NCBI GenBank assembly: GCA_015486075.1
Contig: WFSG01000011.1
Span: 1 to 64,000 of the forward strand
DNA: 64,000 bases
Source of the DNA: Deltaproteobacteria bacterium
GTDB taxonomy: Bacteria > Desulfobacterota > Desulfomonilia > UBA1062
Reading direction: 5' to 3'
This document shows, in pieces, positions 1-64,000 of the stretch. The notes under the pieces are model-generated. The model did not search any database. It worked only from the letters and a program-made list of their open reading frames with translations, and was not told where the DNA came from. Positions within the stretch are counted from its first letter, which is position 1. Each line of letters starts with the position of its first letter. Both the position numbers and the translations under genes were made by a program.

Positions 1-2
1 CA

Positions 3-254
3 GAGGCGTTTGCGTCCAAGAACAATGTGTGGTTATCCATTGCCGATGCCCTTGGCATAGGGCTCGGGTTCACCCTGGCCCTCGTGGTCCTGGGCAGCAT
101 CAGGGAGATACTGGGCAGCGGCAGCATACTCGGCTATACCATAGCATGGAAGAGCTTCAAACCAGTCCTGGTCATGATACTACCACCAGGCGCATTCCTC
201 ACCCTAGGCCTACTATCAAGCATATTCACAAAAATAAACGATACCAGGTCCTAG
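3..254 (+). CDS. rnfE: RnfE (RsxE) ion-translocating electron transport subunit, C-terminal part
   Basis: This is the last 83 residues of an integral membrane subunit of the Rnf complex, which couples ferredoxin:NAD+ electron flow to ion pumping. The frame is open from the window edge. It begins with EAFASKNN, matching the conserved RAEAFA(S/A)K segment of RnfE/NqrD proteins, followed by a hydrophobic helix (ADALGIGLGFTLALVVLGS) with REILGSG after it, then a last helix around LPPGAFLTLGLL. REILGSG and LPPGAF favour RnfE over NqrD. The stop codon overlaps the ribosome-binding site of the next gene (AGGAGGG at 253-259), so it is co-transcribed with nfnA. The start and the other Rnf genes lie outside the window. 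Confidence 0.85.
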   Translation, partial: EAFASKNNVWLSIADALGIGLGFTLALVVLGSIREILGSGSILGYTIAWKSFKPVLVMILPPGAFLTLGLLSSIFTKINDTRS

Positions 255-265
255 GAGGGACACGC

Positions 266-2523
<2,258 letters not shown>

Positions 2524-2549
2524 ATGCATGCCCTTTGTGAAGGATTTAT

Positions 2550-2912
2550 ATGAGATTAGGGGAGATCGTAGAGCTGCTCGAGGCCGATTTAATCGTTGGT
2601 GAAGATAAATTGGACATGGATATAAAGAGTGCCTTTGCAGCTGATCTCATGAGCGACGTATTTGCCTTTGCCAAGAAGGGCTCTGTTCTGCTGACCGGCC
2701 TTACCGACCAGATAGTTGTACGCACCGCGGATGCCATGGGCCTGTCTGCCGTTGTCTTTGTAAGGGGAAAAAGGCCTGTGGAGGAAGCAGTAGAACTTGC
2801 CACTAAAAAAGGCATACCACTTGTATCCACGCGATACATCATGTTTGAGACCAGTGGCAGGCTCTTTGCCAAGGGCATCAGGGGGGCCATAACCAAGGTG
2901 GAACAGGACTAG
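2550..2912 (+). CDS. DRTGG-domain protein
   Basis: This 120-residue soluble protein has the pattern of a stand-alone DRTGG domain, including TADAMGLSAVVFVRGK and VSTRYIMFETSGRLFAKG. These small domains are often found next to hydrogenase and redox-complex genes, and their biochemical role is not established. It starts 26 bases after nfnB with GAAGGA at 2539-2543 upstream of the ATG, so it probably closes the rnf-nfn operon. No catalytic residues are evident. A regulatory or ligand-sensing role for the neighbouring redox enzymes is an inference from position only. Confidence 0.7.
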   Translation: MRLGEIVELLEADLIVGEDKLDMDIKSAFAADLMSDVFAFAKKGSVLLTGLTDQIVVRTADAMGLSAVVFVRGKRPVEEAVELATKKGIPLVSTRYIMFETSGRLFAKGIRGAITKVEQD

Positions 2913-2962
2913 GACACGGCCCCACATTATTTCTCAATACAGCTAAGGCTTATCTTTTTGTT

Positions 2963-4021
2963 CTATAGGTCGTTTTGCTTGATCTTTTTCAACAACTTGT
3001 TTATGTCCTGAGACCTTCCACGTGGACACACGAGTATTGCATCCTCCCCGTCAACAACGACCATGTTGTTCACACCCATGAGCACTATCTTCTTCTCTGT
3101 GGTCCATGCAACGTTGTTCCATGCATCGTCCAGTACCACGTCCCCGTGGATAGTGTTACCTTTTCCATCCGCGGGTAGCAACCTCCCCAGTGCATCCCAG
3201 GAACCCACGTCGTTCCAACCAAACTCCACCGGTATAACTGCCACCTCCTTTGCCTTCTCCATTATTCCGTAATCTATGGACATGGCATCAACGCTGTTGT
3301 AGAACTTCTCTAGATCATCCTTTCCCTCTTTTCCCCTCTGGAGTGTTTCCTTCAGTCCCTCGTAAGTGTCAGGGAGGTGCTTTTCAAATGCCTTTAGTAT
3401 CGTGTCCACGCGCCACATGAACATGCCTGAATTCCAAAGGTATCCTTTCCTTATGTAGCTAGCTGCAAGCCTCCTGTCCGGTTTCTCGTGGAAGGCCTCC
3501 ACCCTGTGGAGTACGAAGCTGTCTTTCTTGTATATGCGCTTGGACAAGGCTATGTAGCCGTATCCGGTCTCTGGATAGTTGGGTATCATGCCCAGAGTAA
3601 TAAGCAGTTCGGGATGTTTGTCCAGCGCACCTATACCAAAACTGAGCGCGTCCCTGAACCTTTGTTCGTCTGCTATTACATGGTCCGACGGTAAAACAAC
3701 CATTACTCCCTGGGGATCATTCTTTGATATCACCAGGGCTGCATAGCCTATGCATGGTGCGGTGTTTTTTGCAACGGGTTCTGCAAGGATGTTCTTTTTA
3801 GGTACCTCTGGTAGTTCTTTTATCACGGTATCAAGTATGTCCCTGTTTGTGACGACATAGGTCTGTGTCGGCGACACGATTGGAGATATCCTCTCAAAGG
3901 TTTTCCTCAGCATGCTTGATTTTCCATCCAATGAGATGAGCTGCTTTGGCCTTTTCTCCCTTGACAGGGGCCATAGCCTTTCACCCTTGCCTCCAGCCAT
4001 TATGACCACGTGTAGTGCCAT
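2963..4021 (-). CDS. manC: Mannose-1-phosphate guanylyltransferase
   Basis: This 352-residue enzyme makes GDP-mannose from mannose-1-phosphate and GTP for surface polysaccharide or glycolipid synthesis. The nucleotide-binding start VVIMAGGKGERLWPLSR, the EKRPKQL motif and later LPSDHVI, GYGYI and FHEKPD segments are diagnostic of the family. It is the short form without the C-terminal isomerase domain of bifunctional AlgA/ManC proteins. ATG at 4021 is preferred over a GTG six bases upstream because GAGGAGG sits at good spacing from the ATG. It is convergent with the DRTGG gene and appears to be a single-gene unit; the mannosyl user could be the glycosyltransferase at 58-59 kb. Confidence 0.88.
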   Translation of the reverse strand: MALHVVIMAGGKGERLWPLSREKRPKQLISLDGKSSMLRKTFERISPIVSPTQTYVVTNRDILDTVIKELPEVPKKNILAEPVAKNTAPCIGYAALVISKNDPQGVMVVLPSDHVIADEQRFRDALSFGIGALDKHPELLITLGMIPNYPETGYGYIALSKRIYKKDSFVLHRVEAFHEKPDRRLAASYIRKGYLWNSGMFMWRVDTILKAFEKHLPDTYEGLKETLQRGKEGKDDLEKFYNSVDAMSIDYGIMEKAKEVAVIPVEFGWNDVGSWDALGRLLPADGKGNTIHGDVVLDDAWNNVAWTTEKKIVLMGVNNMVVVDGEDAILVCPRGRSQDINKLLKKIKQNDL

Positions 4022-4278
4022 TACCACCCTCCTCGTGTATTATAAGATCTTGGTTAAAACATTAAATAAATATACGAAGGATTTAAAAGAGTCAAATGTT
4101 CATGATGAAAGACAGGTAGGAGGCGAAAAACTGGTCAGCTTAGAGCTGGCAGGTAATAGCTGGGTTTTTCATTTATGGCTTTCCTCGGGGCGAGGCGTAA
4201 GGTATAATCAAGACTTAAAGGACAAGAGATCCTGGTTAATTTAACCCTGGGTATTATCAAGATGTAAGGAGGTTTGAC
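4022..4278. other. Intergenic region upstream of the Fe-S/glycyl radical operon
   Basis: No convincing gene is present between the divergent manC and Fe-S genes. Two features stand out: a TATAAT hexamer at 4203-4208 with a poor -35 partner, and a 13-base perfect palindrome GGTTAATTTAACC at 4234-4246, about 32 bases before the Fe-S protein start and just downstream of where that hexamer would start transcription. A short GAGGCGT/AAGGTAT run at about 4190-4206 resembles the heptamer repeats seen elsewhere in the window. Confidence 0.4.
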
Positions 4279-5310
4279 ATGTTTTATCCTGAAAGATGTA
4301 CTGTTTGTGGTGAGTGCCTTATGCGTTGTCCTTATCTCAACTACCCTGAGGACAAGGCAAAGGAAGAGTTTGCCAAGCTTATGAAGGGCGAGCCCACTCC
4401 TGTTACCCAGGAGTGCATTACCTGTGCAGCGTGCAACATGTTCTGCCCAGAGGGTGCCAACCCTTTTGACCTGATCAATGAGAGGCAAGAGATAGAAGAT
4501 GCCTTTAAACCCACTGATCAGGCGCTCTCGATGATGAAAATAGCCTCAGAGCTTCCTTCAGAGATAATCAAGGGGGATCCTGGCAAGCCCTTTATGAACC
4601 TGTGCTCGGTGGGTGACCTGCTACCTGGTGTCATAGAGGGCAGGCTCTTCGACGGGCTTAATTTTACAAAGGGGGGAGACTACTTCTGTTACATAGGCTG
4701 GCTTCACATAGGTAAGCCTAGCATGGTAAGGGACAATGCACAGAGGTTCGTGGATAACCTGGCAAAGACAGGTGCCAAGGAAATCATATGCTACCATGAT
4801 GACTGCTACACCATGCTCACGTCTAAGGTAAAGGAATTTGGAATAGAGCTACCTTTCAAGCCCGTGCATATAGTAGAGTACCTGCGTGACTATGTCAGGG
4901 ACCATATATCAGAGGTAACAAGGCTTGACATGAAGATAGGATACCAACAGCCATGCGCCTCCAGGTATACGTTTGAAAAGGATGGTATCATAGACGAACT
5001 TTTTGAACTTATAGGAGTTACCAGGGTGGATAGGAAGTACGACAGGGTCAATGCACTCTGTTGCTCAGGTGCAATGGCAGGCAAGTCTGGCGTGCCTAAG
5101 GATACAATAAACGAGTGGAGGATGAAAAACATCCTCGATGCAAAGGAAGCAGGGGCAGAGGCCATGGTCTTCCTGTGTCCTTTATGCGCGCTGTCCCTCC
5201 GTAACAGGGCAAAATCCCAGGGACTTGAGCCCTACATGATAAGCAACCTAGTACGCCTTGCTCTTGGCGAGGAGCTTAGTAACGGGGGTGCTGGCAAGAT
5301 TTACGGGTAA
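4279..5310 (+). CDS. HdrD/GlpC-like protein with two [4Fe-4S] ferredoxin motifs and a CCG domain
   Basis: This 343-residue protein combines ferredoxin-type clusters (Cys7, 10, 13, 17 and Cys46, 49, 52, 56) with a heterodisulfide-reductase-type CCG domain (Cys226, Cys261-Cys262, Cys300, Cys303). An upstream copy of the CCG region (Cys171, Cys176) has lost most ligands, so only one CCG cluster is expected. The architecture is that of HdrD, GlpC and related electron-transfer subunits, with no membrane segment or flavin domain. It has a strong AAGGAGG ribosome-binding site and is followed after 13 bases by the glycyl radical enzyme gene, so the two are surely co-transcribed. Its electron donor and acceptor cannot be read from the sequence. 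Confidence 0.75.
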   Translation: MFYPERCTVCGECLMRCPYLNYPEDKAKEEFAKLMKGEPTPVTQECITCAACNMFCPEGANPFDLINERQEIEDAFKPTDQALSMMKIASELPSEIIKGDPGKPFMNLCSVGDLLPGVIEGRLFDGLNFTKGGDYFCYIGWLHIGKPSMVRDNAQRFVDNLAKTGAKEIICYHDDCYTMLTSKVKEFGIELPFKPVHIVEYLRDYVRDHISEVTRLDMKIGYQQPCASRYTFEKDGIIDELFELIGVTRVDRKYDRVNALCCSGAMAGKSGVPKDTINEWRMKNILDAKEAGAEAMVFLCPLCALSLRNRAKSQGLEPYMISNLVRLALGEELSNGGAGKIYG

Positions 5311-5323
5311 AAGGAGGTAATAC

Positions 5324-7702
5324 ATGGGAAGAGGTGCACTGGCTGTTGGGCAGCGCGAGGAGCAAGCAAGGAGGTCCGGGCGTTTTGCAAGGATAAAGAG
5401 GGAACTTCTTTCACACAAGGTTCACCTATGCCCAGAGAGGGCATTACTGGTAACCGAGTATTTCAAGCACCACGACGACCCTAGGCAACCCATGATAGTC
5501 CGCAAGGCAAGGGCACTTAGGTACGTGCTGGAAAACAAGTCGATCAACATATATCCAGACGAGCTCATAGTTGGAAACCCTGGATCGCACAGGATATCGG
5601 CCCTTATGCAGCCCGAGCTTGCAGGGGTCTTCATGTCAGAGGATATACTATGGATAGACAGGAGAAAGACCAACCCGCTCGTGATATCATGGCCCGATCG
5701 CCTGAAACTTATGTTCAAGGTGTTTCCCTTCTGGCTGTTCAGGAACATGCCTTTTAGGGCATTCTACCCTCATTTTGGGCACCTGCTGAGATACGTGATG
5801 GAGCAGCTCAATGCCACGTACTACCTTATAAACGAGGCAGGTGGCATTGGTCATTTCCTTCCCAACTACGAAAAGATGCTTAAGCTTGGCGTGGAGGGCT
5901 ACCTAGAACTCATGGAAGGAAAGGACTCAGTTTTCCGAAGGGCAGCGAGGATAGCTTCAGAAGGCCTGGTAAACTATGCGAAGCGTACCTCTAGGGCTGC
6001 CCTTGAGATGGCGGCCAGGGAAAAGGACCCTTCAAGGGCAATGGAATTGAAGGACATAGCACGTGTATGCAACAATGTCCCGTTAAAGCCAGCCCGCACC
6101 TTCCATGAGGCCTTGCAGTCACTGTGGTTCACGCACATGGCACTTGAACTGGAGGGCCTTAACTCTGCAATATCCTTTGGCAGGATAGACCAGTACCTTT
6201 ACCCGTACTACAAGGCAGACCTTGAGGCTGGCAGGATCACGCCCGATGATGCAAGGGAATTACTGCTCAGCTTCTCCGCCAAGACAACTGAACACGTGTT
6301 CCTGCTTTCCGAGAGGACCAGCCAGTACCACGGCGGGTACCTGGTTGTGCAGGCAGCCATTGTGGGCGGGATGGACAAGCAAGGTAGCGATGCCGTCAAC
6401 GATCTCACTTACTTGTTTCTCGATGTAATGGAGGAAGCAGGGCTCAGGGACCCCAATTACCAGGCACGCATACATGAAGGATCTCCTGACGAGTACCTGT
6501 CAAGGGTAGTAGAGGTGGCAAAGAAAGGTGACGGTGTACCAGCTGTTTTCAGCGACGAGGCAGCTATAAGGTCACTAGTGAACCAGGGATACCCCATTGA
6601 AGATGCGCGTAATTATGGTGTTGTAGGCTGCGTGGAGTTCTCCATACCTGGGAAGAGCTTTTTATCCACCGATGCTGGGCTCTTTAACCTTCCCTTGTGC
6701 CTGGAGCTGGCGCTCAATTCCGGGAAAAGGATAAAGGGCTGGCGTAGGATAGGTGCCAAGACCCCTGATCCCTTAAGCTTTACCAGTATGGAGCAGGTCG
6801 TCAATGCATTCAGGGACCAGGTGGAGTACATGGTATCACGCATGGTGGATGATATCCAGGTCATAGAAAGGGGCAACAGGGATTATCACCCTACACCTTT
6901 ACAATCCATGCTGGTGGACGGGTGCATTGAGAAGGACATGGACTTGACCGCTGGAGGAGCTGTGTATAACTCCAGCGGCATACAGGGAGTTGGCGTTGCA
7001 GACGTGGCTGACTCGCTGGCAGCAATAGACGAGGTCGTGTTCAAGAAAAGAAAGTATGCCATGAAACAGGTGATAGATGCAGTGCACGACAACTTTGCCT
7101 CTTACCCAGAGGTAAGGGCAGAACTTCTCAAGGCGCCCAAGTTCGGCAACGATAATCCCATGGTGGATGGCTATGCAAGGCTTGTTGCAGGCATATTCTA
7201 CGATGCCCTGACAAGGCATCAGAATACACGTGGTGGCCCGTATGTGCCTGGTTTTTACTCGGTTACCTGCCATGTTGCCTTTGGCCAGAGGACAGGCGCA
7301 CTCCCCAGCGGCAGGCTTTCTGGAGAACCCTTTGCCTCCAGCCTGGGCGCTGCAAACGGGCGCGATAGGCTGGGACCAACGGCATTACTAAACTCCGTGG
7401 CAAGGATTGAGCCCGAGCTTGCGCCCAATGGCTATGCACTGAACCTGAGGTTCGACAAGCGTGTGCTGGAGGGCGATAGAGGCAAGAACATACTAAAGGG
7501 CCTAGTAAGGGGGTTCTTCTCATCCGGTGGCATGGAGATGCAGTTCAACGTGTTGGATCCAGATATCCTTGAAGATGCGATAAAAAACCCGGGCAAGTAC
7601 CCTGGCCTTGTAGTGCGTGTCTCAGGCTACCTTGCATACTTTGATGATCTTCCGTACGCTGCAAAGAGGGAGATAGCGGCGCGTACGCGCCTGGAGGCAT
7701 AG
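5324..7702 (+). CDS. Glycyl radical enzyme of the dehydratase/lyase type, substrate unknown
   Basis: This 792-residue protein has both signatures of glycyl radical enzymes: the thiyl-radical motif GCVE with Cys436 and Glu438, and the C-terminal radical loop VVRVSGY with Gly768. Glu two residues after Cys is typical of glycerol/propanediol dehydratase, choline lyase and hydroxyproline dehydratase relatives. It argues against pyruvate formate-lyase (Cys-Cys) and arylsuccinate synthases. GHFLPNYEKMLKLG matches the conserved active-site His region, but the GHS-type substrate residues of glycerol dehydratase are replaced near LNSAISFGRIDQY. The start has a perfect AAAAGGAGG site. No radical-SAM activase lies nearby. 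The substrate is unassigned. Confidence 0.85.
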   Translation: MGRGALAVGQREEQARRSGRFARIKRELLSHKVHLCPERALLVTEYFKHHDDPRQPMIVRKARALRYVLENKSINIYPDELIVGNPGSHRISALMQPELAGVFMSEDILWIDRRKTNPLVISWPDRLKLMFKVFPFWLFRNMPFRAFYPHFGHLLRYVMEQLNATYYLINEAGGIGHFLPNYEKMLKLGVEGYLELMEGKDSVFRRAARIASEGLVNYAKRTSRAALEMAAREKDPSRAMELKDIARVCNNVPLKPARTFHEALQSLWFTHMALELEGLNSAISFGRIDQYLYPYYKADLEAGRITPDDARELLLSFSAKTTEHVFLLSERTSQYHGGYLVVQAAIVGGMDKQGSDAVNDLTYLFLDVMEEAGLRDPNYQARIHEGSPDEYLSRVVEVAKKGDGVPAVFSDEAAIRSLVNQGYPIEDARNYGVVGCVEFSIPGKSFLSTDAGLFNLPLCLELALNSGKRIKGWRRIGAKTPDPLSFTSMEQVVNAFRDQVEYMVSRMVDDIQVIERGNRDYHPTPLQSMLVDGCIEKDMDLTAGGAVYNSSGIQGVGVADVADSLAAIDEVVFKKRKYAMKQVIDAVHDNFASYPEVRAELLKAPKFGNDNPMVDGYARLVAGIFYDALTRHQNTRGGPYVPGFYSVTCHVAFGQRTGALPSGRLSGEPFASSLGAANGRDRLGPTALLNSVARIEPELAPNGYALNLRFDKRVLEGDRGKNILKGLVRGFFSSGGMEMQFNVLDPDILEDAIKNPGKYPGLVVRVSGYLAYFDDLPYAAKREIAARTRLEA

Positions 7703-7750
7703 CCTGGTGTGCTTGTAAATGGCTTGATATAGTGATGGGCTTCTTTTTAT

Positions 7751-8410
7751 TCATTGTACGCCAGGCCTCTTGGCCCTAAGTAGCCTCACGTATCCCCTGA
7801 AAAACAGGTGCTCTGTGAAATCTCCAAAGCCTGCACCAGAGAGCATGGATCTTAAATCCCTCTGTATGAAGTCAAACGCATATGGACACTCGAGTATCTT
7901 GAAGCCTATCCTTTCATAGAACGGTTTGCTCTCAAGTGAGAACTCGTTGTAATCTAGGATAAAGAATTCGCCGCCTTCTCTTAATACATTGAACGCGTTT
8001 TTTATAACAACTTGCCTGGCATGCTGAGGGAGGCCGTGAAGTACGAATGAGATGAATACCTTGTTGAACTCGCCGTGGAACGGGAGGTCCTTATCAGCCC
8101 TTATCTTGATTATGTCTACCCCTTGCCTGCCCGAACACTTCTTTTTGAATTGTTCTATCATATCGTCTGATATGTCTATGCCGGTGATCTTGCCCTTACC
8201 TGATAGGTGTTTAAGCATGTAACAGGCGTTCGTGCCCGTACCAGCACCCATGTCCAGGATTTCATCACCAGGTATGATCCCCATCTTAGAGATGACATCC
8301 TTGATAAAATGCCGGTACATGCCTAGGGTCATGAGCATCATTATGGTATCGTAGTGCCTTGCAAGGAATCCATGTATCTCCACGTTTGAATCTGGATAGA
8401 TTCTATCCAT
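7751..8410 (-). CDS. Class I SAM-dependent methyltransferase
   Basis: This protein of about 219 residues has the Rossmann methyltransferase motif I ILDMGAGTGTNACYML, an acidic residue at the end of strand 2 (ITGIDISDDMI) and a motif IV-like segment KVFISFVLHGLP. It resembles ubiquinone/menaquinone methyltransferase-like (UbiE-type) proteins, but the substrate cannot be told. ATG at 8410 is chosen over 8428 because GGAGGTAAGG precedes it; the longer form starting at 8428 would consume that site. It is convergent with the glycyl radical gene and lies 67 bases downstream of a second methyltransferase in the same orientation. Confidence 0.75.
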   Translation of the reverse strand: MDRIYPDSNVEIHGFLARHYDTIMMLMTLGMYRHFIKDVISKMGIIPGDEILDMGAGTGTNACYMLKHLSGKGKITGIDISDDMIEQFKKKCSGRQGVDIIKIRADKDLPFHGEFNKVFISFVLHGLPQHARQVVIKNAFNVLREGGEFFILDYNEFSLESKPFYERIGFKILECPYAFDFIQRDLRSMLSGAGFGDFTEHLFFRGYVRLLRAKRPGVQ

Positions 8411-8476
8411 GGTCAGCCTTACCTCCATTTCTTTTATATATACTTTTTGTGCATTCCTTCACGCCATGTGGCCATA

Positions 8477-9094
8477 TTAGCTATTTTGCTTTCTGAAATT
8501 GATCACGTGGCCCCTGTTGTAATAGTAGTCATGAATAAGGGTGAGGGAGTACCTTGAGTCTAGTACAAGGCCAGATGCCTCCACCTCTTCTATCATGTCG
8601 TCTAGATCCATGCTTGATAGGTGCCACAAGGGTTCGTCATGCTTTGAGTGCTTCGGATACACGGAGAGAAGGCCACTTGGCCTGAGTACCCTCTTTATCT
8701 CCTGGTACAGCAATCTTCTCTCATCCTTTTCCATGTAGTGCAGCATGTCATAGGTGAGCACCACGTCTACGAAGTTATCTTCGAGATCTATTCTGGGCTC
8801 TCCCTGGGCCCTGATTGTACTGATGTTATCGAGGCCCATGTTTCTAGCTGACTTGGCTATGTCCTCAAGGGAACCAGGATTTTTATCCATTGCATAGACG
8901 TGACCGTGCTCGCCCACTACCCTTGCAGCGGGTATGGTATAGTGTCCTGATCCTGCACCCAGATCAAGTACCCTTATAGGACCTGTTATGCCTATGCTGC
9001 GGAAGAATATCTCTCCATCTATCGAAAGCCATGCCTTAACGAGGTCATTCATCCCTTGAACCCTAATACCAGTTACCAGGTGCCTGTAAAACAA
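8477..9094 (-). CDS. Class I SAM-dependent methyltransferase
   Basis: This 205-residue protein has motif I as VLDLGAGSGHYTIPAARVVG, the SAM ribose-binding acid in VYAMDKNPGS and a motif IV-like VVLTYDMLHYME, followed by a typical KRVLRPSGLLSVYPK segment. It probably forms an operon with the downstream methyltransferase, and the two are only distantly alike in sequence. The gene is divergent from the LysM/glycoside-hydrolase-like gene, with about 100 bases between the starts. No substrate can be proposed. Confidence 0.75.
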   Translation of the reverse strand: MFYRHLVTGIRVQGMNDLVKAWLSIDGEIFFRSIGITGPIRVLDLGAGSGHYTIPAARVVGEHGHVYAMDKNPGSLEDIAKSARNMGLDNISTIRAQGEPRIDLEDNFVDVVLTYDMLHYMEKDERRLLYQEIKRVLRPSGLLSVYPKHSKHDEPLWHLSSMDLDDMIEEVEASGLVLDSRYSLTLIHDYYYNRGHVINFRKQNS

Positions 9095-9194
9095 TCAAGG
9101 GCATTTCAAGACTGTCAATATCAGTAATGTGTACGACCAGGGCTTTGGGTTTAAACTACTTGTATTATTATGCCGAGCTATATATTCTATGATC

Positions 9195-10448
9195 ATGAGA
9201 GAATCCAAGGCCTTGGTCTTTATGTCCATTGTCTTTTTCCTTGCAACGACATGCAGTGCCACAGATAACCTGAGACTACACAGGGTCAAGAAGGGAGAGA
9301 ACCTAAGGAAGATAGCGAGCATGTACCTGGACTACTCGGCCGCATACACCCTGGACGAACTCATAAGGGACATAGAAGAGGTAAATGGAATAAGCTCGTC
9401 AAGCGACATACTCCCGGGCCAGGTAATAAGGATACCTGTTGTGGGAAACAAACCAATAAGGGCAAGGAGCATAAAGAGACAAAGGAATTTTGTTGCAAGG
9501 GGCGTATACATAAACAAGTGGACCGCAGGGTCACGCAAACTGTTTACCATAGCTAACAGGATATCGAGGCTCGGCGGCAACACTATTGTCTTTGATGCAA
9601 AGGACGTGACCGGGAACCTCTCGTACGCAAGCCGTATACCTAGGAGATTTTGCCCCGATGCAAGGTATAAACCCACGATTGAAGACCTGCCGAAGTTGGT
9701 GGAGTATCTTCACCTAATGGACATGCACGTGGTAGCCAGGGTTTGCGTGTTCAAGGACATGCTCATGTCAGATGCCATGCCGCATTGGTGTATAAGAAGG
9801 GACTGGATTAACCCTGCTGATCCAGAAGTCCAGGAATACGTCATTGATATCCTGAAGGAACTTGCTTCCATGGGAGTGGACGAGATACAGCTTGATTACC
9901 TCAGGTACCCCTCGGGCAGAACCAGTGCCTCCCATGGTATTACCAAGACACGCGCAGATATTATCACCTCTTTCCTGGAAAGGGTCAACCACGAGTTGAA
10001 GCCTACGGGCATACTTCTTTCAATGGACGTGTTTGGCATAGTCTTGTGGAAACACAACGAGGACATAGCAACACTTGGTCAGGACATACCTAGGCTTGTC
10101 CCCTTCCTGGATATCATATCTCCCATGCTCTATCCTTCCCACTTTGCTGATAACTTCTCCGGTATACCCAACCCAGCTGACAGGCCTTACCTGTTTGTCA
10201 GTCAGGGCATCTCTAGGCTAAGGACCATGGTTGGTCAAAGGGTGACTATACGACCATGGTTGCAGGCCTTTCCCCTGAAGGTAACAAGGGGTTTTGGACC
10301 AGGATTCATACAAAAGCAGATTCAAGCTGCACTAGACTCTGGCGCCAGGGGATGGCTGCTCTGGAGTCCTGGCAATTACTACAGGCCGGCATACATGGCA
10401 ATGGACAGGATAGCCTTAGAGAACATGGAGAGGAAAGCAGGCAAGTAA
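9195..10448 (+). CDS. Secreted LysM plus GH-like TIM-barrel (DUF4015) protein
   Basis: This exported protein of about 417 residues has an N-terminal signal peptide (hydrophobic ALVFMSIVFFLATTCSA), then a LysM-like peptidoglycan-binding segment (LHRVKKGENLRKIASMY to GQVIRIP), then a putative glycoside hydrolase domain of the DUF4015 type. That domain shows ARGVYINKWT, NTIVFDAKD, VARVCVFKD, DEIQLDYLRYPSG and LSMDVFG blocks. The acidic residues in VFDAKD and QLDYLRYP are the likely catalytic or sugar-binding positions. Start choice is uncertain: ATG at 9195 or 9189 keeps a compact signal peptide, and an upstream GTG at 9129 is possible. A role in cell-wall or exopolysaccharide turnover is inferred from the domains. 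Confidence 0.72.
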   Translation: MRESKALVFMSIVFFLATTCSATDNLRLHRVKKGENLRKIASMYLDYSAAYTLDELIRDIEEVNGISSSSDILPGQVIRIPVVGNKPIRARSIKRQRNFVARGVYINKWTAGSRKLFTIANRISRLGGNTIVFDAKDVTGNLSYASRIPRRFCPDARYKPTIEDLPKLVEYLHLMDMHVVARVCVFKDMLMSDAMPHWCIRRDWINPADPEVQEYVIDILKELASMGVDEIQLDYLRYPSGRTSASHGITKTRADIITSFLERVNHELKPTGILLSMDVFGIVLWKHNEDIATLGQDIPRLVPFLDIISPMLYPSHFADNFSGIPNPADRPYLFVSQGISRLRTMVGQRVTIRPWLQAFPLKVTRGFGPGFIQKQIQAALDSGARGWLLWSPGNYYRPAYMAMDRIALENMERKAGK

Positions 10449-10523
10449 ACTCTCTCTGGGACATTTCTTGACTACCAAGCAGCCAATGCAAGCCTTAGAA
10501 ACCTTAGTGGATTAATCAAGTTA

Positions 10524-10620
10524 TGGCGGAAGCGCATGGGAATCGAACCCACCCAGGACGCTCGACGCATCCCACACCGGATTTGAAGTCCGGGGGATCC
10601 ACCAGGACCCGTCCGCTTCC
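10524..10620 (-). tRNA. selC: tRNA-Sec (anticodon UCA)
   Basis: This 97-base minus-strand gene has the hallmarks of bacterial selenocysteine tRNA: anticodon loop CTTCAAA (anticodon TCA) on a stem of CCGGA/TCCGG, an extended six-pair D stem (GGGTCC with GGATCC), a long variable arm, and a T arm with TTCGATT. The encoded 3' end is GCCA. Seven acceptor pairs are clear (GGAAGCG with CGCTTCC); the eighth would be a G-G mismatch by my reading. Its presence shows that the organism inserts selenocysteine, although selA, selB, selD and selenoprotein genes are not in the window. Confidence 0.93.
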
Positions 10621-10692
10621 AGCAGCGTATATAACATATAACCTGGCCGTTATGAAATACACGATAATATGACATGTAAAAATTCTTGTTAC

Positions 10693-10721
10693 TTGACACG
10701 CTTGTTCACTATTGGTTTTAT
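10693..10721 (+). promoter_or_regulatory. Sigma-70-like promoter before the TonB-like gene
   Basis: TTGACA at 10693-10698 and TTTTAT at 10716-10721 are separated by exactly 17 bases. The predicted transcription start would fall within a few bases of the ATG at 10731, which would make the message almost leaderless. Only the sequence match supports this. Confidence 0.45.
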
Positions 10722-10730
10722 TAGGTTGCC

Positions 10731-11225
10731 ATGTTGAGGCCAATCATCTTCCTGGGTATATCCGTGCTGTTGCATGTAATAGTACTGAGCATGCCCTGGA
10801 ATGTCCTGGGTGAGTCCTCTAGAATAAAGTTGGACGAACAACTCGTACCCGTGAGACTCGTAGAGAGGCCCACTGTAAAGAGAATGGCCCGGGCCATGAA
10901 GACGCAGGAAGGCATCTCATTTGATGTAAAGGGAAGGTTGAGCGCTGACTACATAGACCAGATGAAGGCCAGGATATTCAACGCATGGGTTTATCCCAGG
11001 AAGGCAATAGATATGGGATATTATGGCGTTGTCCTGATATCGTTCAGCCTTGATGACATGGGGAATGTGGTGAGCCTTAGGCTTGAAAGCACATCGGGCC
11101 ATGACCTCTTGGACAAGGCAGCTATGGATGCAATAAAAAATGCTGCCCCGTTTGGGCCTAGAACAGAAGACACAGGCCATGGGCAGCTGAGTATAACGGC
11201 AAGTTTCCGCTATGTATTGGAATAA
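10731..11225 (+). CDS. TonB C-terminal-domain (TonB-like) protein
   Basis: This 164-residue protein has one N-terminal membrane anchor (IIFLGISVLLHVIVLSMPW), a short linker and a C-terminal domain of TonB type. That domain shows YPRKAIDMGYYGVVLISFSL, then VVSLRLESTSGHDLLDKAA and the typical AAPFGP turn. TonB energises outer-membrane receptors using the ExbBD proton channel, but no exbB/exbD or receptor lies nearby, and the proline-rich spacer of classical TonB is very short. A TonB-family protein for a particular transporter or a periplasmic scaffold is therefore as likely as housekeeping TonB. It precedes the flavoprotein gene by 27 bases and may be co-transcribed with it. Confidence 0.72.
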   Translation: MLRPIIFLGISVLLHVIVLSMPWNVLGESSRIKLDEQLVPVRLVERPTVKRMARAMKTQEGISFDVKGRLSADYIDQMKARIFNAWVYPRKAIDMGYYGVVLISFSLDDMGNVVSLRLESTSGHDLLDKAAMDAIKNAAPFGPRTEDTGHGQLSITASFRYVLE

Positions 11226-11252
11226 GCATTAACGAAAAAGGAGGTAGGTAAG

Positions 11253-12641
11253 ATGGCAAGGAATGCGGACACTGATTACGATCTTATCGTGGTGGGTGCA
11301 GGTAGTGGTGGTTGTGCGCTATCAAAGACTGCAGCAGAGGCTGGCTTAAAAGTCCTGCTGATAGATAGGCGCAAGAAGGAGGAGATAGGCGAGAAACTGA
11401 CGTTTGACACCATACCTGCGTACGTGTTCAGGGAGTTTGGTATACCTGTTCCAGAAGGTGATGAACTCGACTTCAGGATGACAAAGCTACGGGTGTTCTC
11501 GCCTAGCAAGGTATACTCTTTCGAGGCGGATGTGGATGCATACCTGGTGCACAGGAGACTCCTGGGCCAGCGTCTTTTAAAATATGCCCTTGATGCCAAC
11601 TGTGATTTCCTTTCCGAGACCGATGTCATGGGGCCCATTATAGAGGATGATTTTCTCGTCGGTGTCAGGTGCAGGACAGCAGACGGAACCGTGAAGGAAT
11701 TCAGGTCAAAGGTAACATGTGATGCCAGCGGTTTCACCGCGGTGATACGAAACAAGTTGCCTGATAAGGTCTATCATAACGAAAGCCTACTACCCGAGGA
11801 TACCGTGGTCTGCTACAGGGAGGTGAGGGACCTCGTGGGTAGCTCGGGATACACCCCTGATCCGGATTACCCTGGCTGGTACTGTTACCTCCAGAATCGT
11901 GGATATTTCTGGGTTGTACCCGAGCAGAAAGGCAAGACCAACGTGGGTTGTGGGCTGCCCATGTTTCCAGACCATCCAGATCCTAGGGCAGTTACAATCG
12001 AATTCTGTGAATCCAATCCTGGCGTCTTTGGAAAAAAGGTATATGCAAGTGGGACCGGTCCAACGCCTTTCATTCCGGTGCGTGCAGACCAGCCCGAGCT
12101 TGTAGGAAACGGTTTCGTCCTGGTGGGAGATGCGGGTTATCAGGTATCAACAAACTCTGCATACGGTGTTCCTGCATCTCTCCTTGCAGGTAAAATGGCA
12201 GCAGGTGTCATAAAGAGGGCTATAGAGAGAGGAGACGTAAGCAGGGAAGGGCTGTGGGAGTATAATGTCATGTGGAAGCAAGGTCCTGGTGCGTTTCGTG
12301 CCTTTGCTGACGGTATACGACTGTTCGTGCAGAACATATCGCATGATGATATCAATACGCTTATCAAGGGAAGGATACTTGGTCCAAAGGAATTCAGTGC
12401 CATATGGAGCGATCAGGTCTTTGGCTATGGCATAGTCGAGATGGTGAGTAAGTTTGTAAACAACTTCATGCATATGGGTCTCCTTATAAAGGCATTCCTT
12501 GTATTCCTACTGAGTAGGAGGCTCAATAGCCTGTACAGAAATTTCCCGTCGGACATAGGGTCTTTCGACGAGTGGATGTCAAAGAGAAGGAAGACCTACA
12601 ATATGCTCTTCAGCGTCCTAGGTGTAAACAGGGGACTGTAA
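11253..12641 (+). CDS. Geranylgeranyl reductase family FAD-dependent oxidoreductase
   Basis: This 462-residue flavoprotein begins with a GxGxxG dinucleotide fold (DLIVVGAGSGGCALSKTAA) and has the family's middle segment YCYLQNRGYFWVVPEQKGKTNVGCG and the second FAD motif GFVLVGDAGYQVSTNSAYG. Members reduce isoprenoid double bonds in chlorophyll, menaquinone or archaeal lipids, or act on other hydrophobic substrates; the bacterial role here is unknown. The C-terminus carries a moderately hydrophobic stretch (MGLLIKAFLVFLLSRR) that could associate with the membrane. A strong AAAGGAGG site precedes the ATG. Confidence 0.75.
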   Translation: MARNADTDYDLIVVGAGSGGCALSKTAAEAGLKVLLIDRRKKEEIGEKLTFDTIPAYVFREFGIPVPEGDELDFRMTKLRVFSPSKVYSFEADVDAYLVHRRLLGQRLLKYALDANCDFLSETDVMGPIIEDDFLVGVRCRTADGTVKEFRSKVTCDASGFTAVIRNKLPDKVYHNESLLPEDTVVCYREVRDLVGSSGYTPDPDYPGWYCYLQNRGYFWVVPEQKGKTNVGCGLPMFPDHPDPRAVTIEFCESNPGVFGKKVYASGTGPTPFIPVRADQPELVGNGFVLVGDAGYQVSTNSAYGVPASLLAGKMAAGVIKRAIERGDVSREGLWEYNVMWKQGPGAFRAFADGIRLFVQNISHDDINTLIKGRILGPKEFSAIWSDQVFGYGIVEMVSKFVNNFMHMGLLIKAFLVFLLSRRLNSLYRNFPSDIGSFDEWMSKRRKTYNMLFSVLGVNRGL

Positions 12642-12758
12642 TGCCTCGTTCACCTAAAGATGTAAGGAGGTAAAGGCCGGGCATAGGACTGCCGGTCCAA
12701 GGGCTGGTACGTCTTATACTGGTCCTTGGGCAAAGGCGTGACAGCGGGTAAAAACCTG

Positions 12759-12786
12759 TTGACAAGTACACTCGTTACAGGATAAC
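12759..12786 (+). promoter_or_regulatory. Sigma-70-like promoter for tRNA-Val and the thrS operon
   Basis: TTGACA at 12759-12764 is followed after 16 bases by GATAAC at 12781-12786. The predicted start would be just before the tRNA at 12804, so tRNA-Val and thrS would be made from one transcript. Confidence 0.5.
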
Positions 12787-12803
12787 CAGAGTCTCGTGAC
12801 TTC

Positions 12804-12878
12804 AGGCACGTAGCTCAGGGGGAGAGCACCACCTTGACGCGGTGGGGGTCCAGGGTTCAAATCCCTGCGTGCCTACCA
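12804..12878 (+). tRNA. tRNA-Val (anticodon GAC)
   Basis: The cloverleaf is complete: acceptor AGGCACG/CGTGCCT, D arm GCTC...GAGC, anticodon stem CCACC/GGTGG with loop TTGACGC giving anticodon GAC, T arm CAGGG/CCCTG with TTCAAAT, and an encoded ACCA end. It lies 17 bases upstream of thrS with no terminator between them. Confidence 0.93.
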
Positions 12879-12895
12879 TGGGAGACTGGTCTTAA

Positions 12896-14776
12896 ATGGA
12901 GAATAAAAATAGCGTTAATAGCAGGAAACTTGTTTCAGTCAAGGGTAAGGCCCTGAAGGACCTTTTTACTGACCCGGATGTTATTGCTGCAAAGGTGGAC
13001 GGCAGGATAGTAGACCTGTCCACAAGCCTTAATGGAGGCAAGGAGGTAGAACCTGTAAGCATGCACAGCAAAGAGGGCCTGGAGATCCTAAGGCATTCCA
13101 CTGCACACGTCATGGCAGAGGCCGTGAAGGCCCTTTTCCCGGACGCAAGGCCTACCATAGGACCGGCCACCGATGAAGGTTTCTACTATGACTTTGACAG
13201 GGACACGCCGTTTTCGTCCGAGGATCTGGCATCCATTGAAAAGAAGATGCAGGATATCATAGCCTCTGATAAGCCCTTTATACGCAAGGAGATACCCAAG
13301 GAGGATGCCGTAAGGTACTTCACCGACCAGCATGAGCCTTACAAGGTAGAGATATTAAATGACATAGAGGACGATACAGTGTCCCTCTACACGCAGGGCG
13401 ATTTCACAGACCTGTGCCGTGGGCCACACATACCATCAACAGGCTACATCAAGGCTTTCAAGCTACTCAGCGTTGCCGGTGCCTACTGGAGGGGTGACGA
13501 GCATAACAAGATGCTGCAAAGGATATACGGCACAGCGTTTGCCTCTAAGGAGGAGCTTGATAAGTACCTGGAGTTTTTAGAGGAATCCAAGAAGAGGGAT
13601 CACAGAAAGCTGGGCAGAGAACTTGAACTCTTCATGATGTCCGACGAAGTGGGTCCTGGCCTCATAATATACCTGCCAAAGGGGGGGATGCTGCGCTCCA
13701 TACTGGAGGACTTTGAGAAGAGGCTTCACCTTAAAAGGGGCTATGACATCGTATACGGCCCAGGCATCTTGAAGGGCGAGCTGTGGAAGATCTCCGGCCA
13801 CATGGATAATTACAGGGAAAACATGTACTTCACCGAGGTGGATAACCAGCTATACGGCATAAAGCCCATGAATTGCCTTTCACATATCCTTATTTACAGG
13901 TCTAAGATAAGAAGCTACAGGGATTTGCCCCTCAGGTACTTTGAACTTGGCACGGTAACCAGGCACGAGAAGTCAGGGGTGTTGCACGGTCTTTTGAGGG
14001 TCAGGCAATTTACCCAGGATGACGCACACATATTTTGCATGCCAGATCAGCTCATCGACGAGATAATATCCATAATCAACCTCGTGGACGAGGTTATGGC
14101 ACTCTTTGGTTTTGATTACGAGACAGAGATAAGCACAAGACCGGAAAAGTCAATAGGCACGGACGAGGAATGGGAACTTGCAACCAATGCCCTCAAGCAG
14201 GCCCTTGAAGTCAAAGGTCTTGAGTACGACATAAACGAGGGCGACGGGGCATTTTACGGGCCAAAGATAGACATAAAGCTTAAAGATGCAATTGGAAGGA
14301 AATGGCAATGTGCGACCATCCAGTGCGACTTTTCCCTTCCGCAGAGGTTTGACCTGTCCTACATAGGTCCAGATGGACAAAAGCACAGACCTGTAATGCT
14401 CCACAGGGTTATACTGGGTACAATAGAACGTTTCATGGGCGTGCTCATTGAGCACTATGCAGGGGCGTTCCCTACCTGGCTGGCACCTGTACAGGTTGTG
14501 GTCATGAGTATAACAGAAGCGCACTCTGGTTACGCGGGTGACATTGCCCAAAGGCTTGAAGAAGACGATATAAGGGTCGAACTTGATACAAGAAACGAGA
14601 AAATAGGCTACAAGGTAAGAGAAGCAAGGGCCATGAAGGTTCCTTACATGGCTATTGTCGGCCAGAGAGAAATGGACGAGAATACCATTACCTTAAGAGA
14701 CAGGTCGGGTAAGCAGGAAAAAACGACCGTTGATGATCTTATCTCTAGAATCAAGTCTTCAGTTCCCGAGATATGA
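12896..14776 (+). CDS. thrS: Threonine--tRNA ligase
   Basis: This 626-residue class II synthetase charges tRNA-Thr. An N-terminal TGS-like domain is followed by the editing domain ([16 protein letters not shown], and YDFDRDTPF), then the catalytic core with the zinc Cys in KPMNCLSHI, motif 2 region [21 protein letters not shown], and motif 3 [13 protein letters not shown], and a C-terminal anticodon-binding domain. Length is slightly short but complete. The ribosome-binding site GGGAG at 12880-12884 begins two bases after the tRNA-Val CCA end, so tRNA processing would set the 5' end of the mRNA. It is the first protein gene of the thrS-infC-rpmI-rplT-pheST operon. Confidence 0.96.
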
Positions 14777-14866
14777 TCGTTGTGACAGTATTCTTCTGCC
14801 TGATCTGTGTTGACATGAGCCCGTCTCTGGGCTAAAAGAAACAGCATTTTCACAACGGAGGTTGCT
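14777..14866 (+). promoter_or_regulatory. infC leader: long-range stem next to the ribosome-binding site
   Basis: Directly after the thrS stop, CGTTGTGA (14778-14785) is a perfect 8-base complement of TCACAACG (14850-14857). The 3' half abuts and shares its last base with the infC ribosome-binding site GGAGG (14857-14861). Between the arms lies a small hairpin, AGCCC-GTCTCT-GGGCT. In several bacteria the infC leader folds into a structure bound by ribosomal protein L20 to repress the operon, and this layout would suit that role. I cannot confirm membership of a known L20-leader family. Confidence 0.5.
14810..14838 (+). promoter_or_regulatory. Possible internal promoter between thrS and infC
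   Basis: TTGACA at 14810-14815 and TAAAAG at 14833-14838 are spaced by 17 bases. Transcripts starting near 14845 would lack the 5' arm of the leader stem. The same bases include the small AGCCC/GGGCT hairpin, so promoter and RNA-structure readings compete. Confidence 0.4.
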
Positions 14867-15379
14867 ATAAAGAAAAAGGATATTACCAGGGTAAACGAAG
14901 ACATCAGTGCCGAGAGCGTAAGGGTGATCTCTCCTGAGGGGGACCAGCTTGGGATTATGACGGTGCCAGCTGCCCTTGAAAAAGCTAGGGAATATGGTCT
15001 GGACCTGGTGGAGGTGGCACCAGGTAGTAAGCCGCCTGTCTGCAGGATAATGGATTACGGGAAGTACCGTTACGAGCAGTCAAAGAAGATGCACCAGGCC
15101 AAGAAGAAACAGACGACCATAGTGATAAAGGAGATGAAATTCAGGCCCAAGACGGATGAACACGATTTCCAGTTCAAGCTGAGACATATAAGGCGCTTCC
15201 TGGAGGCAAAGAACAAGGTAAAGGTGGTGATATTCTTTAGGGGGCGGGAGATCGTTTACCAGGACAGGGGCCTAGAGATACTTTCCAGGGTACGCGACGA
15301 GGTCGAGGACTTGGCAATGGTAGAGAACGAGCCCAAGCTGGAGGGTAGAACAATGGTCATGATGCTTGCCCCGAAGTAG
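14867..15379 (+). CDS. infC: Translation initiation factor IF-3, with an AUA start codon
   Basis: This 170-residue IF-3 controls start-codon fidelity and 30S subunit recycling. The conserved N-terminus (KDITRVNEDISAESVRVISP) extends upstream of the first GTG at 14924, and no ATG, GTG or TTG occurs before it in frame. ATA at 14867, five bases after GGAGG (14857-14861), is the only sensible start. infC of many bacteria uses AUU, AUC or AUA, which lets IF-3 repress its own synthesis. The N domain GLDLVEVAPGSKPPVCRIMDYGK and the C domain with KEMKFRPKTDEHDF are intact. rpmI follows after 17 bases. Confidence 0.92.
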   Translation: MKKKDITRVNEDISAESVRVISPEGDQLGIMTVPAALEKAREYGLDLVEVAPGSKPPVCRIMDYGKYRYEQSKKMHQAKKKQTTIVIKEMKFRPKTDEHDFQFKLRHIRRFLEAKNKVKVVIFFRGREIVYQDRGLEILSRVRDEVEDLAMVENEPKLEGRTMVMMLAPK

Positions 15380-15396
15380 GAACGAGGAGATATGAC

Positions 15397-15591
15397 ATGA
15401 AGCAGAAGACGAACAGGAGTGCCCAGAAGAGATTCAGGCTGACAGGTGGTCACAAGGTTATGAGGAACAAGGCCTTCAAGAGCCATCTCCTTTCCTCCAA
15501 GAAGAGGAAGCGGAAAAGAAACCTTGGTAAACCAACGGTTGTTGACCCTGCCAATCTTAAAGGTGTCAGGAGGATGTTGCCCTACCTGTGA
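15397..15591 (+). CDS. rpmI: 50S ribosomal protein L35
   Basis: This is a 64-residue, strongly basic ribosomal protein. KQKTNRSAQKRFRLTG and the HLLSSKKRKRKRNL region match L35. It sits between infC and rplT as in most bacteria, with a short spacer on each side. The ATG is preceded by GAGGAGA. Confidence 0.95.
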   Translation: MKQKTNRSAQKRFRLTGGHKVMRNKAFKSHLLSSKKRKRKRNLGKPTVVDPANLKGVRRMLPYL

Positions 15592-15604
15592 GAGGTGAGA
15601 AAGG

Positions 15605-15952
15605 ATGAGAGTAAAGAGAGGAACCATAGGAGCAAGGAAGAGAAGGAAACTGCATAGGATGTCCAAGGGTTTCCGCGGTGGAAGGAGAAATCTGGTCAGG
15701 GCTGCCAAGGAGACAGTAAACAAGGGCCTTGCTTATGCATACAGGGACAGGAAGCAAAGAAAGCGGGAGTTTAGGAGGCTATGGATAGCGCGAATTAATG
15801 CGGCGTTGAAGCAAAAAGGCTACAGGTATTCAGAGTTTATACACAAGATGAGACTCTCGGGCATGATCCTTGACAGGAAGGTCCTGGCAGACATGGCAAT
15901 AACAGATCCTGACGGTTTTTCCTTTGTCGTGGATTCTGTTATGAAAAAATAA
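15605..15952 (+). CDS. rplT: 50S ribosomal protein L20
   Basis: This 115-residue basic protein binds 23S rRNA early in 50S assembly. RVKRGTIGARKRRK near the N-terminus is a divergent form of the usual RVKRG-RRKK start; GFRGGRRNLVRAAKETV and RDRKQRKREFRRLWIARINA are typical. In other bacteria L20 also represses the infC-rpmI-rplT mRNA, which fits the structured leader at 14777-14866. GTGAGAAAGG lies upstream of the ATG. Confidence 0.96.
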   Translation: MRVKRGTIGARKRRKLHRMSKGFRGGRRNLVRAAKETVNKGLAYAYRDRKQRKREFRRLWIARINAALKQKGYRYSEFIHKMRLSGMILDRKVLADMAITDPDGFSFVVDSVMKK

Positions 15953-15961
15953 CACACACCT

Positions 15962-16969
15962 ATGGAATCCCAGCTAGATGAAATACGCAGGTCATTTGAC
16001 CAGGAACTTGGACAAGCAAGAGAGCCAGGTGATATTGAGAAACTTCGGATAAGGTACCTGGGAAGAAAAGGCAGGCTTACCTCTGTACTGCGTCTGATGG
16101 GCAAGCTTGACCCCGGCGAGAGGCCAAGGATAGGAAAGATCTCGAACGAGCTCAAGGCCTACATGGAAAGTCGCCTTAGAGCCCTTGGTGCAGAGCTAAC
16201 AGAAGGTAAGGAAATATCGGCAAGGCTTGACGTAACACTACCCGGTAGGGCCTGCAGGCGAGGTAGTATACACTTAATAAACCAGGTGTTAGGAGAGATA
16301 GAGGACCTGTTCATGGATCTCGGTTTCTCCGTGGTCAACGGTCCTGAGGTGGAGGATGACTACCACAACTTTGAGGCCCTTAACATTCCGCCATACCATC
16401 CGGCAAGGGATATGCAGGCAACATTCTATTTTTCAGAGAAGACCCTTTTGCGCACGCACACGTCACCCGTGCAGATAAGGATAATGGAAAGTTCAGACCT
16501 GCCTATAAGGGTAATAGCACCCGGCAAGGTGTACCGCTCTGACTCTGACGTGAGCCACACGCCCATGTTCCACCAGGTAGAGGGACTGTGGGTGGAGGAG
16601 GGGATAAACTTTTCCCATCTCAAGGGCGTACTCGAGGCCTTTGTGCATACCATATTCGGGCCCGATGTTCCGCTACGTTTCAGGCCATCCTATTTCCCGT
16701 TCACCGAGCCATCTGCAGAGGTCGACATAGGTTGCTTCATATGCGGTGGCAAGGGATGCAGGGTATGCGGTAACACGGGCTGGCTCGAGATATTGGGTTG
16801 CGGTATGGTTGACCCTGCGGTGTACGATTACGTGGGTATAAGGGACGAGTCAGTTACAGGCTTTGCATTTGGCCTTGGCGTGGAAAGGGTTGCCATGCTC
16901 AAGTACGCAGTGGATGACATACGCCTGTTTTTTGATAATGACCTGCGTTTTCTCACCCAGTTTAGTTAG
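15962..16969 (+). CDS. pheS: Phenylalanine--tRNA ligase alpha subunit
   Basis: This 335-residue catalytic subunit of the alpha2-beta2 synthetase has an N-terminal coiled-coil tRNA-binding arm, then class II motifs including LLRTHTSPVQIRIM, VYRSDSDVSHTPMFHQVEG and GFAFGLGVERVAML. A pair of CxxC-like elements (CFICGGKGCRVCGNTGW) is present in the catalytic domain, as in many PheS proteins. It starts nine bases after rplT and is followed by pheT. Confidence 0.95.
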   Translation: MESQLDEIRRSFDQELGQAREPGDIEKLRIRYLGRKGRLTSVLRLMGKLDPGERPRIGKISNELKAYMESRLRALGAELTEGKEISARLDVTLPGRACRRGSIHLINQVLGEIEDLFMDLGFSVVNGPEVEDDYHNFEALNIPPYHPARDMQATFYFSEKTLLRTHTSPVQIRIMESSDLPIRVIAPGKVYRSDSDVSHTPMFHQVEGLWVEEGINFSHLKGVLEAFVHTIFGPDVPLRFRPSYFPFTEPSAEVDIGCFICGGKGCRVCGNTGWLEILGCGMVDPAVYDYVGIRDESVTGFAFGLGVERVAMLKYAVDDIRLFFDNDLRFLTQFS

Positions 16970-16998
16970 CAGAATAACCATTGACCAGAGGTAAATAA

Positions 16999-19362
16999 AT
17001 GCTACTAAGTTTTAAGTGGATCAGGGACTTCGTTGATGTGGACGAAGATCCTTACAAGGTGGCAGATTCTCTTACAATGAGCGGTATAGAGGTCGAAGAA
17101 GTGGTCCACGTAACCCTGCCAGAGGAGGTGATATGCGTAAGGATAGACGATGTTATGCCTCACCCTAATGCAGACAGGTTGTCGATCGCACGCGTAGATA
17201 CCGGCAAGGAAAACCTGGATATCGTCTGCGGGGCACCGAACGTTAAGCCTGGCATGTTGAGTGCCTTTGCTCCTCCTGGAGTTGCGCTGGCCGATGGTAT
17301 AAAGGTAAAGAAGGCCAAGATCAGGGGTGTGGAATCACCGGGTATACTTGTCTCTGAAAGGGAACTAGGCCTAACCGACGATCACACAGGTATCGTGGAA
17401 GATATACCAGCTGGTGTAAAGCCGGGGGAGGTGCTCTCAAAGGCAATGGACCTGGAGGACTGGGTCTTTGATATCAATGTAACCCCGAACAGGGGTGACT
17501 GTCTTTCAGTACTGGGTATTGCAAGGGAACTCTCGACCATATTTGGAACAACCATGACCTGGCCCTTGGCAGAAATAGAGGAGTCAGACGTACCAGTGGA
17601 TTCTGTGCTCAAGGTGAGCGTGGATGCAGTGGATGCATGCCCGAGGTACTGTGCAAGGGTACTCGATGGTGCAAGCATATCAAAGAGCCCTTTTTACATG
17701 AGGAGAAGGCTTTTTCTCTCAGGCGTGAGGGCGATAAATAACGTAGTGGACGTAACAAACTACGTGATGCTAGAGTACGGCCAGCCCCTGCATGCCTTTG
17801 ATTACGAGCGTATTAATGGACACACAATAATTGTAAGAAAGGCGCTTGAGGGCGAGAGGTTCGTGACCCTCGACTCTGTTGAAAGGGTACTTGGTGCAGG
17901 TGATCTTCTAATCTGTGACAAGGATAGGCCGGTTGCCCTGGCAGGCATCATGGGCGGAGAGAACTCGGAGATATCTGGACAGAGCAAGACCATTGTGCTG
18001 GAAAGCGCATATTTTGAGCCAGTTGGCATAAGAAAGACATCCAAGAAACTGAACCTTTCAACAGAGGCATCTTACAGGTTTGAAAGGGGTATTGATCCCC
18101 TTATACAGAGGGATGCAGCAGACAGGGCCACATCCCTCATGGCAGGCCTTACCGGTGCAAGCGTATTCCTGGGGGCGGTCGACGTGGATCACGTGGACAG
18201 GGCTCCAAAGGAGGTACACCTAAGAAAGTCAAGACTGGAAAAGATACTTGGAATTGGATCGGTTGAACCAGGAAGGGTGGTATCCATACTGGGAGGGCTA
18301 GGCTGCAGGGTAGACCAGGAAGAGACGGGATGGAAGGTCTATACCCCTCAACACAGACATGACCTGGAGAGGGAGATCGACCTGATAGAGGAATACATAA
18401 GGATAGAAGGTATGGACAAGGTAGATTCCACCCTACCCAGTTTTGTCCCTAGTGTAAAAAAGAAGGTGGATGAACGGCTTAGAAGGCTCAGGGAGACCAT
18501 GGCATCCATGGGTTTTAGCGAGGTTATAACATATTCATTCGTGTCCCCGGCCTGGAAAAGGTGGTTTCCCGGGAGATGGCTCGAACTTGCTAACCCTATA
18601 TCCGAGGAGATGCGACTCATGCGGACATCCCTTGTGCCTGGCATCTCTAGCGTTGTTGCAAGGAACAAGCATCTACAGGTAAGGGACGTCTTTGTCTTCG
18701 AGATGGGAAGGTGCTTTATACCCAATAACGACAGCACTGTGCTGCCCGATGAAATAGAGAGGCTGGCCGTAGCCATCTCTGGTCTCAGGAGGCCAAGGCA
18801 CTGGTCCGAAGAAGAAACCTGGGTGGATTTTTACGATATAAAGGGTATAGCCGAGGCACTGATGCAAGACGTAAAGCTTAGGGAATCATCGCACCCGTTC
18901 CTTGAAAACGGGCAACAGGCAGACCTCGTGCTCAACAATACCGTGATTGGGCAGGTGGGAAGATTATCCAGGGAGATAATGGAGTATCTGGACGTTGATA
19001 ACGACGTGTACGTAATGGAGGTGGACATCAATCCCGTGCTTGAGAAGACGCCAGTACTCATGAAACCTATACCCAGGTTCCCAAGCACGTGGAGGGATAT
19101 CTCCCTTGTGGCGGACGAGGGTGTAGCCTACCAGCATATAGAGGACATCATTCTTTCCTCCGGGATAAGGGAGATTAAAAGTGTCCAGGTCATAGACGTG
19201 TACAGGGGTGAGAAGCTGGATGCAGGCAAAAAGGGTATAACAGTAAGGATTACGTACCAGTCAGACAAAGCAACCCTGGAAGATAGGAAAATAAATAAAT
19301 GGCAGGCCCGCATACTGGAAAGACTCGGAAAGGAACTGGGCGTGCATTTGAGGGAAAACTGA
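16999..19362 (+). CDS. pheT: Phenylalanine--tRNA ligase beta subunit
   Basis: This 787-residue subunit has the expected domains in order: an N-terminal EMAP-like tRNA-binding domain (PHPNADRLSIARVDTG), B3/B4 editing domain (NNVVDVTNYVMLEYGQPLHAF), B5 domain, a catalytic-like core (FSEVITYSFVSP), and a C-terminal FDX-ACB anticodon domain (RFPSTWRDISLVADEGVAY). The length is normal. The 3' end overlaps a possible start of the next gene, where many proteobacteria would instead have ihfA. Confidence 0.95.
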   Translation: MLLSFKWIRDFVDVDEDPYKVADSLTMSGIEVEEVVHVTLPEEVICVRIDDVMPHPNADRLSIARVDTGKENLDIVCGAPNVKPGMLSAFAPPGVALADGIKVKKAKIRGVESPGILVSERELGLTDDHTGIVEDIPAGVKPGEVLSKAMDLEDWVFDINVTPNRGDCLSVLGIARELSTIFGTTMTWPLAEIEESDVPVDSVLKVSVDAVDACPRYCARVLDGASISKSPFYMRRRLFLSGVRAINNVVDVTNYVMLEYGQPLHAFDYERINGHTIIVRKALEGERFVTLDSVERVLGAGDLLICDKDRPVALAGIMGGENSEISGQSKTIVLESAYFEPVGIRKTSKKLNLSTEASYRFERGIDPLIQRDAADRATSLMAGLTGASVFLGAVDVDHVDRAPKEVHLRKSRLEKILGIGSVEPGRVVSILGGLGCRVDQEETGWKVYTPQHRHDLEREIDLIEEYIRIEGMDKVDSTLPSFVPSVKKKVDERLRRLRETMASMGFSEVITYSFVSPAWKRWFPGRWLELANPISEEMRLMRTSLVPGISSVVARNKHLQVRDVFVFEMGRCFIPNNDSTVLPDEIERLAVAISGLRRPRHWSEEETWVDFYDIKGIAEALMQDVKLRESSHPFLENGQQADLVLNNTVIGQVGRLSREIMEYLDVDNDVYVMEVDINPVLEKTPVLMKPIPRFPSTWRDISLVADEGVAYQHIEDIILSSGIREIKSVQVIDVYRGEKLDAGKKGITVRITYQSDKATLEDRKINKWQARILERLGKELGVHLREN

Positions 19363-19976
19363 GAATAGTACTAGCACCAATCCTTGTTCTTTGCACGCTA
19401 CTCGTTTTTATACCCATAGCACAGGCATATGCCAGTAATACCCAGGCCGCGGGTTCGTTGGCCCAGGATACCACTACTAGCGGGCCCAGTGCAAGCGGGC
19501 AGAAAGAGGCTATCATGCCGCCAGGCCTCTTGCAAAGGGTAAGAGACCTGGTCAAGAAGGAAGATGCGCTTATATCCCGGGAAAACTCTGATAAGGACCT
19601 GTTGCATGGGTTTGAAGTATGCATGCTTGGTGAGGGCGCAAAACCAGCGAGGAAAAACGTGTCTGATATGAGAAAAAGACTTGATGCCAATATTTACATA
19701 ATCGAGAAAGGCATTGACATGCTCAAGGCCCAGTGGAGAGCCATGGATATCTCAAGTAAGGGTAATGCTAGTTTGCTCAAGAACATAGAGCTGGTCAAGC
19801 TGGAGGCATTCTTGCTTGCCATAGAGGAGAAAAGGCAATACATAGAGACGCTAGATCCCACGTACAAGGCTTATTACATGGAATACCTGAAGCAGGTAGG
19901 CATATTCTCAAAGAGAGTAAAATCCCTTCTAGGGAGTGAAAACAATGAGAGAGGACCTAGACCTCGTTCTCAATAG
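19299..19976 (+). CDS. Exported protein of unknown function after pheT
   Basis: This protein of up to 225 residues has a hydrophobic signal segment (IVLAPILVLCTLLVFIPIAQAYA) with a likely signal-peptidase site, then a low-complexity Ser/Thr/Ala stretch and an alpha-helical, charged C-terminal region (from LLQRVRDLVKKEDAL onward). I do not recognise a family. The only in-frame ATG (19299) overlaps pheT by 64 bases and places 20 basic residues ahead of the signal segment. A non-ATG start such as CTG at 19359, six bases after GAGGGA, would give a more normal signal peptide. It converges with, and overlaps by 20 bases, the minus-strand gene at 19957. Confidence 0.55.
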   Translation: MAGPHTGKTRKGTGRAFEGKLRIVLAPILVLCTLLVFIPIAQAYASNTQAAGSLAQDTTTSGPSASGQKEAIMPPGLLQRVRDLVKKEDALISRENSDKDLLHGFEVCMLGEGAKPARKNVSDMRKRLDANIYIIEKGIDMLKAQWRAMDISSKGNASLLKNIELVKLEAFLLAIEEKRQYIETLDPTYKAYYMEYLKQVGIFSKRVKSLLGSENNERGPRPRSQ

Positions 19977-20868
19977 TATACCTTATGTCCTTGACTGGTA
20001 TACCCTTTTTCCCTGTACCTAGGCTTTCTCCTGCTATTACCTCCTCGCACTCCTCCCGTGTTATGACACCATTCGCATAGCTTAATGCCGAGCCCATCAT
20101 CTGGGTCGCCCTTGCAAGCGCTGCATTGAACAGGCCATCCAAGGATGCCTCCATCCACTGTCCTGTGATGAGGTCCCTGTAGGAAACATGCTCTGGAAAG
20201 TAAACACCCTTGATACGTGCATTGGTGTAAAAAAGGGCAAGGAATGGCCTGTTCCTTATAATCCCCAGCCTTCCCAGCATGAAAAAGGCCCAGAATGCGA
20301 GGCTGCTCTTGAAAAGGCGAGTGAACATGATCTGTCTAGAGACCATTTTTTTTACCAGGTTTCTTTTTATGCCGAACTGTTGGCTTATTATGTCGGCAAA
20401 AACAAGGTTGTCTAGGTCGGAAGGGCGTACGAGTCGATGCACAACTGGAGGTATTCCAAGCTTTATCTCCAGGGATGTCTCAAGGTGCCTGTGCATGTAT
20501 ACAGACTGGTCTCTCTTAGCGGGGTCGGTTTCATAGTAATTACCGGAGAGATAGTAGATTAGGGGATGAAAGGTTATGTCAAGTGCTGAGTGGGTTATGT
20601 AGCCCATTATGAAGGCAAGGTCCTTGGTGCCATGCGCTCTGTCCAGCATGTCGAAGATGATACTGTTTGTCGGATTTCCATCCTTGCCGTGCAGATAATC
20701 TGATATAAGGCTGATCCTTTCATCAGTGGAATAAAAGAAGGTGTCCGGTATAATCGACCCTAGGTAATATGATGACGTATTGTACACTAATAACTTTTTC
20801 AAGTCCAGGTCTTCCATCAGTGACATTGCCCTGTAGCTAAAGAAAAGGTGTGTGTTATCCTTTGGCAT
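19957..20868 (-). CDS. Zinc-dependent phospholipase C-like protein
   Basis: This 303-residue soluble protein shows spaced metal-binding candidates typical of the zinc-dependent phospholipase C/P1 nuclease-like family: NTHLFFSYRAM near the start, IIPDTFFYSTDE, YITHSALDITFHPL, and VYMHRHLETSLEIKLG. There is no signal peptide, so secreted phospholipase activity is doubtful. Members in environmental bacteria are mostly uncharacterised. The start follows a weak ribosome-binding site. It overlaps the exported unknown at its 3' end and is downstream of the hybrid kinase with 140 bases between. Confidence 0.65.
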   Translation of the reverse strand: MPKDNTHLFFSYRAMSLMEDLDLKKLLVYNTSSYYLGSIIPDTFFYSTDERISLISDYLHGKDGNPTNSIIFDMLDRAHGTKDLAFIMGYITHSALDITFHPLIYYLSGNYYETDPAKRDQSVYMHRHLETSLEIKLGIPPVVHRLVRPSDLDNLVFADIISQQFGIKRNLVKKMVSRQIMFTRLFKSSLAFWAFFMLGRLGIIRNRPFLALFYTNARIKGVYFPEHVSYRDLITGQWMEASLDGLFNAALARATQMMGSALSYANGVITREECEEVIAGESLGTGKKGIPVKDIRYTIENEV

Positions 20869-21008
20869 GGTATTTACAGGTTACCATCCCTTTACTGCTT
20901 CGTGCAAATGTAAAAATGTGAAACCGGGCGATGCCGGACGAATACATTGTTCGAGATGGCATTGGATGTGTTGTTAAGCAAAGATGCCACATGCATCTAG
21001 GTATCTGA

Positions 21009-23897
21009 CTAGGCATCAAGAGCGTTTTTCACGGCTCTACCCAGCTTATTCAGGGTGTACGGCTTCTTGAGGTAAAAACCTACCCCAAGGGTCTGCGCTT
21101 CCTTGACCCTTTCTGTCTCTGCATACCCGCTTACTATGATTGCCTTCTGGCCCGGACGTATCTTTATTATCCTTTTGTAGGTCTCCAGCCCGTCGATGCC
21201 TGGTTCCATTATCATGTCAAGTATAACAAGATCCACGTAATTTTCCTTGAGAAATTCCACCGCCTTCTCTCCGCTGTCGACGGCGATTACCGTGTAGCCA
21301 AGCCTTCCAAGAAGTGCAGATGCAATGTCCCTCTGCTGCCCGATGTCATCCACGACAAGTATCTTCCCATCACCCATGTAGTCTTCCATGTTGCCTGCTT
21401 CCAACTTTGTCGTGGCCTGTTTCCTTGTGATAGGGAAATACAGCTCGAAGCGAGTTCCCTTGCCTATATCGGTATGTATGTCTATGAAAGCATTGTGGTC
21501 CTTTACCGTGCCCCAAACAACGGCTAGGCCCAGGCCGCTTCCACTCATCCCCATGACCTTTTTAGTGTAAAAGGGTTCGAATATCTTTGGCAGATCATCT
21601 TGGGATATACCATCCCCGGTATCTGAAACGCTGAGCACAGAGTATTCCCCTTCCTTTATGGTCTCGTAACCTTCCACGGGCTTCTCCAGGTAGACGCTCT
21701 TCGTGGAGATAGTTATCTCTCCGTTAGCCGGGCCCATGGCCTCTGCAGCATTTGACACGAGGTTCATGAGGGTCTTTGAAAGGTGTACCGGGGACCCTAG
21801 TATGTTAAGCAGGTCAGGGTCGAGGTCTGTTTCGACAACGATGTCCGGGTAGTCCTGCATGAGCCTTTTGTATTCCGGACTTTTCAGGTAATCCCTTACC
21901 ACAGAGTTGAGGTTTACCACCTCGGAGACAGTAACACCTCTCCTTGCCATGGTCAGGAGATCCTGTACAACGGCGGCTGCCTTTTCTCCGGATTTCTGAA
22001 TGGCAAGAATGGGTTTTCTCAGGGAGCTATCCTCGGGTACCTGCATGAGGAGCAGGTCAGGGTAACTTACTATACCTGTGAGTATGTTGTTGAGGTCATG
22101 TGCTACGCCTCCTGCTAGCCTGCCAAGGGCCTCCATCTTCTGTGCCCTCTGGAGCTGTGCCTCAAGGTTCTTTTTCTCCTGCTCGGCCAGCCTTAGCTTC
22201 GTGATATCGCTCCCTATGCACAGCACCTCATTGACCGAGTCTTTGTCGAACATGGGTTTAAATGTCCATGCAATAAACACAGTATCCCCGTTTTTTAACA
22301 TGGCCTTGTTCTCGCTTACCGTGTGCCTGTCTGGGTTAAGCCCAAGGTCTTCAATGAGCTTGTTGAGGCCCAGCTTGTTTTCTGTAGTATCAGGCACGAT
22401 GGTCCCTATTACGTTTTTCCCTATTATTTCATCAGATCTGTATCCGAAGAATTTCTGCGCAAACTCGTTAAAAAACGTTACCTTTCCGGTCTTGTCCATC
22501 TGGAGGATTATACTGTGTGCATTCTCTACTAGGTCGCGGTACTTCTTTTCGCTCTCCTGTAATATCTGGTATGATATTGCGTTTATAATGCTTATGGCCA
22601 TCTGCGAGGCAATACCGGTCAGGAGGTTTATGTCTGTCTGTGTGAGTGGCCGCATGCTTCTGACGTTATCAACGATAAGAAGGCCGAGGGATTCCTTTTC
22701 GTAGACAATAGGTATGCATATGAAAGATCTGGCATTCATCTTCTTTGCAAATTCCTGGCTTCTCTTGGAGAGATCGCTTTCTATCTCTGATATATCGCTT
22801 ATCAGGACAGGCTTCTGTTCCCTGTATGATTGTACGAAGACGCCCCTTGATTGCGGATTATCAAGGTGGAACTCGGTATCTTCCAGGAGGTCCATCTGCT
22901 GCGAGGTATAGCCGAAACCTGCCATGTATACGAGCCTTGTTTTTTCAGGGTTTGCAAGCATGACCATGCCCCTGTCAAAGTCCATTCGCTTTTCGATGAT
23001 GCACATTACCGTGGTTATGACCTTCTTTATATCAAGGTGTGATGCTGCTGCCTCACCTATCTCCTGCACAAGGAGCGCGTTGTTGTAACGTGTGTTTATT
23101 TCCTCAATAAGTTCCCTTGCCACTTCACCCTGGGTTTTAAGCGTCCTTGTGAGCTCGGACTTCTCTATACGCTCAGAGATCAAAGAGAGACTTATGATAC
23201 CGAATACAGCGGTTATATCCATACCCACCCAGTAGGCCAGCGGGAGAAGTAGTACAATGGCTGGCTGGACAAGTAATGAAAAGAGGATCAGGTAGTTTCT
23301 TGTCTGCCTCCATGCGATGTGCGGTAACTTCTTCCATGATACAATATACCTGCACTGGCTTGCCCCCTTGTGAAAACACTCAGGGTGCTCTATGTGGGCA
23401 TACTCGCCGGTGAACAGCTTTGCAAGGGATTCAAACGTGCCGATCCTGTTTTCGCACTGGTACGGTTTCTCCTTTACCCCTGGGCCGGGCCTCGCTATTA
23501 TCTCAACCTTGTTTTTCGCGACCTTCCTGGTTTTTATAGTCGCTCCCTTGCTCATGATGGGGTAGAGCTTTTCCATCAACAAGTAGGTCTGGACAGGGCC
23601 GATCATACCAAGTGTATATTGCTTGGCAGCACCGAGAGCCTCCGAAGACACGGCATAGCGGCCTGCATCCCTAGCAATATTCTCGTTCCCCGTGAGCCTG
23701 ACAAGGATTTCGTTGAAGCGGTCTGCCTGTTCCTGGTCAAACCAATGGGCTGGGTCATTAACCTCGTACCTGGTCATGTTTGCATATTCTAATGCCTTGT
23801 CCACATCTACATCAGGGTGATACTGGGCCATGTATTCGAGGAAAATCTTCATTATCCTGCTGTTGTAGAGAGCTTTCTTGCTATTCACTTCATTCAC
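21009..23897 (-). CDS. Hybrid sensor histidine kinase: V4R-like sensor, two TM, GAF, PAS, kinase, receiver
   Basis: This 962-residue kinase has an N-terminal domain of about 190 residues ending in ECFHKGASQCRYIVSW, a Cys/Gly pattern reminiscent of V4R small-molecule-binding domains. Two membrane helices follow (around LILFSLLVQPAIVLLLPLAY and ITAVFGIISLSLI), then a GAF domain, a PAS domain (YRDLVENAHSIILQM to VLCIGSDIT), a phospho-acceptor His in GGVAHDLNNILTG, an ATP-binding domain (SDTGDGISQDDLPKIF, GSGLGLAVV) and a C-terminal receiver with the Asp in VDLVILDMIMEPG. It is likely a redox or ligand sensor; no dedicated partner gene adjoins it. The N-terminal domain recurs, to my knowledge, in deltaproteobacterial kinases. 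Confidence 0.82.
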   Translation of the reverse strand: MNEVNSKKALYNSRIMKIFLEYMAQYHPDVDVDKALEYANMTRYEVNDPAHWFDQEQADRFNEILVRLTGNENIARDAGRYAVSSEALGAAKQYTLGMIGPVQTYLLMEKLYPIMSKGATIKTRKVAKNKVEIIARPGPGVKEKPYQCENRIGTFESLAKLFTGEYAHIEHPECFHKGASQCRYIVSWKKLPHIAWRQTRNYLILFSLLVQPAIVLLLPLAYWVGMDITAVFGIISLSLISERIEKSELTRTLKTQGEVARELIEEINTRYNNALLVQEIGEAAASHLDIKKVITTVMCIIEKRMDFDRGMVMLANPEKTRLVYMAGFGYTSQQMDLLEDTEFHLDNPQSRGVFVQSYREQKPVLISDISEIESDLSKRSQEFAKKMNARSFICIPIVYEKESLGLLIVDNVRSMRPLTQTDINLLTGIASQMAISIINAISYQILQESEKKYRDLVENAHSIILQMDKTGKVTFFNEFAQKFFGYRSDEIIGKNVIGTIVPDTTENKLGLNKLIEDLGLNPDRHTVSENKAMLKNGDTVFIAWTFKPMFDKDSVNEVLCIGSDITKLRLAEQEKKNLEAQLQRAQKMEALGRLAGGVAHDLNNILTGIVSYPDLLLMQVPEDSSLRKPILAIQKSGEKAAAVVQDLLTMARRGVTVSEVVNLNSVVRDYLKSPEYKRLMQDYPDIVVETDLDPDLLNILGSPVHLSKTLMNLVSNAAEAMGPANGEITISTKSVYLEKPVEGYETIKEGEYSVLSVSDTGDGISQDDLPKIFEPFYTKKVMGMSGSGLGLAVVWGTVKDHNAFIDIHTDIGKGTRFELYFPITRKQATTKLEAGNMEDYMGDGKILVVDDIGQQRDIASALLGRLGYTVIAVDSGEKAVEFLKENYVDLVILDMIMEPGIDGLETYKRIIKIRPGQKAIIVSGYAETERVKEAQTLGVGFYLKKPYTLNKLGRAVKNALDA

Positions 23898-23987
23898 ACC
23901 TGGTTTAAGTCAATGTCTTGGTTGCTCTTATCCTTTTATGGGTTATCGTCATCTCTCAAGGTTTTCTGAAATTAGTGTACCGGACAA

Positions 23988-24205
23988 TTCGGCTATCAGT
24001 TTTCAGATGAAGGAGACAAGGTTCAAATGGACTGAATGGCAAGGTTATGGGTACAAGGCGTAAGGCACGAGGCACAAGGCTAGATAATACATCGGCTTTC
24101 TCTTGGCCTTGCTTGAGGGGTAAAACAAGCCCCAGCAAGGTTACTGGCCATTAACTTCAGTTCCTTACCTTGAGTCCCGATACCTTACGCCCTACGGCCT
24201 CATAC
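23988..24205. repeat. Intergenic heptamer repeat element B (inverted arrays plus hairpin)
   Basis: The 329-base gap between two minus-strand genes (23898-24226) holds no gene. It contains a perfectly phased heptamer run ACAAGGC-GTAAGGC-ACGAGGC-ACAAGGC at 24053-24080 and an opposing run of CCTTA/CCCTA-type heptamers at about 24152-24205. Between them lies a hairpin with CCTTGCT (24107-24113) and GGGG pairing with CCCC and AGCAAGG (24134-24140). Upstream, a CTATCAG/TTTTCAG motif and ACAAGGTTCAAAT (about 23990-24028) recur in the element at 34360. Confidence 0.7.
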
Positions 24206-24226
24206 CATGTTTTTTGCTGCTGGTAT

Positions 24227-25639
24227 CTAAGACATCCCCGGTTCAGTGGGCTCAGGCTGATCAGTATAGAATTCCAAGTCAACAGCCTTTGTTGCTGCCT
24301 CTACTATAGCATTTCTTGCCGGCAGGTGCGATTGCCAAGGCTGTGCAGAGTAGCTGAGCTCAGCCAGGTCCTGGGCGCTAAATCCATGTTGTATAGAGAG
24401 TGTGAGCAGGTCTACACGTTCTGCAACTGCCTCCGTTGCCAGCACCTGTCCTCCCAGCAGCCTCTTCGTACCTTTTTCGAATATAAGTTTTATTCTTACA
24501 ATTCCGGCATCTGGCATCATTGGGAAACGTGCCGTGGTCTCTCCATAGGTTACGAAAACGTCAAAGTTTCTTGCCCTTGCAATACGCTCGGAAAAACCGG
24601 TACCTCCCACCCTTAGCTTTCCGACCACAGTAGCAGCCCCATTGAAATAGCCCCTGTACCTTGCAGGTAGCCCAAGCATGTCTCGGGCCGCTACCTTTGC
24701 CATGGGTACCGCGTTCGTTGCCAGCTTCCCACCTATGGGCTTGCCATCAATGCCTGACTTGAAATGCACGCAGTCACCTACTGCCCATACGCCTGGTAGA
24801 CTCGTCCTCATGTGTTCGTCAACCACTATGCCGTCTTTTTCTATCTCGATGCCCGTATCCTTAAACAGGTCTATGTCAGGTCTCATCCCAATACCAAACA
24901 CCACAAAGTCGCGGCCTTCTTCAAGCTCTATCGTGGACCCGTCAGACAGCTCGACCCCTGCCACAAATTCCTTACCCTTTAATGCCTTCAGGCTTATTCC
25001 TAGGTGTAGAATTATCCCTGCATCCCTCAGCTCTTCTATTATTGGCTCTGCCATGTCCTCGTCCAGAAGCTGGGGGAGGGGATAAGGCATCATCTCTACA
25101 AGGTGTGTCTCAAAACCGTGTGCCCGGTAGGCAAGTGCCTGTTCAATACCTATTGCGCCTGCACCAACAACAACAGCCTTGGGCGTGCTAGTTTTAGACT
25201 TATGTTTGCCTTCCTCTACTGCTTTTATTATTGCCCTTGTATCGTCCTCTGTCTTTACCGTGAATATACGGCCAAGCTCGTTACCAGGAACAGGTGGTAC
25301 GAAGGGCCTGGCGCCTGTTGCTATAAGCAGCTTGTCAAAGCGAATCTGTGAACCGTCCTCAATGGTTACCACCTTGTTCTTTAGATCTGCCTGCACTGCC
25401 TTCTGGCGTACTAGAATACCACCCACACCCGTGATGAGCTCGTCTTTTTTGAAGGTTCTATCTATGGGGAAGAGACCTTCTATTGCATAGGGGATAGCAC
25501 AGTATACCATGGAATGTGTCTCTGGCCTGAGTACAACTACCTTTGTATCAGGGCTGTAATGCTTTATGGTATTTGTGCACTGTATGCCACCAGGTCCTCC
25601 ACCGATAATAAGTACTTCTGCTTGCTGTAGGTCTTCCAT
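24227..25639 (-). CDS. CoA-disulfide reductase/NADH oxidase-family flavoprotein
   Basis: This 470-residue pyridine nucleotide-disulfide oxidoreductase has an FAD fold (VLIIGGGPGGIQCTNTI), a single active-site cysteine in YCAIPY (Cys47, matching the SCxxPY motif of CoA-disulfide reductases and NADH oxidases), an NAD(P) fold (VVVGAGAIGIEQALAYRAHG) and the second FAD segment VWAVGDCVH. The C-terminal dimerisation domain is present (RLLGGQVLA). Single-cysteine members reduce CoA disulfide, polysulfide or O2; which applies here cannot be told. ATG at 25639 was chosen because GGAGG lies seven bases upstream; an upstream in-frame start at 25705 has weaker support. Confidence 0.78.
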   Translation of the reverse strand: MEDLQQAEVLIIGGGPGGIQCTNTIKHYSPDTKVVVLRPETHSMVYCAIPYAIEGLFPIDRTFKKDELITGVGGILVRQKAVQADLKNKVVTIEDGSQIRFDKLLIATGARPFVPPVPGNELGRIFTVKTEDDTRAIIKAVEEGKHKSKTSTPKAVVVGAGAIGIEQALAYRAHGFETHLVEMMPYPLPQLLDEDMAEPIIEELRDAGIILHLGISLKALKGKEFVAGVELSDGSTIELEEGRDFVVFGIGMRPDIDLFKDTGIEIEKDGIVVDEHMRTSLPGVWAVGDCVHFKSGIDGKPIGGKLATNAVPMAKVAARDMLGLPARYRGYFNGAATVVGKLRVGGTGFSERIARARNFDVFVTYGETTARFPMMPDAGIVRIKLIFEKGTKRLLGGQVLATEAVAERVDLLTLSIQHGFSAQDLAELSYSAQPWQSHLPARNAIVEAATKAVDLEFYTDQPEPTEPGMS

Positions 25640-25759
25640 TGTGTATCCTCCGTATCTTGAATTTCCGGGCTGTATCTTGAAGCGAGGATCATCATTGTTA
25701 TTCATGATCCAGTGGGATTTCAGGATAAGCCGGGTTTATCTTTTATGAAAATCTCATCT

Positions 25760-27130
25760 TTAGAAGCTGTACCTTAACCTAAGGTATATATTTTTATTGT
25801 TTTTGAGTTGGCCGAATTCCGTATACTTGTAATCTCCCCAGAAGTAGTTTGCACCAAGGGTTACCTTGGTAGCGTCTGTTACGTCATATGCCAGGGATGT
25901 TCTGAAATAGCCATCCTTGTCAGTAGGGCTGTAAAACAGGAAGTTGTTGAAATAGAGCGTCTGGTTTAAGAACTTCTTGTTCGCACTGAACGTGAGCAGG
26001 TGTTGGTGCTCATCCACGCGCTTGGTCCCGATAGGTAAAGTCCTTTTGTACCTTCCGTACTTTAACATCTGCTCGTACTGCCACTGGAATCCAAGGGTCA
26101 AGTCGTTACCCATATCCTGGGAGTAGCCAAACAATGTCTTTATGGAAGAATTGGGAATGAATGGATTGTTTCCCGACCTATCTTCCCTAGAGTCAAGGTA
26201 GCCTGCTTCAAAGCTGCCGATGCCCCTTAAGAATGGCCCCCTAACGCTGAAGCCGTAGACATTCAGCTTGGGGTAGTAGATGGTGCAAGTGTAGGGGTTC
26301 TTTACACCCCTGGGGTTTGTGTAAAAACCATGGTAGAGGTAAAAAGCCCACTCGGTCGAGCCTTTCTGGCCGTAGAACCTGAATGCCTCCTGGGTGTTTC
26401 TCAGTATGGATGGTCTTCTATGTTTTGTGATCAAACTATCTTTTCCTGCGTACCTTGCCAGGAAGGGATCATAGAAGGATAACCTGGAGCCGTTCACGGT
26501 CTTGTTTGCCTCGAATACGGGGATGACTACGATATCCGTCCAGAATAGCTTGCCAAAGTATGAGGCCTTTACTGCCCATGATGGCGCCTTCAGGTATTCG
26601 TCGTCCCTGCCAGAGAAAAAAGAGACATAGTCCTTTGGGAATACATCGTTTATGAAGAGATAGTCGCCGGTACCCCATGTGAGTATCTGCCTGCCCACCT
26701 TTAGGTCAAGATCCTGGGCTGGTGAGAGAGCTAGGTTTAGTTCCCTTAAGATGAGTGAAGCACGGCTTTCATCTTCCCTGTCCTTGTAAAAAACCGATGG
26801 AGAGCCGTTTCGATATTCATCCAACAGAAATTCCCCCTTGAAGGTGAATATAGAGTTCCAGTTGGCCAGTATGGCAGGCTTTTCAGGATACTGAGTAAGC
26901 TTGAGCTGGCCACGTTCTTCAAAAAGATTGTAGTGGGGATGGTCAGTCCTGGAGTCCCCGAATCTTGCGCCATAGGCAAACTCGGTAAAGCCATGAAGGT
27001 CGCCCAAGATACCCATACCGTAAAGGTTAAAAGCGGCCAGAATGAAAATAAGGCTAATTACAATTATACTTGCCAACTTCATTGATAAACCACTTGAGGG
27101 CTTTTTCTTAAGAGATACGTGCTTTGCCAT
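25760..27130 (-). CDS. Outer-membrane beta-barrel protein (DUF1302-like)
   Basis: This 456-residue protein has an N-terminal signal anchor (LASIIVISLIFILAAFNLYG), many alternating amphipathic strands rich in aromatic residues, and a terminal Phe (YLRLRYSF) as expected for BAM-assembled barrels. The block RQILTWGTGDYLFINDVFP resembles the conserved motif in DUF1302-type porins. It is the last gene of a triad with a LolA-like protein and an RND exporter, which argues for an outer-membrane partner of lipid or hydrophobic-molecule export. The basic segment before the signal helix is long, so the start could be downstream at the Met of LSMKLAS. Confidence 0.7.
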   Translation of the reverse strand: MAKHVSLKKKPSSGLSMKLASIIVISLIFILAAFNLYGMGILGDLHGFTEFAYGARFGDSRTDHPHYNLFEERGQLKLTQYPEKPAILANWNSIFTFKGEFLLDEYRNGSPSVFYKDREDESRASLILRELNLALSPAQDLDLKVGRQILTWGTGDYLFINDVFPKDYVSFFSGRDDEYLKAPSWAVKASYFGKLFWTDIVVIPVFEANKTVNGSRLSFYDPFLARYAGKDSLITKHRRPSILRNTQEAFRFYGQKGSTEWAFYLYHGFYTNPRGVKNPYTCTIYYPKLNVYGFSVRGPFLRGIGSFEAGYLDSREDRSGNNPFIPNSSIKTLFGYSQDMGNDLTLGFQWQYEQMLKYGRYKRTLPIGTKRVDEHQHLLTFSANKKFLNQTLYFNNFLFYSPTDKDGYFRTSLAYDVTDATKVTLGANYFWGDYKYTEFGQLKNNKNIYLRLRYSF

Positions 27131-27281
27131 TTTACAGCACCCCGTTTATTCTTCTCCTGCCATTACTGAGAAGTCATCCTTGTGCATGTCCCTATGTCCA
27201 CTTCCCACCATGGTATCAAAAGATCCCCTAAAACTTTTTATGCCATTTTCCCGGAAAGCGTTATCCATGTTTTAGCCTATT

Positions 27282-27385
27282 CAAGCTTGTATCTTATAAG
27301 CTATGCCTTGGGACCCGGGACTTTGTTTCTTTGTCCCCTCTGTCGTCTCCTTGAACCTTGTTTTCTCGGCTTAGCCTGATGCCTA
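27282..27385. repeat. Intergenic heptamer repeat element C
   Basis: Between the beta-barrel and LolA-like genes, the plus strand reads as phased heptamers CTTGTAT-CTTATAA-GCTATGC-CTTGGGA-CCCGGGA from 27286, and CTCGGCT-TAGCCTG-ATGCCTA from 27365. The complement of 27320-27366 contains AAAACAAGGTTCAAGG and GGGACAAAGAAACAAAGTCC, matching ACAAGGTTCGAAT and GGACAAAGGAACAAAGTTT in the element at 34390-34430. No coding sequence is evident in the 256-base gap. Confidence 0.6.
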
Positions 27386-27386
27386 A

Positions 27387-28184
27387 TTACCTTCTCTTTA
27401 TCCACCTAACAGGAGGCTTTCTTAGGTATCTTTCCGTGAAGATACTATCACTCAGGTTGATATCATACTTTATCTTCTTGTAGGTAATAACCGTGTTGCT
27501 ACCCGAGGCCAGGTTTTCTGCCTTCATGAGTGTTATCGTGGGATAGCCCTGTATCACCTTTATGTTGCTACCCTCTATGACCTTGATCTTTTTGCCACCA
27601 GAATAGTATTCTCCCTTTACTGGCAAGAAGTTGTCCTTTCTTATCCACACATTGTAGTAGTCGAATTCCACGAACCTCTTATCCTTGGGTACATTCTTTA
27701 TAATGTAATAGGTTTTATCCTGGCCTATCAGTGTATGGACATCTTCATCCACTCCCCTACCTGAGACGTCCTCGTATACAAAGTCAGATCCCACGAAGCT
27801 CGATCGCTTGTCTGATGCAGCTATTCTTCTCACGAGGTCCAGCGCAGGAAGGTACAGCCACCTGTCGTCGTCCCTGCCTAGGTGCTTCCATACCATGTAG
27901 ACCATGTCCCTCACATCCTCGGGCTTGTAGAAATACACGTAGAACTTCTGCTCACCGCCTTCCTGTATGTCCTTTCTCAGTATGGTGAAATCCCTTATCC
28001 TTGTCCTTCCCTGGGAATCGGTTATCACCATGTGAACTTCGGCCATACCGTCTTTCCCGGCGTAGTAGGCAGCCTTGTTTGCCCTGTCAACTATGGCATC
28101 GGCACTAAGTGCTGCATAGGCAGATGAGCATAACATCAGAACCACGATAATAAGCATCGATGGCAAGAAAATTCTTTTCTTCAT
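27387..28184 (-). CDS. LolA-like outer membrane lipoprotein-sorting protein
   Basis: This 265-residue periplasmic protein has a clear signal peptide (LPSMLIIVVLMLCSSAYA) and the conserved features of the COG2834 lipoprotein-sorting-like family, such as the DGMAEVHMVITDSQG beginning, FYVYFYKPEDVRDMVYMVW, DDRWLYLPALDLVRRIAASD, RSSFVGSDFVYED and FDYYNVWIRKDNFLPVK. These proteins share the LolA/LolB open-barrel fold and bind acyl chains. It is encoded 31 bases downstream of an RND permease, a frequent pairing, and probably acts as its periplasmic lipid carrier rather than as general LolA. Confidence 0.8.
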   Translation of the reverse strand: MKKRIFLPSMLIIVVLMLCSSAYAALSADAIVDRANKAAYYAGKDGMAEVHMVITDSQGRTRIRDFTILRKDIQEGGEQKFYVYFYKPEDVRDMVYMVWKHLGRDDDRWLYLPALDLVRRIAASDKRSSFVGSDFVYEDVSGRGVDEDVHTLIGQDKTYYIIKNVPKDKRFVEFDYYNVWIRKDNFLPVKGEYYSGGKKIKVIEGSNIKVIQGYPTITLMKAENLASGSNTVITYKKIKYDINLSDSIFTERYLRKPPVRWIKRR

Positions 28185-28215
28185 ATTCGTCCTCCCTCCT
28201 TGGGATGTCTTTTTT

Positions 28216-30699
28216 TTACCTTAGTCTCCTGCATACAAGCAGGCTTAGCACAAAGATTATCCCGGCCACCAGGCCTATCTTGGTGTAGGCCATGGTTGTG
28301 TACAGGAGAATGTAACCGACACTTAAGGCTGTCATTGCCCCGAACAATATACACTCTCCACTGTAGAACAGGAAATGTTTGTCTCTTTCGACATATACCA
28401 GCCTTGGGGATATGCTTATTAACGATGGCAATATAAAGAATGTTGCCAGGCTGGATGAGAACATGATCGCCGCCATGAAGATCCCCACGGTCTGGTACGG
28501 GACAAGCGGGGCGGCAAGAAGGGGCAGGAATCCAACAGCTATAACTATCGCATTTCTCGCGATTGCTACACATGGCCCCCTGAATGTAAATTTTGCCGTC
28601 TCTTCCCAGTTTGCCGTCTTATCAAAAAATATGCGGCTCCTCTGTATGAAGTGGATGGCGAAGTCTATGGAGAGACCTAGTGTAAGGCACGATAGCACTG
28701 CAACCGGCATGTCGTAGTCCTTGCCTACAATGCCAAGGGATCCATAGATAAATAGTATGGTCACTGTAAGCGGGGTCATGGATATGAGTCCCCTCAAGGG
28801 GGATTTGAACAGGAATGTCATCATGAAATACACTATGATGAAGCTGCCCAGGAAATTTCTTAGCATGCCCACTACCATCTTGTTCTGCCAAGCGACATTC
28901 ACATAGGTTAGACCTGCCCAGTTGTACTTTATCTTGTAAGGTGGAGGATTCTTTGCATAGAAATCATCCACCTCGTGTATGACCTTTTCCATGACCTTAT
29001 TGTCACCACTCCTCAATTGCAACCATATGTTTAGCTTGGAGTAGTCTGGTGTCACAAAATGCCACAGGTCGTCTGGTTTATGAGAGTTCTGGAATGATAT
29101 GAGGCACTGTGCTACCCCCTCCTTGGTCTTTGGGATGGTGTAAAATTGCCTGTTTTCCTCTACCAGCTCGTAGTAGACCTTTTTGACAACGTCGGCCAAA
29201 GACGTGCTCTTGCCCACATCTCCCTTTTGCTTGAGAAAGGCCTGGAGCTTCTCGACGTAGTGTAGCATGGCAGGTCTCTTGAAGACCTCTGGTACATTTT
29301 TCTCTTCTGACTGCATGACAAGGTATGCCATGTATGTACCTCCGAAATGGGCATTAAGCACTTTGTCTGCAATCCTGATGGGATGGTTCTTGGTAAACCA
29401 TTTCACTGGGTTGTCGTTTACCTGTATTCTGGATATCCCCCATACGGAGATAGCAATGATAACGGCCGTTAAAACAATTATCTCCTTCCATCTTTTAATG
29501 GTGAATGCCCCTACTGGTTTAAGCACTTTCTCCAGGCCAGAGGACTTTTTCTCCACGTTGCCCATGTCCATTTTCTTAACGGATTCCATGTTCATGATAG
29601 AGATGTACGAGGGAATGAATGTCATGGACAGGAACCACGCGAGCATTACGCCCGTGGATACAAATACGCCGAATACCTGCACGGGTGGTATCCTTGCAAG
29701 TGAAAGAGAGAGGAAACCAACCCATGTGGTAAGCGCTGCATATAGCATGGGCGTAAACAGTGTGTTGATGGATTCTATTATTGTTTTTCTCTTGTCACCT
29801 ATTATCTTGTATTTCTCGTAGAATTCGCTGAATATGTGTATAGAGCTCAAGACTGCTATTGGGATGAGAAAAACAGGTATCATGGAGCTCATGATGTGTA
29901 CAGGGTAGCCCAGGCCTATTAAAAGACCCATGGTAATTATTACAGTTATTATGGCCACTATCATGGGCGCGATGATGAGCCCTGCCTTTCTGAAGAATAT
30001 GAGCATTATGATAAATATTATGAGGCCTGCGAGAGGGGCAGATGTACCCATCTGTACGAACATCTCGTGGCCAAACGTATCCTCGGCAACGGGGAGACCT
30101 GTTATGTAATACCTTTCATTTCCCTTGTACCTAGATATGATCTTCCTTATCTCTTGAGAAACCCTGTAACTAATACTCTTCTTTACAATAGGGACGTATA
30201 TACATATGGCCTTTCCATCCTCGGATACAAGGGTGCCGTAGAACACCGGGTTGTCCATTATGCGATTCCTTATGTGGAGCGCCTCCTGCTCGCTAGTTGG
30301 AGGCTGGGCCATGAGCCACCTGAACCTTACAGTACCTATGCCAGCAGACTCTATATCATCCTTTGTCGCGGGTGACATGACCTCTCTTGCAATGACGCCA
30401 TCAATTCTCTCTATGGACTTTGTTATGTGGTATACCTTGGTGAGTGTATCGACGTTAAATACGCCGTGGGGATTTTTGTTGTTTACGATTCCGAGTACTA
30501 TATAGTCATAAAGAGCGAACTCCTTCTTCGTCTGGTTGTGGAACACCCTTACGAACTCATCCTTTGAGAGCATGTTCTCAGGGTCTGTATCTACCTTCAT
30601 CTTTGGATACTGGGTGATGGCAAGTAAGGTGGCAATAATGGTGGCCGTTATTACTATCCATGGCCTGTCAACGGAGAACTCGATAATCTTTCTAAACAT
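28216..30699 (-). CDS. RND/MMPL-family exporter
   Basis: This permease of about 827 residues has the duplicated RND layout: a first helix (PWIVITATIIATLLAI), a large periplasmic loop, a block of five or six helices, then a second copy from WKEIIVLTAVIIAISVWGI with its own loop and helices. GxxxDY-type residues in VLSCLTLGLSIDFAIHFIQR correspond to the proton-relay/substrate segment of the SSD-type family (COG1033). It belongs with HpnN and MmpL-like lipid exporters rather than drug-efflux AcrB. Two starts are possible (30705 and 30699); GGGGG six bases before the second favours 30699. A good promoter lies upstream. Confidence 0.82.
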   Translation of the reverse strand: MFRKIIEFSVDRPWIVITATIIATLLAITQYPKMKVDTDPENMLSKDEFVRVFHNQTKKEFALYDYIVLGIVNNKNPHGVFNVDTLTKVYHITKSIERIDGVIAREVMSPATKDDIESAGIGTVRFRWLMAQPPTSEQEALHIRNRIMDNPVFYGTLVSEDGKAICIYVPIVKKSISYRVSQEIRKIISRYKGNERYYITGLPVAEDTFGHEMFVQMGTSAPLAGLIIFIIMLIFFRKAGLIIAPMIVAIITVIITMGLLIGLGYPVHIMSSMIPVFLIPIAVLSSIHIFSEFYEKYKIIGDKRKTIIESINTLFTPMLYAALTTWVGFLSLSLARIPPVQVFGVFVSTGVMLAWFLSMTFIPSYISIMNMESVKKMDMGNVEKKSSGLEKVLKPVGAFTIKRWKEIIVLTAVIIAISVWGISRIQVNDNPVKWFTKNHPIRIADKVLNAHFGGTYMAYLVMQSEEKNVPEVFKRPAMLHYVEKLQAFLKQKGDVGKSTSLADVVKKVYYELVEENRQFYTIPKTKEGVAQCLISFQNSHKPDDLWHFVTPDYSKLNIWLQLRSGDNKVMEKVIHEVDDFYAKNPPPYKIKYNWAGLTYVNVAWQNKMVVGMLRNFLGSFIIVYFMMTFLFKSPLRGLISMTPLTVTILFIYGSLGIVGKDYDMPVAVLSCLTLGLSIDFAIHFIQRSRIFFDKTANWEETAKFTFRGPCVAIARNAIVIAVGFLPLLAAPLVPYQTVGIFMAAIMFSSSLATFFILPSLISISPRLVYVERDKHFLFYSGECILFGAMTALSVGYILLYTTMAYTKIGLVAGIIFVLSLLVCRRLR

Positions 30700-30802
30700 T
30701 AGCATCCCCCGGTTTTATAAATTTTAGGGACTTTCATAAGCTCTACTTATCATGCACTACTTCAGTATATCGTTTAATAGTATATATCTATATACGTATA
30801 AT

Positions 30803-30831
30803 CTTATATACTCACTATTGACGAGAGTCAA
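30803..30831 (-). promoter_or_regulatory. Sigma-70-like promoter for the RND/LolA/barrel operon
   Basis: On the minus strand TTGACT (30826-30831) and TATAAG (30803-30808) are separated by exactly 17 bases, in an AT-rich region about 100 bases before the exporter start. The position fits the three-gene envelope operon. Confidence 0.6.
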
Positions 30832-30893
30832 GGGTAAAAAGAGAAAATACCTTTGCACCTGGGAACGGATTTAAACCTTGTCACCGGGATTTT

Positions 30894-32501
30894 CTAACCT
30901 ATCCCCTTAAAACATTTCTCTACATGGCCTTGGTCCATAGGTTTGCCAAACATGTTTGCCACTAGGGTAGCAACAATAGAAACCGGTAGTGCTATTACTA
31001 TTGGATCTACCACGGTCCACATTGTACCCTGTGCAAGGGAATTTACCCCGAACAAGGCCTTGCATAGGAGTAATGGCTGAGATTCCTTGAGGTGCACGAA
31101 GAAGATCCATATAAAACTCGTAGCAAACCCGGCTACAAAGCCGGTTATAGCGGCTGCCTTGGTTATTTTCCTTGAGAACAGAGCCCCAAAGTATATGGGT
31201 AAGAAGCTGGCTGCACAGAGACCGAAGAATATGGCCGTTCCCCTTGCAATTATAGCAGTTCCTCCCTCATAGAACAATGGCAGGCCCCAGGCCAGGAACA
31301 GGCTGATCAAGATGGTAACAAGTATGCCTACCTGGGTTATCAATATGGGCTTTCCCTTTCCATGAAAGGATTTCTCATAGATGTCCCTACCTATTGAAGT
31401 ACCCATTACGTGAAACTGCGAACTCAGCGTCGACATAGCTGCAGAAAGCAGGGTTACCATGAAAATGGCAGTGAACCATTGTGGCATGGCAGTCTTTATG
31501 TAGAGAGGGATTATATTATCCACTCTCTTATGGGCAGCTACAATGGATATGGTCTTGAAGGCAGGATGGTGATAAAAATACACGTTGGATAATGATCCTA
31601 CTATAAAGGCTACCCCTGTCATGACTATGATGAAGATCCCTCCAACCAGTACAGCCCTGTTCAATTCCTTGTCACTCTTTACTGTCATAAACCTTACAAC
31701 CAGCTGGGGTTGTGCAAGCACACCAATACCAACACCCAGTATTATGGTGGTGACTAGTATGTACCAAAATTGTGAGCCTAAGACCGGAAACGATGTCCAC
31801 CCCGTATGTCCCTTGGCTCCAAATACCTTTATGGCAATGGGTGCCATGTTGGTAAGCTCCCTGTGGGCAGTGATGAACCCGCCAAGTTTTGCATATGTCA
31901 TTATAACAAGTATGAGCATTCCAATGAACATGATGCTGCCTTGGAATGCGTCGGTATACATTACGCCCTTAAGACCTCCCATGATTACGTATATAGCGAT
32001 GATAGCAGTAAAGAAGAATAGCGCTGTATTGTAGTCCACGTTCAGCACCTCTGCTATAAACTTTGCCCCGCCCATCAGGACAACACTTGCGTATAGCGGC
32101 ATGCCTACAAAGATGACAAAGCCTGATGCCCCCTGCAGGAACCTTGACCTGTAACGTTCTCCAAGGAATTCAGGGAAAGTATGGGCGTTCAGGTTCAGTC
32201 CCATCCTTCTTGTCCTCTTGCCGAACACGGTAAACGCTATGAATATACCGATAAAGATGTTCAAGAATGTAAGCCACAGCAAACCCATGCCAAACACTGC
32301 TGCAGCCCCTCCAAAGCCCACTATGGCAGATGTACTTATGAAGGTTGCACCGTATGACAGTGCCATTACATATGGATTTATTCCACGTCCAGCGATGAGG
32401 TAATCAGATGTAGTCTTTGTACCCTTGTACCCGAAGTAAGCCAGAAAACCTATGACAAACAGGTAAATTATTACTACCACGGTAAGAAAGAATACGTTCA
32501 T
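30894..32501 (-). CDS. Sodium:solute symporter family protein
   Basis: This 535-residue inner-membrane protein with about 13 helices has SSS-family signatures: TTSDYLIAGRGINPYVMALSYGA at the N-terminus, the helix YVIMGGLKGVMYTDAFQG (sodium-binding region) and MVTLLSAAMSTLSSQFHV further on. It is closest in look to the solute:Na+ symporter subgroup that takes up monocarboxylates or amino acids, but the solute is not readable. The upstream small gene at 32532 encodes a conserved accessory peptide and the two are 30 bases apart. Confidence 0.85.
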   Translation of the reverse strand: MNVFFLTVVVIIYLFVIGFLAYFGYKGTKTTSDYLIAGRGINPYVMALSYGATFISTSAIVGFGGAAAVFGMGLLWLTFLNIFIGIFIAFTVFGKRTRRMGLNLNAHTFPEFLGERYRSRFLQGASGFVIFVGMPLYASVVLMGGAKFIAEVLNVDYNTALFFFTAIIAIYVIMGGLKGVMYTDAFQGSIMFIGMLILVIMTYAKLGGFITAHRELTNMAPIAIKVFGAKGHTGWTSFPVLGSQFWYILVTTIILGVGIGVLAQPQLVVRFMTVKSDKELNRAVLVGGIFIIVMTGVAFIVGSLSNVYFYHHPAFKTISIVAAHKRVDNIIPLYIKTAMPQWFTAIFMVTLLSAAMSTLSSQFHVMGTSIGRDIYEKSFHGKGKPILITQVGILVTILISLFLAWGLPLFYEGGTAIIARGTAIFFGLCAASFLPIYFGALFSRKITKAAAITGFVAGFATSFIWIFFVHLKESQPLLLCKALFGVNSLAQGTMWTVVDPIVIALPVSIVATLVANMFGKPMDQGHVEKCFKGIG

Positions 32502-32531
32502 TATCTTACTCCTAATCTTATCTGCTTGGCA

Positions 32532-32708
32532 TCAGAGCGTTTCTTCGACCTCTTCCTCTGCCTTTGCCCACTCCTGCTCTTCCTTTAACTCTTCCTCAGT
32601 CACGCCACCCTTGTTCCAGTTTATTATTCCATAGACCACGCATAGGATGGAGCTTAAGACCATGAGCCAGAAGCCAAGGGCAACCCAGATATCACCTAAA
32701 CCAAGCAT
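32532..32708 (-). CDS. Symporter small accessory protein
   Basis: This 58-residue protein has one membrane helix (LGFWLMVLSSILCVVYGII) followed by a NWNKGG turn and a highly acidic tail (EEELKEEQEW... EEEVEETL). It starts MLGLGDIWVALG, matching the family annotated as symporter small accessory protein, which travels with SSS transporters. GAGGAGG lies five bases before the ATG. Its proximity to the symporter gene suggests a two-component transporter. Confidence 0.8.
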   Translation of the reverse strand: MLGLGDIWVALGFWLMVLSSILCVVYGIINWNKGGVTEEELKEEQEWAKAEEEVEETL

Positions 32709-32771
32709 GATAACCTCCTCTAAATTATTTTTTCATTGTAGGTCATTATAATTCAAAGCCAAATTTGTAAT

Positions 32772-32800
32772 AGCATAAGATATTGCGATACCTTGGTCAA
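32772..32800 (-). promoter_or_regulatory. Possible promoter for the symporter pair
   Basis: On the minus strand TTGACC (32795-32800) and TATGCT (32772-32777) are spaced by 17 bases, 64 bases upstream of the small accessory gene. A separate TATAAT lies closer to the gene but has no good -35 element. Confidence 0.4.
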
Positions 32801-32873
32801 GTACTTAAGCGAGGTGTACATGGTAGGTAGGTGGTCTTGACCTTTTACAATCTTTTTGATAGTAGGTATAAAC

Positions 32874-33368
32874 ATGCCAATATACGAATTTTATTGCGAG
32901 AAGTGTAATACAGTATACAATTTCTTCTCCAGGACTATCAATACGGACAAGATTCCGTACTGCCCTAGGTGCAAGGACGTAAAGCTCAAGAAAAAGGTAT
33001 CTATATTTGCCACCATATCTGGCAACAAGGAAGAATCACCGGAGGATGAGGGGCTCCCTCCCATAGATGAGTCCAGGATGGAAAGGGCCATGGGTATACT
33101 TGCAAGTGAGGCAGAAAAGATAGATGCAGAAGATCCCAGGCAGGGTGCCCAGCTCATGAGAAAACTCGCTGACGAGACAGGATTGAGACTCGGACCTAGC
33201 ATGGAGGAAGCATTGAGCAGAATGGAGAGGGGAGAAGATCCTGAGAAGATAGAGGAGGAAATGGGTTCGGCCTTGGAAGAGGAAGAGCCTTTCTTGTTTA
33301 AGCAGCCTACGAAGGCGAGATCGTCCAGGCCAAAGCCGAAAGTGGATGATACGCTCTACGAGCTCTAA
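32874..33368 (+). CDS. FmdB-family zinc ribbon protein with long acidic tail
   Basis: This 164-residue protein begins with the conserved FmdB zinc ribbon: MPIYEFYCEKCNTVY and YCPRCKD supply two Cys pairs. The rest is a charged, probably helical tail rich in Glu, Asp and Lys ending in PKPKVDDTLYEL. FmdB proteins are small putative regulators of unknown mechanism, and here the tail makes up two thirds of the protein. ATG at 32874 was chosen to keep the family start MPIYEF; AGTAGG precedes it. It is convergent with the aminotransferase gene. Confidence 0.75.
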   Translation: MPIYEFYCEKCNTVYNFFSRTINTDKIPYCPRCKDVKLKKKVSIFATISGNKEESPEDEGLPPIDESRMERAMGILASEAEKIDAEDPRQGAQLMRKLADETGLRLGPSMEEALSRMERGEDPEKIEEEMGSALEEEEPFLFKQPTKARSSRPKPKVDDTLYEL

Positions 33369-33379
33369 TCACTGGGAAT

Positions 33380-34291
33380 TCAGATAAAGGCAAACCATGT
33401 GCTGTACTTGCCATCCGTGCCAGCACGGATGATTTTGTGTATCTCTTGCATTATTGCTCCTGTGAATGGGCCTGGGCATGATTTGCCGAGTTTCTTGCCA
33501 TTTATCTCTAAGATGGGTCTTACGAATTCAAGGGTACCTGTAAAAAACGCCTCACTGTAGCCTGCTATATCGTCCGGCCTGATGTCCTTTTCAATGACTT
33601 CAATACCCATATCCGTTGCTATATCTATCACCATCTTTCTGGTTATACCTGGAAGTATATTCCTGAGTGTGGGGGTCTCGATGCATTCCCTTGTGGCAAA
33701 GAAAATATTGGATGTTGGGCCTTCAGCTATGTTACCTTTCATGTCGAGCATGATCACATCATCAAGGCCCCTTGCCAGTCCATCCATCATTGACATGTAA
33801 GCAATAACGTACAGGCCTGAAACCTTTGCGTGCGGGGGAATGCACTCTTTGGGGACCTTTCTAAAGGTTGACATGCCCGCGTGAGAGAACCTTATAAATT
33901 CTTGATCCCTTATACCAAGATGGTCAAGATCGAAGCAGAACATGGCAATATCAACTACGGGATTGTGAGGTACGGTCTCGAATTCAGCCCCGGAATAATA
34001 GGCGAACAGTTTTGCAATACCTTTGTGTACTTTATTGATACGTGCGAGTTCAATGAACGCGCTATAAAGATCTTTACCTGCAACAGGGGACTTGATCCCC
34101 AGGACTTCCAGAGACCTGAAGAACCTCTTTATGTGGTCGTCTAGGCACACGTACGCAGGACCCCTGGGAGTGGATACTATCCCTACTACCTCAAATACAG
34201 AGCTACCCCTGCTGAAACCATGACTAAGTGGAGAGACCTTTACCTGGTCCCAGTCAACTATGTTCCCGTTCAACCATGCCTTGATGTCCAA
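33380..34291 (-). CDS. Class IV (branched-chain-type) PLP aminotransferase
   Basis: This 303-residue enzyme belongs to fold-type IV with branched-chain aminotransferases, D-amino-acid aminotransferases and aminodeoxychorismate lyases. The start WLNGNIVDWDQVKVSPLSHGF, the PLP lysine in PPHAKVSGLY, AEGPTSNIFF and LPGITRKMVIDIA are all present. Substrate specificity cannot be fixed; the extended VRPILEINGKKLG C-terminus fits BCAT-like proteins. The likely start is TTG at 34291 preceded by a G-rich stretch; there is no ATG nearby in frame. Confidence 0.8.
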   Translation of the reverse strand: MDIKAWLNGNIVDWDQVKVSPLSHGFSRGSSVFEVVGIVSTPRGPAYVCLDDHIKRFFRSLEVLGIKSPVAGKDLYSAFIELARINKVHKGIAKLFAYYSGAEFETVPHNPVVDIAMFCFDLDHLGIRDQEFIRFSHAGMSTFRKVPKECIPPHAKVSGLYVIAYMSMMDGLARGLDDVIMLDMKGNIAEGPTSNIFFATRECIETPTLRNILPGITRKMVIDIATDMGIEVIEKDIRPDDIAGYSEAFFTGTLEFVRPILEINGKKLGKSCPGPFTGAIMQEIHKIIRAGTDGKYSTWFAFI

Positions 34292-34359
34292 TTGTACCCC
34301 CTGAGGTGACTTTGCTAATCTGGAGCTTAATATGAGATGTTTGTTCGTGTCAACCGGAC

Positions 34360-34516
34360 TCTATTTCAGCTATCAGCTTTCAGCTGAGAAACAAGGTTCG
34401 AATACGCAGATGGACAAAGGAACAAAGTTTGGGCTTGATACATAAGGCTTGGGACATGAGGTATGTGGTATAAGGTACAGCCTAAACCTTATACCCTGTA
34501 CCCTATACCTTATATC
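34360..34516. repeat. Intergenic heptamer repeat element D (best example)
   Basis: Two phased heptamer arrays face each other. The first has six units at 34437-34478: GATACAT, AAGGCTT, GGGACAT, GAGGTAT, GTGGTAT, AAGGTAC. After two bases, five units of opposite sense follow at 34481-34515: CCTAAAC, CTTATAC, CCTGTAC, CCTATAC, CTTATAT. The arms can pair into a long imperfect hairpin. Upstream, GCTATCAGCTTTCAGCTGA (about 34369-34387) is itself heptamer-phased on the other strand, and ACAAGGTTCGAAT and GGACAAAGGAACAAAGTTT are shared with elements B and C. It fills the gap before yceD. Confidence 0.8.
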
Positions 34517-34579
34517 GTTGTATGCTTGACAAATCTTCCAGTATGCAATAGTAGCTTCAGTGACTTTATGGGAGTGGTT

Positions 34580-35113
34580 ATGGATATAAGGAGTTTGAGG
34601 ATACCAGTTGATTCTATAAGTAAAGCAGGGATAGAGAATAGAATAGAACTCCCTCCCGAGGAATTAGAGGCCGTGCTTGATGACGAGGATCTAAAGGCAG
34701 ATGTGCCTCTTAAGATACACTATGTAATAACAAGGAAAGAAGATGGCATACATGCAAGTGTGCATCTGAAAGGGGAGATCCAAACCTATTGTTCAAGATG
34801 CCTTTCTCCCATGACCTATGCTATTGATAGGCAGTTAGAGAGCGACTATATGAGGGCGGATCCAGGCGTGAAGGGAGACCTGGAAGAATCCCGGACAAAT
34901 CCTGAACTCGGTTACTACAGAAAGGAGATCTTCCTCGGCGAATACATAATATCAGAGCTGATACTTGACTTGCCTTCTCGTTTCCTGTGCTCCCCAGAAT
35001 GTAAGGGTCTTTGCCCTGTCTGCGGTGCCAACCTGAACGAGGGACCTTGTGCATGCTCTGAAGCAGTTGGACCTAGACTCAAGATAGCGAAACAGCTACT
35101 AGACAGGAGGTAA
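34580..35113 (+). CDS. yceD: YceD/DUF177 family protein
   Basis: This 177-residue protein matches the DUF177 family (large rRNA accumulation protein), encoded upstream of rpmF in most bacteria. The conserved pattern is visible: a beta-rich N-terminal half, YCSRCLSPMTYAIDR, and the C-terminal LDLPSRFLCSPECKGLCPVCGANLNEGPCAC with five or six Cys that may bind zinc. ATG at 34580 is preferred over an in-frame ATG at 34463, which lies inside the heptamer repeat; GGGAG is at 34570-34574. rpmF starts six bases after the stop. Confidence 0.85.
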   Translation: MDIRSLRIPVDSISKAGIENRIELPPEELEAVLDDEDLKADVPLKIHYVITRKEDGIHASVHLKGEIQTYCSRCLSPMTYAIDRQLESDYMRADPGVKGDLEESRTNPELGYYRKEIFLGEYIISELILDLPSRFLCSPECKGLCPVCGANLNEGPCACSEAVGPRLKIAKQLLDRR

Positions 35114-35119
35114 GTTATC

Positions 35120-35305
35120 ATGCCTGTACCGAAAAGAAGGCATTCCAGTACCAGGAGGGACAAAAGAAGGTCTCATGATGCAATAAAACTTATGAGCATT
35201 TCCTATTGTCCAAATTGCAAGGAACCAAAGCTTCCCCACAGGGTGTGTCCCAATTGTGGATACTACCGGGGTAGAGAGGTAATAGGTCTTTCTGAAGAAG
35301 AATAA
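35120..35305 (+). CDS. rpmF: 50S ribosomal protein L32
   Basis: This 61-residue protein begins PVPKRRHSSTRRDKRRSHD and carries the two CxxC zinc-binding pairs (CPNCKEPKLPHRVCPNCGYY) characteristic of L32. It overlaps the fabD start by one base (TAATG). In most bacteria plsX and fabH follow here, but in this genome fabD follows directly. Confidence 0.95.
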   Translation: MPVPKRRHSSTRRDKRRSHDAIKLMSISYCPNCKEPKLPHRVCPNCGYYRGREVIGLSEEE

Positions 35306-36153
35306 TGTCATATTGTCTTATCTTTCCAGGCCAGGGTACTCAGTTTGTCGGCATGAACAAAGGGCTTGATCTGGACTCTGGTATAGGGCAAGGAATTATT
35401 CGTCTGATGGAGAGTGGTCCGCCTGATGAGCTCAACAGAACCATCAATGCCCAGCCTGCTATCTTTGCCACGTCTGTTGCCCTGTGGGAGAAGTCAGGCC
35501 TGCCCATGCCTGATTTCGTGATGGGACATTCGCTCGGTGAATACATGTCCCTAGTAGTTGCGGGTGTTCTATCGAAGCAGGATGCATTTGATTTGGTAAG
35601 GGTCAGGGCAGAGTCCATGGAGAACGCGCAGCCAGATGGTCTGGGCGGGATGGCGGCAGTACTGGGACTTGGGGCCGATGTTGTAGATTCTGCCATAAGA
35701 GGTGTTGAAGACCTGTGGATAGCCAATATAAACGGGGGTAGGCAGGTGGTTATCTCTGGCATGAGGTCATCAATCGGCATGGCCATTCCTGTTCTTAAGA
35801 AAGCCGGGGCAAGGCGTGTTGTACCACTGAAAGTGAGCGTTGCATCGCACTGCCCATTAATGGCCAAAGCCAGGCAAAGCCTTGAGATGCATCTGGATAC
35901 AAAGGACCTAGAGAGGCCTAGGACAAGGGTTGTGTTTAATGCTACGGCAAGGGAAGCCCAGGACCCAGGTTCTATAAAGACATTACTTTCCCGTCAGCTT
36001 GTTGAGCCAGTACTGTGGGAGGACTCGGTCAGGTACGTGGTGTCCCAGGGTATAAAGAGGTTTGTGGAGGTTGGCCCAAGGTCTGTACTGTCATCCCTGG
36101 TTAAAAGGATTTATCCTGATGCGCAAGTGGAAGCGGTAACGCAAGGATCATGA
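35305..36153 (+). CDS. fabD: Malonyl-CoA--ACP transacylase
   Basis: This 282-residue enzyme transfers malonyl from CoA to ACP. The [11 protein letters not shown] start, the catalytic Ser76 in GHSLGEY and the catalytic His in VASHCPLM are present, as are the GGRQVVISG and [10 protein letters not shown] motifs. It is shorter than the usual 300-310 residues: about 20-25 residues between GMNKG and [11 protein letters not shown] are missing, a helical region away from the active site. It overlaps fabG by four bases. Confidence 0.92.
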
Positions 36154-36899
36154 AAAAGCTTTCCATTGACCTTGATGGCCAGGTGGCCTTGGTAACGGGC
36201 GCAAGCCGTGGTATAGGCGCGGCGATTGCAAGGGCCTTGGCCAGTTGCGGCTGCCATGTTGTGGTGAACTACAGGACGAATAGGGATCTTGCAGAAGGGG
36301 TCGTTGATTCAATAAGGTCAAGTGGTGGTAGCGCCGAGGCAAAGGGTTTTGATGTGATGAATGGCGAGACCGTGAAGCAAGCCGTAAAGGAGATAGCAAG
36401 CACACATGAAAGAATAGATATTCTTGTGAACAATGCAGGTGTTTCAAAGGATGGATTGATACTGAGGACAAGGGAATCAGACCTTGATGAAATGCTGGGC
36501 ACAGCCCTGAAGGGCTCTTTTTTCTGCACTTCCAATGTGGCCAGATATATGTTAAAGAGACACTACGGAAGGATAGTTAATATTACATCAGTAGTCGGAC
36601 TAGGTGGTAATGCAGGCCAGAGTGTTTATTCTGCTGCAAAGGCTTCATTGGTTGGTTTTACAAAGAGCGCTGCAAAGGAACTTGCAACAAGGGGTATATT
36701 GGTAAATGCTGTTGCCCCTGGCTTCATAGACACAGATATGACTTCGAACATTGACAAGGATAAACTTTTAGGTGTTATTCCAGTGGGTAGGGTAGGGATG
36801 CCGGGTGACGTTGCTGGCGTGGTAGCTTTCTTGTGCTCGGATCTTGGTTCGTACATAACCGGACAGGTAATCGTGGTAGACGGTGGCCTTTATATGTGA
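36150..36899 (+). CDS. fabG: 3-oxoacyl-ACP reductase
   Basis: This 249-residue short-chain dehydrogenase has the NADPH motif TGASRGIG, the NNAG strand motif ([12 protein letters not shown]), and the catalytic triad Ser147, Tyr160 and Lys164 ([16 protein letters not shown]). C-terminal [12 protein letters not shown] and [14 protein letters not shown] are typical of FabG. It reduces beta-ketoacyl-ACP in fatty acid elongation and lies between fabD and acpP as usual. Confidence 0.93.
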
Positions 36900-36931
36900 T
36901 TAAAAATATAAGCGTAAAGGAGGAATAGTTG

Positions 36932-37165
36932 ATGGCCTCGGTAGAAGAGCGCATTATCGAGCTTATTGCTGAACAACTGGAAAAGGATCCTTCAGAGATC
37001 TCCCCTGACATGTCCTTTACAGATGACCTCGGCGCTGATTCGCTGGACCTGGTAGAACTTATAATGACTGTTGAGGAAGAGTATAATATTGAGATACCGG
37101 ATGATGATGCTGAGAAACTGACCTATGTGAAGGATGCCATAGAGTACGTTAAGGCCAAGATTTAG
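36932..37165 (+). CDS. acpP: Acyl carrier protein
   Basis: This 77-residue acidic helical protein carries the phosphopantetheine attachment site Ser37 in [21 protein letters not shown] at 36916-36923 selects ATG at 36932; a TTG three bases upstream is possible. It is the fatty-acid-synthesis ACP, located between fabG and fabF. Confidence 0.95.
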
Positions 37166-37173
37166 CCTGTTTC

Positions 37174-38406
37174 ATGGAAGATATTGCAGTTACAGGAATG
37201 GGGGTGGTCTCGCCCCTGGGGAGTGATGTCCAGTCCCTGTGGAATGCCTTGGTCAGTGGTAGCTCGGGGATAAAGCACATAGATGCACTTGAAGGCCTTC
37301 CCGTTAGCATAGGCGGCCCAGCCAAGGGCTTTGATCCTACGAAGCATTTGTCTAAAAAAGATATCAGGCACATGGATAGGTTTTCCCAGTTTGCCGTATT
37401 TGCTGGCCTCGATGCGGTTGCTGGGTCAGGTCTAAAAGAGGGTACATACCCTGAGGAACGCATAGGGGTAATAATAGGTTCTGGTGCCGGTGGTGCCTTT
37501 ACTTTTGAAGAGCAGGTGTCTATTTTCCATGAAAAGGGTCCAAGAAGGGTATCTCCTTTGACCGTGCCCATGCACATAATTAACATAGCATCTGGACTCC
37601 TCGCCATGAGGTTGGGCGCTAGAGGACCTGGCATGGGTGTATCGAGCGCATGCGCAACAGGTGGCCATGCAATGGCAGTGGCGGCGCGGCTGATACAGGC
37701 TGGTGACGCGGATTGCATGGTGGCAGGTGGCGTGGAAGCAATACTTACACCCTTTGCCATATCCGCATTTGCTGCAATGAAAGCCCTTTCTACAAGAAAT
37801 GACGAACCAGAGAAGGCATCTAGGCCTTTTGATATAAATAGGGACGGCTTTGTCATGGCAGAAGGTGGAGCAGTGTTGGTGCTTGAGAACATGCAGAGAG
37901 CAAGGCAAAGGGGTGCTAACATACTTGCGGTGATCAAGGGCATTGGCATGAGCCAGGATGCCTATCACATGGTGGCGCCTCATCCGGAGGGGAGAGGGGC
38001 TGTGATTGCCATGAAAAGGGCTATAGAGGACGCTGGCATCAGCCCGGAGCAGGTAGACTACATAAATGCACACGGTACATCAACATCCCTGAATGATAGT
38101 ATAGAGACACGTGCAATAAAAGAGGTATTCGGAGAGCATGCCTACAGGTTGAAGGTGAGCTCCTCGAAATCCATGACAGGACACCTTATAGGAGGAGCAG
38201 CGGGTCTTGAGACGGTTATATGTATTCTAGCCCTGAGAAATGGTCTTGTACCCCCTACGATAAACCTTGAAACGCCAGATCCAGATTGTGACCTTGATTA
38301 CGTGCCAAACGTTGCTGAAAGACTGGACATGAAATACTGCATGAACAACTCTTTTGGTTTTGGCGGGCAGAATACGAGCATTGTCCTTGGAAGGAATGAT
38401 TCATGA
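37174..38406 (+). CDS. fabF: 3-oxoacyl-ACP synthase II
   Basis: This 410-residue condensing enzyme has the catalytic Cys160 (VSSACATG), His300 (NAHGTSTSLND) and His337 (SMTGHLIGGAAG), the expected Cys-His-His triad for elongation synthases. The N-terminal VAVTGMGVVSPLG-like start (IAVTGMGVVSPLG) and C-terminal MNNSFGFGGQN are normal. With fabH absent from the cluster, initiation must rely on a gene elsewhere or another route. It overlaps rpiB by four bases. Confidence 0.94.
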   Translation: MEDIAVTGMGVVSPLGSDVQSLWNALVSGSSGIKHIDALEGLPVSIGGPAKGFDPTKHLSKKDIRHMDRFSQFAVFAGLDAVAGSGLKEGTYPEERIGVIIGSGAGGAFTFEEQVSIFHEKGPRRVSPLTVPMHIINIASGLLAMRLGARGPGMGVSSACATGGHAMAVAARLIQAGDADCMVAGGVEAILTPFAISAFAAMKALSTRNDEPEKASRPFDINRDGFVMAEGGAVLVLENMQRARQRGANILAVIKGIGMSQDAYHMVAPHPEGRGAVIAMKRAIEDAGISPEQVDYINAHGTSTSLNDSIETRAIKEVFGEHAYRLKVSSSKSMTGHLIGGAAGLETVICILALRNGLVPPTINLETPDPDCDLDYVPNVAERLDMKYCMNNSFGFGGQNTSIVLGRNDS

Positions 38407-38861
38407 GGGTCGGCATTGCCTGCGATCACGGGGGCTTTACTTTAAAGACCCACGTCTTGGAAGTCCTCAATGAAAACGGCTGTGATGTTATAGATATGGG
38501 TACGGATTCCTTCGAATCCGTTGACTACCCCGACTTTGCTGTGAAGGCCCTGGAATTACTTGCAACCGGGAAGTGTGATAGGATAGTGTTGATGTGCGGT
38601 ACAGGGATAGGCATGTCTATGTGCGCTAACAGAGTACAGGGAGTCAGGGCAGGGCTGTGCCATGACTCTTACACGGCAAGGATGAGCAGGCTACATAACA
38701 ATTCAAACTGCCTTATCCTGGGTGGGAGGACAACGGGCCCTGCCGTGGCCAGGGAGATAGTACAGGTCTGGCTGGACACCCCTTTTGAAGGTGGCAGGCA
38801 TCAGCGCAGACTGGAGAAGCTGGAGAGAATACAAGATATGCTAAAAAGGGGAGGGAAATGA
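38403..38861 (+). CDS. rpiB: Ribose-5-phosphate isomerase B
   Basis: This 152-residue enzyme interconverts ribose-5-phosphate and ribulose-5-phosphate. [13 protein letters not shown], the catalytic Cys65 in MCGTGIGMS and the [12 protein letters not shown] segment define the RpiB/LacA family. It overlaps both fabF and glyA by four bases, showing tight translational coupling. Ribulose-5-phosphate is also the substrate of RibBA downstream, which may explain the grouping. Confidence 0.92.
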
Positions 38862-40099
38862 AACATATAAAGGACGTTGACGTAGATGTTTATTCAGCAA
38901 TACAGGAGGAACTGTCCAGGCAGAGGAACAAGCTAGAGCTCATTGCATCTGAGAACATAGTAAGCGAGGCAGTGCTGGAGGCCCAGGGATGCATAATGAC
39001 AAACAAGTACGCCGAGGGATACCCGGGAAAACGATATTACGGCGGATGCGAATATGTTGACAAGGTCGAGGCCCTTGCCGTGGAGCGTGCAAAGGCGCTT
39101 TTTGGGGCAGAACATGCAAACGTGCAGCCACACTCGGGCACACAGGCGAACATGGCGGTCTACTTCACGATCATGGAACCAGGGGATACTTATCTCGGCA
39201 TGAACCTGTCCCATGGTGGGCATCTGTCAATGGGCTCCCCGGTCAATTTCTCTGGCAAGATATACAATGTAGTGCCTTATGGGGTGAGGAAAGATGACCA
39301 CAGGATAGATTATGACCAGGTGAGGGACCTTGCAAAGAAGCACAGGCCCAGGCTAATCATAGCAGGCGCCAGTGCCTATCCCAGGATAATAGATTACGCC
39401 AGGTTCAAGGAAATAGCCGACGAGGTTGGTGCATACCTGATGGTTGACATGGCGCACATAGCTGGTCTTATCGCTGCTGGGCTTCATCCAAATCCAGTCC
39501 CGTATGCTGATTTTGTTACCACTACAACACACAAGACACTGCGTGGTCCAAGGGGTGGCATGATACTCTGCAAGGAGGAATTTGCAAAGAAGCTCAATTC
39601 AACCGTGTTTCCAGGTATGCAGGGTGGTCCCCTCATGCACGTGATAGCCGCTAAGGCCGTGGCCTTAAAGGAGGCAATGAGCGAGGATTTCAATGCATAC
39701 CAGGCACAGATAGTAAAGAATGCAAAGGCCATGGCTGATGTACTTTTGGACAACGGTTTTGACCTGATATCAGGGGGGACAGATAATCATCTCATGCTCG
39801 TGGACCTTAACAATAAGGGTATAACAGGAAAGGAAGCAGAGGCATACCTGGATGATGCCTGGATAACCGTGAACAAGAATACCATTCCCTTTGAGACAAG
39901 GAGCCCCTTTATTACGTCTGGCATAAGGATAGGTACACCAGCAGTTACAACCCGCGGAATGAAGGAAGACGAGATGAGGGAGATAGCAACCATGATCGCT
40001 AGGGTCATTGATTCAAGAGGGGACGAAAAGATAATAGATACCGTGAGGCAAGGGGTGAAGGAACTCACGGAGAGATTTCCCATATACCAGGGGATCTAG
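38858..40099 (+). CDS. glyA: Serine hydroxymethyltransferase
   Basis: This 413-residue PLP enzyme converts serine and tetrahydrofolate to glycine and methylene-THF. The pattern [35 protein letters not shown] and the PLP lysine Lys226 in [14 protein letters not shown] are diagnostic, and the length is normal. The rpiB-glyA-nrdR order is widespread in Firmicutes and Desulfobacterota. nrdR begins three bases after the stop. Confidence 0.96.
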
Positions 40100-40102
40100 A
40101 CC

Positions 40103-40567
40103 ATGAGATGTCCCCGGTGTTCTGGGGTCAGGGACAGAGTGATACAATCCAGGCTCAGCCGGGACGGTTCATCCATAAGGCGCAGGAGGGAATGTCTCAA
40201 CTGCGGTTATCGTTTTACTACCTATGAGAGAATAGAAGAATTCCCGCCTGTTGTTATAAAAAAGGACGGAACAAGGCAGGCATTTATGCCTGAGAAGATA
40301 GTCTCCGGGATCATGAAGGCCTGCGAAAAGAGGCCTGTGAGCATGGAGGATATAGAGGCGATAAGGGATTCCATCATACAGGAGATACAGTCACGGGGTG
40401 AAAAGGAGGTGTCATCCTCGTTCATAGGAGAGAGGGTCATGAATGCACTACATGGGCTGGATCCAGTGGCATACGTGAGGTTTGCCTCTGTCTATCGGGA
40501 ATTCAAAGACGTTGACGAGTTCATGGAGGAAATAAGGCATTTCATAAAGAATAAGGACGATGGTTAG
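40103..40567 (+). CDS. nrdR: Transcriptional repressor NrdR
   Basis: This 154-residue regulator represses ribonucleotide reductase genes in response to ATP/dATP. It has the N-terminal zinc ribbon with Cys3, Cys6, Cys31 and Cys34 (MRCPRCSG, RRRECLNCGYRFTTYERIE) and a following ATP-cone domain (VIKKDGTRQAFMPEKIVSGI). It sits between glyA and ribD, a very common order. No NrdR box was looked for in detail because no nrd gene is in the window. Confidence 0.95.
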   Translation: MRCPRCSGVRDRVIQSRLSRDGSSIRRRRECLNCGYRFTTYERIEEFPPVVIKKDGTRQAFMPEKIVSGIMKACEKRPVSMEDIEAIRDSIIQEIQSRGEKEVSSSFIGERVMNALHGLDPVAYVRFASVYREFKDVDEFMEEIRHFIKNKDDG

Positions 40568-40575
40568 TTAATAAT

Positions 40576-41664
40576 ATGAAGCGCCCTACAATAGAAGAAG
40601 ATAATACCTTCATGGAATTGGCAATTAGGCTTGCCATGAAAGGCCTGGGTAGGACAGCACCCAATCCACCTGTAGGGTCTGTTATAGTAGACAAGGGTAA
40701 GGTTATAGGAGAGGGTTTTCACCCAAGGGCAGGTATGCCACATGCCGAGGTCTATGCCCTAGAGGCTGCAGGCGAGGCCGCAAGGGGTGCTACTATGTAT
40801 GTGACCCTTGAGCCCTGTGTCCACCATGGGAAGACCCCGCCGTGCGTTGATGCTATAATATCCGCCGGGATAAGGAGGGTGGTTGTGGGTGCGACGGATC
40901 CAAACCCGGTTGTTAAAGGCAAGGGCATAGAAAAGCTCAAGGCAAACGGGATAGAAACTACCCTGGGCGTGATGAAGCAAGAATGTGAGGACCTTATACG
41001 TTGGTATAGGAAATGGATGGAACAGAGGAGGCCCTACGTAATACTTAAAACAGCCATGACCCTTGATGGCAGGATTGCGACGCATACGGGTGATTCTAGA
41101 TGGATAACGTCCGAAGAGTCCAGGAAGATGGTCCACGAACTGAGGAATCATGTGGATGCGGTACTGGTTGGCATAGGTACGGTAATAAAGGATGATCCTT
41201 TACTTACATGCAGGATAACTGGTGGTAGGAACCCTCTTAGGGTGATAGTGGATAAAGACCTCGAGGTTCCAGCAGATGCAAGGTGTCTAGGCAAGGGATG
41301 CGTGGTGTTTACGCTCAGGGACCCTAGGGAGAGGAAGGATCTTGAGATCAGGGGCACGAGGGTGGTAAGGCTCAACATGGATGCATCTGGTAGGATTGCC
41401 TGGGATGACATGCTAGACTACCTGGGGGGCATGGGGCTTCATGCCGTGATGGTGGAAGGTGGCAGCGGCATCAATTCGTCCGTTCTCAAGGCAGGAAGGG
41501 TGGACAGGATACTCGCCTTCATTGCACCGAAGATAATGGGTGGTGGGCTTGCCGTGGTAAACTGGAATTCTCCTGACAGCGTGGAGGATACCATGCATGT
41601 TCAGATAACAGGTGTAAAGACAATTGGTACAGATGCACTTATCGATGCAGTAACGGTGGCATAG
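40576..41664 (+). CDS. ribD: Bifunctional riboflavin biosynthesis deaminase/reductase
   Basis: This 362-residue protein performs the second and third steps of the pyrimidine branch of riboflavin synthesis. The N-terminal deaminase has the zinc site MPHAEVYAL and EPCVHHGKTPPC; the C-terminal reductase begins at VILKTAMTLDGRIAT with GDSRWITSEESR. Both domains look complete. ribE starts immediately after the stop codon. Confidence 0.95.
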   Translation: MKRPTIEEDNTFMELAIRLAMKGLGRTAPNPPVGSVIVDKGKVIGEGFHPRAGMPHAEVYALEAAGEAARGATMYVTLEPCVHHGKTPPCVDAIISAGIRRVVVGATDPNPVVKGKGIEKLKANGIETTLGVMKQECEDLIRWYRKWMEQRRPYVILKTAMTLDGRIATHTGDSRWITSEESRKMVHELRNHVDAVLVGIGTVIKDDPLLTCRITGGRNPLRVIVDKDLEVPADARCLGKGCVVFTLRDPRERKDLEIRGTRVVRLNMDASGRIAWDDMLDYLGGMGLHAVMVEGGSGINSSVLKAGRVDRILAFIAPKIMGGGLAVVNWNSPDSVEDTMHVQITGVKTIGTDALIDAVTVA

Positions 41665-42306
41665 ATGTTCACAGGTATTATTGAAGCCATAGGTACTGTC
41701 GTAAGTGTTAATACGTCTGGCCAGGGCTACGAACTAAAGATAGACTCTTCACTTGACCTCTCAGGAGAGGACGTGGGCGATAGCATTGCCGTGGACGGGG
41801 TCTGCCTTACAGTAACTGCATTTGATAAAAGCATGTTTAGCGTTGTTGCATCTCAGGAAACGCTGGCAAGGAGCACGATATCGCATCTGAGGCCCGGCCA
41901 GAAGGTAAACATAGAGCGTGCACTCAGATTCTCAGACCGCCTAGGTGGACACATAGTCCTAGGCCATGTAGACACCGTGGGCCAGATAAGAGAGAAGGTA
42001 AGTGTGGGAGAGTCCATTAGGATAACGGTGGCTTTTGACAGGATATTTGCCAAGTACGTAATAGAAAAGGGCTCTGTTGCAATAGATGGCATATCACTTA
42101 CTGTAAACAGCGTAGAAAATGCAGTAATGGAATTAAACATAATACCATACACGGCCCTCTCGACTTCCTTGACACTTAAAAGACCCGGTGATAGTGTGAA
42201 TATTGAGTTCGACGTGATAGGCAAGTACGTGGAGAATCTGTTGGGCAAGGGAAAGGACAGGGCCTTAGAAGACCTGTTGAAGGAACAGGGAATCATCAAG
42301 GTATAA
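41665..42306 (+). CDS. ribE: Riboflavin synthase (alpha subunit)
   Basis: This 213-residue enzyme dismutates two 6,7-dimethyl-8-ribityllumazine molecules into riboflavin. The hallmark MFTGIIEAIGTV start and the internal repeat of the two lumazine-binding barrels (VDGVCLTV and IDGISLTV; GGHIVLGHVDTVG) are present. The last codons and stop (around 42301-42306) lie in the first unit of an intergenic heptamer array, so the repeat encodes part of the C-terminus. Confidence 0.94.
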   Translation: MFTGIIEAIGTVVSVNTSGQGYELKIDSSLDLSGEDVGDSIAVDGVCLTVTAFDKSMFSVVASQETLARSTISHLRPGQKVNIERALRFSDRLGGHIVLGHVDTVGQIREKVSVGESIRITVAFDRIFAKYVIEKGSVAIDGISLTVNSVENAVMELNIIPYTALSTSLTLKRPGDSVNIEFDVIGKYVENLLGKGKDRALEDLLKEQGIIKV

Positions 42307-42388
42307 GGCTCGGGGAATAAGGTACAAAGTATTGGAGGATTGAATAAGTCAAGGCATATGGCTGAAGCCTGAGAGCTGTTAGCCGTGG
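42301..42388. repeat. Heptamer repeat element E after ribE
   Basis: Phased heptamers GTATAAG-GCTCGGG-GAATAAG-GTACAAA-GTATTGG run from 42301 to 42335, and a second array GCTGAAG-CCTGAGA-GCTGTTA-GCCGTGG runs from 42361 to 42388. The GCTGAAA/GCTGATA type also appears in elements B and D. The ribE stop codon is inside the first unit. No FMN riboswitch-like sequence is present in this gap before ribBA. Confidence 0.65.
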
Positions 42389-42454
42389 GCATAACCACAT
42401 AAGATCGGGTTGAGTGTTAGCGATAACCTGGGTACTAAAAAGAGGAGAGAGAAG

Positions 42455-43657
42455 ATGCCAACATGCAGTGTAGAGGAAGCACTGGAAGAGCTACGCAACG
42501 GCAGGATGATTATCCTCGTTGATGACGAGGATAGAGAGAACGAGGGTGACCTAACAATGGCAGCCCAATTCGTTACCAAGGATGCCATTAACTTCATGGC
42601 CAAGTACGGAAGAGGGCTCATCTGCCTTGCCCTAGACCAGACCATTGCAGACAGGCTTGATTTGCCCATGATGGTGAGGGACAACACGAGCCGTTTCGGG
42701 ACAGCCTTCACCGTGTCCGTAGATGCGAAGGAAGGTATTACAACAGGTATATCTGCTGCAGACAGGGCAGTTACAATAAGGAAGGTCGTGGAGGATGGGT
42801 CAAGGCCTGATGATCTGGTAAGGCCTGGCCACGTGTTTCCATTGAGGGCAAAGAAGGGCGGTGTACTCGTAAGGACCGGGCAGACCGAGGGATCTGTTGA
42901 CCTTTGCAGGATGGCAGGGCTTAAGCCTGGTGCCGTGATTTGCGAAATCATGAAGGAAGATGGCACAATGGCCCGAAGGCCTGACCTCGAAGTCTTTGCA
43001 AAGCAACACGGGCTCAAGATATGTACGGTAGCAGATATAATTGCACACAGGATAAAGACCGAGACCCTGGTGAGAGAGGTTGTAAGGGCAAGCCTGCCCA
43101 CAAAGTACGGTGATTTCGAGCTGGTTGGTTTTGACAATGACATAGATCATAAGGAGCATGTGGCACTTGTGAAGGGCGATATAAGTCCTGATGAACCGGT
43201 GCTTGTAAGGGTTCACTCTGAATGCCTTACAGGAGACGTCTTTGGATCAAAGAGATGCGATTGTGGGGAACAGCTTCACAACAGCATGATGATGATAGAG
43301 AAGGAAGGTAGGGGGGTAATCGTTTACATGAGGCAGGAGGGTAGGGGTATAGGCCTGATAAACAAGCTCAAGGCGTATCATCTCCAGGAAAATGGCAAGG
43401 ACACGGTGGAAGCCAATATAGAACTCGGTTTTCCACCTGACCTGCGTGACTACGGACTTGGTGCACAGATACTGGTCGCCCTGGGCGTGAAGAAGATGAG
43501 GCTAATGACCAATAATCCCAAGAAGATAATAGGCCTGGAAGGTTACGGTCTGGAGATAGTGGAAAGGGTTCCCATTGAGGTGCCACCCAACGAGATAAAC
43601 AAGGACTACCTTAAGACAAAGAAAGACAAGATGGGGCATATCCTGGAGGTGGTGTAG
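42455..43657 (+). CDS. ribBA: Bifunctional DHBP synthase / GTP cyclohydrolase II
   Basis: This 400-residue fusion carries RibB (dihydroxybutanone phosphate from ribulose-5-phosphate; [18 protein letters not shown], and TGISAADRA) followed by RibA (GTP ring opening; [20 protein letters not shown] with the zinc cysteines, then [11 protein letters not shown]). ATG at 42455 is preferred over TTG at 42410 because AGAGGAGAGA precedes it and [13 protein letters not shown] is the family-like start. It abuts ribH. Confidence 0.94.
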
Positions 43658-44122
43658 ATGGCAAGGACGGTTGAAGGTAAGCTCACTGGAGAGGGGAGGA
43701 AGGTTGCACTTGTTGTAAGCAGGTTTAACAACTTTATAACAGAGAGACTCGTGGAAGGTGCGCTGGATGCCCTCACGAGGCATGGGATAAAGGACGATGA
43801 TATCTCAATCTTCAGGGTTCCAGGGTCGTTCGAGATACCACCTGTTGCAAAGCGCCTGGCTGCTGGTAGGGAGTTTGATGGGATACTCTGCCTTGGTGCT
43901 GTGATAAGGGGGTCGACACCACACTTTGATTACATATCCTCGGAGGTGAGCAAGGGCATTGCGCAGGTAGCGCTTGCCTCTGAATGCCCTGTTATCTTTG
44001 GTGTGTTGACCACGGACACTATAGAACAGGCCATCGAGAGGGCAGGCACGAAATCGGGTAACAAGGGATTTGATTCCGCTCTGGGCCTTATCGAGATGAT
44101 GGATCTGTATGCAAGGCTCTAG
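43658..44122 (+). CDS. ribH: 6,7-dimethyl-8-ribityllumazine synthase
   Basis: This 154-residue subunit assembles into icosahedral or pentameric lumazine synthase and joins the RibBA and RibD products. [35 protein letters not shown], and [21 protein letters not shown] with the catalytic His are all recognisable. It starts directly after the ribBA stop and is followed after eight bases by nusB. Confidence 0.95.
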
Positions 44123-44130
44123 CATGAGAC

Positions 44131-44541
44131 ATGAAAATCAGATCGAAGGCCAGAGAGGTAGCTTTGCAATACCTCTATCAGATAGACATAACTAGGGCAC
44201 ATACGGATAAGACGCTCAGTGAATTTGTTGATAATTTTGTGACAGACACTAGAGTTCTACCCTATGCCATGGAATTGATCCAAGGTGTTTGCTCTCATCT
44301 ATCTACGCTTGACAGCATGATAGACAGCGTATCGGATAACTGGAGTGTAATGCGTATGGCGAGCATAGATAGGAACATCTTGAGAATATCTGCCTACGAA
44401 CTCCTGTATAATCCGGATATACCTTACAAGGTTGCAATAAACGAAGGTATAGAACTAGCAAAGCGTTTTGGATCGCCCAATTTTCCCCCGTTTGTGAATG
44501 GTGTACTTGACAGGCTGAAAGACAGGAAACGTGAGATATGA
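44131..44541 (+). CDS. nusB: Transcription antitermination protein NusB
   Basis: This 136-residue helical RNA-binding protein takes part in rRNA antitermination with NusE (S10). RSKAREVALQYLYQIDI at the start, the middle MASIDRNILRISAYELLY and NEGIELAKRFGSPNFPPFVNGVLD near the end are typical. ribH-nusB adjacency is widespread. It overlaps the next gene by four bases (ATGA). Confidence 0.94.
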   Translation: MKIRSKAREVALQYLYQIDITRAHTDKTLSEFVDNFVTDTRVLPYAMELIQGVCSHLSTLDSMIDSVSDNWSVMRMASIDRNILRISAYELLYNPDIPYKVAINEGIELAKRFGSPNFPPFVNGVLDRLKDRKREI

Positions 44542-45083
44542 AAGTCCTAGTAGATGCCCGTCCCGTTGAGAAGATGCATTGCCATACCCTTGGGCTATGG
44601 CATTTCAGCGACGAGAAGCCCTTGATGGGCACTGCAGGCGTGGTGGACTGGTACCTGGATGCCGGGATATCCCGCCTGGTAATAGAGGGCAGGGTAACTG
44701 GCCAGTGGGCAGAAAAGGTTCTTATTGCCGGGCTCAGGGGTATGGTGGCAGAGCAGATTCTCATGGTGGGTCTTGGGAAGGCGATGGAGTTTGATGAGGG
44801 CCGCATATCTTTGGCTTCTGGGTATATGGTATCAAGTGCCCTTGGCCTGGGTTTAAACGATATCTGTATGACGTTACCCGGGGATGGTCTAGGGAGGCCT
44901 GACGTTATATCGCTCGCAGAACATACGTTGTTTGGCCTGGCAAGGGAGATTGGGGAGAGGAAATTAAAGCCCAGGATTATATGCGACGAAAGGGATGTGG
45001 AAGAAATTCTGCTTGGGTTTCAGACCACGAAGGTAAGACTCAAGGGACAGCAGAAGATTGACATAGAACGGGTGGGTATATGA
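44538..45083 (+). CDS. M17 aminopeptidase N-terminal-domain-like protein
   Basis: This 181-residue protein resembles the N-terminal domain of leucyl aminopeptidases (M17), for example FSDEKPLMGTAGVVDWYLDAG and LLIVGLGKAMEFDEGRI-like segments (ILMVGLGKAMEFDE), but the catalytic metallopeptidase domain is absent. It is not an obvious truncation, since it starts inside the nusB end and runs into the trkA start with four-base overlaps on both sides. A macrodomain-like ligand-binding role is possible. The assignment is from recognition of the pattern only. Confidence 0.5.
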   Translation: MKVLVDARPVEKMHCHTLGLWHFSDEKPLMGTAGVVDWYLDAGISRLVIEGRVTGQWAEKVLIAGLRGMVAEQILMVGLGKAMEFDEGRISLASGYMVSSALGLGLNDICMTLPGDGLGRPDVISLAEHTLFGLAREIGERKLKPRIICDERDVEEILLGFQTTKVRLKGQQKIDIERVGI

Positions 45084-46450
45084 GTGTTCTTATTATTGGA
45101 GCCGGTGAGGTTGGTTACATGATAGCGAGTCGGCTTTCCGAGGAAAACATAGATGTCTACATAGTGGAAAAAGACGATGCAAAGGTTGCCAGGATCTCGC
45201 AGAAGCTCGACGTAAAGGTGGTGCCTGGCAGTGGATCTAGCCTGATGACACTGAGGGAAGCAGGCCTTGAACAGACAGAGATGCTCATAGCGGTAACCGA
45301 TTCTGACGAGGTCAACCTGGTGGCAGCATTCATTGCAGGCTCGTTTGCAGATATTCCTACCAAGATTGTAAGGGTGAGAGGCAGGGAATATGAGTCGGCA
45401 AAGGTGATATTTGAGAAGGACTACCTTGATATTGACCTTATAATAAACCCGGAGCAGGAGGCCAGTAACAAAATAGAGCTTCTTCTTGAGACCCCTGGCT
45501 CGAACGATGTTATCCAGGTGGCAGAAGGTGATGTGAGGCTGTGTGGCTTCAGGGTTGCAAACGAATCAAGGTTCGTCAACAGGACGTTGATTGACATAGG
45601 CAAGGATGCGGGAGGTGGCAATTTCCTTGTTGCTGCCATACTAAGGAAGGACAGGCTCCTAGTGCCCAGAGGCACTGACGAGATTCATGCAGGTGACAGG
45701 GTCTACCTTGCACTTGGGAGGGAGAATGACAAAGAATTGTTCTCATTTCTTGGGATTACAGAAAAGCCAGCACAGAATGTTATGATTTATGGAGGCAGCA
45801 TTGCAGGCGAGATGCTTGCAATGAAGCTCGAGAAACAGGGCCTGAATGTAAAGTTGGTCGATTCTAGCGAGGAGAGATGCACGTATCTCAGCGAGATATT
45901 GTCGCGCACCACGGTCCTAAACAGTCCTTCCGTTAACAGGGAATTGCTGGAGAACGAGAATATCTCAGGAATGGATGCATTTGTGGCTGCCTCTGACGAT
46001 GAGGAGGCAAACATCCTAAGTGCTCTTCTTGCCAAACGCATGGGGACCCCGCACGTTATAGCAATAGTAAATACACTTGATTACATATCGCTCGTAAGTG
46101 ATATTGGAGTGGACGCAGTCGTAAATCCCAGGATGGCCACGGTATCCAAGATACTCCAGTTTATAAGAAAAGGCAAGATCTTCTCGGTAAGCACGTTGAG
46201 CGGCATTGATGGAGAGGTGATAGAGGTGGAGGCCCTGGAGACCTCTGATCTAGTGTCTACACCCATAAAGGATATAAAGTGGCCAAAGGGGGCCATAGTT
46301 GCGGGCATAATAAGGAAAGGTAAGGGTAGGGTGGTGGTGCCTAGGGGCGACACGATGATTGATCCTGGAGACAGGGTTGTTATCTTTTCGGCAAAGTCCG
46401 CCGTGCACAAGGTTGAAAAGTTGCTGAGCGTTAAACTGAGCTATTTCTGA
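45080..46450 (+). CDS. trkA: Trk system potassium uptake protein TrkA
   Basis: This 456-residue cytosolic regulator binds NAD(H) and gates the TrkH channel. It contains two RCK units: VLIIGAGEVGYMIASRLSEENIDVYIVEKD starts the first, and NVMIYGGSIAGEMLAMKL the second, each followed by a TrkA-C domain (the last ends near DRVVIFSAKSAVHKVE). The first has a canonical GxGxxG motif, while the second is divergent (GGSIAG). trkH follows after 114 bases. Confidence 0.92.
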   Translation: MSVLIIGAGEVGYMIASRLSEENIDVYIVEKDDAKVARISQKLDVKVVPGSGSSLMTLREAGLEQTEMLIAVTDSDEVNLVAAFIAGSFADIPTKIVRVRGREYESAKVIFEKDYLDIDLIINPEQEASNKIELLLETPGSNDVIQVAEGDVRLCGFRVANESRFVNRTLIDIGKDAGGGNFLVAAILRKDRLLVPRGTDEIHAGDRVYLALGRENDKELFSFLGITEKPAQNVMIYGGSIAGEMLAMKLEKQGLNVKLVDSSEERCTYLSEILSRTTVLNSPSVNRELLENENISGMDAFVAASDDEEANILSALLAKRMGTPHVIAIVNTLDYISLVSDIGVDAVVNPRMATVSKILQFIRKGKIFSVSTLSGIDGEVIEVEALETSDLVSTPIKDIKWPKGAIVAGIIRKGKGRVVVPRGDTMIDPGDRVVIFSAKSAVHKVEKLLSVKLSYF

Positions 46451-46564
46451 TGGAATGGCCCTGCCATGTAATACGTATAGTCTTCCTTGTCTGTAGGCAC
46501 GGCATGCAAGGCTTTGTAACAATATGCCAGGCATAGAAAACTATTAACAGGGACAAAAGGGGAT

Positions 46565-48007
46565 ATGAATATACGTCTGGTTTTTAAATCATTAGGCTTT
46601 ATCTTGGTATTCATAGGTGTTGCAATGTTCCTTCCCTTTTTTGTGTCCTTGTATTACGGGGAGGGTGACTCAGGGGCCATCTTGGTGGGAATTGCAAGTT
46701 GCCTTTCGTTCGGGTTGTTTCTTGCACTTGTGTTCAGGAGAGCCAGGGGCGACTTTAAGAACAGGGACGCATTCCTCCTCGTTACATTGGCATGGCTTGG
46801 TGCAGCTGCAATGGGTGCGATACCATTTAGGATTAGTGGCTACTTCGGGACTTACCTTGATTCATTTTTCGAGATGATGTCAGGTTTCACGAACACTGGT
46901 GCCACAGTGTTGCCCGTTATAGAAAAGGTCCCCCATGGACTCGTGTTCTGGAGATCGTTTGCACAGTGGCTGGGTGGGGTGGGCATCATAGTGCTGTACA
47001 TTGCCATACTGCCTTTTCTGGGTACCGGTGGCATGCAGCTCTTCAGGGCAGAATCACCTGGGCCGACCGTAGACAAGCTTAAACCTAGGATAGCCGAGAC
47101 TGCAAAGCTTCTCTGGGGTATATACGTTGGTCTTACCGTACTGGAGATAACTCTCTTGAGGCTTGGTGGCATGAATCTCTTTGATGCCACGTGTAATTCT
47201 TTCTCGTGTATGGCTACTGGTGGTTTCTCACCACGTACTGCCAGTATAGGTTACTATAATAGTGCTTACATGGACGGTGTTATAACCGTCTTTATGCTCT
47301 TGGCATCCATAAACTTTTCCCTTCACTATCAGGCCCTGAGGGGTAAGGTGGGTGCATACGTGAAGAACGCGGAATTCAGGTGGTATGTTGGTATATACGT
47401 GCTGAGCTGTGGTATCATAATGTGGAATACTAGGCATATATACCATACCGTGGGTCAGTCATTGAGGTATGTCTCCTTCCAGGTTGCATCCATATACAGT
47501 ACAACTGGTTTTGCCACCTACGACTTTGCCAAGTGGCCTGCTGCTTCCCAGTTTATACTGTTACTGCTGATGCTTCTGGGGGGATCCGCATGTTCTACTG
47601 CAGGTGGTCTAAAGGTCGTAAGGCTAGGTATACTCTTAAAAGTAGCGCACAAGGAGATATTAAAACTCATACATCCCAATGCTGTTGTTACCATAAAGAT
47701 TGATGGTAATCCTGTCCAGACAGAAGTCCTCGATTCCATAGTGGGTTTCTTCAGCTTCTACGTGTTAATAGTCATACTCTCAACACTTGCGATGGATCTG
47801 GTTGGACTGGACATAGTGAGTGCCCTATCGTCGGTCGCTGCATGTATGGGCACCATAGGTCCTGGCCTGGGTGCAGTTGGCCCAACTGCAAACTATGCAG
47901 GTATCCCTGCCCTTGGCAAGGTGGTACTCTCTTTTTGCATGCTTGTTGGCAGGCTTGAGATATACACGGTACTGGTGGTGCTGAGCCCTGCATTCTGGCG
48001 CAGGTGA
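46565..48007 (+). CDS. trkH: Potassium uptake protein TrkH family
   Basis: This 480-residue membrane protein has the fourfold M1-P-M2 repeat. The selectivity-filter strands can be read as SGFTNTGATVL, MATGGFSPRT, YSTTGFATYD and MGTIGPGLG. It is a K+ (or Na+-coupled K+) transporter acting with TrkA encoded just upstream. It ends a few bases into a possible upstream start of larC. Confidence 0.92.
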   Translation: MNIRLVFKSLGFILVFIGVAMFLPFFVSLYYGEGDSGAILVGIASCLSFGLFLALVFRRARGDFKNRDAFLLVTLAWLGAAAMGAIPFRISGYFGTYLDSFFEMMSGFTNTGATVLPVIEKVPHGLVFWRSFAQWLGGVGIIVLYIAILPFLGTGGMQLFRAESPGPTVDKLKPRIAETAKLLWGIYVGLTVLEITLLRLGGMNLFDATCNSFSCMATGGFSPRTASIGYYNSAYMDGVITVFMLLASINFSLHYQALRGKVGAYVKNAEFRWYVGIYVLSCGIIMWNTRHIYHTVGQSLRYVSFQVASIYSTTGFATYDFAKWPAASQFILLLLMLLGGSACSTAGGLKVVRLGILLKVAHKEILKLIHPNAVVTIKIDGNPVQTEVLDSIVGFFSFYVLIVILSTLAMDLVGLDIVSALSSVAACMGTIGPGLGAVGPTANYAGIPALGKVVLSFCMLVGRLEIYTVLVVLSPAFWRR

Positions 48008-48036
48008 TGGGTTATATACGTGGCGAAGGGGTAGAC

Positions 48037-49227
48037 ATGAAGATGAAGGTGCTTGTCTTCGACCCAGTAGGTGGTGCCAGTGGAGACATGATACTTGCGA
48101 GCCTGGTACAGCTTGGGTGTCCAGTTGAATATCTGAAGGATGCCATTATCAGTGGACTCGAACCCTTCCTTGGCAAAGTGGACATGCATGTAACAGACAA
48201 GTGGGTAAACGATATCAGGGTGGTAGACCTTGCATTTGAAGAGGAGGAAGACCAGCCCGAAAGAAAATTCAAGGACATCTGTGAACTTATAGAGAAATCT
48301 AGCATCCTACCGGGCATAAAGGAAATGGCACTTGATATATTCAGTATTATTGCGGCATCCGAGGCCAAGGTGCATGGTATTGATCCTGAGGACGTGCACT
48401 TTCACGAGGTCGGAGCGGCAGATTCCATACTGGACATAGTGTGTATATCTGCTGCAGTGAAATGGTTTTCACCCTTAAGGATATACACGAGAAGTGTCCC
48501 GGTTGGTAAAGGTTTTGTTAGTACAGCCCATGGCAACATGCCAGTACCTGCACCTGCCACGCTTGAATTACTCAAGGGTATGAACGTGAGGTTCGAGGAT
48601 GTCGATGCAGAACTAACGACTCCAACTGGCGCTGCTGTACTACAGGCGCTCTCCAGCAAGGATGCCATGCCACCGGATATGGTTATAGATGCTGTGGGTT
48701 ATGGGTGTGGTGACAGGGAGCTTGAAGCATGGCCGAACCTGTTCAGGTCTATAATTGCCCATGTCAAGAGTGAAGACAATGCCCTGTACGTGGTTGAGAC
48801 AGACATAGATGATATGATAGCCGAAGACTGGGACTCTGCCCTGGATAGGATTCTTTCTTCAGGTGCCCTTGATGCAAACCTGACAGGTAAGATAATGAAA
48901 AAGTCAAGACCTGGCGTGGGCCTTAAGGCTATAGTACCTTCAGAAAACCTACATGCGGTGCTTGATGCTGTGCTCACCCATACCAGTTCCATTGGGGTAC
49001 GTTACTACCCTGTCATGAGGCATGTACTGGAGAGAAAGCATTACAAGGTAAAGACCCCCTATGGTACTATAGGCGTAAAGGAAGTGGTCTTGCCCGGGGG
49101 CGGCAGGCGTATCAAGCCCGAGTACGACGACTTGGAAAGGGTATCAAGGGATAGAGGTATGTCTTTGAGCGAATTGAGAATTGAAGTTGAGAGGGTGATA
49201 CAAAAGATGCAGGGTGAGGTTGAGTGA
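48037..49227 (+). CDS. larC: Nickel pincer cofactor biosynthesis protein LarC
   Basis: This 396-residue protein inserts nickel into the pincer nucleotide, the last step of the nickel-pincer cofactor pathway. VLVFDPVGGASGDMILASLVQLG, HFHEVGAADSILDIV and GNMPVPAPATLELLKG are diagnostic. It is one continuous frame, unlike the frameshifted larC1/C2 of Lactiplantibacillus. ATG at 48037, six bases after AAGGGG, gives the family start; ATG at 48004 overlapping trkH is an alternative. It overlaps larB by four bases. Confidence 0.88.
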   Translation: MKMKVLVFDPVGGASGDMILASLVQLGCPVEYLKDAIISGLEPFLGKVDMHVTDKWVNDIRVVDLAFEEEEDQPERKFKDICELIEKSSILPGIKEMALDIFSIIAASEAKVHGIDPEDVHFHEVGAADSILDIVCISAAVKWFSPLRIYTRSVPVGKGFVSTAHGNMPVPAPATLELLKGMNVRFEDVDAELTTPTGAAVLQALSSKDAMPPDMVIDAVGYGCGDRELEAWPNLFRSIIAHVKSEDNALYVVETDIDDMIAEDWDSALDRILSSGALDANLTGKIMKKSRPGVGLKAIVPSENLHAVLDAVLTHTSSIGVRYYPVMRHVLERKHYKVKTPYGTIGVKEVVLPGGGRRIKPEYDDLERVSRDRGMSLSELRIEVERVIQKMQGEVE

Positions 49228-50033
49228 ACAAGGGGAATGTGCCAGGGGTGGAGAAGGTTCTGGAACTCTTCAAGGCCGGCAAGATAGGAGTTGAAGAGGC
49301 AAAGGAGATGTTGCTGAGTGTGTTTTACGAGGAGGCCTCTGAGTTTTTCCTGGATGCACATAGGGAGAAAAGAGTGGGTTTCCCAGAGGTTGTGCTCTCC
49401 GAGGGGAAGACCGCGGAACAGCTCTTGGACATTGTAAGACGACTGATTAGGATAAAGCCGCTAGTCTTTGTATCAAGGATAGGCGATAAGAAGCAGAGCA
49501 TACTAGAAGAAGGATTCAAGGATTACACTATAAGAAAGGCAGGTAAACTTCTAGCCATAAGAAAGGAAAAGTCCGATCCATTGGTAAATGGAAGCGTGGG
49601 TATTATAACCGCAGGGACATCGGATATAGAGTATGCAGGGGAATGCGCATTGTATCTTGAGGAGCTGGGCGCCGAGGTTGTCAGGTTCTACGATGCAGGC
49701 GTATCCGGTCCGCACAGGGCTGCACTGGGCTTGAAACGGCTTAAGAACGTTGACCTCGTAATCGTACTTGCCGGCATGGACGGCATGCTTCCGGCAATAA
49801 TAGGTTCCATAACAGACCTGCCTATCATTGGTGTTCCCGTGCCCAGTGGGTACGGTCTTGGCGGAGATGGGGAGGGTGCCCTAGTCACAATGTTGCAGAG
49901 CTGCGTTCCTGGTCTCTTAGTCGTCAACATAGGCAATACACTTGGGGCTGCTGCAGGGGCTGTACGCATGCTTCGTGCCATGAGGAGGTCAGCACTTGGA
50001 CAGGATAGAAATTCTGAAGCAGGAGATAAGTGA
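49224..50033 (+). CDS. larB: Nickel pincer cofactor biosynthesis protein LarB
   Basis: This 269-residue enzyme carboxylates and hydrolyses nicotinic acid adenine dinucleotide to start the pincer nucleotide. Its C-terminal half has the AIR-carboxylase-like fold: VGIITAGTSDIEYAGECALY, RFYDAGVSGPHRA, VLAGMDGMLPAIIGS and GVPVPSGYGLGGDGEGAL. The start is a GTG at 49224 overlapping the larC stop. The 3' end overlaps larE by 38 bases. Confidence 0.9.
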   Translation: MNKGNVPGVEKVLELFKAGKIGVEEAKEMLLSVFYEEASEFFLDAHREKRVGFPEVVLSEGKTAEQLLDIVRRLIRIKPLVFVSRIGDKKQSILEEGFKDYTIRKAGKLLAIRKEKSDPLVNGSVGIITAGTSDIEYAGECALYLEELGAEVVRFYDAGVSGPHRAALGLKRLKNVDLVIVLAGMDGMLPAIIGSITDLPIIGVPVPSGYGLGGDGEGALVTMLQSCVPGLLVVNIGNTLGAAAGAVRMLRAMRRSALGQDRNSEAGDK

Positions 50034-50802
50034 GAAGGGCAGGCTCGTAGTAATGCTCTCAGGGGGCGTTGATAGCACTGTGCTTGCAAGGATTGCATAT
50101 GGAGTCCTTGACGATAATGCCCTTGCCATAACAATTGATTCGCCTCTTGTAGCAAGGCTCGAGGTGGGGCGCGCTAGCAAGATGGCCAGTAGTATAGGGA
50201 TGAGACACGAGGTTATAAGTGTTGACGAGCTTGAGAGCAGTAAGTTCAGTGCCAACCCACCTGATAGGTGCTACGTATGCAGGAAGATAAGGGATTCATA
50301 TGTGAGACAGAAAGCATGTGAACTGGGGTTTTCCCACGTGGCAGATGGTATGAACTCGTCTGACCTGCTTGATTTCAGGCCAGGGCTTAAGGCTGCAGAT
50401 GAAGATGGTATCTGGCATCCATTTGTCGAGCTTGGGATTGGAAAGGACGACATAAGGAGATATGCCAAAGACATAGGCCTGGATTCATGGGATGAACCTC
50501 CAAGTGTTGGGCTCTGTTCGCGCATACCTTATGGTCTAAAGATTACGAAGAAAAGGCTATATCTGGTTGAAAAGGCCGAGGAATTTCTTTCGTCCCTTGG
50601 CTTCCGGGAGGTAAGGGTGAGGTGCTTTCCATACTACACTGCCCTGGTAGAGGTAAGGGATCCTTCCCTTGCGATAGCCAAGTCCAAGAGAATAGCAAGG
50701 ACCTTAAGAGAAGTAGGATTTTCATTCGTTGCAGTGGACATGGAGGGCATTGAGAGCGGAAAGATGAACAGGGTACTTGAGATGGATGGTGAAATGGCTT
50801 GA
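49996..50802 (+). CDS. larE: ATP-dependent sulfur transferase LarE
   Basis: This 268-residue PP-loop enzyme adds sulfur to the pincer precursor. The PP-loop VVMLSGGVDSTVLARIAYG, the PPDRCYVCRK CxxC-type pair, DGMNSSDLLDFRPGLKA and PPSVGLCSRIPYG follow in family order. In Lactiplantibacillus the sacrificial Cys lies in a CLxSR context; here that position appears to be Gly, with Cys two residues later, hinting at a non-sacrificial sulfur source. The likely start is TTG at 49996, seven bases after GAGGAGG. No larA-type enzyme is in the window. Confidence 0.87.
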   Translation: MDRIEILKQEISEKGRLVVMLSGGVDSTVLARIAYGVLDDNALAITIDSPLVARLEVGRASKMASSIGMRHEVISVDELESSKFSANPPDRCYVCRKIRDSYVRQKACELGFSHVADGMNSSDLLDFRPGLKAADEDGIWHPFVELGIGKDDIRRYAKDIGLDSWDEPPSVGLCSRIPYGLKITKKRLYLVEKAEEFLSSLGFREVRVRCFPYYTALVEVRDPSLAIAKSKRIARTLREVGFSFVAVDMEGIESGKMNRVLEMDGEMA

Positions 50803-50895
50803 TCCTGCGAGGGTGTCAGACAATGTGTATAGGTGCTGGTGTGGGAAATGCCTGTTCTTACCCAGGGCAATTCATGAAGGATCAGGGGGCATATC

Positions 50896-51594
50896 GTGGC
50901 CATTGATATCTGCTCGTCCTTCAAGGCTCCCTACATGGACAAGACATGGCTTAGAAAGGTTGTCATTGGGGGAATCATAGGTCTGGTGCCTATACTTGAC
51001 CTTGTTGTAATCGGTTATTCTGCCCTGTACCTGGAAAGGCTCCTTAAGTATGGTCAGGATGTCACCCTACCCGAGTGGACGGACTTGTGGCTGCTTTTTA
51101 AAAGGGGCCTACAGGTGGTCACAGTGTCAATTATCTACCTGCTATTGCCAATAATCCTTGGAAGCATGGGAGGTACAGTACTGCTCTCTCCAAGGGTGAT
51201 TCTCTCCACAACAGGCATGCTGTTGTACGCTGTTCTCATGTTGCTGCTCTTTCTCGTGGCAGCCGGAGTTGTCATTTTTCTCTTACCAGTAGCAATACTA
51301 AGGTTAGTCCAGAGCGGCTATAACATGGGTTCTGCATTTGAGATAAAGAAGATAACCTATATGGCAAAATCCAGGATGAAAGATTACATAATCGGTAGCA
51401 CTGCCATATCTATTGCATTTATCATCGTGTTCTTGCTAGGGTTCATCCCTGTACTAGGATGGTTTATAGGACTGTTTGCATCGTTTTACCTGACATTGAG
51501 CTTTACTCATATGCTATCATCCATTTTCAAGGGCATGCCTGAAGAGAAGGATGAAGGCGGGGGTCCTGATATGGAACCTATAGTTCCGGAGTAA
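50896..51594 (+). CDS. DUF4013-like multi-pass membrane protein
   Basis: This 232-residue protein has about five hydrophobic segments (IIGLVPILDLVVIGYSALY, LQVVTVSIIYLLLPIIL, LLYAVLMLLLFLVAAGVVIF, and two more near the C-terminus) and an acidic tail. The YxxRLLKYGQDVTLPEW segment resembles DUF4013 proteins (archaeal and bacterial membrane proteins of unknown function). The start is probably GTG at 50896 after CAGGGGG. It sits downstream of larE and may be co-transcribed, but a functional link is not shown. Confidence 0.6.
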   Translation: MAIDICSSFKAPYMDKTWLRKVVIGGIIGLVPILDLVVIGYSALYLERLLKYGQDVTLPEWTDLWLLFKRGLQVVTVSIIYLLLPIILGSMGGTVLLSPRVILSTTGMLLYAVLMLLLFLVAAGVVIFLLPVAILRLVQSGYNMGSAFEIKKITYMAKSRMKDYIIGSTAISIAFIIVFLLGFIPVLGWFIGLFASFYLTLSFTHMLSSIFKGMPEEKDEGGGPDMEPIVPE

Positions 51595-51626
51595 GGCATC
51601 GGTTGATTGAGGGCTGTTTTTACAAA

Positions 51627-51647
51627 GGACCACTGACAACCGACTAT
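51627..51647. repeat. Short heptamer-phased segment F
   Basis: GGACCAC-TGACAAC-CGACTAT forms three degenerate seven-base units in the gap between the two membrane-associated genes. It is weaker than elements B to E and could be chance. Confidence 0.35.
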
Positions 51648-51667
51648 ATTGTTATTGGGGTTTTATT

Positions 51668-52336
51668 ATGAAAGGACCAGATCGCGATACAATGGAAAGA
51701 TGGATTGACAGGATAATAGCATGGTCAATTGAAAGTAGGCTAGTACACATAAAGGATGTTGTGGATAAGATAAAGAAAGATCATCCAGGCCTTTGTGAAC
51801 GTGAATACGTAGACCTCCTGGAACAGAGATGGTCAAGGATGTCTGGTCTAATGGGCTCCATTGCACAGATACCGTCCATAATACCCGGTTGGGGTATGAT
51901 AACGTCTATGGGAAGTGCATCGGTTGAGATCCTGATTTCTGTTGCTTACAACACCCAGCTTGTCCTGGCCATCATGTACATGTACGGGCTTGAGATTGGC
52001 CCTAACCTAGCATACCTTGTCAAGGAGATAATCATGGATGCCATGGAAGGGCCCGCGCAGTTCTCCAAGGTCGGTGCAAGTGCAACGTCGTGTGGCAGCA
52101 AGAGGTTATTGAGACGAACCATAAGGAGATCGTTCAATAGGTTCGTGGCTCGTGGCATGGGTAAGTACCTCATCCGTGGTATACCAGGGGGTATTTCCAT
52201 CGGTATTGGCTACGGGGTCTCTAGGAGATTCTCAAGAAAGGTGAGGCTTTTGACTGAGGCCCGTGTAGATGAAGTAAAACGTATCAAGGGTCCTGTGCTC
52301 AGGTTGGAGCAAAAACAGCGGGATGAAGATAAATAA
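51668..52336 (+). CDS. EcsC-like protein of unknown function
   Basis: This 222-residue protein has a central hydrophobic, glycine-rich region (IAQIPSIIPGWGMITSMGSA, ILISVAYNTQLVLAIMYMYGLE) and a second at GIPGGISIGIGYG, flanked by basic helices. The pattern is like EcsC-domain proteins, but I am not certain. No enzymatic motif is evident. It ends five bases from the convergent pentapeptide-repeat gene, so no terminator can fit between them without overlapping coding sequence. Confidence 0.5.
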   Translation: MKGPDRDTMERWIDRIIAWSIESRLVHIKDVVDKIKKDHPGLCEREYVDLLEQRWSRMSGLMGSIAQIPSIIPGWGMITSMGSASVEILISVAYNTQLVLAIMYMYGLEIGPNLAYLVKEIIMDAMEGPAQFSKVGASATSCGSKRLLRRTIRRSFNRFVARGMGKYLIRGIPGGISIGIGYGVSRRFSRKVRLLTEARVDEVKRIKGPVLRLEQKQRDEDK

Positions 52337-52340
52337 AAAG

Positions 52341-53045
52341 TTATCTCTTTATACCCTCTATCAGGGCCTCCTCGGTTATGATCTTGGAAGGCTGTGTGCC
52401 TGTGAGGTCCAGGTTCTTTGCATCGACAAGCGTGAGGTCACACATCTGGAACTTTGAATTTGTAAGTCCTGAGCCCCTTAGAGTAGTTGCCAGGAAAGAC
52501 GTATTGGAAAGGTCTGATGCGTTTACCACGGTATTAATGATAAACGAAAGGTCAAAGATAGCCCCCTCCATATTGCAGGAATCCAGGGAGCAATCCTCTA
52601 TGAAGCAAAAGAGTGACCTGGTTGACTGCATGTCTGAACCTGAGAGGTTAACCTTTCTAAATACACAGTTAATGAATTCTGAACCTGCAAAATCCGAATC
52701 AGTAAGATCAAGCCCTTTGATGGCGATCTGTATGAAGCTGGATTTTTGAGCTGTAATTCCCTTAAGTATGCATGAACTTAAGTCCACCCTCCTGAACACA
52801 ACCTCTGACAGGTTGGCCCTTGTGAAGTCGGTATTCTTGAGTATCGCACCGTCCAGTGTAATACGTTCCAGATGTGCCTCTCTGAAGATTGTGTTGGTCA
52901 GGTTGGTATTTCTCATGTCACTTCCCCTGAGGTTGGCCGCGCCCAGGTCAAGCCCTGAGAGGTCAAGGTCTCTCAAATCCTGGCCCTCAACAGCCTGTCC
53001 CGTGGATACTGCATCCAGTAAGGATTCTCTGTCTATCTTTTTCAT
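52341..53045 (-). CDS. Pentapeptide repeat protein
   Basis: This 234-residue protein is built of A(D/N)LxX pentapeptides, for example LDLSGLDLGAANLRGSDM, NLTNTIFREAHLERITLDGA and FTRANLSEVVFRRVDLS. It would fold as a right-handed quadrilateral beta-helix. It has no signal peptide or obvious cap domain. Its start is two bases before the stop of the upstream FapA-family gene, so the two are expressed together. Function is unknown; some relatives protect DNA gyrase, but the residues needed for that are not identifiable here. Confidence 0.85.
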   Translation of the reverse strand: MKKIDRESLLDAVSTGQAVEGQDLRDLDLSGLDLGAANLRGSDMRNTNLTNTIFREAHLERITLDGAILKNTDFTRANLSEVVFRRVDLSSCILKGITAQKSSFIQIAIKGLDLTDSDFAGSEFINCVFRKVNLSGSDMQSTRSLFCFIEDCSLDSCNMEGAIFDLSFIINTVVNASDLSNTSFLATTLRGSGLTNSKFQMCDLTLVDAKNLDLTGTQPSKIITEEALIEGIKR

Positions 53046-53046
53046 G

Positions 53047-54471
53047 TCAGCCTTTCTCCACTATCTTTTTTACCTCTTGCGGCAAGGAGAAGTCTTCCTC
53101 GGTTATCTCGTCTTCAGATGCATGGAACTGCACCGATGTCTTGGGAGATAATATATCCTTTCTTGCATTTCCTATCATGATCTTTGCACCCTCGTTTATA
53201 ATACCTGCTATGTAGATGTGCCCGGTCACTACCCTCTGCAACCTTTCATTTATGCTTTTAATATCATTGTTCTTTTCCACAAGTTCTGAGCGTACAGACT
53301 TGATGGCTTGAAGTATCTTTTTATAGAGTGCCTCCTGGTCCTTCCTGAGAGTGCCACGTGCCCTTATCTTGCGCAGCTTTAGTAGCGATGACTTGAGCTT
53401 AAGGAAATCCTTGATCCTGGCCTCCACGTGATCGTAGAGTTCCTCGCGTTCCAAGATTATCTTTGGATCATTACCTATGATGAGCCTTGCATCGACAGGT
53501 GCCCCTTCCTTCCCAACTGTATGGGTGTAAATGAACATCTCCGATACCACGTTGCTTCCTGCTATCCATGCCTCACTGCCTCTCACAACAACAGGGCCCT
53601 TTGCCTTTACCTCGCTATTTAGTATGTAGTCTTCTACCACGATAGTACCTTCGGCCTCTATATATGCATCCTGCACAAACTTTATCCTGACGTCTTTGCC
53701 AGCGATTATCTTTCCATCTTTGTGGCCGAATATCCCACCTGCTATATTTACGTCACCGCCTGCCTCTATTATCACCCTTCCCACGCTCATGGCTATGGTA
53801 ACGTCGTCTTTGGCATGTATCTCGAAACCATCGCCCACCTCCCCGTTTACTATGACAGAACCGTTGAACCTTATGTTTCCAACGCTGGAATCCACCTTAT
53901 CAACGGCATACACCGGCTCTACCACCACCTTTGAACCGTCCCAGAAAACCATGCCGTCTATTGCGGAGATTAACATCTTTCCGTTCTCTGATACTATGGT
54001 ATTCTTGCCGGGCGGTAGCTTGGCATCTTTGCCGTCCTTCGCGGGTATTTCCTTGCCGTTTACTGTAACGCCACTAACACCGGGCTTGGATGGTATCAAC
54101 TCACAAAGTACGTCCCCCTGGTTGACATTCTGTATCAGGTTCAGCTCCCTTATGTTTATCTTGCCATTCTCATCTTCCTCGATCCTTACGTTATTGCCAT
54201 CCGTGTTGAAATGGAATAAGATACGCCCGTCTTCTCCATGCAGGGGCGGATCACCTGTTGCAACTATTAACCACTCGTTGACGATCTTTTCATCTACTAT
54301 CTTTTGCAGGAGCTCATCGTGTATACCGTAGACTATGCCCTTTTCCTTGAGCGCGGAAATAAGGTCGTCGAGCTCAAGCTCCCCTATGTCCGTAGACTGG
54401 GTAGTTACCTTGAGCTTGGCGTTCAGTCCCTGGTCATAAACATCTATGTCGATTGTATAGTCCTTGCCCAC
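53047..54471 (-). CDS. FapA (DUF342) family protein
   Basis: This 474-residue cytosolic protein has the FapA layout: an N-terminal helical domain, a beta-helix-like central region (GNIRFNGSVIVNGEVGDGF, AKDDVTIAMSVGRVIIEAGGDVNIAGGIFG, DVRIKFVQDAYIEAEGTIVV) and a C-terminal coiled coil (KDFLKLKSSLLKLRKI... VEKNNDIKSINERLQRV). FapA proteins bind polar or membrane partners in Vibrio and others, but the cellular role is uncertain. The start is a GTG at 54471 without a strong ribosome-binding site, so an upstream non-ATG start is possible. Confidence 0.78.
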   Translation of the reverse strand: MGKDYTIDIDVYDQGLNAKLKVTTQSTDIGELELDDLISALKEKGIVYGIHDELLQKIVDEKIVNEWLIVATGDPPLHGEDGRILFHFNTDGNNVRIEEDENGKINIRELNLIQNVNQGDVLCELIPSKPGVSGVTVNGKEIPAKDGKDAKLPPGKNTIVSENGKMLISAIDGMVFWDGSKVVVEPVYAVDKVDSSVGNIRFNGSVIVNGEVGDGFEIHAKDDVTIAMSVGRVIIEAGGDVNIAGGIFGHKDGKIIAGKDVRIKFVQDAYIEAEGTIVVEDYILNSEVKAKGPVVVRGSEAWIAGSNVVSEMFIYTHTVGKEGAPVDARLIIGNDPKIILEREELYDHVEARIKDFLKLKSSLLKLRKIRARGTLRKDQEALYKKILQAIKSVRSELVEKNNDIKSINERLQRVVTGHIYIAGIINEGAKIMIGNARKDILSPKTSVQFHASEDEITEEDFSLPQEVKKIVEKG

Positions 54472-54532
54472 GAGATACGCATCGGATGATGTGTTAGGAA
54501 TCTTTAAGGATTAAGGCGCTTAAAGGATTTTC

Positions 54533-55867
54533 TCAGCCTATGTTGTATTTCTTTAGCTTGTACTGTAGTGCCCTGAGACTTATCCCGAGCATGGCTGCGG
54601 CCCTTGTTCGGTTTTTCCCCGTTGATATAAGTGCAGACTGTATCATCTGCTTCTCCAGGGCTTCCACGGCCTCCACGAGGCTCGAAGATTCCGTGGATGT
54701 GCTAGCTGTATCTGCACTGATTAGCTGTTCAGGCAAGTCTGAACGGTTGATCGTGGATGTCTTGCATCTGGCTATTGCAAATTCTATGGTATGCATAAGT
54801 TCCCTTACATTACCCTTCCATGGGAGTGATAGAAATAGGTCCATAACCTCAGGTGCTACACCCTGTATATCCTTTTTGAACCTACGGTTGTACCTTGATA
54901 TGAAATGGTCAGTGAGCACGGGTATATCTTCCAGCCGTTCCTTCAGGGGTGGTATGTTAATACACACGGTGTTGAGGCGATAGAACAGGTCTTCCCTAAA
55001 TGAGCCTGTATCTACCTCGCTGGCAAGATCCCTGTTGGTCGCTGATACGATCCTTACATCTACATGCCTATAGCTTACACTCCCCAGCCTTTCAACAGTT
55101 CTTGTCTCCAGGAATCGAAGCAGCTTGGCCTGCAGGGGCCTATCCATATCGCCTATCTCGTCCAGGAACAAGGTGCCCCCATGAGCCAGTTCTACCTTGC
55201 CTGCCTTGCTGGTCGCTGCACCGGTAAAAGCGCCTTTCTCGTAACCGAAGAGTTCTGATTCCATGAGGTTTTCCGGTATTGCAGCCAGGTTTATCGCGAT
55301 AAACGGCCCTTGCCTCCTCGTACTCTTGAAATGTATAGCCTTTGCTGCCATTTCCTTACCCACGCCTGTGGGCCCTGTTACTAGTATATTAAGATCAGTG
55401 GGCGCAAATTCCTGTATGGTGTTGAATACCTGCTTCATGGCATCACTTGCTCCAACCATGCCGAAAACATTCACCTCGCCCTTGAGCTCGCTCAACTCAC
55501 GCTTCATAGCACCGATGGATGCTGCCCTGTTTACTACAAGGCGAACCCTCTCTATGTCGTAGGGCTTTTGGATGTAGTCCAGTGCACCTCGCTGCATGGC
55601 CTTTACTGCTTCTGCCACGGTACCGTAAGCTGTTATCATGACAACCGGTATGTCAGGATCGATGTCCTTTATATGATCAAGGGTTTCAAGGCCATCCATG
55701 TCCAGCATCCTCTGGTCAAGCAGGATCACATCAGGTATCCAGCCCCCTAGGATCGAGATGGCCTCTCTACCTCCAGAGGCCTCTTTTATCTCGAACATGT
55801 TCTTGAAAGCCGCAACCAGGGAGAGCCTTATGGCATCGTCGTCATCCACTATCAGTAGTCGTTTCAC
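54533..55867 (-). CDS. NtrC-family sigma-54-dependent response regulator
   Basis: This 444-residue activator has a receiver domain (phospho-acceptor Asp51 in VILLDQRM), a AAA+ domain with Walker A GPTGVGKEMAAK, the sigma-54 contact loop GYEKGAFTGA, Walker B GGTLFLDEIGD, and a C-terminal Fis-type helix-turn-helix (NRTRAAAMLGISLRALQYKL). The start is GTG at 55867, six bases after GGAGGGA. It overlaps the upstream kinase gene by 26 bases, so the two form a cognate pair. Confidence 0.92.
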   Translation of the reverse strand: MKRLLIVDDDDAIRLSLVAAFKNMFEIKEASGGREAISILGGWIPDVILLDQRMLDMDGLETLDHIKDIDPDIPVVMITAYGTVAEAVKAMQRGALDYIQKPYDIERVRLVVNRAASIGAMKRELSELKGEVNVFGMVGASDAMKQVFNTIQEFAPTDLNILVTGPTGVGKEMAAKAIHFKSTRRQGPFIAINLAAIPENLMESELFGYEKGAFTGAATSKAGKVELAHGGTLFLDEIGDMDRPLQAKLLRFLETRTVERLGSVSYRHVDVRIVSATNRDLASEVDTGSFREDLFYRLNTVCINIPPLKERLEDIPVLTDHFISRYNRRFKKDIQGVAPEVMDLFLSLPWKGNVRELMHTIEFAIARCKTSTINRSDLPEQLISADTASTSTESSSLVEAVEALEKQMIQSALISTGKNRTRAAAMLGISLRALQYKLKKYNIG

Positions 55868-57215
55868 TAGTCTCCCTCCTTATGGGGATTGTCACCCTTA
55901 TTGTTGTGCCGCTTCCTTGTCGTGATTCTACGTTTATCTCTCCCCCATGGGCACTGACGATTTTCTCGCATATGGCAAGTCCCAGCCCGGTACCACCCCT
56001 CTTTGTCGTGAAAAAGGGATCGAATATATGTTCTTGTATGTTCTCTGGTATGCCTGGACCACTGTCTTTCACCTCGATAGACAGGGTATTGTCAGATGTA
56101 AATGCCTTCAGCCTTATCTCGCCTTCCTCGCCTAGCACTTGGACGGCATTTAAAAGTATGTTTTCTATGACCGTAAGCATGTGGTCCCTGTCACATTGTG
56201 CCATGAGGCCGTTGGGGATGTCCTTGACTATGGCAGGGCCAGGATTGTATCCGGGGCCAGCCACAACGGCAACTGCATCGTCTATTATATCTGATATATC
56301 CCATATATCCATGTGCAGGCTTAGGGGCCTCGAGTAATCCAGCATGTTATTTATAAAACGGTCTATGCGATCACACTGGTTGGTAACTGTTTCTATGAAA
56401 TTTGTACGGAACTCTGGATCATTGTAGTCCCTTTCCAACAGCTGCGCAAAGGTCTTTATCGATGTTATTGGACTCCTTATGTCATGTGCGATGGAGGCCG
56501 TCATCCTACCCACCACGGCCAGGCGTTCGTTTCTCTTTACCTCCCTTGAGAGTACCTCGTTCTTGCGCTCAATCTCCTTGGTGATGGTAAGGGCAGTATA
56601 CCTGTCATGACGGATGAGAAGTATATACATTATTATGAGTATAGCTATTGTAACCGCGACTATGGAAAGTATAGCATCTCTTCTTGCTTCCCTCTTGCTT
56701 TTGAAAAAAGCACTTAAGCTCAGGTCCTCGGGATAGTCTATCTCCATGAAACCTATTAGGGTATTGTCTGAGTAAAGGGGTGTCTTTACCTGTATGCTGA
56801 GCTGGTCGCCCTTGAGCTTTCTTAGTATCATTCTAAAGTTAAAATTGTATTTCTTGCTCCTGGCTTTTATGTTGCTCTGGGGTTCTTTTTTAGTACTGAA
56901 TATCTGGCGACCTTGTCTGTCAAGCAGGTGTACCTCGAACACGCCAAGCGAGGAGGAATCAAGGGTTGTGACCATTTCCTCGAACATTGCATCATTTCCA
57001 TTTGATTGTATGTACCTTATAGCAGGATTTTTAAGGAGTGAGGTTATGGTTCTGGCTTCCTTCTTGAGCAGGTTTACCCTGTCCCTTGCCTCATAAGTCG
57101 CTTCCCTCTCTAAGAGTATGCCAAGCAACACGCCAAAGCCTATTATAAGTATGGAGATTGCAACGCCCCTGAACCTGCTGGCCCTTATAGAGTTCTGATC
57201 TATAGCCATTACCAT
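55842..57215 (-). CDS. Two-component sensor histidine kinase
   Basis: This membrane kinase of about 457 residues has an N-terminal helix (FRGVAISILIIGFGVLLGILL), a periplasmic sensing region of about 140 residues, a second helix (AILSIVAVTIAILIIMYILL), the phospho-acceptor His in SIAHDIRSPITSIKT, and ATP-binding boxes DSGPGIPENIQ and GTGLGLAICEKIV. The start is ATG at 57215 or 57209, directly after the upstream gene's stop; an open frame reaching 57290 overlaps that gene. Its partner is the NtrC-type regulator. The stimulus is unknown. Confidence 0.88.
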   Translation of the reverse strand: MVMAIDQNSIRASRFRGVAISILIIGFGVLLGILLEREATYEARDRVNLLKKEARTITSLLKNPAIRYIQSNGNDAMFEEMVTTLDSSSLGVFEVHLLDRQGRQIFSTKKEPQSNIKARSKKYNFNFRMILRKLKGDQLSIQVKTPLYSDNTLIGFMEIDYPEDLSLSAFFKSKREARRDAILSIVAVTIAILIIMYILLIRHDRYTALTITKEIERKNEVLSREVKRNERLAVVGRMTASIAHDIRSPITSIKTFAQLLERDYNDPEFRTNFIETVTNQCDRIDRFINNMLDYSRPLSLHMDIWDISDIIDDAVAVVAGPGYNPGPAIVKDIPNGLMAQCDRDHMLTVIENILLNAVQVLGEEGEIRLKAFTSDNTLSIEVKDSGPGIPENIQEHIFDPFFTTKRGGTGLGLAICEKIVSAHGGEINVESRQGSGTTIRVTIPIRRETSETTTDSG

Positions 57216-57217
57216 GT

Positions 57218-58228
57218 TTACTCGGCCTTGACAGGCACAGTTGACAAAACTCCCATTATCATCCCCAGGTAGAACGTAAAGAAGCGCCACATCAAGGTTA
57301 ATATGCCAATGAGGCTTGAGGGGGCGTAAAGGGCGAATATCGCGTAAAAGCCACCCTCTGCAACACCGCTGGAACCGGGTGTTGGTATGAAGTAGAGTAG
57401 CACGGTCAGGGGCACCTGTAATAACAATAGCTCTGGGATGTCAATTTTCACCCCAGCACCGATTAACATTAATGGTGCCACAGAGAACTGGGCAAGCAAG
57501 AATACAACCGTTAGAGCCGTGGCCATGAGCATGTATATGCCGCTACCTCTCTTGAATATGGTTACAAACGATGCGTGGCACTTGATTGCCCACTTTGACC
57601 ATACAGTTTCCCACCTATTTCTCGTGCCTGTTCGTATAAGGTGAATACCTGACATGAATGCAAGTATTGAGCGACCAAGATCTATTATTATGGAAGGTTT
57701 GATCCCTGATACTACCATTACCGCGGTTGTCCCGGACATGAGCGTGCATGTTACAACCATGACGTACTTGAGCGCACTATGGGAGAGGTAACCAGGGTAA
57801 AGGTGGCCCACGAGGGGTGCAGTTGACAGGAGTACCACCATGGCCAAGAGCGCCTTTACGGTTATGATTGCCGTGCCCTTGGCAGAGTTGAGGCCCTTGT
57901 TATGCATCATAATTACCTGGTAGGCCCCGCCGCCGAACTCGAAGGGCGTAATACCTGAAAACAATAGGCCTCCCCAGACAAGCCTCAGGGCGGTTAGCAT
58001 GCCTATGCGAGAACCTGTGGCCCTTGCGAGTACCTTTATCCTCAAGGCATCAGCGATCCACATCAGCACCACGGCACATATGGCACCTAAGAATCCCAGT
58101 GGCTTTATGGTCTTTATACCCCTTATAAATAACCCCGGCGGTATATTTCTCAAGATCACTATGGTGGCTACCGAAGATATGCCTAGGAATAGCCAAAGCC
58201 AGTATTTTCTTATCTTTAGTGTCTCCAT
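57218..58228 (-). CDS. LPG-synthase TM-domain (UPF0104) family membrane protein
   Basis: This 336-residue integral membrane protein has about eight helices and resembles the flippase-like domain of lysylphosphatidylglycerol synthases (for example ITPFEFGGGAYQVIMMHN and IPTPGSSGVAEGGFYAIFA). The aminoacyl-transferase domain is absent. Family members are often next to glycosyltransferases, and here a GT4 gene lies ten bases upstream, so it may move or modify a glycolipid. It ends two bases before the kinase start. Confidence 0.78.
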   Translation of the reverse strand: METLKIRKYWLWLFLGISSVATIVILRNIPPGLFIRGIKTIKPLGFLGAICAVVLMWIADALRIKVLARATGSRIGMLTALRLVWGGLLFSGITPFEFGGGAYQVIMMHNKGLNSAKGTAIITVKALLAMVVLLSTAPLVGHLYPGYLSHSALKYVMVVTCTLMSGTTAVMVVSGIKPSIIIDLGRSILAFMSGIHLIRTGTRNRWETVWSKWAIKCHASFVTIFKRGSGIYMLMATALTVVFLLAQFSVAPLMLIGAGVKIDIPELLLLQVPLTVLLYFIPTPGSSGVAEGGFYAIFALYAPSSLIGILTLMWRFFTFYLGMIMGVLSTVPVKAE

Positions 58229-58237
58229 TCTAAACCT

Positions 58238-59488
58238 TTAAGCCTCCCACGACTGCAACGGTGTATGCTGAAAATAGGGAATGCCCACAGGGTACTTGGT
58301 TAAGCTTTCATATATGTTGAGTACGCTTTGAGCAAGTATTTGAGGGTCGTACTCCCTTGCCCTCTGGATTGATCTGCTTGATATCTCGGACATGAGGTCC
58401 TTGTTTCTTAAGAGCTCAAGTGCGGAATCTGCCATTTCATCCACTGTTTTTACTAGGTACGATCCGGTGTCTTTCAGGGTTTCCCTTGCAGCCCTTATGT
58501 CAAAGCTTATCACAGGAAGCCCGGAGGCCATGGCCTCGGTCAGGACAATGCCCTGTGATTCGTACCTTGATGCGAATAGGAAAATATCAGACGCTGAATA
58601 GTAATCCCAGAGTTCATCTCTTGGTATGCTACCGGTAAAGGTAACTGCTTCTGATAGACCTAGGCTGCTTACCTTCTTTTCAAGCGATCTTCTTTGCCTA
58701 CCATCTCCGACCACGATTAGATGAGTATTAGGACTCTCGTTGTGTATTAAAGAAAAGGCTTGTATAATCTTGTCCACGTTCTTTGCTGCAGACAACCTGG
58801 AAACGGTTATAAGTACCCTTGTGCGGTCGCTGATTCCAAGCAGTTTCCTCACTACTTGGCCGTTGGTATTGGTTGGCAAGCGCACTCCTGTGGGTATAAC
58901 GTTTATTGGGGAAGTGACCCCGTGTTTCATAAGAAGCTCCTTTATTGCCTCGGAAGGAGCTACCACGTGGTCTGAACGGTCGGCAAACCTGTAGCTATGA
59001 TGCGATATAATAAACGAGATAAGTGGGTTTTCAACAAGTATACCCTTCAGGTAGTGTTCGTACTGTGTATGGAATGTATAAACGCATGGTATACCATTCT
59101 CCCTTGCGAGTCTCAACGCTTGGGTACCAAGGCCAAAGGGCTGGTTTACGTGAATTATATCGATGGATTCCTTCTCGATTATATCCTCTATCTGTTTCCT
59201 TGCAGAGACAGCAAACCTTCCCACCAACAATGTATCCATCAGCCAGAACAGGTTCCAAAGCCACTGATTTCTGCACGATATCTTGAGTCCTTGGCTAATG
59301 AGGCCTGGAAGTCCAACGAAACTTATGCGGTGAACATAATCCGGATCGTTTCTCCCTTCTGCATCTGTGAAGGTGATTATTATAACCCTGTGGCCCAATG
59401 CCATGAGTTCGTTGGCAAGTGTGTCAACAGAGACGGGTACACCCCCTGTAAAAGGCCAGTACGTGTTTGATAGTATAGCTACATTCAT
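58238..59488 (-). CDS. Glycosyltransferase family 4 protein
   Basis: This 416-residue enzyme is a GT-B glycosyltransferase. The N-terminal acceptor domain starts ILSNTYWPFTGGVPVSVDTLA, and the C-terminal donor domain has the E-x7-E motif in SRYESQGIVLTEAMASG and the VSRLSAAKNVDKIIQAF segment. Relatives add mannose, glucose or similar sugars to lipids. It overlaps the deacetylase-like gene upstream by four bases, and the pair is likely one glycolipid pathway. Confidence 0.87.
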   Translation of the reverse strand: MNVAILSNTYWPFTGGVPVSVDTLANELMALGHRVIIITFTDAEGRNDPDYVHRISFVGLPGLISQGLKISCRNQWLWNLFWLMDTLLVGRFAVSARKQIEDIIEKESIDIIHVNQPFGLGTQALRLARENGIPCVYTFHTQYEHYLKGILVENPLISFIISHHSYRFADRSDHVVAPSEAIKELLMKHGVTSPINVIPTGVRLPTNTNGQVVRKLLGISDRTRVLITVSRLSAAKNVDKIIQAFSLIHNESPNTHLIVVGDGRQRRSLEKKVSSLGLSEAVTFTGSIPRDELWDYYSASDIFLFASRYESQGIVLTEAMASGLPVISFDIRAARETLKDTGSYLVKTVDEMADSALELLRNKDLMSEISSRSIQRAREYDPQILAQSVLNIYESLTKYPVGIPYFQHTPLQSWEA

Positions 59489-60231
59489 ATGCTTACCCCT
59501 TTTATACTAGGATCAGATATGCTTGGATCCAGCAAATATCTATAGGTACAGGGCTGCCTTTTATCAAGCATGCCCTCTATAATGTGAAGTGCAAGGCCAA
59601 AGAGCCCGGGCCTCTCGATATCTGCAGGGTGGAGAGCTACCCTTGCGTAGGGTATTCTTACCAGGTCGATCAAATGTGACGTAAGCCTTGCCGTTGCCGA
59701 TGAGAACAATTCTGTTAAAAAGTTACGTGCACCAAAAACTATGACCGGCGAGAAAATAAAGTCACCGCCGGGCAGGTGTATGCCTATGTGAGTTGTGTAG
59801 TATAGCCCGGCGTCAGCTACTGCCCGCCCCCCGTCTTTACTTATGAGCCATGCAGGCGGTACAAATCCAGATGGTTCAAACCCTGCATTTAGAAACATAT
59901 CCATGGCTTTCTTGATCTTGTTCATTGATGTGTCGTAGTCTATGGTCTGAAACTCCGCCACACCCCTTGCATAGTAATTGCCGAGCATACCCCTTGGCCT
60001 GTCTGAGCGGTGTGTGAGGCCATGTATCACTATCTCGTCCCCGGTTGCCTTGCGTTCTTTAAGCCAGGATAAGAGCTCTTTAGAATCTTCCAAGGACATC
60101 TCTTCCCTAGGTTCGGGGATAACGAGTAAAGACATTCCTTTCACACCTGCATCCTCCAAGCGAGCGATTATCTGTTTACATGCATTCAGACTCTCGGTGG
60201 TGATGTCATGAATGCTCACAATAATCTTCAT
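59485..60231 (-). CDS. DUF2334 polysaccharide-deacetylase-like protein
   Basis: This 248-residue protein has a carbohydrate-esterase-like barrel: VSIHDITTESL (first metal-site Asp/His strand), EIVIHGLTHRSD (metal-binding His-x3-His region), FVPPAWLISKDGG and ARVALHPADIERPGL. These motifs match the DUF2334 branch of the NodB superfamily. A role in removing an acetyl group from the glycan built by the neighbouring glycosyltransferase is an inference. Confidence 0.75.
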   Translation of the reverse strand: MKIIVSIHDITTESLNACKQIIARLEDAGVKGMSLLVIPEPREEMSLEDSKELLSWLKERKATGDEIVIHGLTHRSDRPRGMLGNYYARGVAEFQTIDYDTSMNKIKKAMDMFLNAGFEPSGFVPPAWLISKDGGRAVADAGLYYTTHIGIHLPGGDFIFSPVIVFGARNFLTELFSSATARLTSHLIDLVRIPYARVALHPADIERPGLFGLALHIIEGMLDKRQPCTYRYLLDPSISDPSIKGVSI

Positions 60232-60463
60232 AGTATTTTAATCCCCGTAAGAATAATCTAGCAAATACGATACCATGATGCTATCCCAAAATAATTCTGT
60301 TTAATCAACAAGATAGAACGTCATGTTGCTTGTTGGTATACCATAGTTGCGCGGTTGGTATACATAATTTGCCTTCTGCTTGGGTTGGGAGCTGATGGAA
60401 GTCTCTTACTCTTAGAAGTAAGGTTTTCCATGTCTTCCTTTTTTCAATGGATAGATGTACAAC
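60232..60463. other. Intergenic gap with hairpin and paired direct repeats
   Basis: No gene is visible in these 232 bases. TTGGTATAC occurs at 60333-60341 and again at 60355-60363, a 22-base spacing (about two helical turns), and TGGTATACCA at 60334-60343 is a perfect palindrome. A stem-loop at 60396-60430 pairs TGGAA with TTCCA and CTTACT with AGTAAG; with no T tract on either strand it is not a canonical terminator, though it lies just after the dedA stop. Confidence 0.4.
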
Positions 60464-61090
60464 CTAGCCTTGCACTTTTCTTTTTGCCCTCTTGTTGTAT
60501 ACCCAGGCATAGATTATTATCAGGGCTATGCACGATATCAAGAGCACATAACTAATGTGCGAGACATGGCTAAGCACCAGCTCCTGGTTGTTTCCAAAAA
60601 GGTAGCCTATGTATGCGAGGATTGCCACCCAGATGCCAGCACCAAGCGCTGTAAAAAGGCAGAAGAGGAAGAAATCCATCCTTGCAAGACCTGCAGGAAG
60701 GGATATGTACTGTCGTATCACGGGTAGGAGCCTGCCTGTAAATGTACTTATATGACCGTGCCTTGAAAAGAAGCGGTCTGCCTTGTCCAAGGATTTCTCC
60801 TTTATGAAAAGGTAGTTGGCATATTTTTCGAAAAAAGGTCTTCCAAATTTTATGGCAAGCCAGTAATTAAATATGGCACCCAGGAGGCTACCCGATATAC
60901 CGGATGCAATAACCAGCCACAGGTTCATTGTTCCGTTACTTGCTAGGTACCCAGCAGGAGGTATGACTACCTCGCTAGGAAAGGGGAAAAAGGAAGACTC
61001 CAAGAACATGAGAGTAATAATACCCGGGTATCCCCAGTGGCCCACTGTGGATACTATCCATGTTATGACCTGGTGAAGAAACTGCTCTAT
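60464..61090 (-). CDS. DedA family membrane protein, probable AUA start
   Basis: This DedA/SNARE-associated (VTT) family protein, of about 208 residues, has the signature [35 protein letters not shown], and the FSRHG[20 protein letters not shown] motif, with about five helices. DedA proteins are undecaprenyl-phosphate or phospholipid flippases. The first GTG (61045) cuts into the conserved N-terminus. In-frame upstream sequence [15 protein letters not shown] belongs to the family pattern, and the only preceding start-like codon is ATA at 61090, eight bases after GGAGGT (61099-61104), bounded by an in-frame TAG. A non-AUG start is thus likely. Confidence 0.8.
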
Positions 61091-61208
61091 TTTTAGCTAC
61101 CTCCATCTTAGGGTTTTTGGCTCTCAAGTATTAAATTATCCGTCTTATTATCATAGAGAATGCATTTCAATAAAGCATTTTCCTTAGTGGCAAGCTATTA
61201 TGCATGTA

Positions 61209-62813
61209 CTAACTAGTGGGTTTATAACTGTTCTTTATTCTCCATAATTCTATGTCCTTTCGTATCCTAATGGGGCCTTTACCATGAGCAACAGAATCAC
61301 TTAGCAGGTACCTTGATGAAATAAGCCTTTTCAGTCCGTCATCCAGTCTGGATGGTAAAACAAGTATATAGTTTGCTGTACCCTCCTTCAGCATGCTGGA
61401 AAAGATGTCCCTATTTTCTATGTTATCTACGTAGAAGCTGCCGTAGAAAGGACTTAATGCCTCCACTGTCTCTGTAAGTTCGAAGCCTATGACTTTCTTA
61501 TGGGCCACCTCCCTACCAACCCTTGTAAAGAATGGCTTTAATGTTTTCATCTGGTCGACTGTAGGCACGGCAACCGGTGTCCACATAACAAGGAGTACTG
61601 TCCATCCAATCACAAGACTGTAGGCAGGTCTCAATCCTTTACTTTTCCATATCTGCCAAAACACTATGGCTGAGATCGCAAGTGTGGTAAATGCCTTTAT
61701 AAAGCTGCCACCAATGTATACAAACAGTGTGGGCATTACAATCCCTGCAATAAGGATCATTGTCTCAACGGTCATTAGGAATATTTTTTCAATCCTCGAT
61801 ATTTCATTGCTTGTTACTTCCCGCATCCAAGAAGCTATGATAAAGGCCATGGCAGGATACATGGGCAGCATGTAGACTCCCCTCTTTGTTGATGCAAGAC
61901 TTAGAAGTATGAAACCTGATATAAACCACGAGTACATGAAACGCTTGGTATCATCAAATTGTACCTTCTTTCTGATAAATGCAGGTATTAGGAAAATAGA
62001 CCATGGTGCGGCATCGGCCCATATGTCCTTGAGGTAATAGTAGAAAGGCCTTATGTGCCCTCCCCTGTATATACCCGAGGATAGAAACCTTCCGATTTGG
62101 TCGTATACATAAAACGTGTTTAGGTATTCAATGCCACCCTTGAGGTAAAGTATAAGCCCCCAGGTAAACATTGTCACTGCAACCAAGGTAGCACCTGGTA
62201 TGAGCCACATCCTTTTTAATACAGAGAAATCAAACTTCCATAACATGAATAGTCCCACGGCAACGATTGGTATACCAATGCCAACGGCCCCCTTTGTCAT
62301 AAATGCAAGTGCTAGGCAGATCCAGAATACCTTGAAACCCCAGGAGAGCCTTTCCTTATAGCCAAGGATAAACGAGATCAGGGCAGATGTTGTAAAGAAT
62401 ACGAGGGCATTGTCCACGAGCATCTTGTGCGAAACCAGGAAAAATAAGAATGAACTTGCAAGTATCATGGTAGATAGACACCCAGTTTCCTCCCCCATAA
62501 GTCTTTTTATACCAAAGAACACCACGGCAAGGGTTCCTAAGCTAAATGTAACAGACGCAAGTCTTCCTATGCCTTCTGTGTGGGTATCAAACACATGATA
62601 AAAGAACCCTGCCGTGGCAAAGTAAAGAGGGGGTTTCTCCAAAAAGGGCCTTTTCGAAAGGTGTGGGATTACGTACTCACCTGTTTCAGATATCTCTCTT
62701 GCAATCTCTGCAACCCTTGGTTCGTCAGGGCTCCACAGTGAATGGTCGAATATACCTACTAACTGTAACACTATGACTATGAGAAGAGATATCCTTACAG
62801 TTTTTCTGTTCAT
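61209..62813 (-). CDS. ArnT/PMT-type glycosyltransferase
   Basis: This 534-residue integral membrane protein with about 12 helices belongs to the GT-C (PMT/ArnT, GT39/83) family that transfers sugars from polyprenyl phosphate to lipid or protein acceptors. The catalytic Asp-Glu in LWSPDEPRVAEIAREI on the first loop and RPFLEKPPLYF are conserved. The C-terminus carries a soluble domain. Its start overlaps the upstream homologue's stop by one base (TGATG), so the two are in one operon. Acceptor and sugar are unknown. Confidence 0.85.
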   Translation of the reverse strand: MNRKTVRISLLIVIVLQLVGIFDHSLWSPDEPRVAEIAREISETGEYVIPHLSKRPFLEKPPLYFATAGFFYHVFDTHTEGIGRLASVTFSLGTLAVVFFGIKRLMGEETGCLSTMILASSFLFFLVSHKMLVDNALVFFTTSALISFILGYKERLSWGFKVFWICLALAFMTKGAVGIGIPIVAVGLFMLWKFDFSVLKRMWLIPGATLVAVTMFTWGLILYLKGGIEYLNTFYVYDQIGRFLSSGIYRGGHIRPFYYYLKDIWADAAPWSIFLIPAFIRKKVQFDDTKRFMYSWFISGFILLSLASTKRGVYMLPMYPAMAFIIASWMREVTSNEISRIEKIFLMTVETMILIAGIVMPTLFVYIGGSFIKAFTTLAISAIVFWQIWKSKGLRPAYSLVIGWTVLLVMWTPVAVPTVDQMKTLKPFFTRVGREVAHKKVIGFELTETVEALSPFYGSFYVDNIENRDIFSSMLKEGTANYILVLPSRLDDGLKRLISSRYLLSDSVAHGKGPIRIRKDIELWRIKNSYKPTS

Positions 62814-64000
62814 CAGGGCTTACCTTTTGCTTTACCAGCCTTACTTGCCAGTGGAATAAGATGTGCTAAAATTGCGTGCCTGCTGCCAATTTTTTTCTCC
62901 AGTATAATATCTATTTTACTGGTTTTTGGCCTCAAGGATTTTATAACCTTGTTATGTTTGTCAGCCCAGACATAGTAGCCTTGTTTCTTTATAGCCCTTA
63001 GGCCGCTTGCATCTCTGAGCCTTGTCCCTGATACCATGGAGAAAAGCCCTGCCATTACCTCGTCCTGGCCCAGGATGGTTACATCTTGTGGCTTCACCCT
63101 TTCGAATACTTCCCTTGCAAAGGGGATGTAGTCGTTCCTTGGCGTCATGTAGCTAAAATAGACCGTTGTACTGGCAAACAAGGCTATGCACATTGTCAGT
63201 ACAAGCGGTAAGGCATTTGCCAGCTTTAAACTCGCATTATTCTTGATTACAAAGGGTGTCTCCAAAGATAGTATAGCACCTGCATTATTTCTTAACACAA
63301 AAAGACCTGCCAGGGAAAGTATACCCATAGTTATGCCTAGAAAAGGTCTTTTAAGGAATATACCTGCAAAAGGCATAAGAGAACCCATGAATACGATGAC
63401 CCAGGAGATATTTACCATGAGGCGTTCCCATGGCCTGTAGCTGGTGTCTTCAGTAAGCCATCTGGTTATCATACATGCCACGGCCGGGTAGAGTGGCACC
63501 AGGTAAATGCCTCTCTTGGTCGAGGCAATACTTAATAGGATAAAGGGCCCTATAAACCAGCTTACAAAGGGATCTTTCCTGAATGTCCTGAAAGATGCCA
63601 ATAATGCCGGTATAAATATAAAGGTCCACGGGAGCAGGTCTCTCGGGAATCTGTTTATGTAATATAAAATACCGTGCTGGTGTCCCAGGACTGCTGCTGG
63701 TGCAGCACCTGTAAAACGCATGATGTTGTTTACAACAAGCACATCCCTTACAAATGGCCACCCCCCCCTTATATAAAGTCCTACTATCCATGGTAGGACA
63801 GGGATGAACATGATTAAGAGTATGGTAAATGGCCTTATTTTCCATATAATGCCCATGTCTTTTCTTCTTATTATATCCGTTATGATGGCAGCACCAATAA
63901 TGCCGGGTCCGACCAGTCCCTTTGCCATGAAACTTAGACCAAGCCCAAGGCCAAGCATTATAGAATCTGTGATCTTATCATCTTCAGTCCATCTCAGGTA
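62813..64000 (-). CDS. ArnT/PMT-type glycosyltransferase, C-terminal part
   Basis: This is a second GT-C family protein, cut at its N-terminus by the window edge; the frame is open through to base 64000 (YLRWTEDDKITDSIMLG leads into the visible helices). GLSFMAKGLVGPGIIGA, GILYYINRFPRDLLPW and LSIASTKRGIYLVPLYPAVA parallel blocks in the neighbouring 534-residue protein (AFMTKGAVGIGIPI, LLSLASTKRGVYMLPMYPAMA). The catalytic loop is outside the window. Two tandem homologues suggest duplication with different acceptors or sugars. Confidence 0.82.
   Translation of the reverse strand, partial: YLRWTEDDKITDSIMLGLGLGLSFMAKGLVGPGIIGAAIITDIIRRKDMGIIWKIRPFTILLIMFIPVLPWIVGLYIRGGWPFVRDVLVVNNIMRFTGAAPAAVLGHQHGILYYINRFPRDLLPWTFIFIPALLASFRTFRKDPFVSWFIGPFILLSIASTKRGIYLVPLYPAVACMITRWLTEDTSYRPWERLMVNISWVIVFMGSLMPFAGIFLKRPFLGITMGILSLAGLFVLRNNAGAILSLETPFVIKNNASLKLANALPLVLTMCIALFASTTVYFSYMTPRNDYIPFAREVFERVKPQDVTILGQDEVMAGLFSMVSGTRLRDASGLRAIKKQGYYVWADKHNKVIKSLRPKTSKIDIILEKKIGSRHAILAHLIPLASKAGKAKGKP

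Follow-up and report, generated by a model that had tools for sequence, protein, structure and literature searches.

As a rule, a glycyl radical enzyme (GRE) has an activase of its own encoded next to it. In a 64,000-nucleotide stretch of contig WFSG01000011.1 (contig C11 of its genome; hereafter the window), a GRE gene without such a neighbour follows a gene for a protein with ferredoxin and CCG domains, and the locus raises the question of how the enzyme (GRE-B) is activated, what it acts on, and whether the CCG protein (CCG343) is part of its chemistry. The original prediction, made from the window alone, took the lacking activase as a sign of special, CCG-based chemistry on a new class of substrate.

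The two-gene locus

Both open reading frames were present at the predicted coordinates (Table 1), on the same strand and separated by 13 nt, and a good ribosome-binding site stands ahead of each; from this spacing and strand, the two genes are likely to be co-transcribed. The catalytic residues Cys436, Glu438 and Gly768 and the motif LNSAISFGR (residues 279-287) were found in GRE-B exactly as given before. After GRE-B, two class I methyltransferase genes lie on the opposite strand (7751-9094, -), the first of which is kept in a same-genus genome (L140). A selenocysteine tRNA gene was detected at 10524-10620 on the - strand (ARAGORN; Rfam RF01852, 77 bits).

Table 1. Positions in the window of the two genes, their ribosome-binding sites and the GRE-B active-site codons
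Feature	Position	Strand	Basis
CCG343 (P0001), 343 aa; two 4Fe-4S ferredoxin motifs and one intact CCG (HdrD/GlcF-like) domain	4279..5310	+	
GRE-B (P0002), 792 aa; glycyl radical enzyme of an uncharacterised clade	5324..7702	+	
Ribosome-binding site of the CCG gene, taaggaggt	4265..4273	+	sequence
Ribosome-binding site of the GRE-B gene, aaggagg	5311..5317	+	sequence
His177 codon, aligned to His164 of C. butyricum glycerol dehydratase (CbGD)	5852..5854	+	42/42 in clade
Ser281-Ala282 codons, at the CbGD His281-Ser282 positions; invariant in GRE-B	6164..6169	+	42/42 in clade
Cys436-Val437-Glu438, thiyl cysteine and eliminase glutamate	6629..6637	+	motif check, alignment
Asp450 codon, at the CbGD Asp447 position	6671..6673	+	42/42 in clade
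Gly768 codon, glycyl radical site	7625..7627	+	motif check, alignment

Family membership of GRE-B

GRE-B was assigned to the glycyl radical enzyme superfamily by scores over the Pfam cut-offs for PFL-like (591 bits) and Gly_radical (91.3 bits), and fell below the NCBIfam cut-off of the PFL2-3 subfamily TIGR01774 (650.4 vs 678.2 bits). Against the named NCBIfam equivalogs CutC, HypD, PflD, HpsG, HpfG, IAD and HPAD it reached at best about half the cut-off, scoring 502 bits for CutC (TIGR04394, cut-off 1050), 496 bits for HypD (NF043068, cut-off 1100), and 475 and 458 bits for the sulfopropanediol lyases HpsG and HpfG (cut-offs 1000). The best PDB relatives were 36-37% identical to GRE-B. The top sequence score in the PDB was that of Archaeoglobus fulgidus PFL2 (AfPFL2, 2f3o, function unknown; 37.6% identity), followed, among the sequences compared directly, by glycerol dehydratase with 35.5%; AfPFL2 has Ala at position 282, Asp at 447 and Tyr at 640 in common with GRE-B, but lies outside its clade.

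A scan of genome contigs recovered relatives of GRE-B at 59-88% identity from Chloroflexota, Desulfobacterota, Actinomycetota and Spirochaetes, after which identity dropped to about 32%; further genomes added a sister group at 42-45% identity, three inspected members of which have an activase adjacent. In a FastTree phylogeny of 107 GREs, the GRE-B clade comprised 42 sequences (support 0.977) and contained no characterised reference, its sister consisted of the 42-45% set and a plasmid-borne Moraxella GRE, and the glycerol and propanediol dehydratases (CbGD and PD) grouped together, away from GRE-B. Isethionate lyase IslA had no sequence in this tree and was about 30% identical to GRE-B in Foldseek. 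By its low equivalog scores, its separate clade and its PDB relatives, GRE-B represents a GRE family that is uncharacterised and distinct from each of the reference families tested, as predicted from the window, and did not cluster inside HypD or CutC, the outcome that had been named as speaking against a new class.

GREs that are 39% identical to GRE-B, with an activase gene adjoining, were also encountered on plasmids of Moraxellaceae, which is odd as the hosts are aerobes. One, on Moraxella osloensis pYHS2 (L267 6959-10334), belongs to the sister group and is flanked by Tn3-family transposase genes; the other is on Acinetobacter towneri NZ_CP127890 (43714-46062).

Active site and predicted structure

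Cys436 and Glu438 were invariant in 42/42 clade members and Gly768 in the 41/41 that cover its position, so the intact catalytic set, equivalent to C433, E435 and G763 of CbGD, is not a product of chance; on the same invariance, a dead enzyme was ruled out. The Cys-x-Glu signature of GRE eliminases was present as C436-V-E438 in all 42, and is common to GRE-B, CutC and HypD, whereas Asp447 and other positions differ in the latter two.

The diol-site residues of CbGD, which we take to be H164, H281, S282, E435, D447 and Y640, were kept in part. In the alignment to CbGD, the equivalents of His164, Glu435 and Asp447 were invariant and that of Tyr640 was found in 41/42, whereas His281 was replaced by Ser, Ser282 by Ala and Tyr339 by Val or Ala throughout the clade. 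The first two of these replacements are the differences from glycerol dehydratase around LNSAISFGR that the prediction had pointed out. GRE-A, the second GRE described below, keeps the diol-site His and Glu and has Val at the Asp447 position.

An AlphaFold model of GRE-B (pLDDT 86, pTM 0.89) was matched best in Foldseek by glycerol dehydratase 1r8w (TM 0.92; 36% identity), then by 2f3o and propanediol dehydratases. Taken together, the kept diol residues, the altered positions and the fold match point to a diol-type eliminase with a different pocket; from alignment and model this pocket is probably roomier, and GRE-B is likely to catalyse an eliminase reaction. Were it an ordinary glycerol or 1,2-propanediol dehydratase whose sequence had drifted, the top Foldseek match and the conserved H, E, D and Y would be accounted for, but this is improbable for an enzyme that stands apart from CbGD and PD in the tree, is 32-36% identical to them and is altered clade-wide at positions 281, 282 and 339, and beside which no microcompartment or propanediol genes were seen at the loci inspected.

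The activase and a split operon

No activase was found in the window, in agreement with the prediction. The genome (100% complete) encodes four GREs and two GRE activases only, each activase adjoining another GRE (on C40 and C5), and both GRE-B on C11 and the fourth GRE on C41 are without an adjacent activase; the next radical-SAM matches were AmmeMemoRadiSam and NrdG2. An orphan activase dedicated to GRE-B, looked for elsewhere in the genome, was not found, since both activases stand beside other GREs. CCG343 was rejected as an activator because it has ferredoxin and CCG domains only and no radical-SAM domain was found in it.

Within the same family, at least nine genomes (G007, G010, G013, G016, G018, G020, G021, G022 and G023) had the genes arranged, with small variations and some truncation, in the order GntR/FadR regulator, GRE-A, activase, PNPOx-like flavoprotein and GRE-B. 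GRE-A is about 840 aa long and 30% identical to GRE-B. The operon was partial in G015, where contigs end, and the order in G091 was GRE-B, GRE-A', activase. In the window genome the GntR/GRE-A/activase/PNPOx block is intact on C40 (GRE-A and activase, G000:C40:13681-17149; radical-SAM activase, 13681-14568) and GRE-B is on C11, so the operon is split here. At least one activase was present in 49/50 GRE-B genomes. From this synteny, it is likely, with considerable confidence, that GRE-B shares the GRE-A-linked activase of C40, although the one on C5 could serve it instead. The view that the lacking activase marks CCG-based chemistry was not upheld, since an activase adjoins GRE-A in the related loci; a split operon whose activase is probably shared accounts for most of the puzzle.

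Three further observations concern these genes. The fourth GRE (L142 10398-12803, -; G000:C41) lies between an SDR gene and genes resembling CoA-transferase subunits. In one MAG locus (L244 2523-5078, -; G121:C38) the GRE-A frame is broken by a single TAA, either as a pseudogene or by sequencing error. The limonene GRE, which has a PNPOx-like neighbour, LssP, is an X-succinate synthase of a different family from GRE-A and GRE-B (PMC12583861).

Co-occurrence of GRE-A and GRE-B

Among 119 relatives, GRE-A was present in 17 of 18 genomes with GRE-B vs 17 of 101 without it (Fisher p = 2e-10), and in a second phylum, sampled at class level around a Dehalococcoidia genome, in 5 of 8 vs 6 of 189 (Fisher p = 1e-5); shared ancestry inflates both p values, above all that of the 119 relatives. 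In the sole exception among the 18 (G015), the contig ends inside the activase. GRE-A was not detected in 3/8 GRE-B genomes of the class sample and in about 8/32 others, which are MAGs of unstated completeness. The two enzymes thus co-occur far beyond chance and make up a widespread two-GRE system. Adjacent genes, strong co-occurrence and a single activase would also suit a single hetero-oligomer, or GRE-B as a helper of GRE-A with no independent activity; this appears quite improbable, however, as both proteins have complete Cys/Glu/Gly sets, several genomes carry only one of the pair, and the genes are unlinked in many genomes.

The CCG proteins

In CCG343 the ferredoxin motif CxxCxxCxxxC occurs twice and a perfect CCG motif once (C226-X34-CC-X37-CxxC), the first CCG half being degenerate. 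Like HdrD/GlcF/GlpC-type proteins it combines a CCG domain with two ferredoxin clusters, but it differs from them in its single intact CCG motif and in its weak NCBIfam scores against named families (17-29 bits).

Conservation of the CCG-GRE pair, on which the prediction depended, was found in part. The exact CCG343-GRE-B pair was observed within the genus only; in the sister genome G001, both flanks of the pair are syntenic with the window, and the contigs break between the two genes. Orthologues of 343 aa in G002 (71%) and G091 (62%) stand away from GRE-B; the window genome also has a paralogue (40%) on C5, where it lies with a GlcD-like oxidase and acyl-CoA genes. A different CCG protein of 450 aa (CCG450; 29% identical to CCG343) adjoins GRE-B in L024, L147 and L153, and in L289 two CCG450-like genes are close by, two genes away. 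The CCG450 orthologue of the window genome is on C33, its open frame stopping where the match stops. At most of about 55 GRE-B loci a CCG neighbour was absent. On this distribution, a CCG protein is a recurrent but not an obligate neighbour of GRE-B, and more than one family is involved.

The occurrence of CCG450 beside GRE-B in three genomes and near it in a fourth leaves room for a redox partnership, in which the GRE product would be oxidised or reduced through the CCG protein; the 13-nt spacing and the synteny of both broken G001 contigs also speak for it. We nevertheless regard it as unlikely, given the many GRE-B loci lacking a CCG gene and the separate placing of the CCG343 orthologues and paralogue. 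Speculatively, the CCG protein may be an accessory in electron transfer rather than an activator.

Glycerol and lipid neighbours

Clues to the substrate came from other loci, no lipid or glycerol gene adjoining GRE-B in the window. In L244 and L245 the gene immediately upstream of GRE-A, on the same strand, encodes glycerol kinase (glpK), and a lipase-like hydrolase, glpK and glpD stand beside GRE-A in the Chloroflexota loci L234 (divergent) and L257 (same strand), the hydrolase recurring in L278; three of the kinases (L234, L244 and L257) score above the curated glycerol-kinase cut-off. Further genes at L234 encode a fatty-acid CoA ligase and, judged only from how the sequence looks, a Liv-type transporter. 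GlpK was found within 5 kb of GRE-A in 4/50 loci, about three independent cases (P ~0.001 under a rough chance model). The GntR regulator of the C40 block has a FadR_C domain, and glpC and glpA adjoin CCG450-GRE-B in L024. These clues bear more on GRE-A than on GRE-B.

Two Chloroflexota genomes have a third GRE, about 990 aa long, next to GRE-A (L233 7072-10050, -; L278 11610-14579, -); about 200 extra aa at its N terminus weakly match the SCP2 sterol-transfer family, with 18-19 bits, slightly below the Pfam cut-off. The N-terminal region of the GRE of about 1000 aa in the window genome (G000:C5; L018 1084-4116, -) gave no SCP2 match and no PDB match. A geranylgeranyl-reductase-family gene is located in the vicinity of GRE-B in the window (11253-12641, +), and another immediately adjoins GRE-B in L050 (5170-6414, -).

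A glycerol- or lipid-derived class of substrate is a possible, if doubtful, reading of these neighbourhoods. A precedent for ether C-O cleavage is given by E. coli PflD and YbiW, described in the account of Ma et al. 2024 within PMC12441222 as GREs that cleave 1,5-anhydrohexitol 6-phosphates; they are 31-33% identical to GRE-B and, unlike it in the window, have their own activases (pflC, ybiY) adjacent. Literature searches for a link of GREs to ether lipids, to Dehalococcoidia or to glycerol kinase returned nothing directly relevant.

Proposed reaction and its setting

The explanation that we tentatively prefer, although we would give it slightly less than an even chance as a whole, is that GRE-B acts as a radical eliminase on a glycerol- or lipid-derived substrate and shares the activase of GRE-A. 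GRE-B would be a working enzyme of the diol-dehydratase type, one half of the two-GRE system, and the C40 activase would most likely install the radical on Gly768. The radical would pass to Cys436 as a thiyl radical, which would take a hydrogen from a hydroxyl-bearing carbon; with Glu438 as the base and His177, Asp450 and Tyr645 holding the neighbouring hydroxyls, the adjacent C-O bond would be eliminated. The substrate would probably be a glycerol derivative that bears one more substituent, which may be hydrophobic, e.g. a glycerolipid or alkyl-glycerol fragment.

The same lipid and glycerol neighbours, together with the geranylgeranyl-reductase-family genes, could belong to a system that makes glycerol lipids, e.g. 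anaerobic ether lipids, rather than breaking them; we consider this very unlikely, because most of the neighbouring genes point to catabolism (GlpK, GlpD, lipase-like hydrolase, fatty-acid CoA ligase and FadR-like regulator). In the direction of breakdown, a bolder and rather unlikely extension of the preferred reading is that GRE-A, GRE-B and, in some cases, the GRE with the SCP2-like extension, served by few activases, may constitute an undescribed radical route by which anaerobes of sediments, among them Dehalococcoidia and Desulfobacterota, degrade glycerol lipids and possibly also ether lipids.

A widespread pair of GREs, both uncharacterised, that seemingly shares one activase, and can be split across a genome, would explain some GREs that appear to be orphans, and the split operon cautions against giving weight to the absence of a neighbour. 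What remains of interest is the two-GRE system itself, which is widespread and may have a role in glycerol or lipid metabolism; if that link is true, the system would be a candidate means by which abundant uncultured bacteria of sediments open glycerol- or ether-linked lipids without oxygen.
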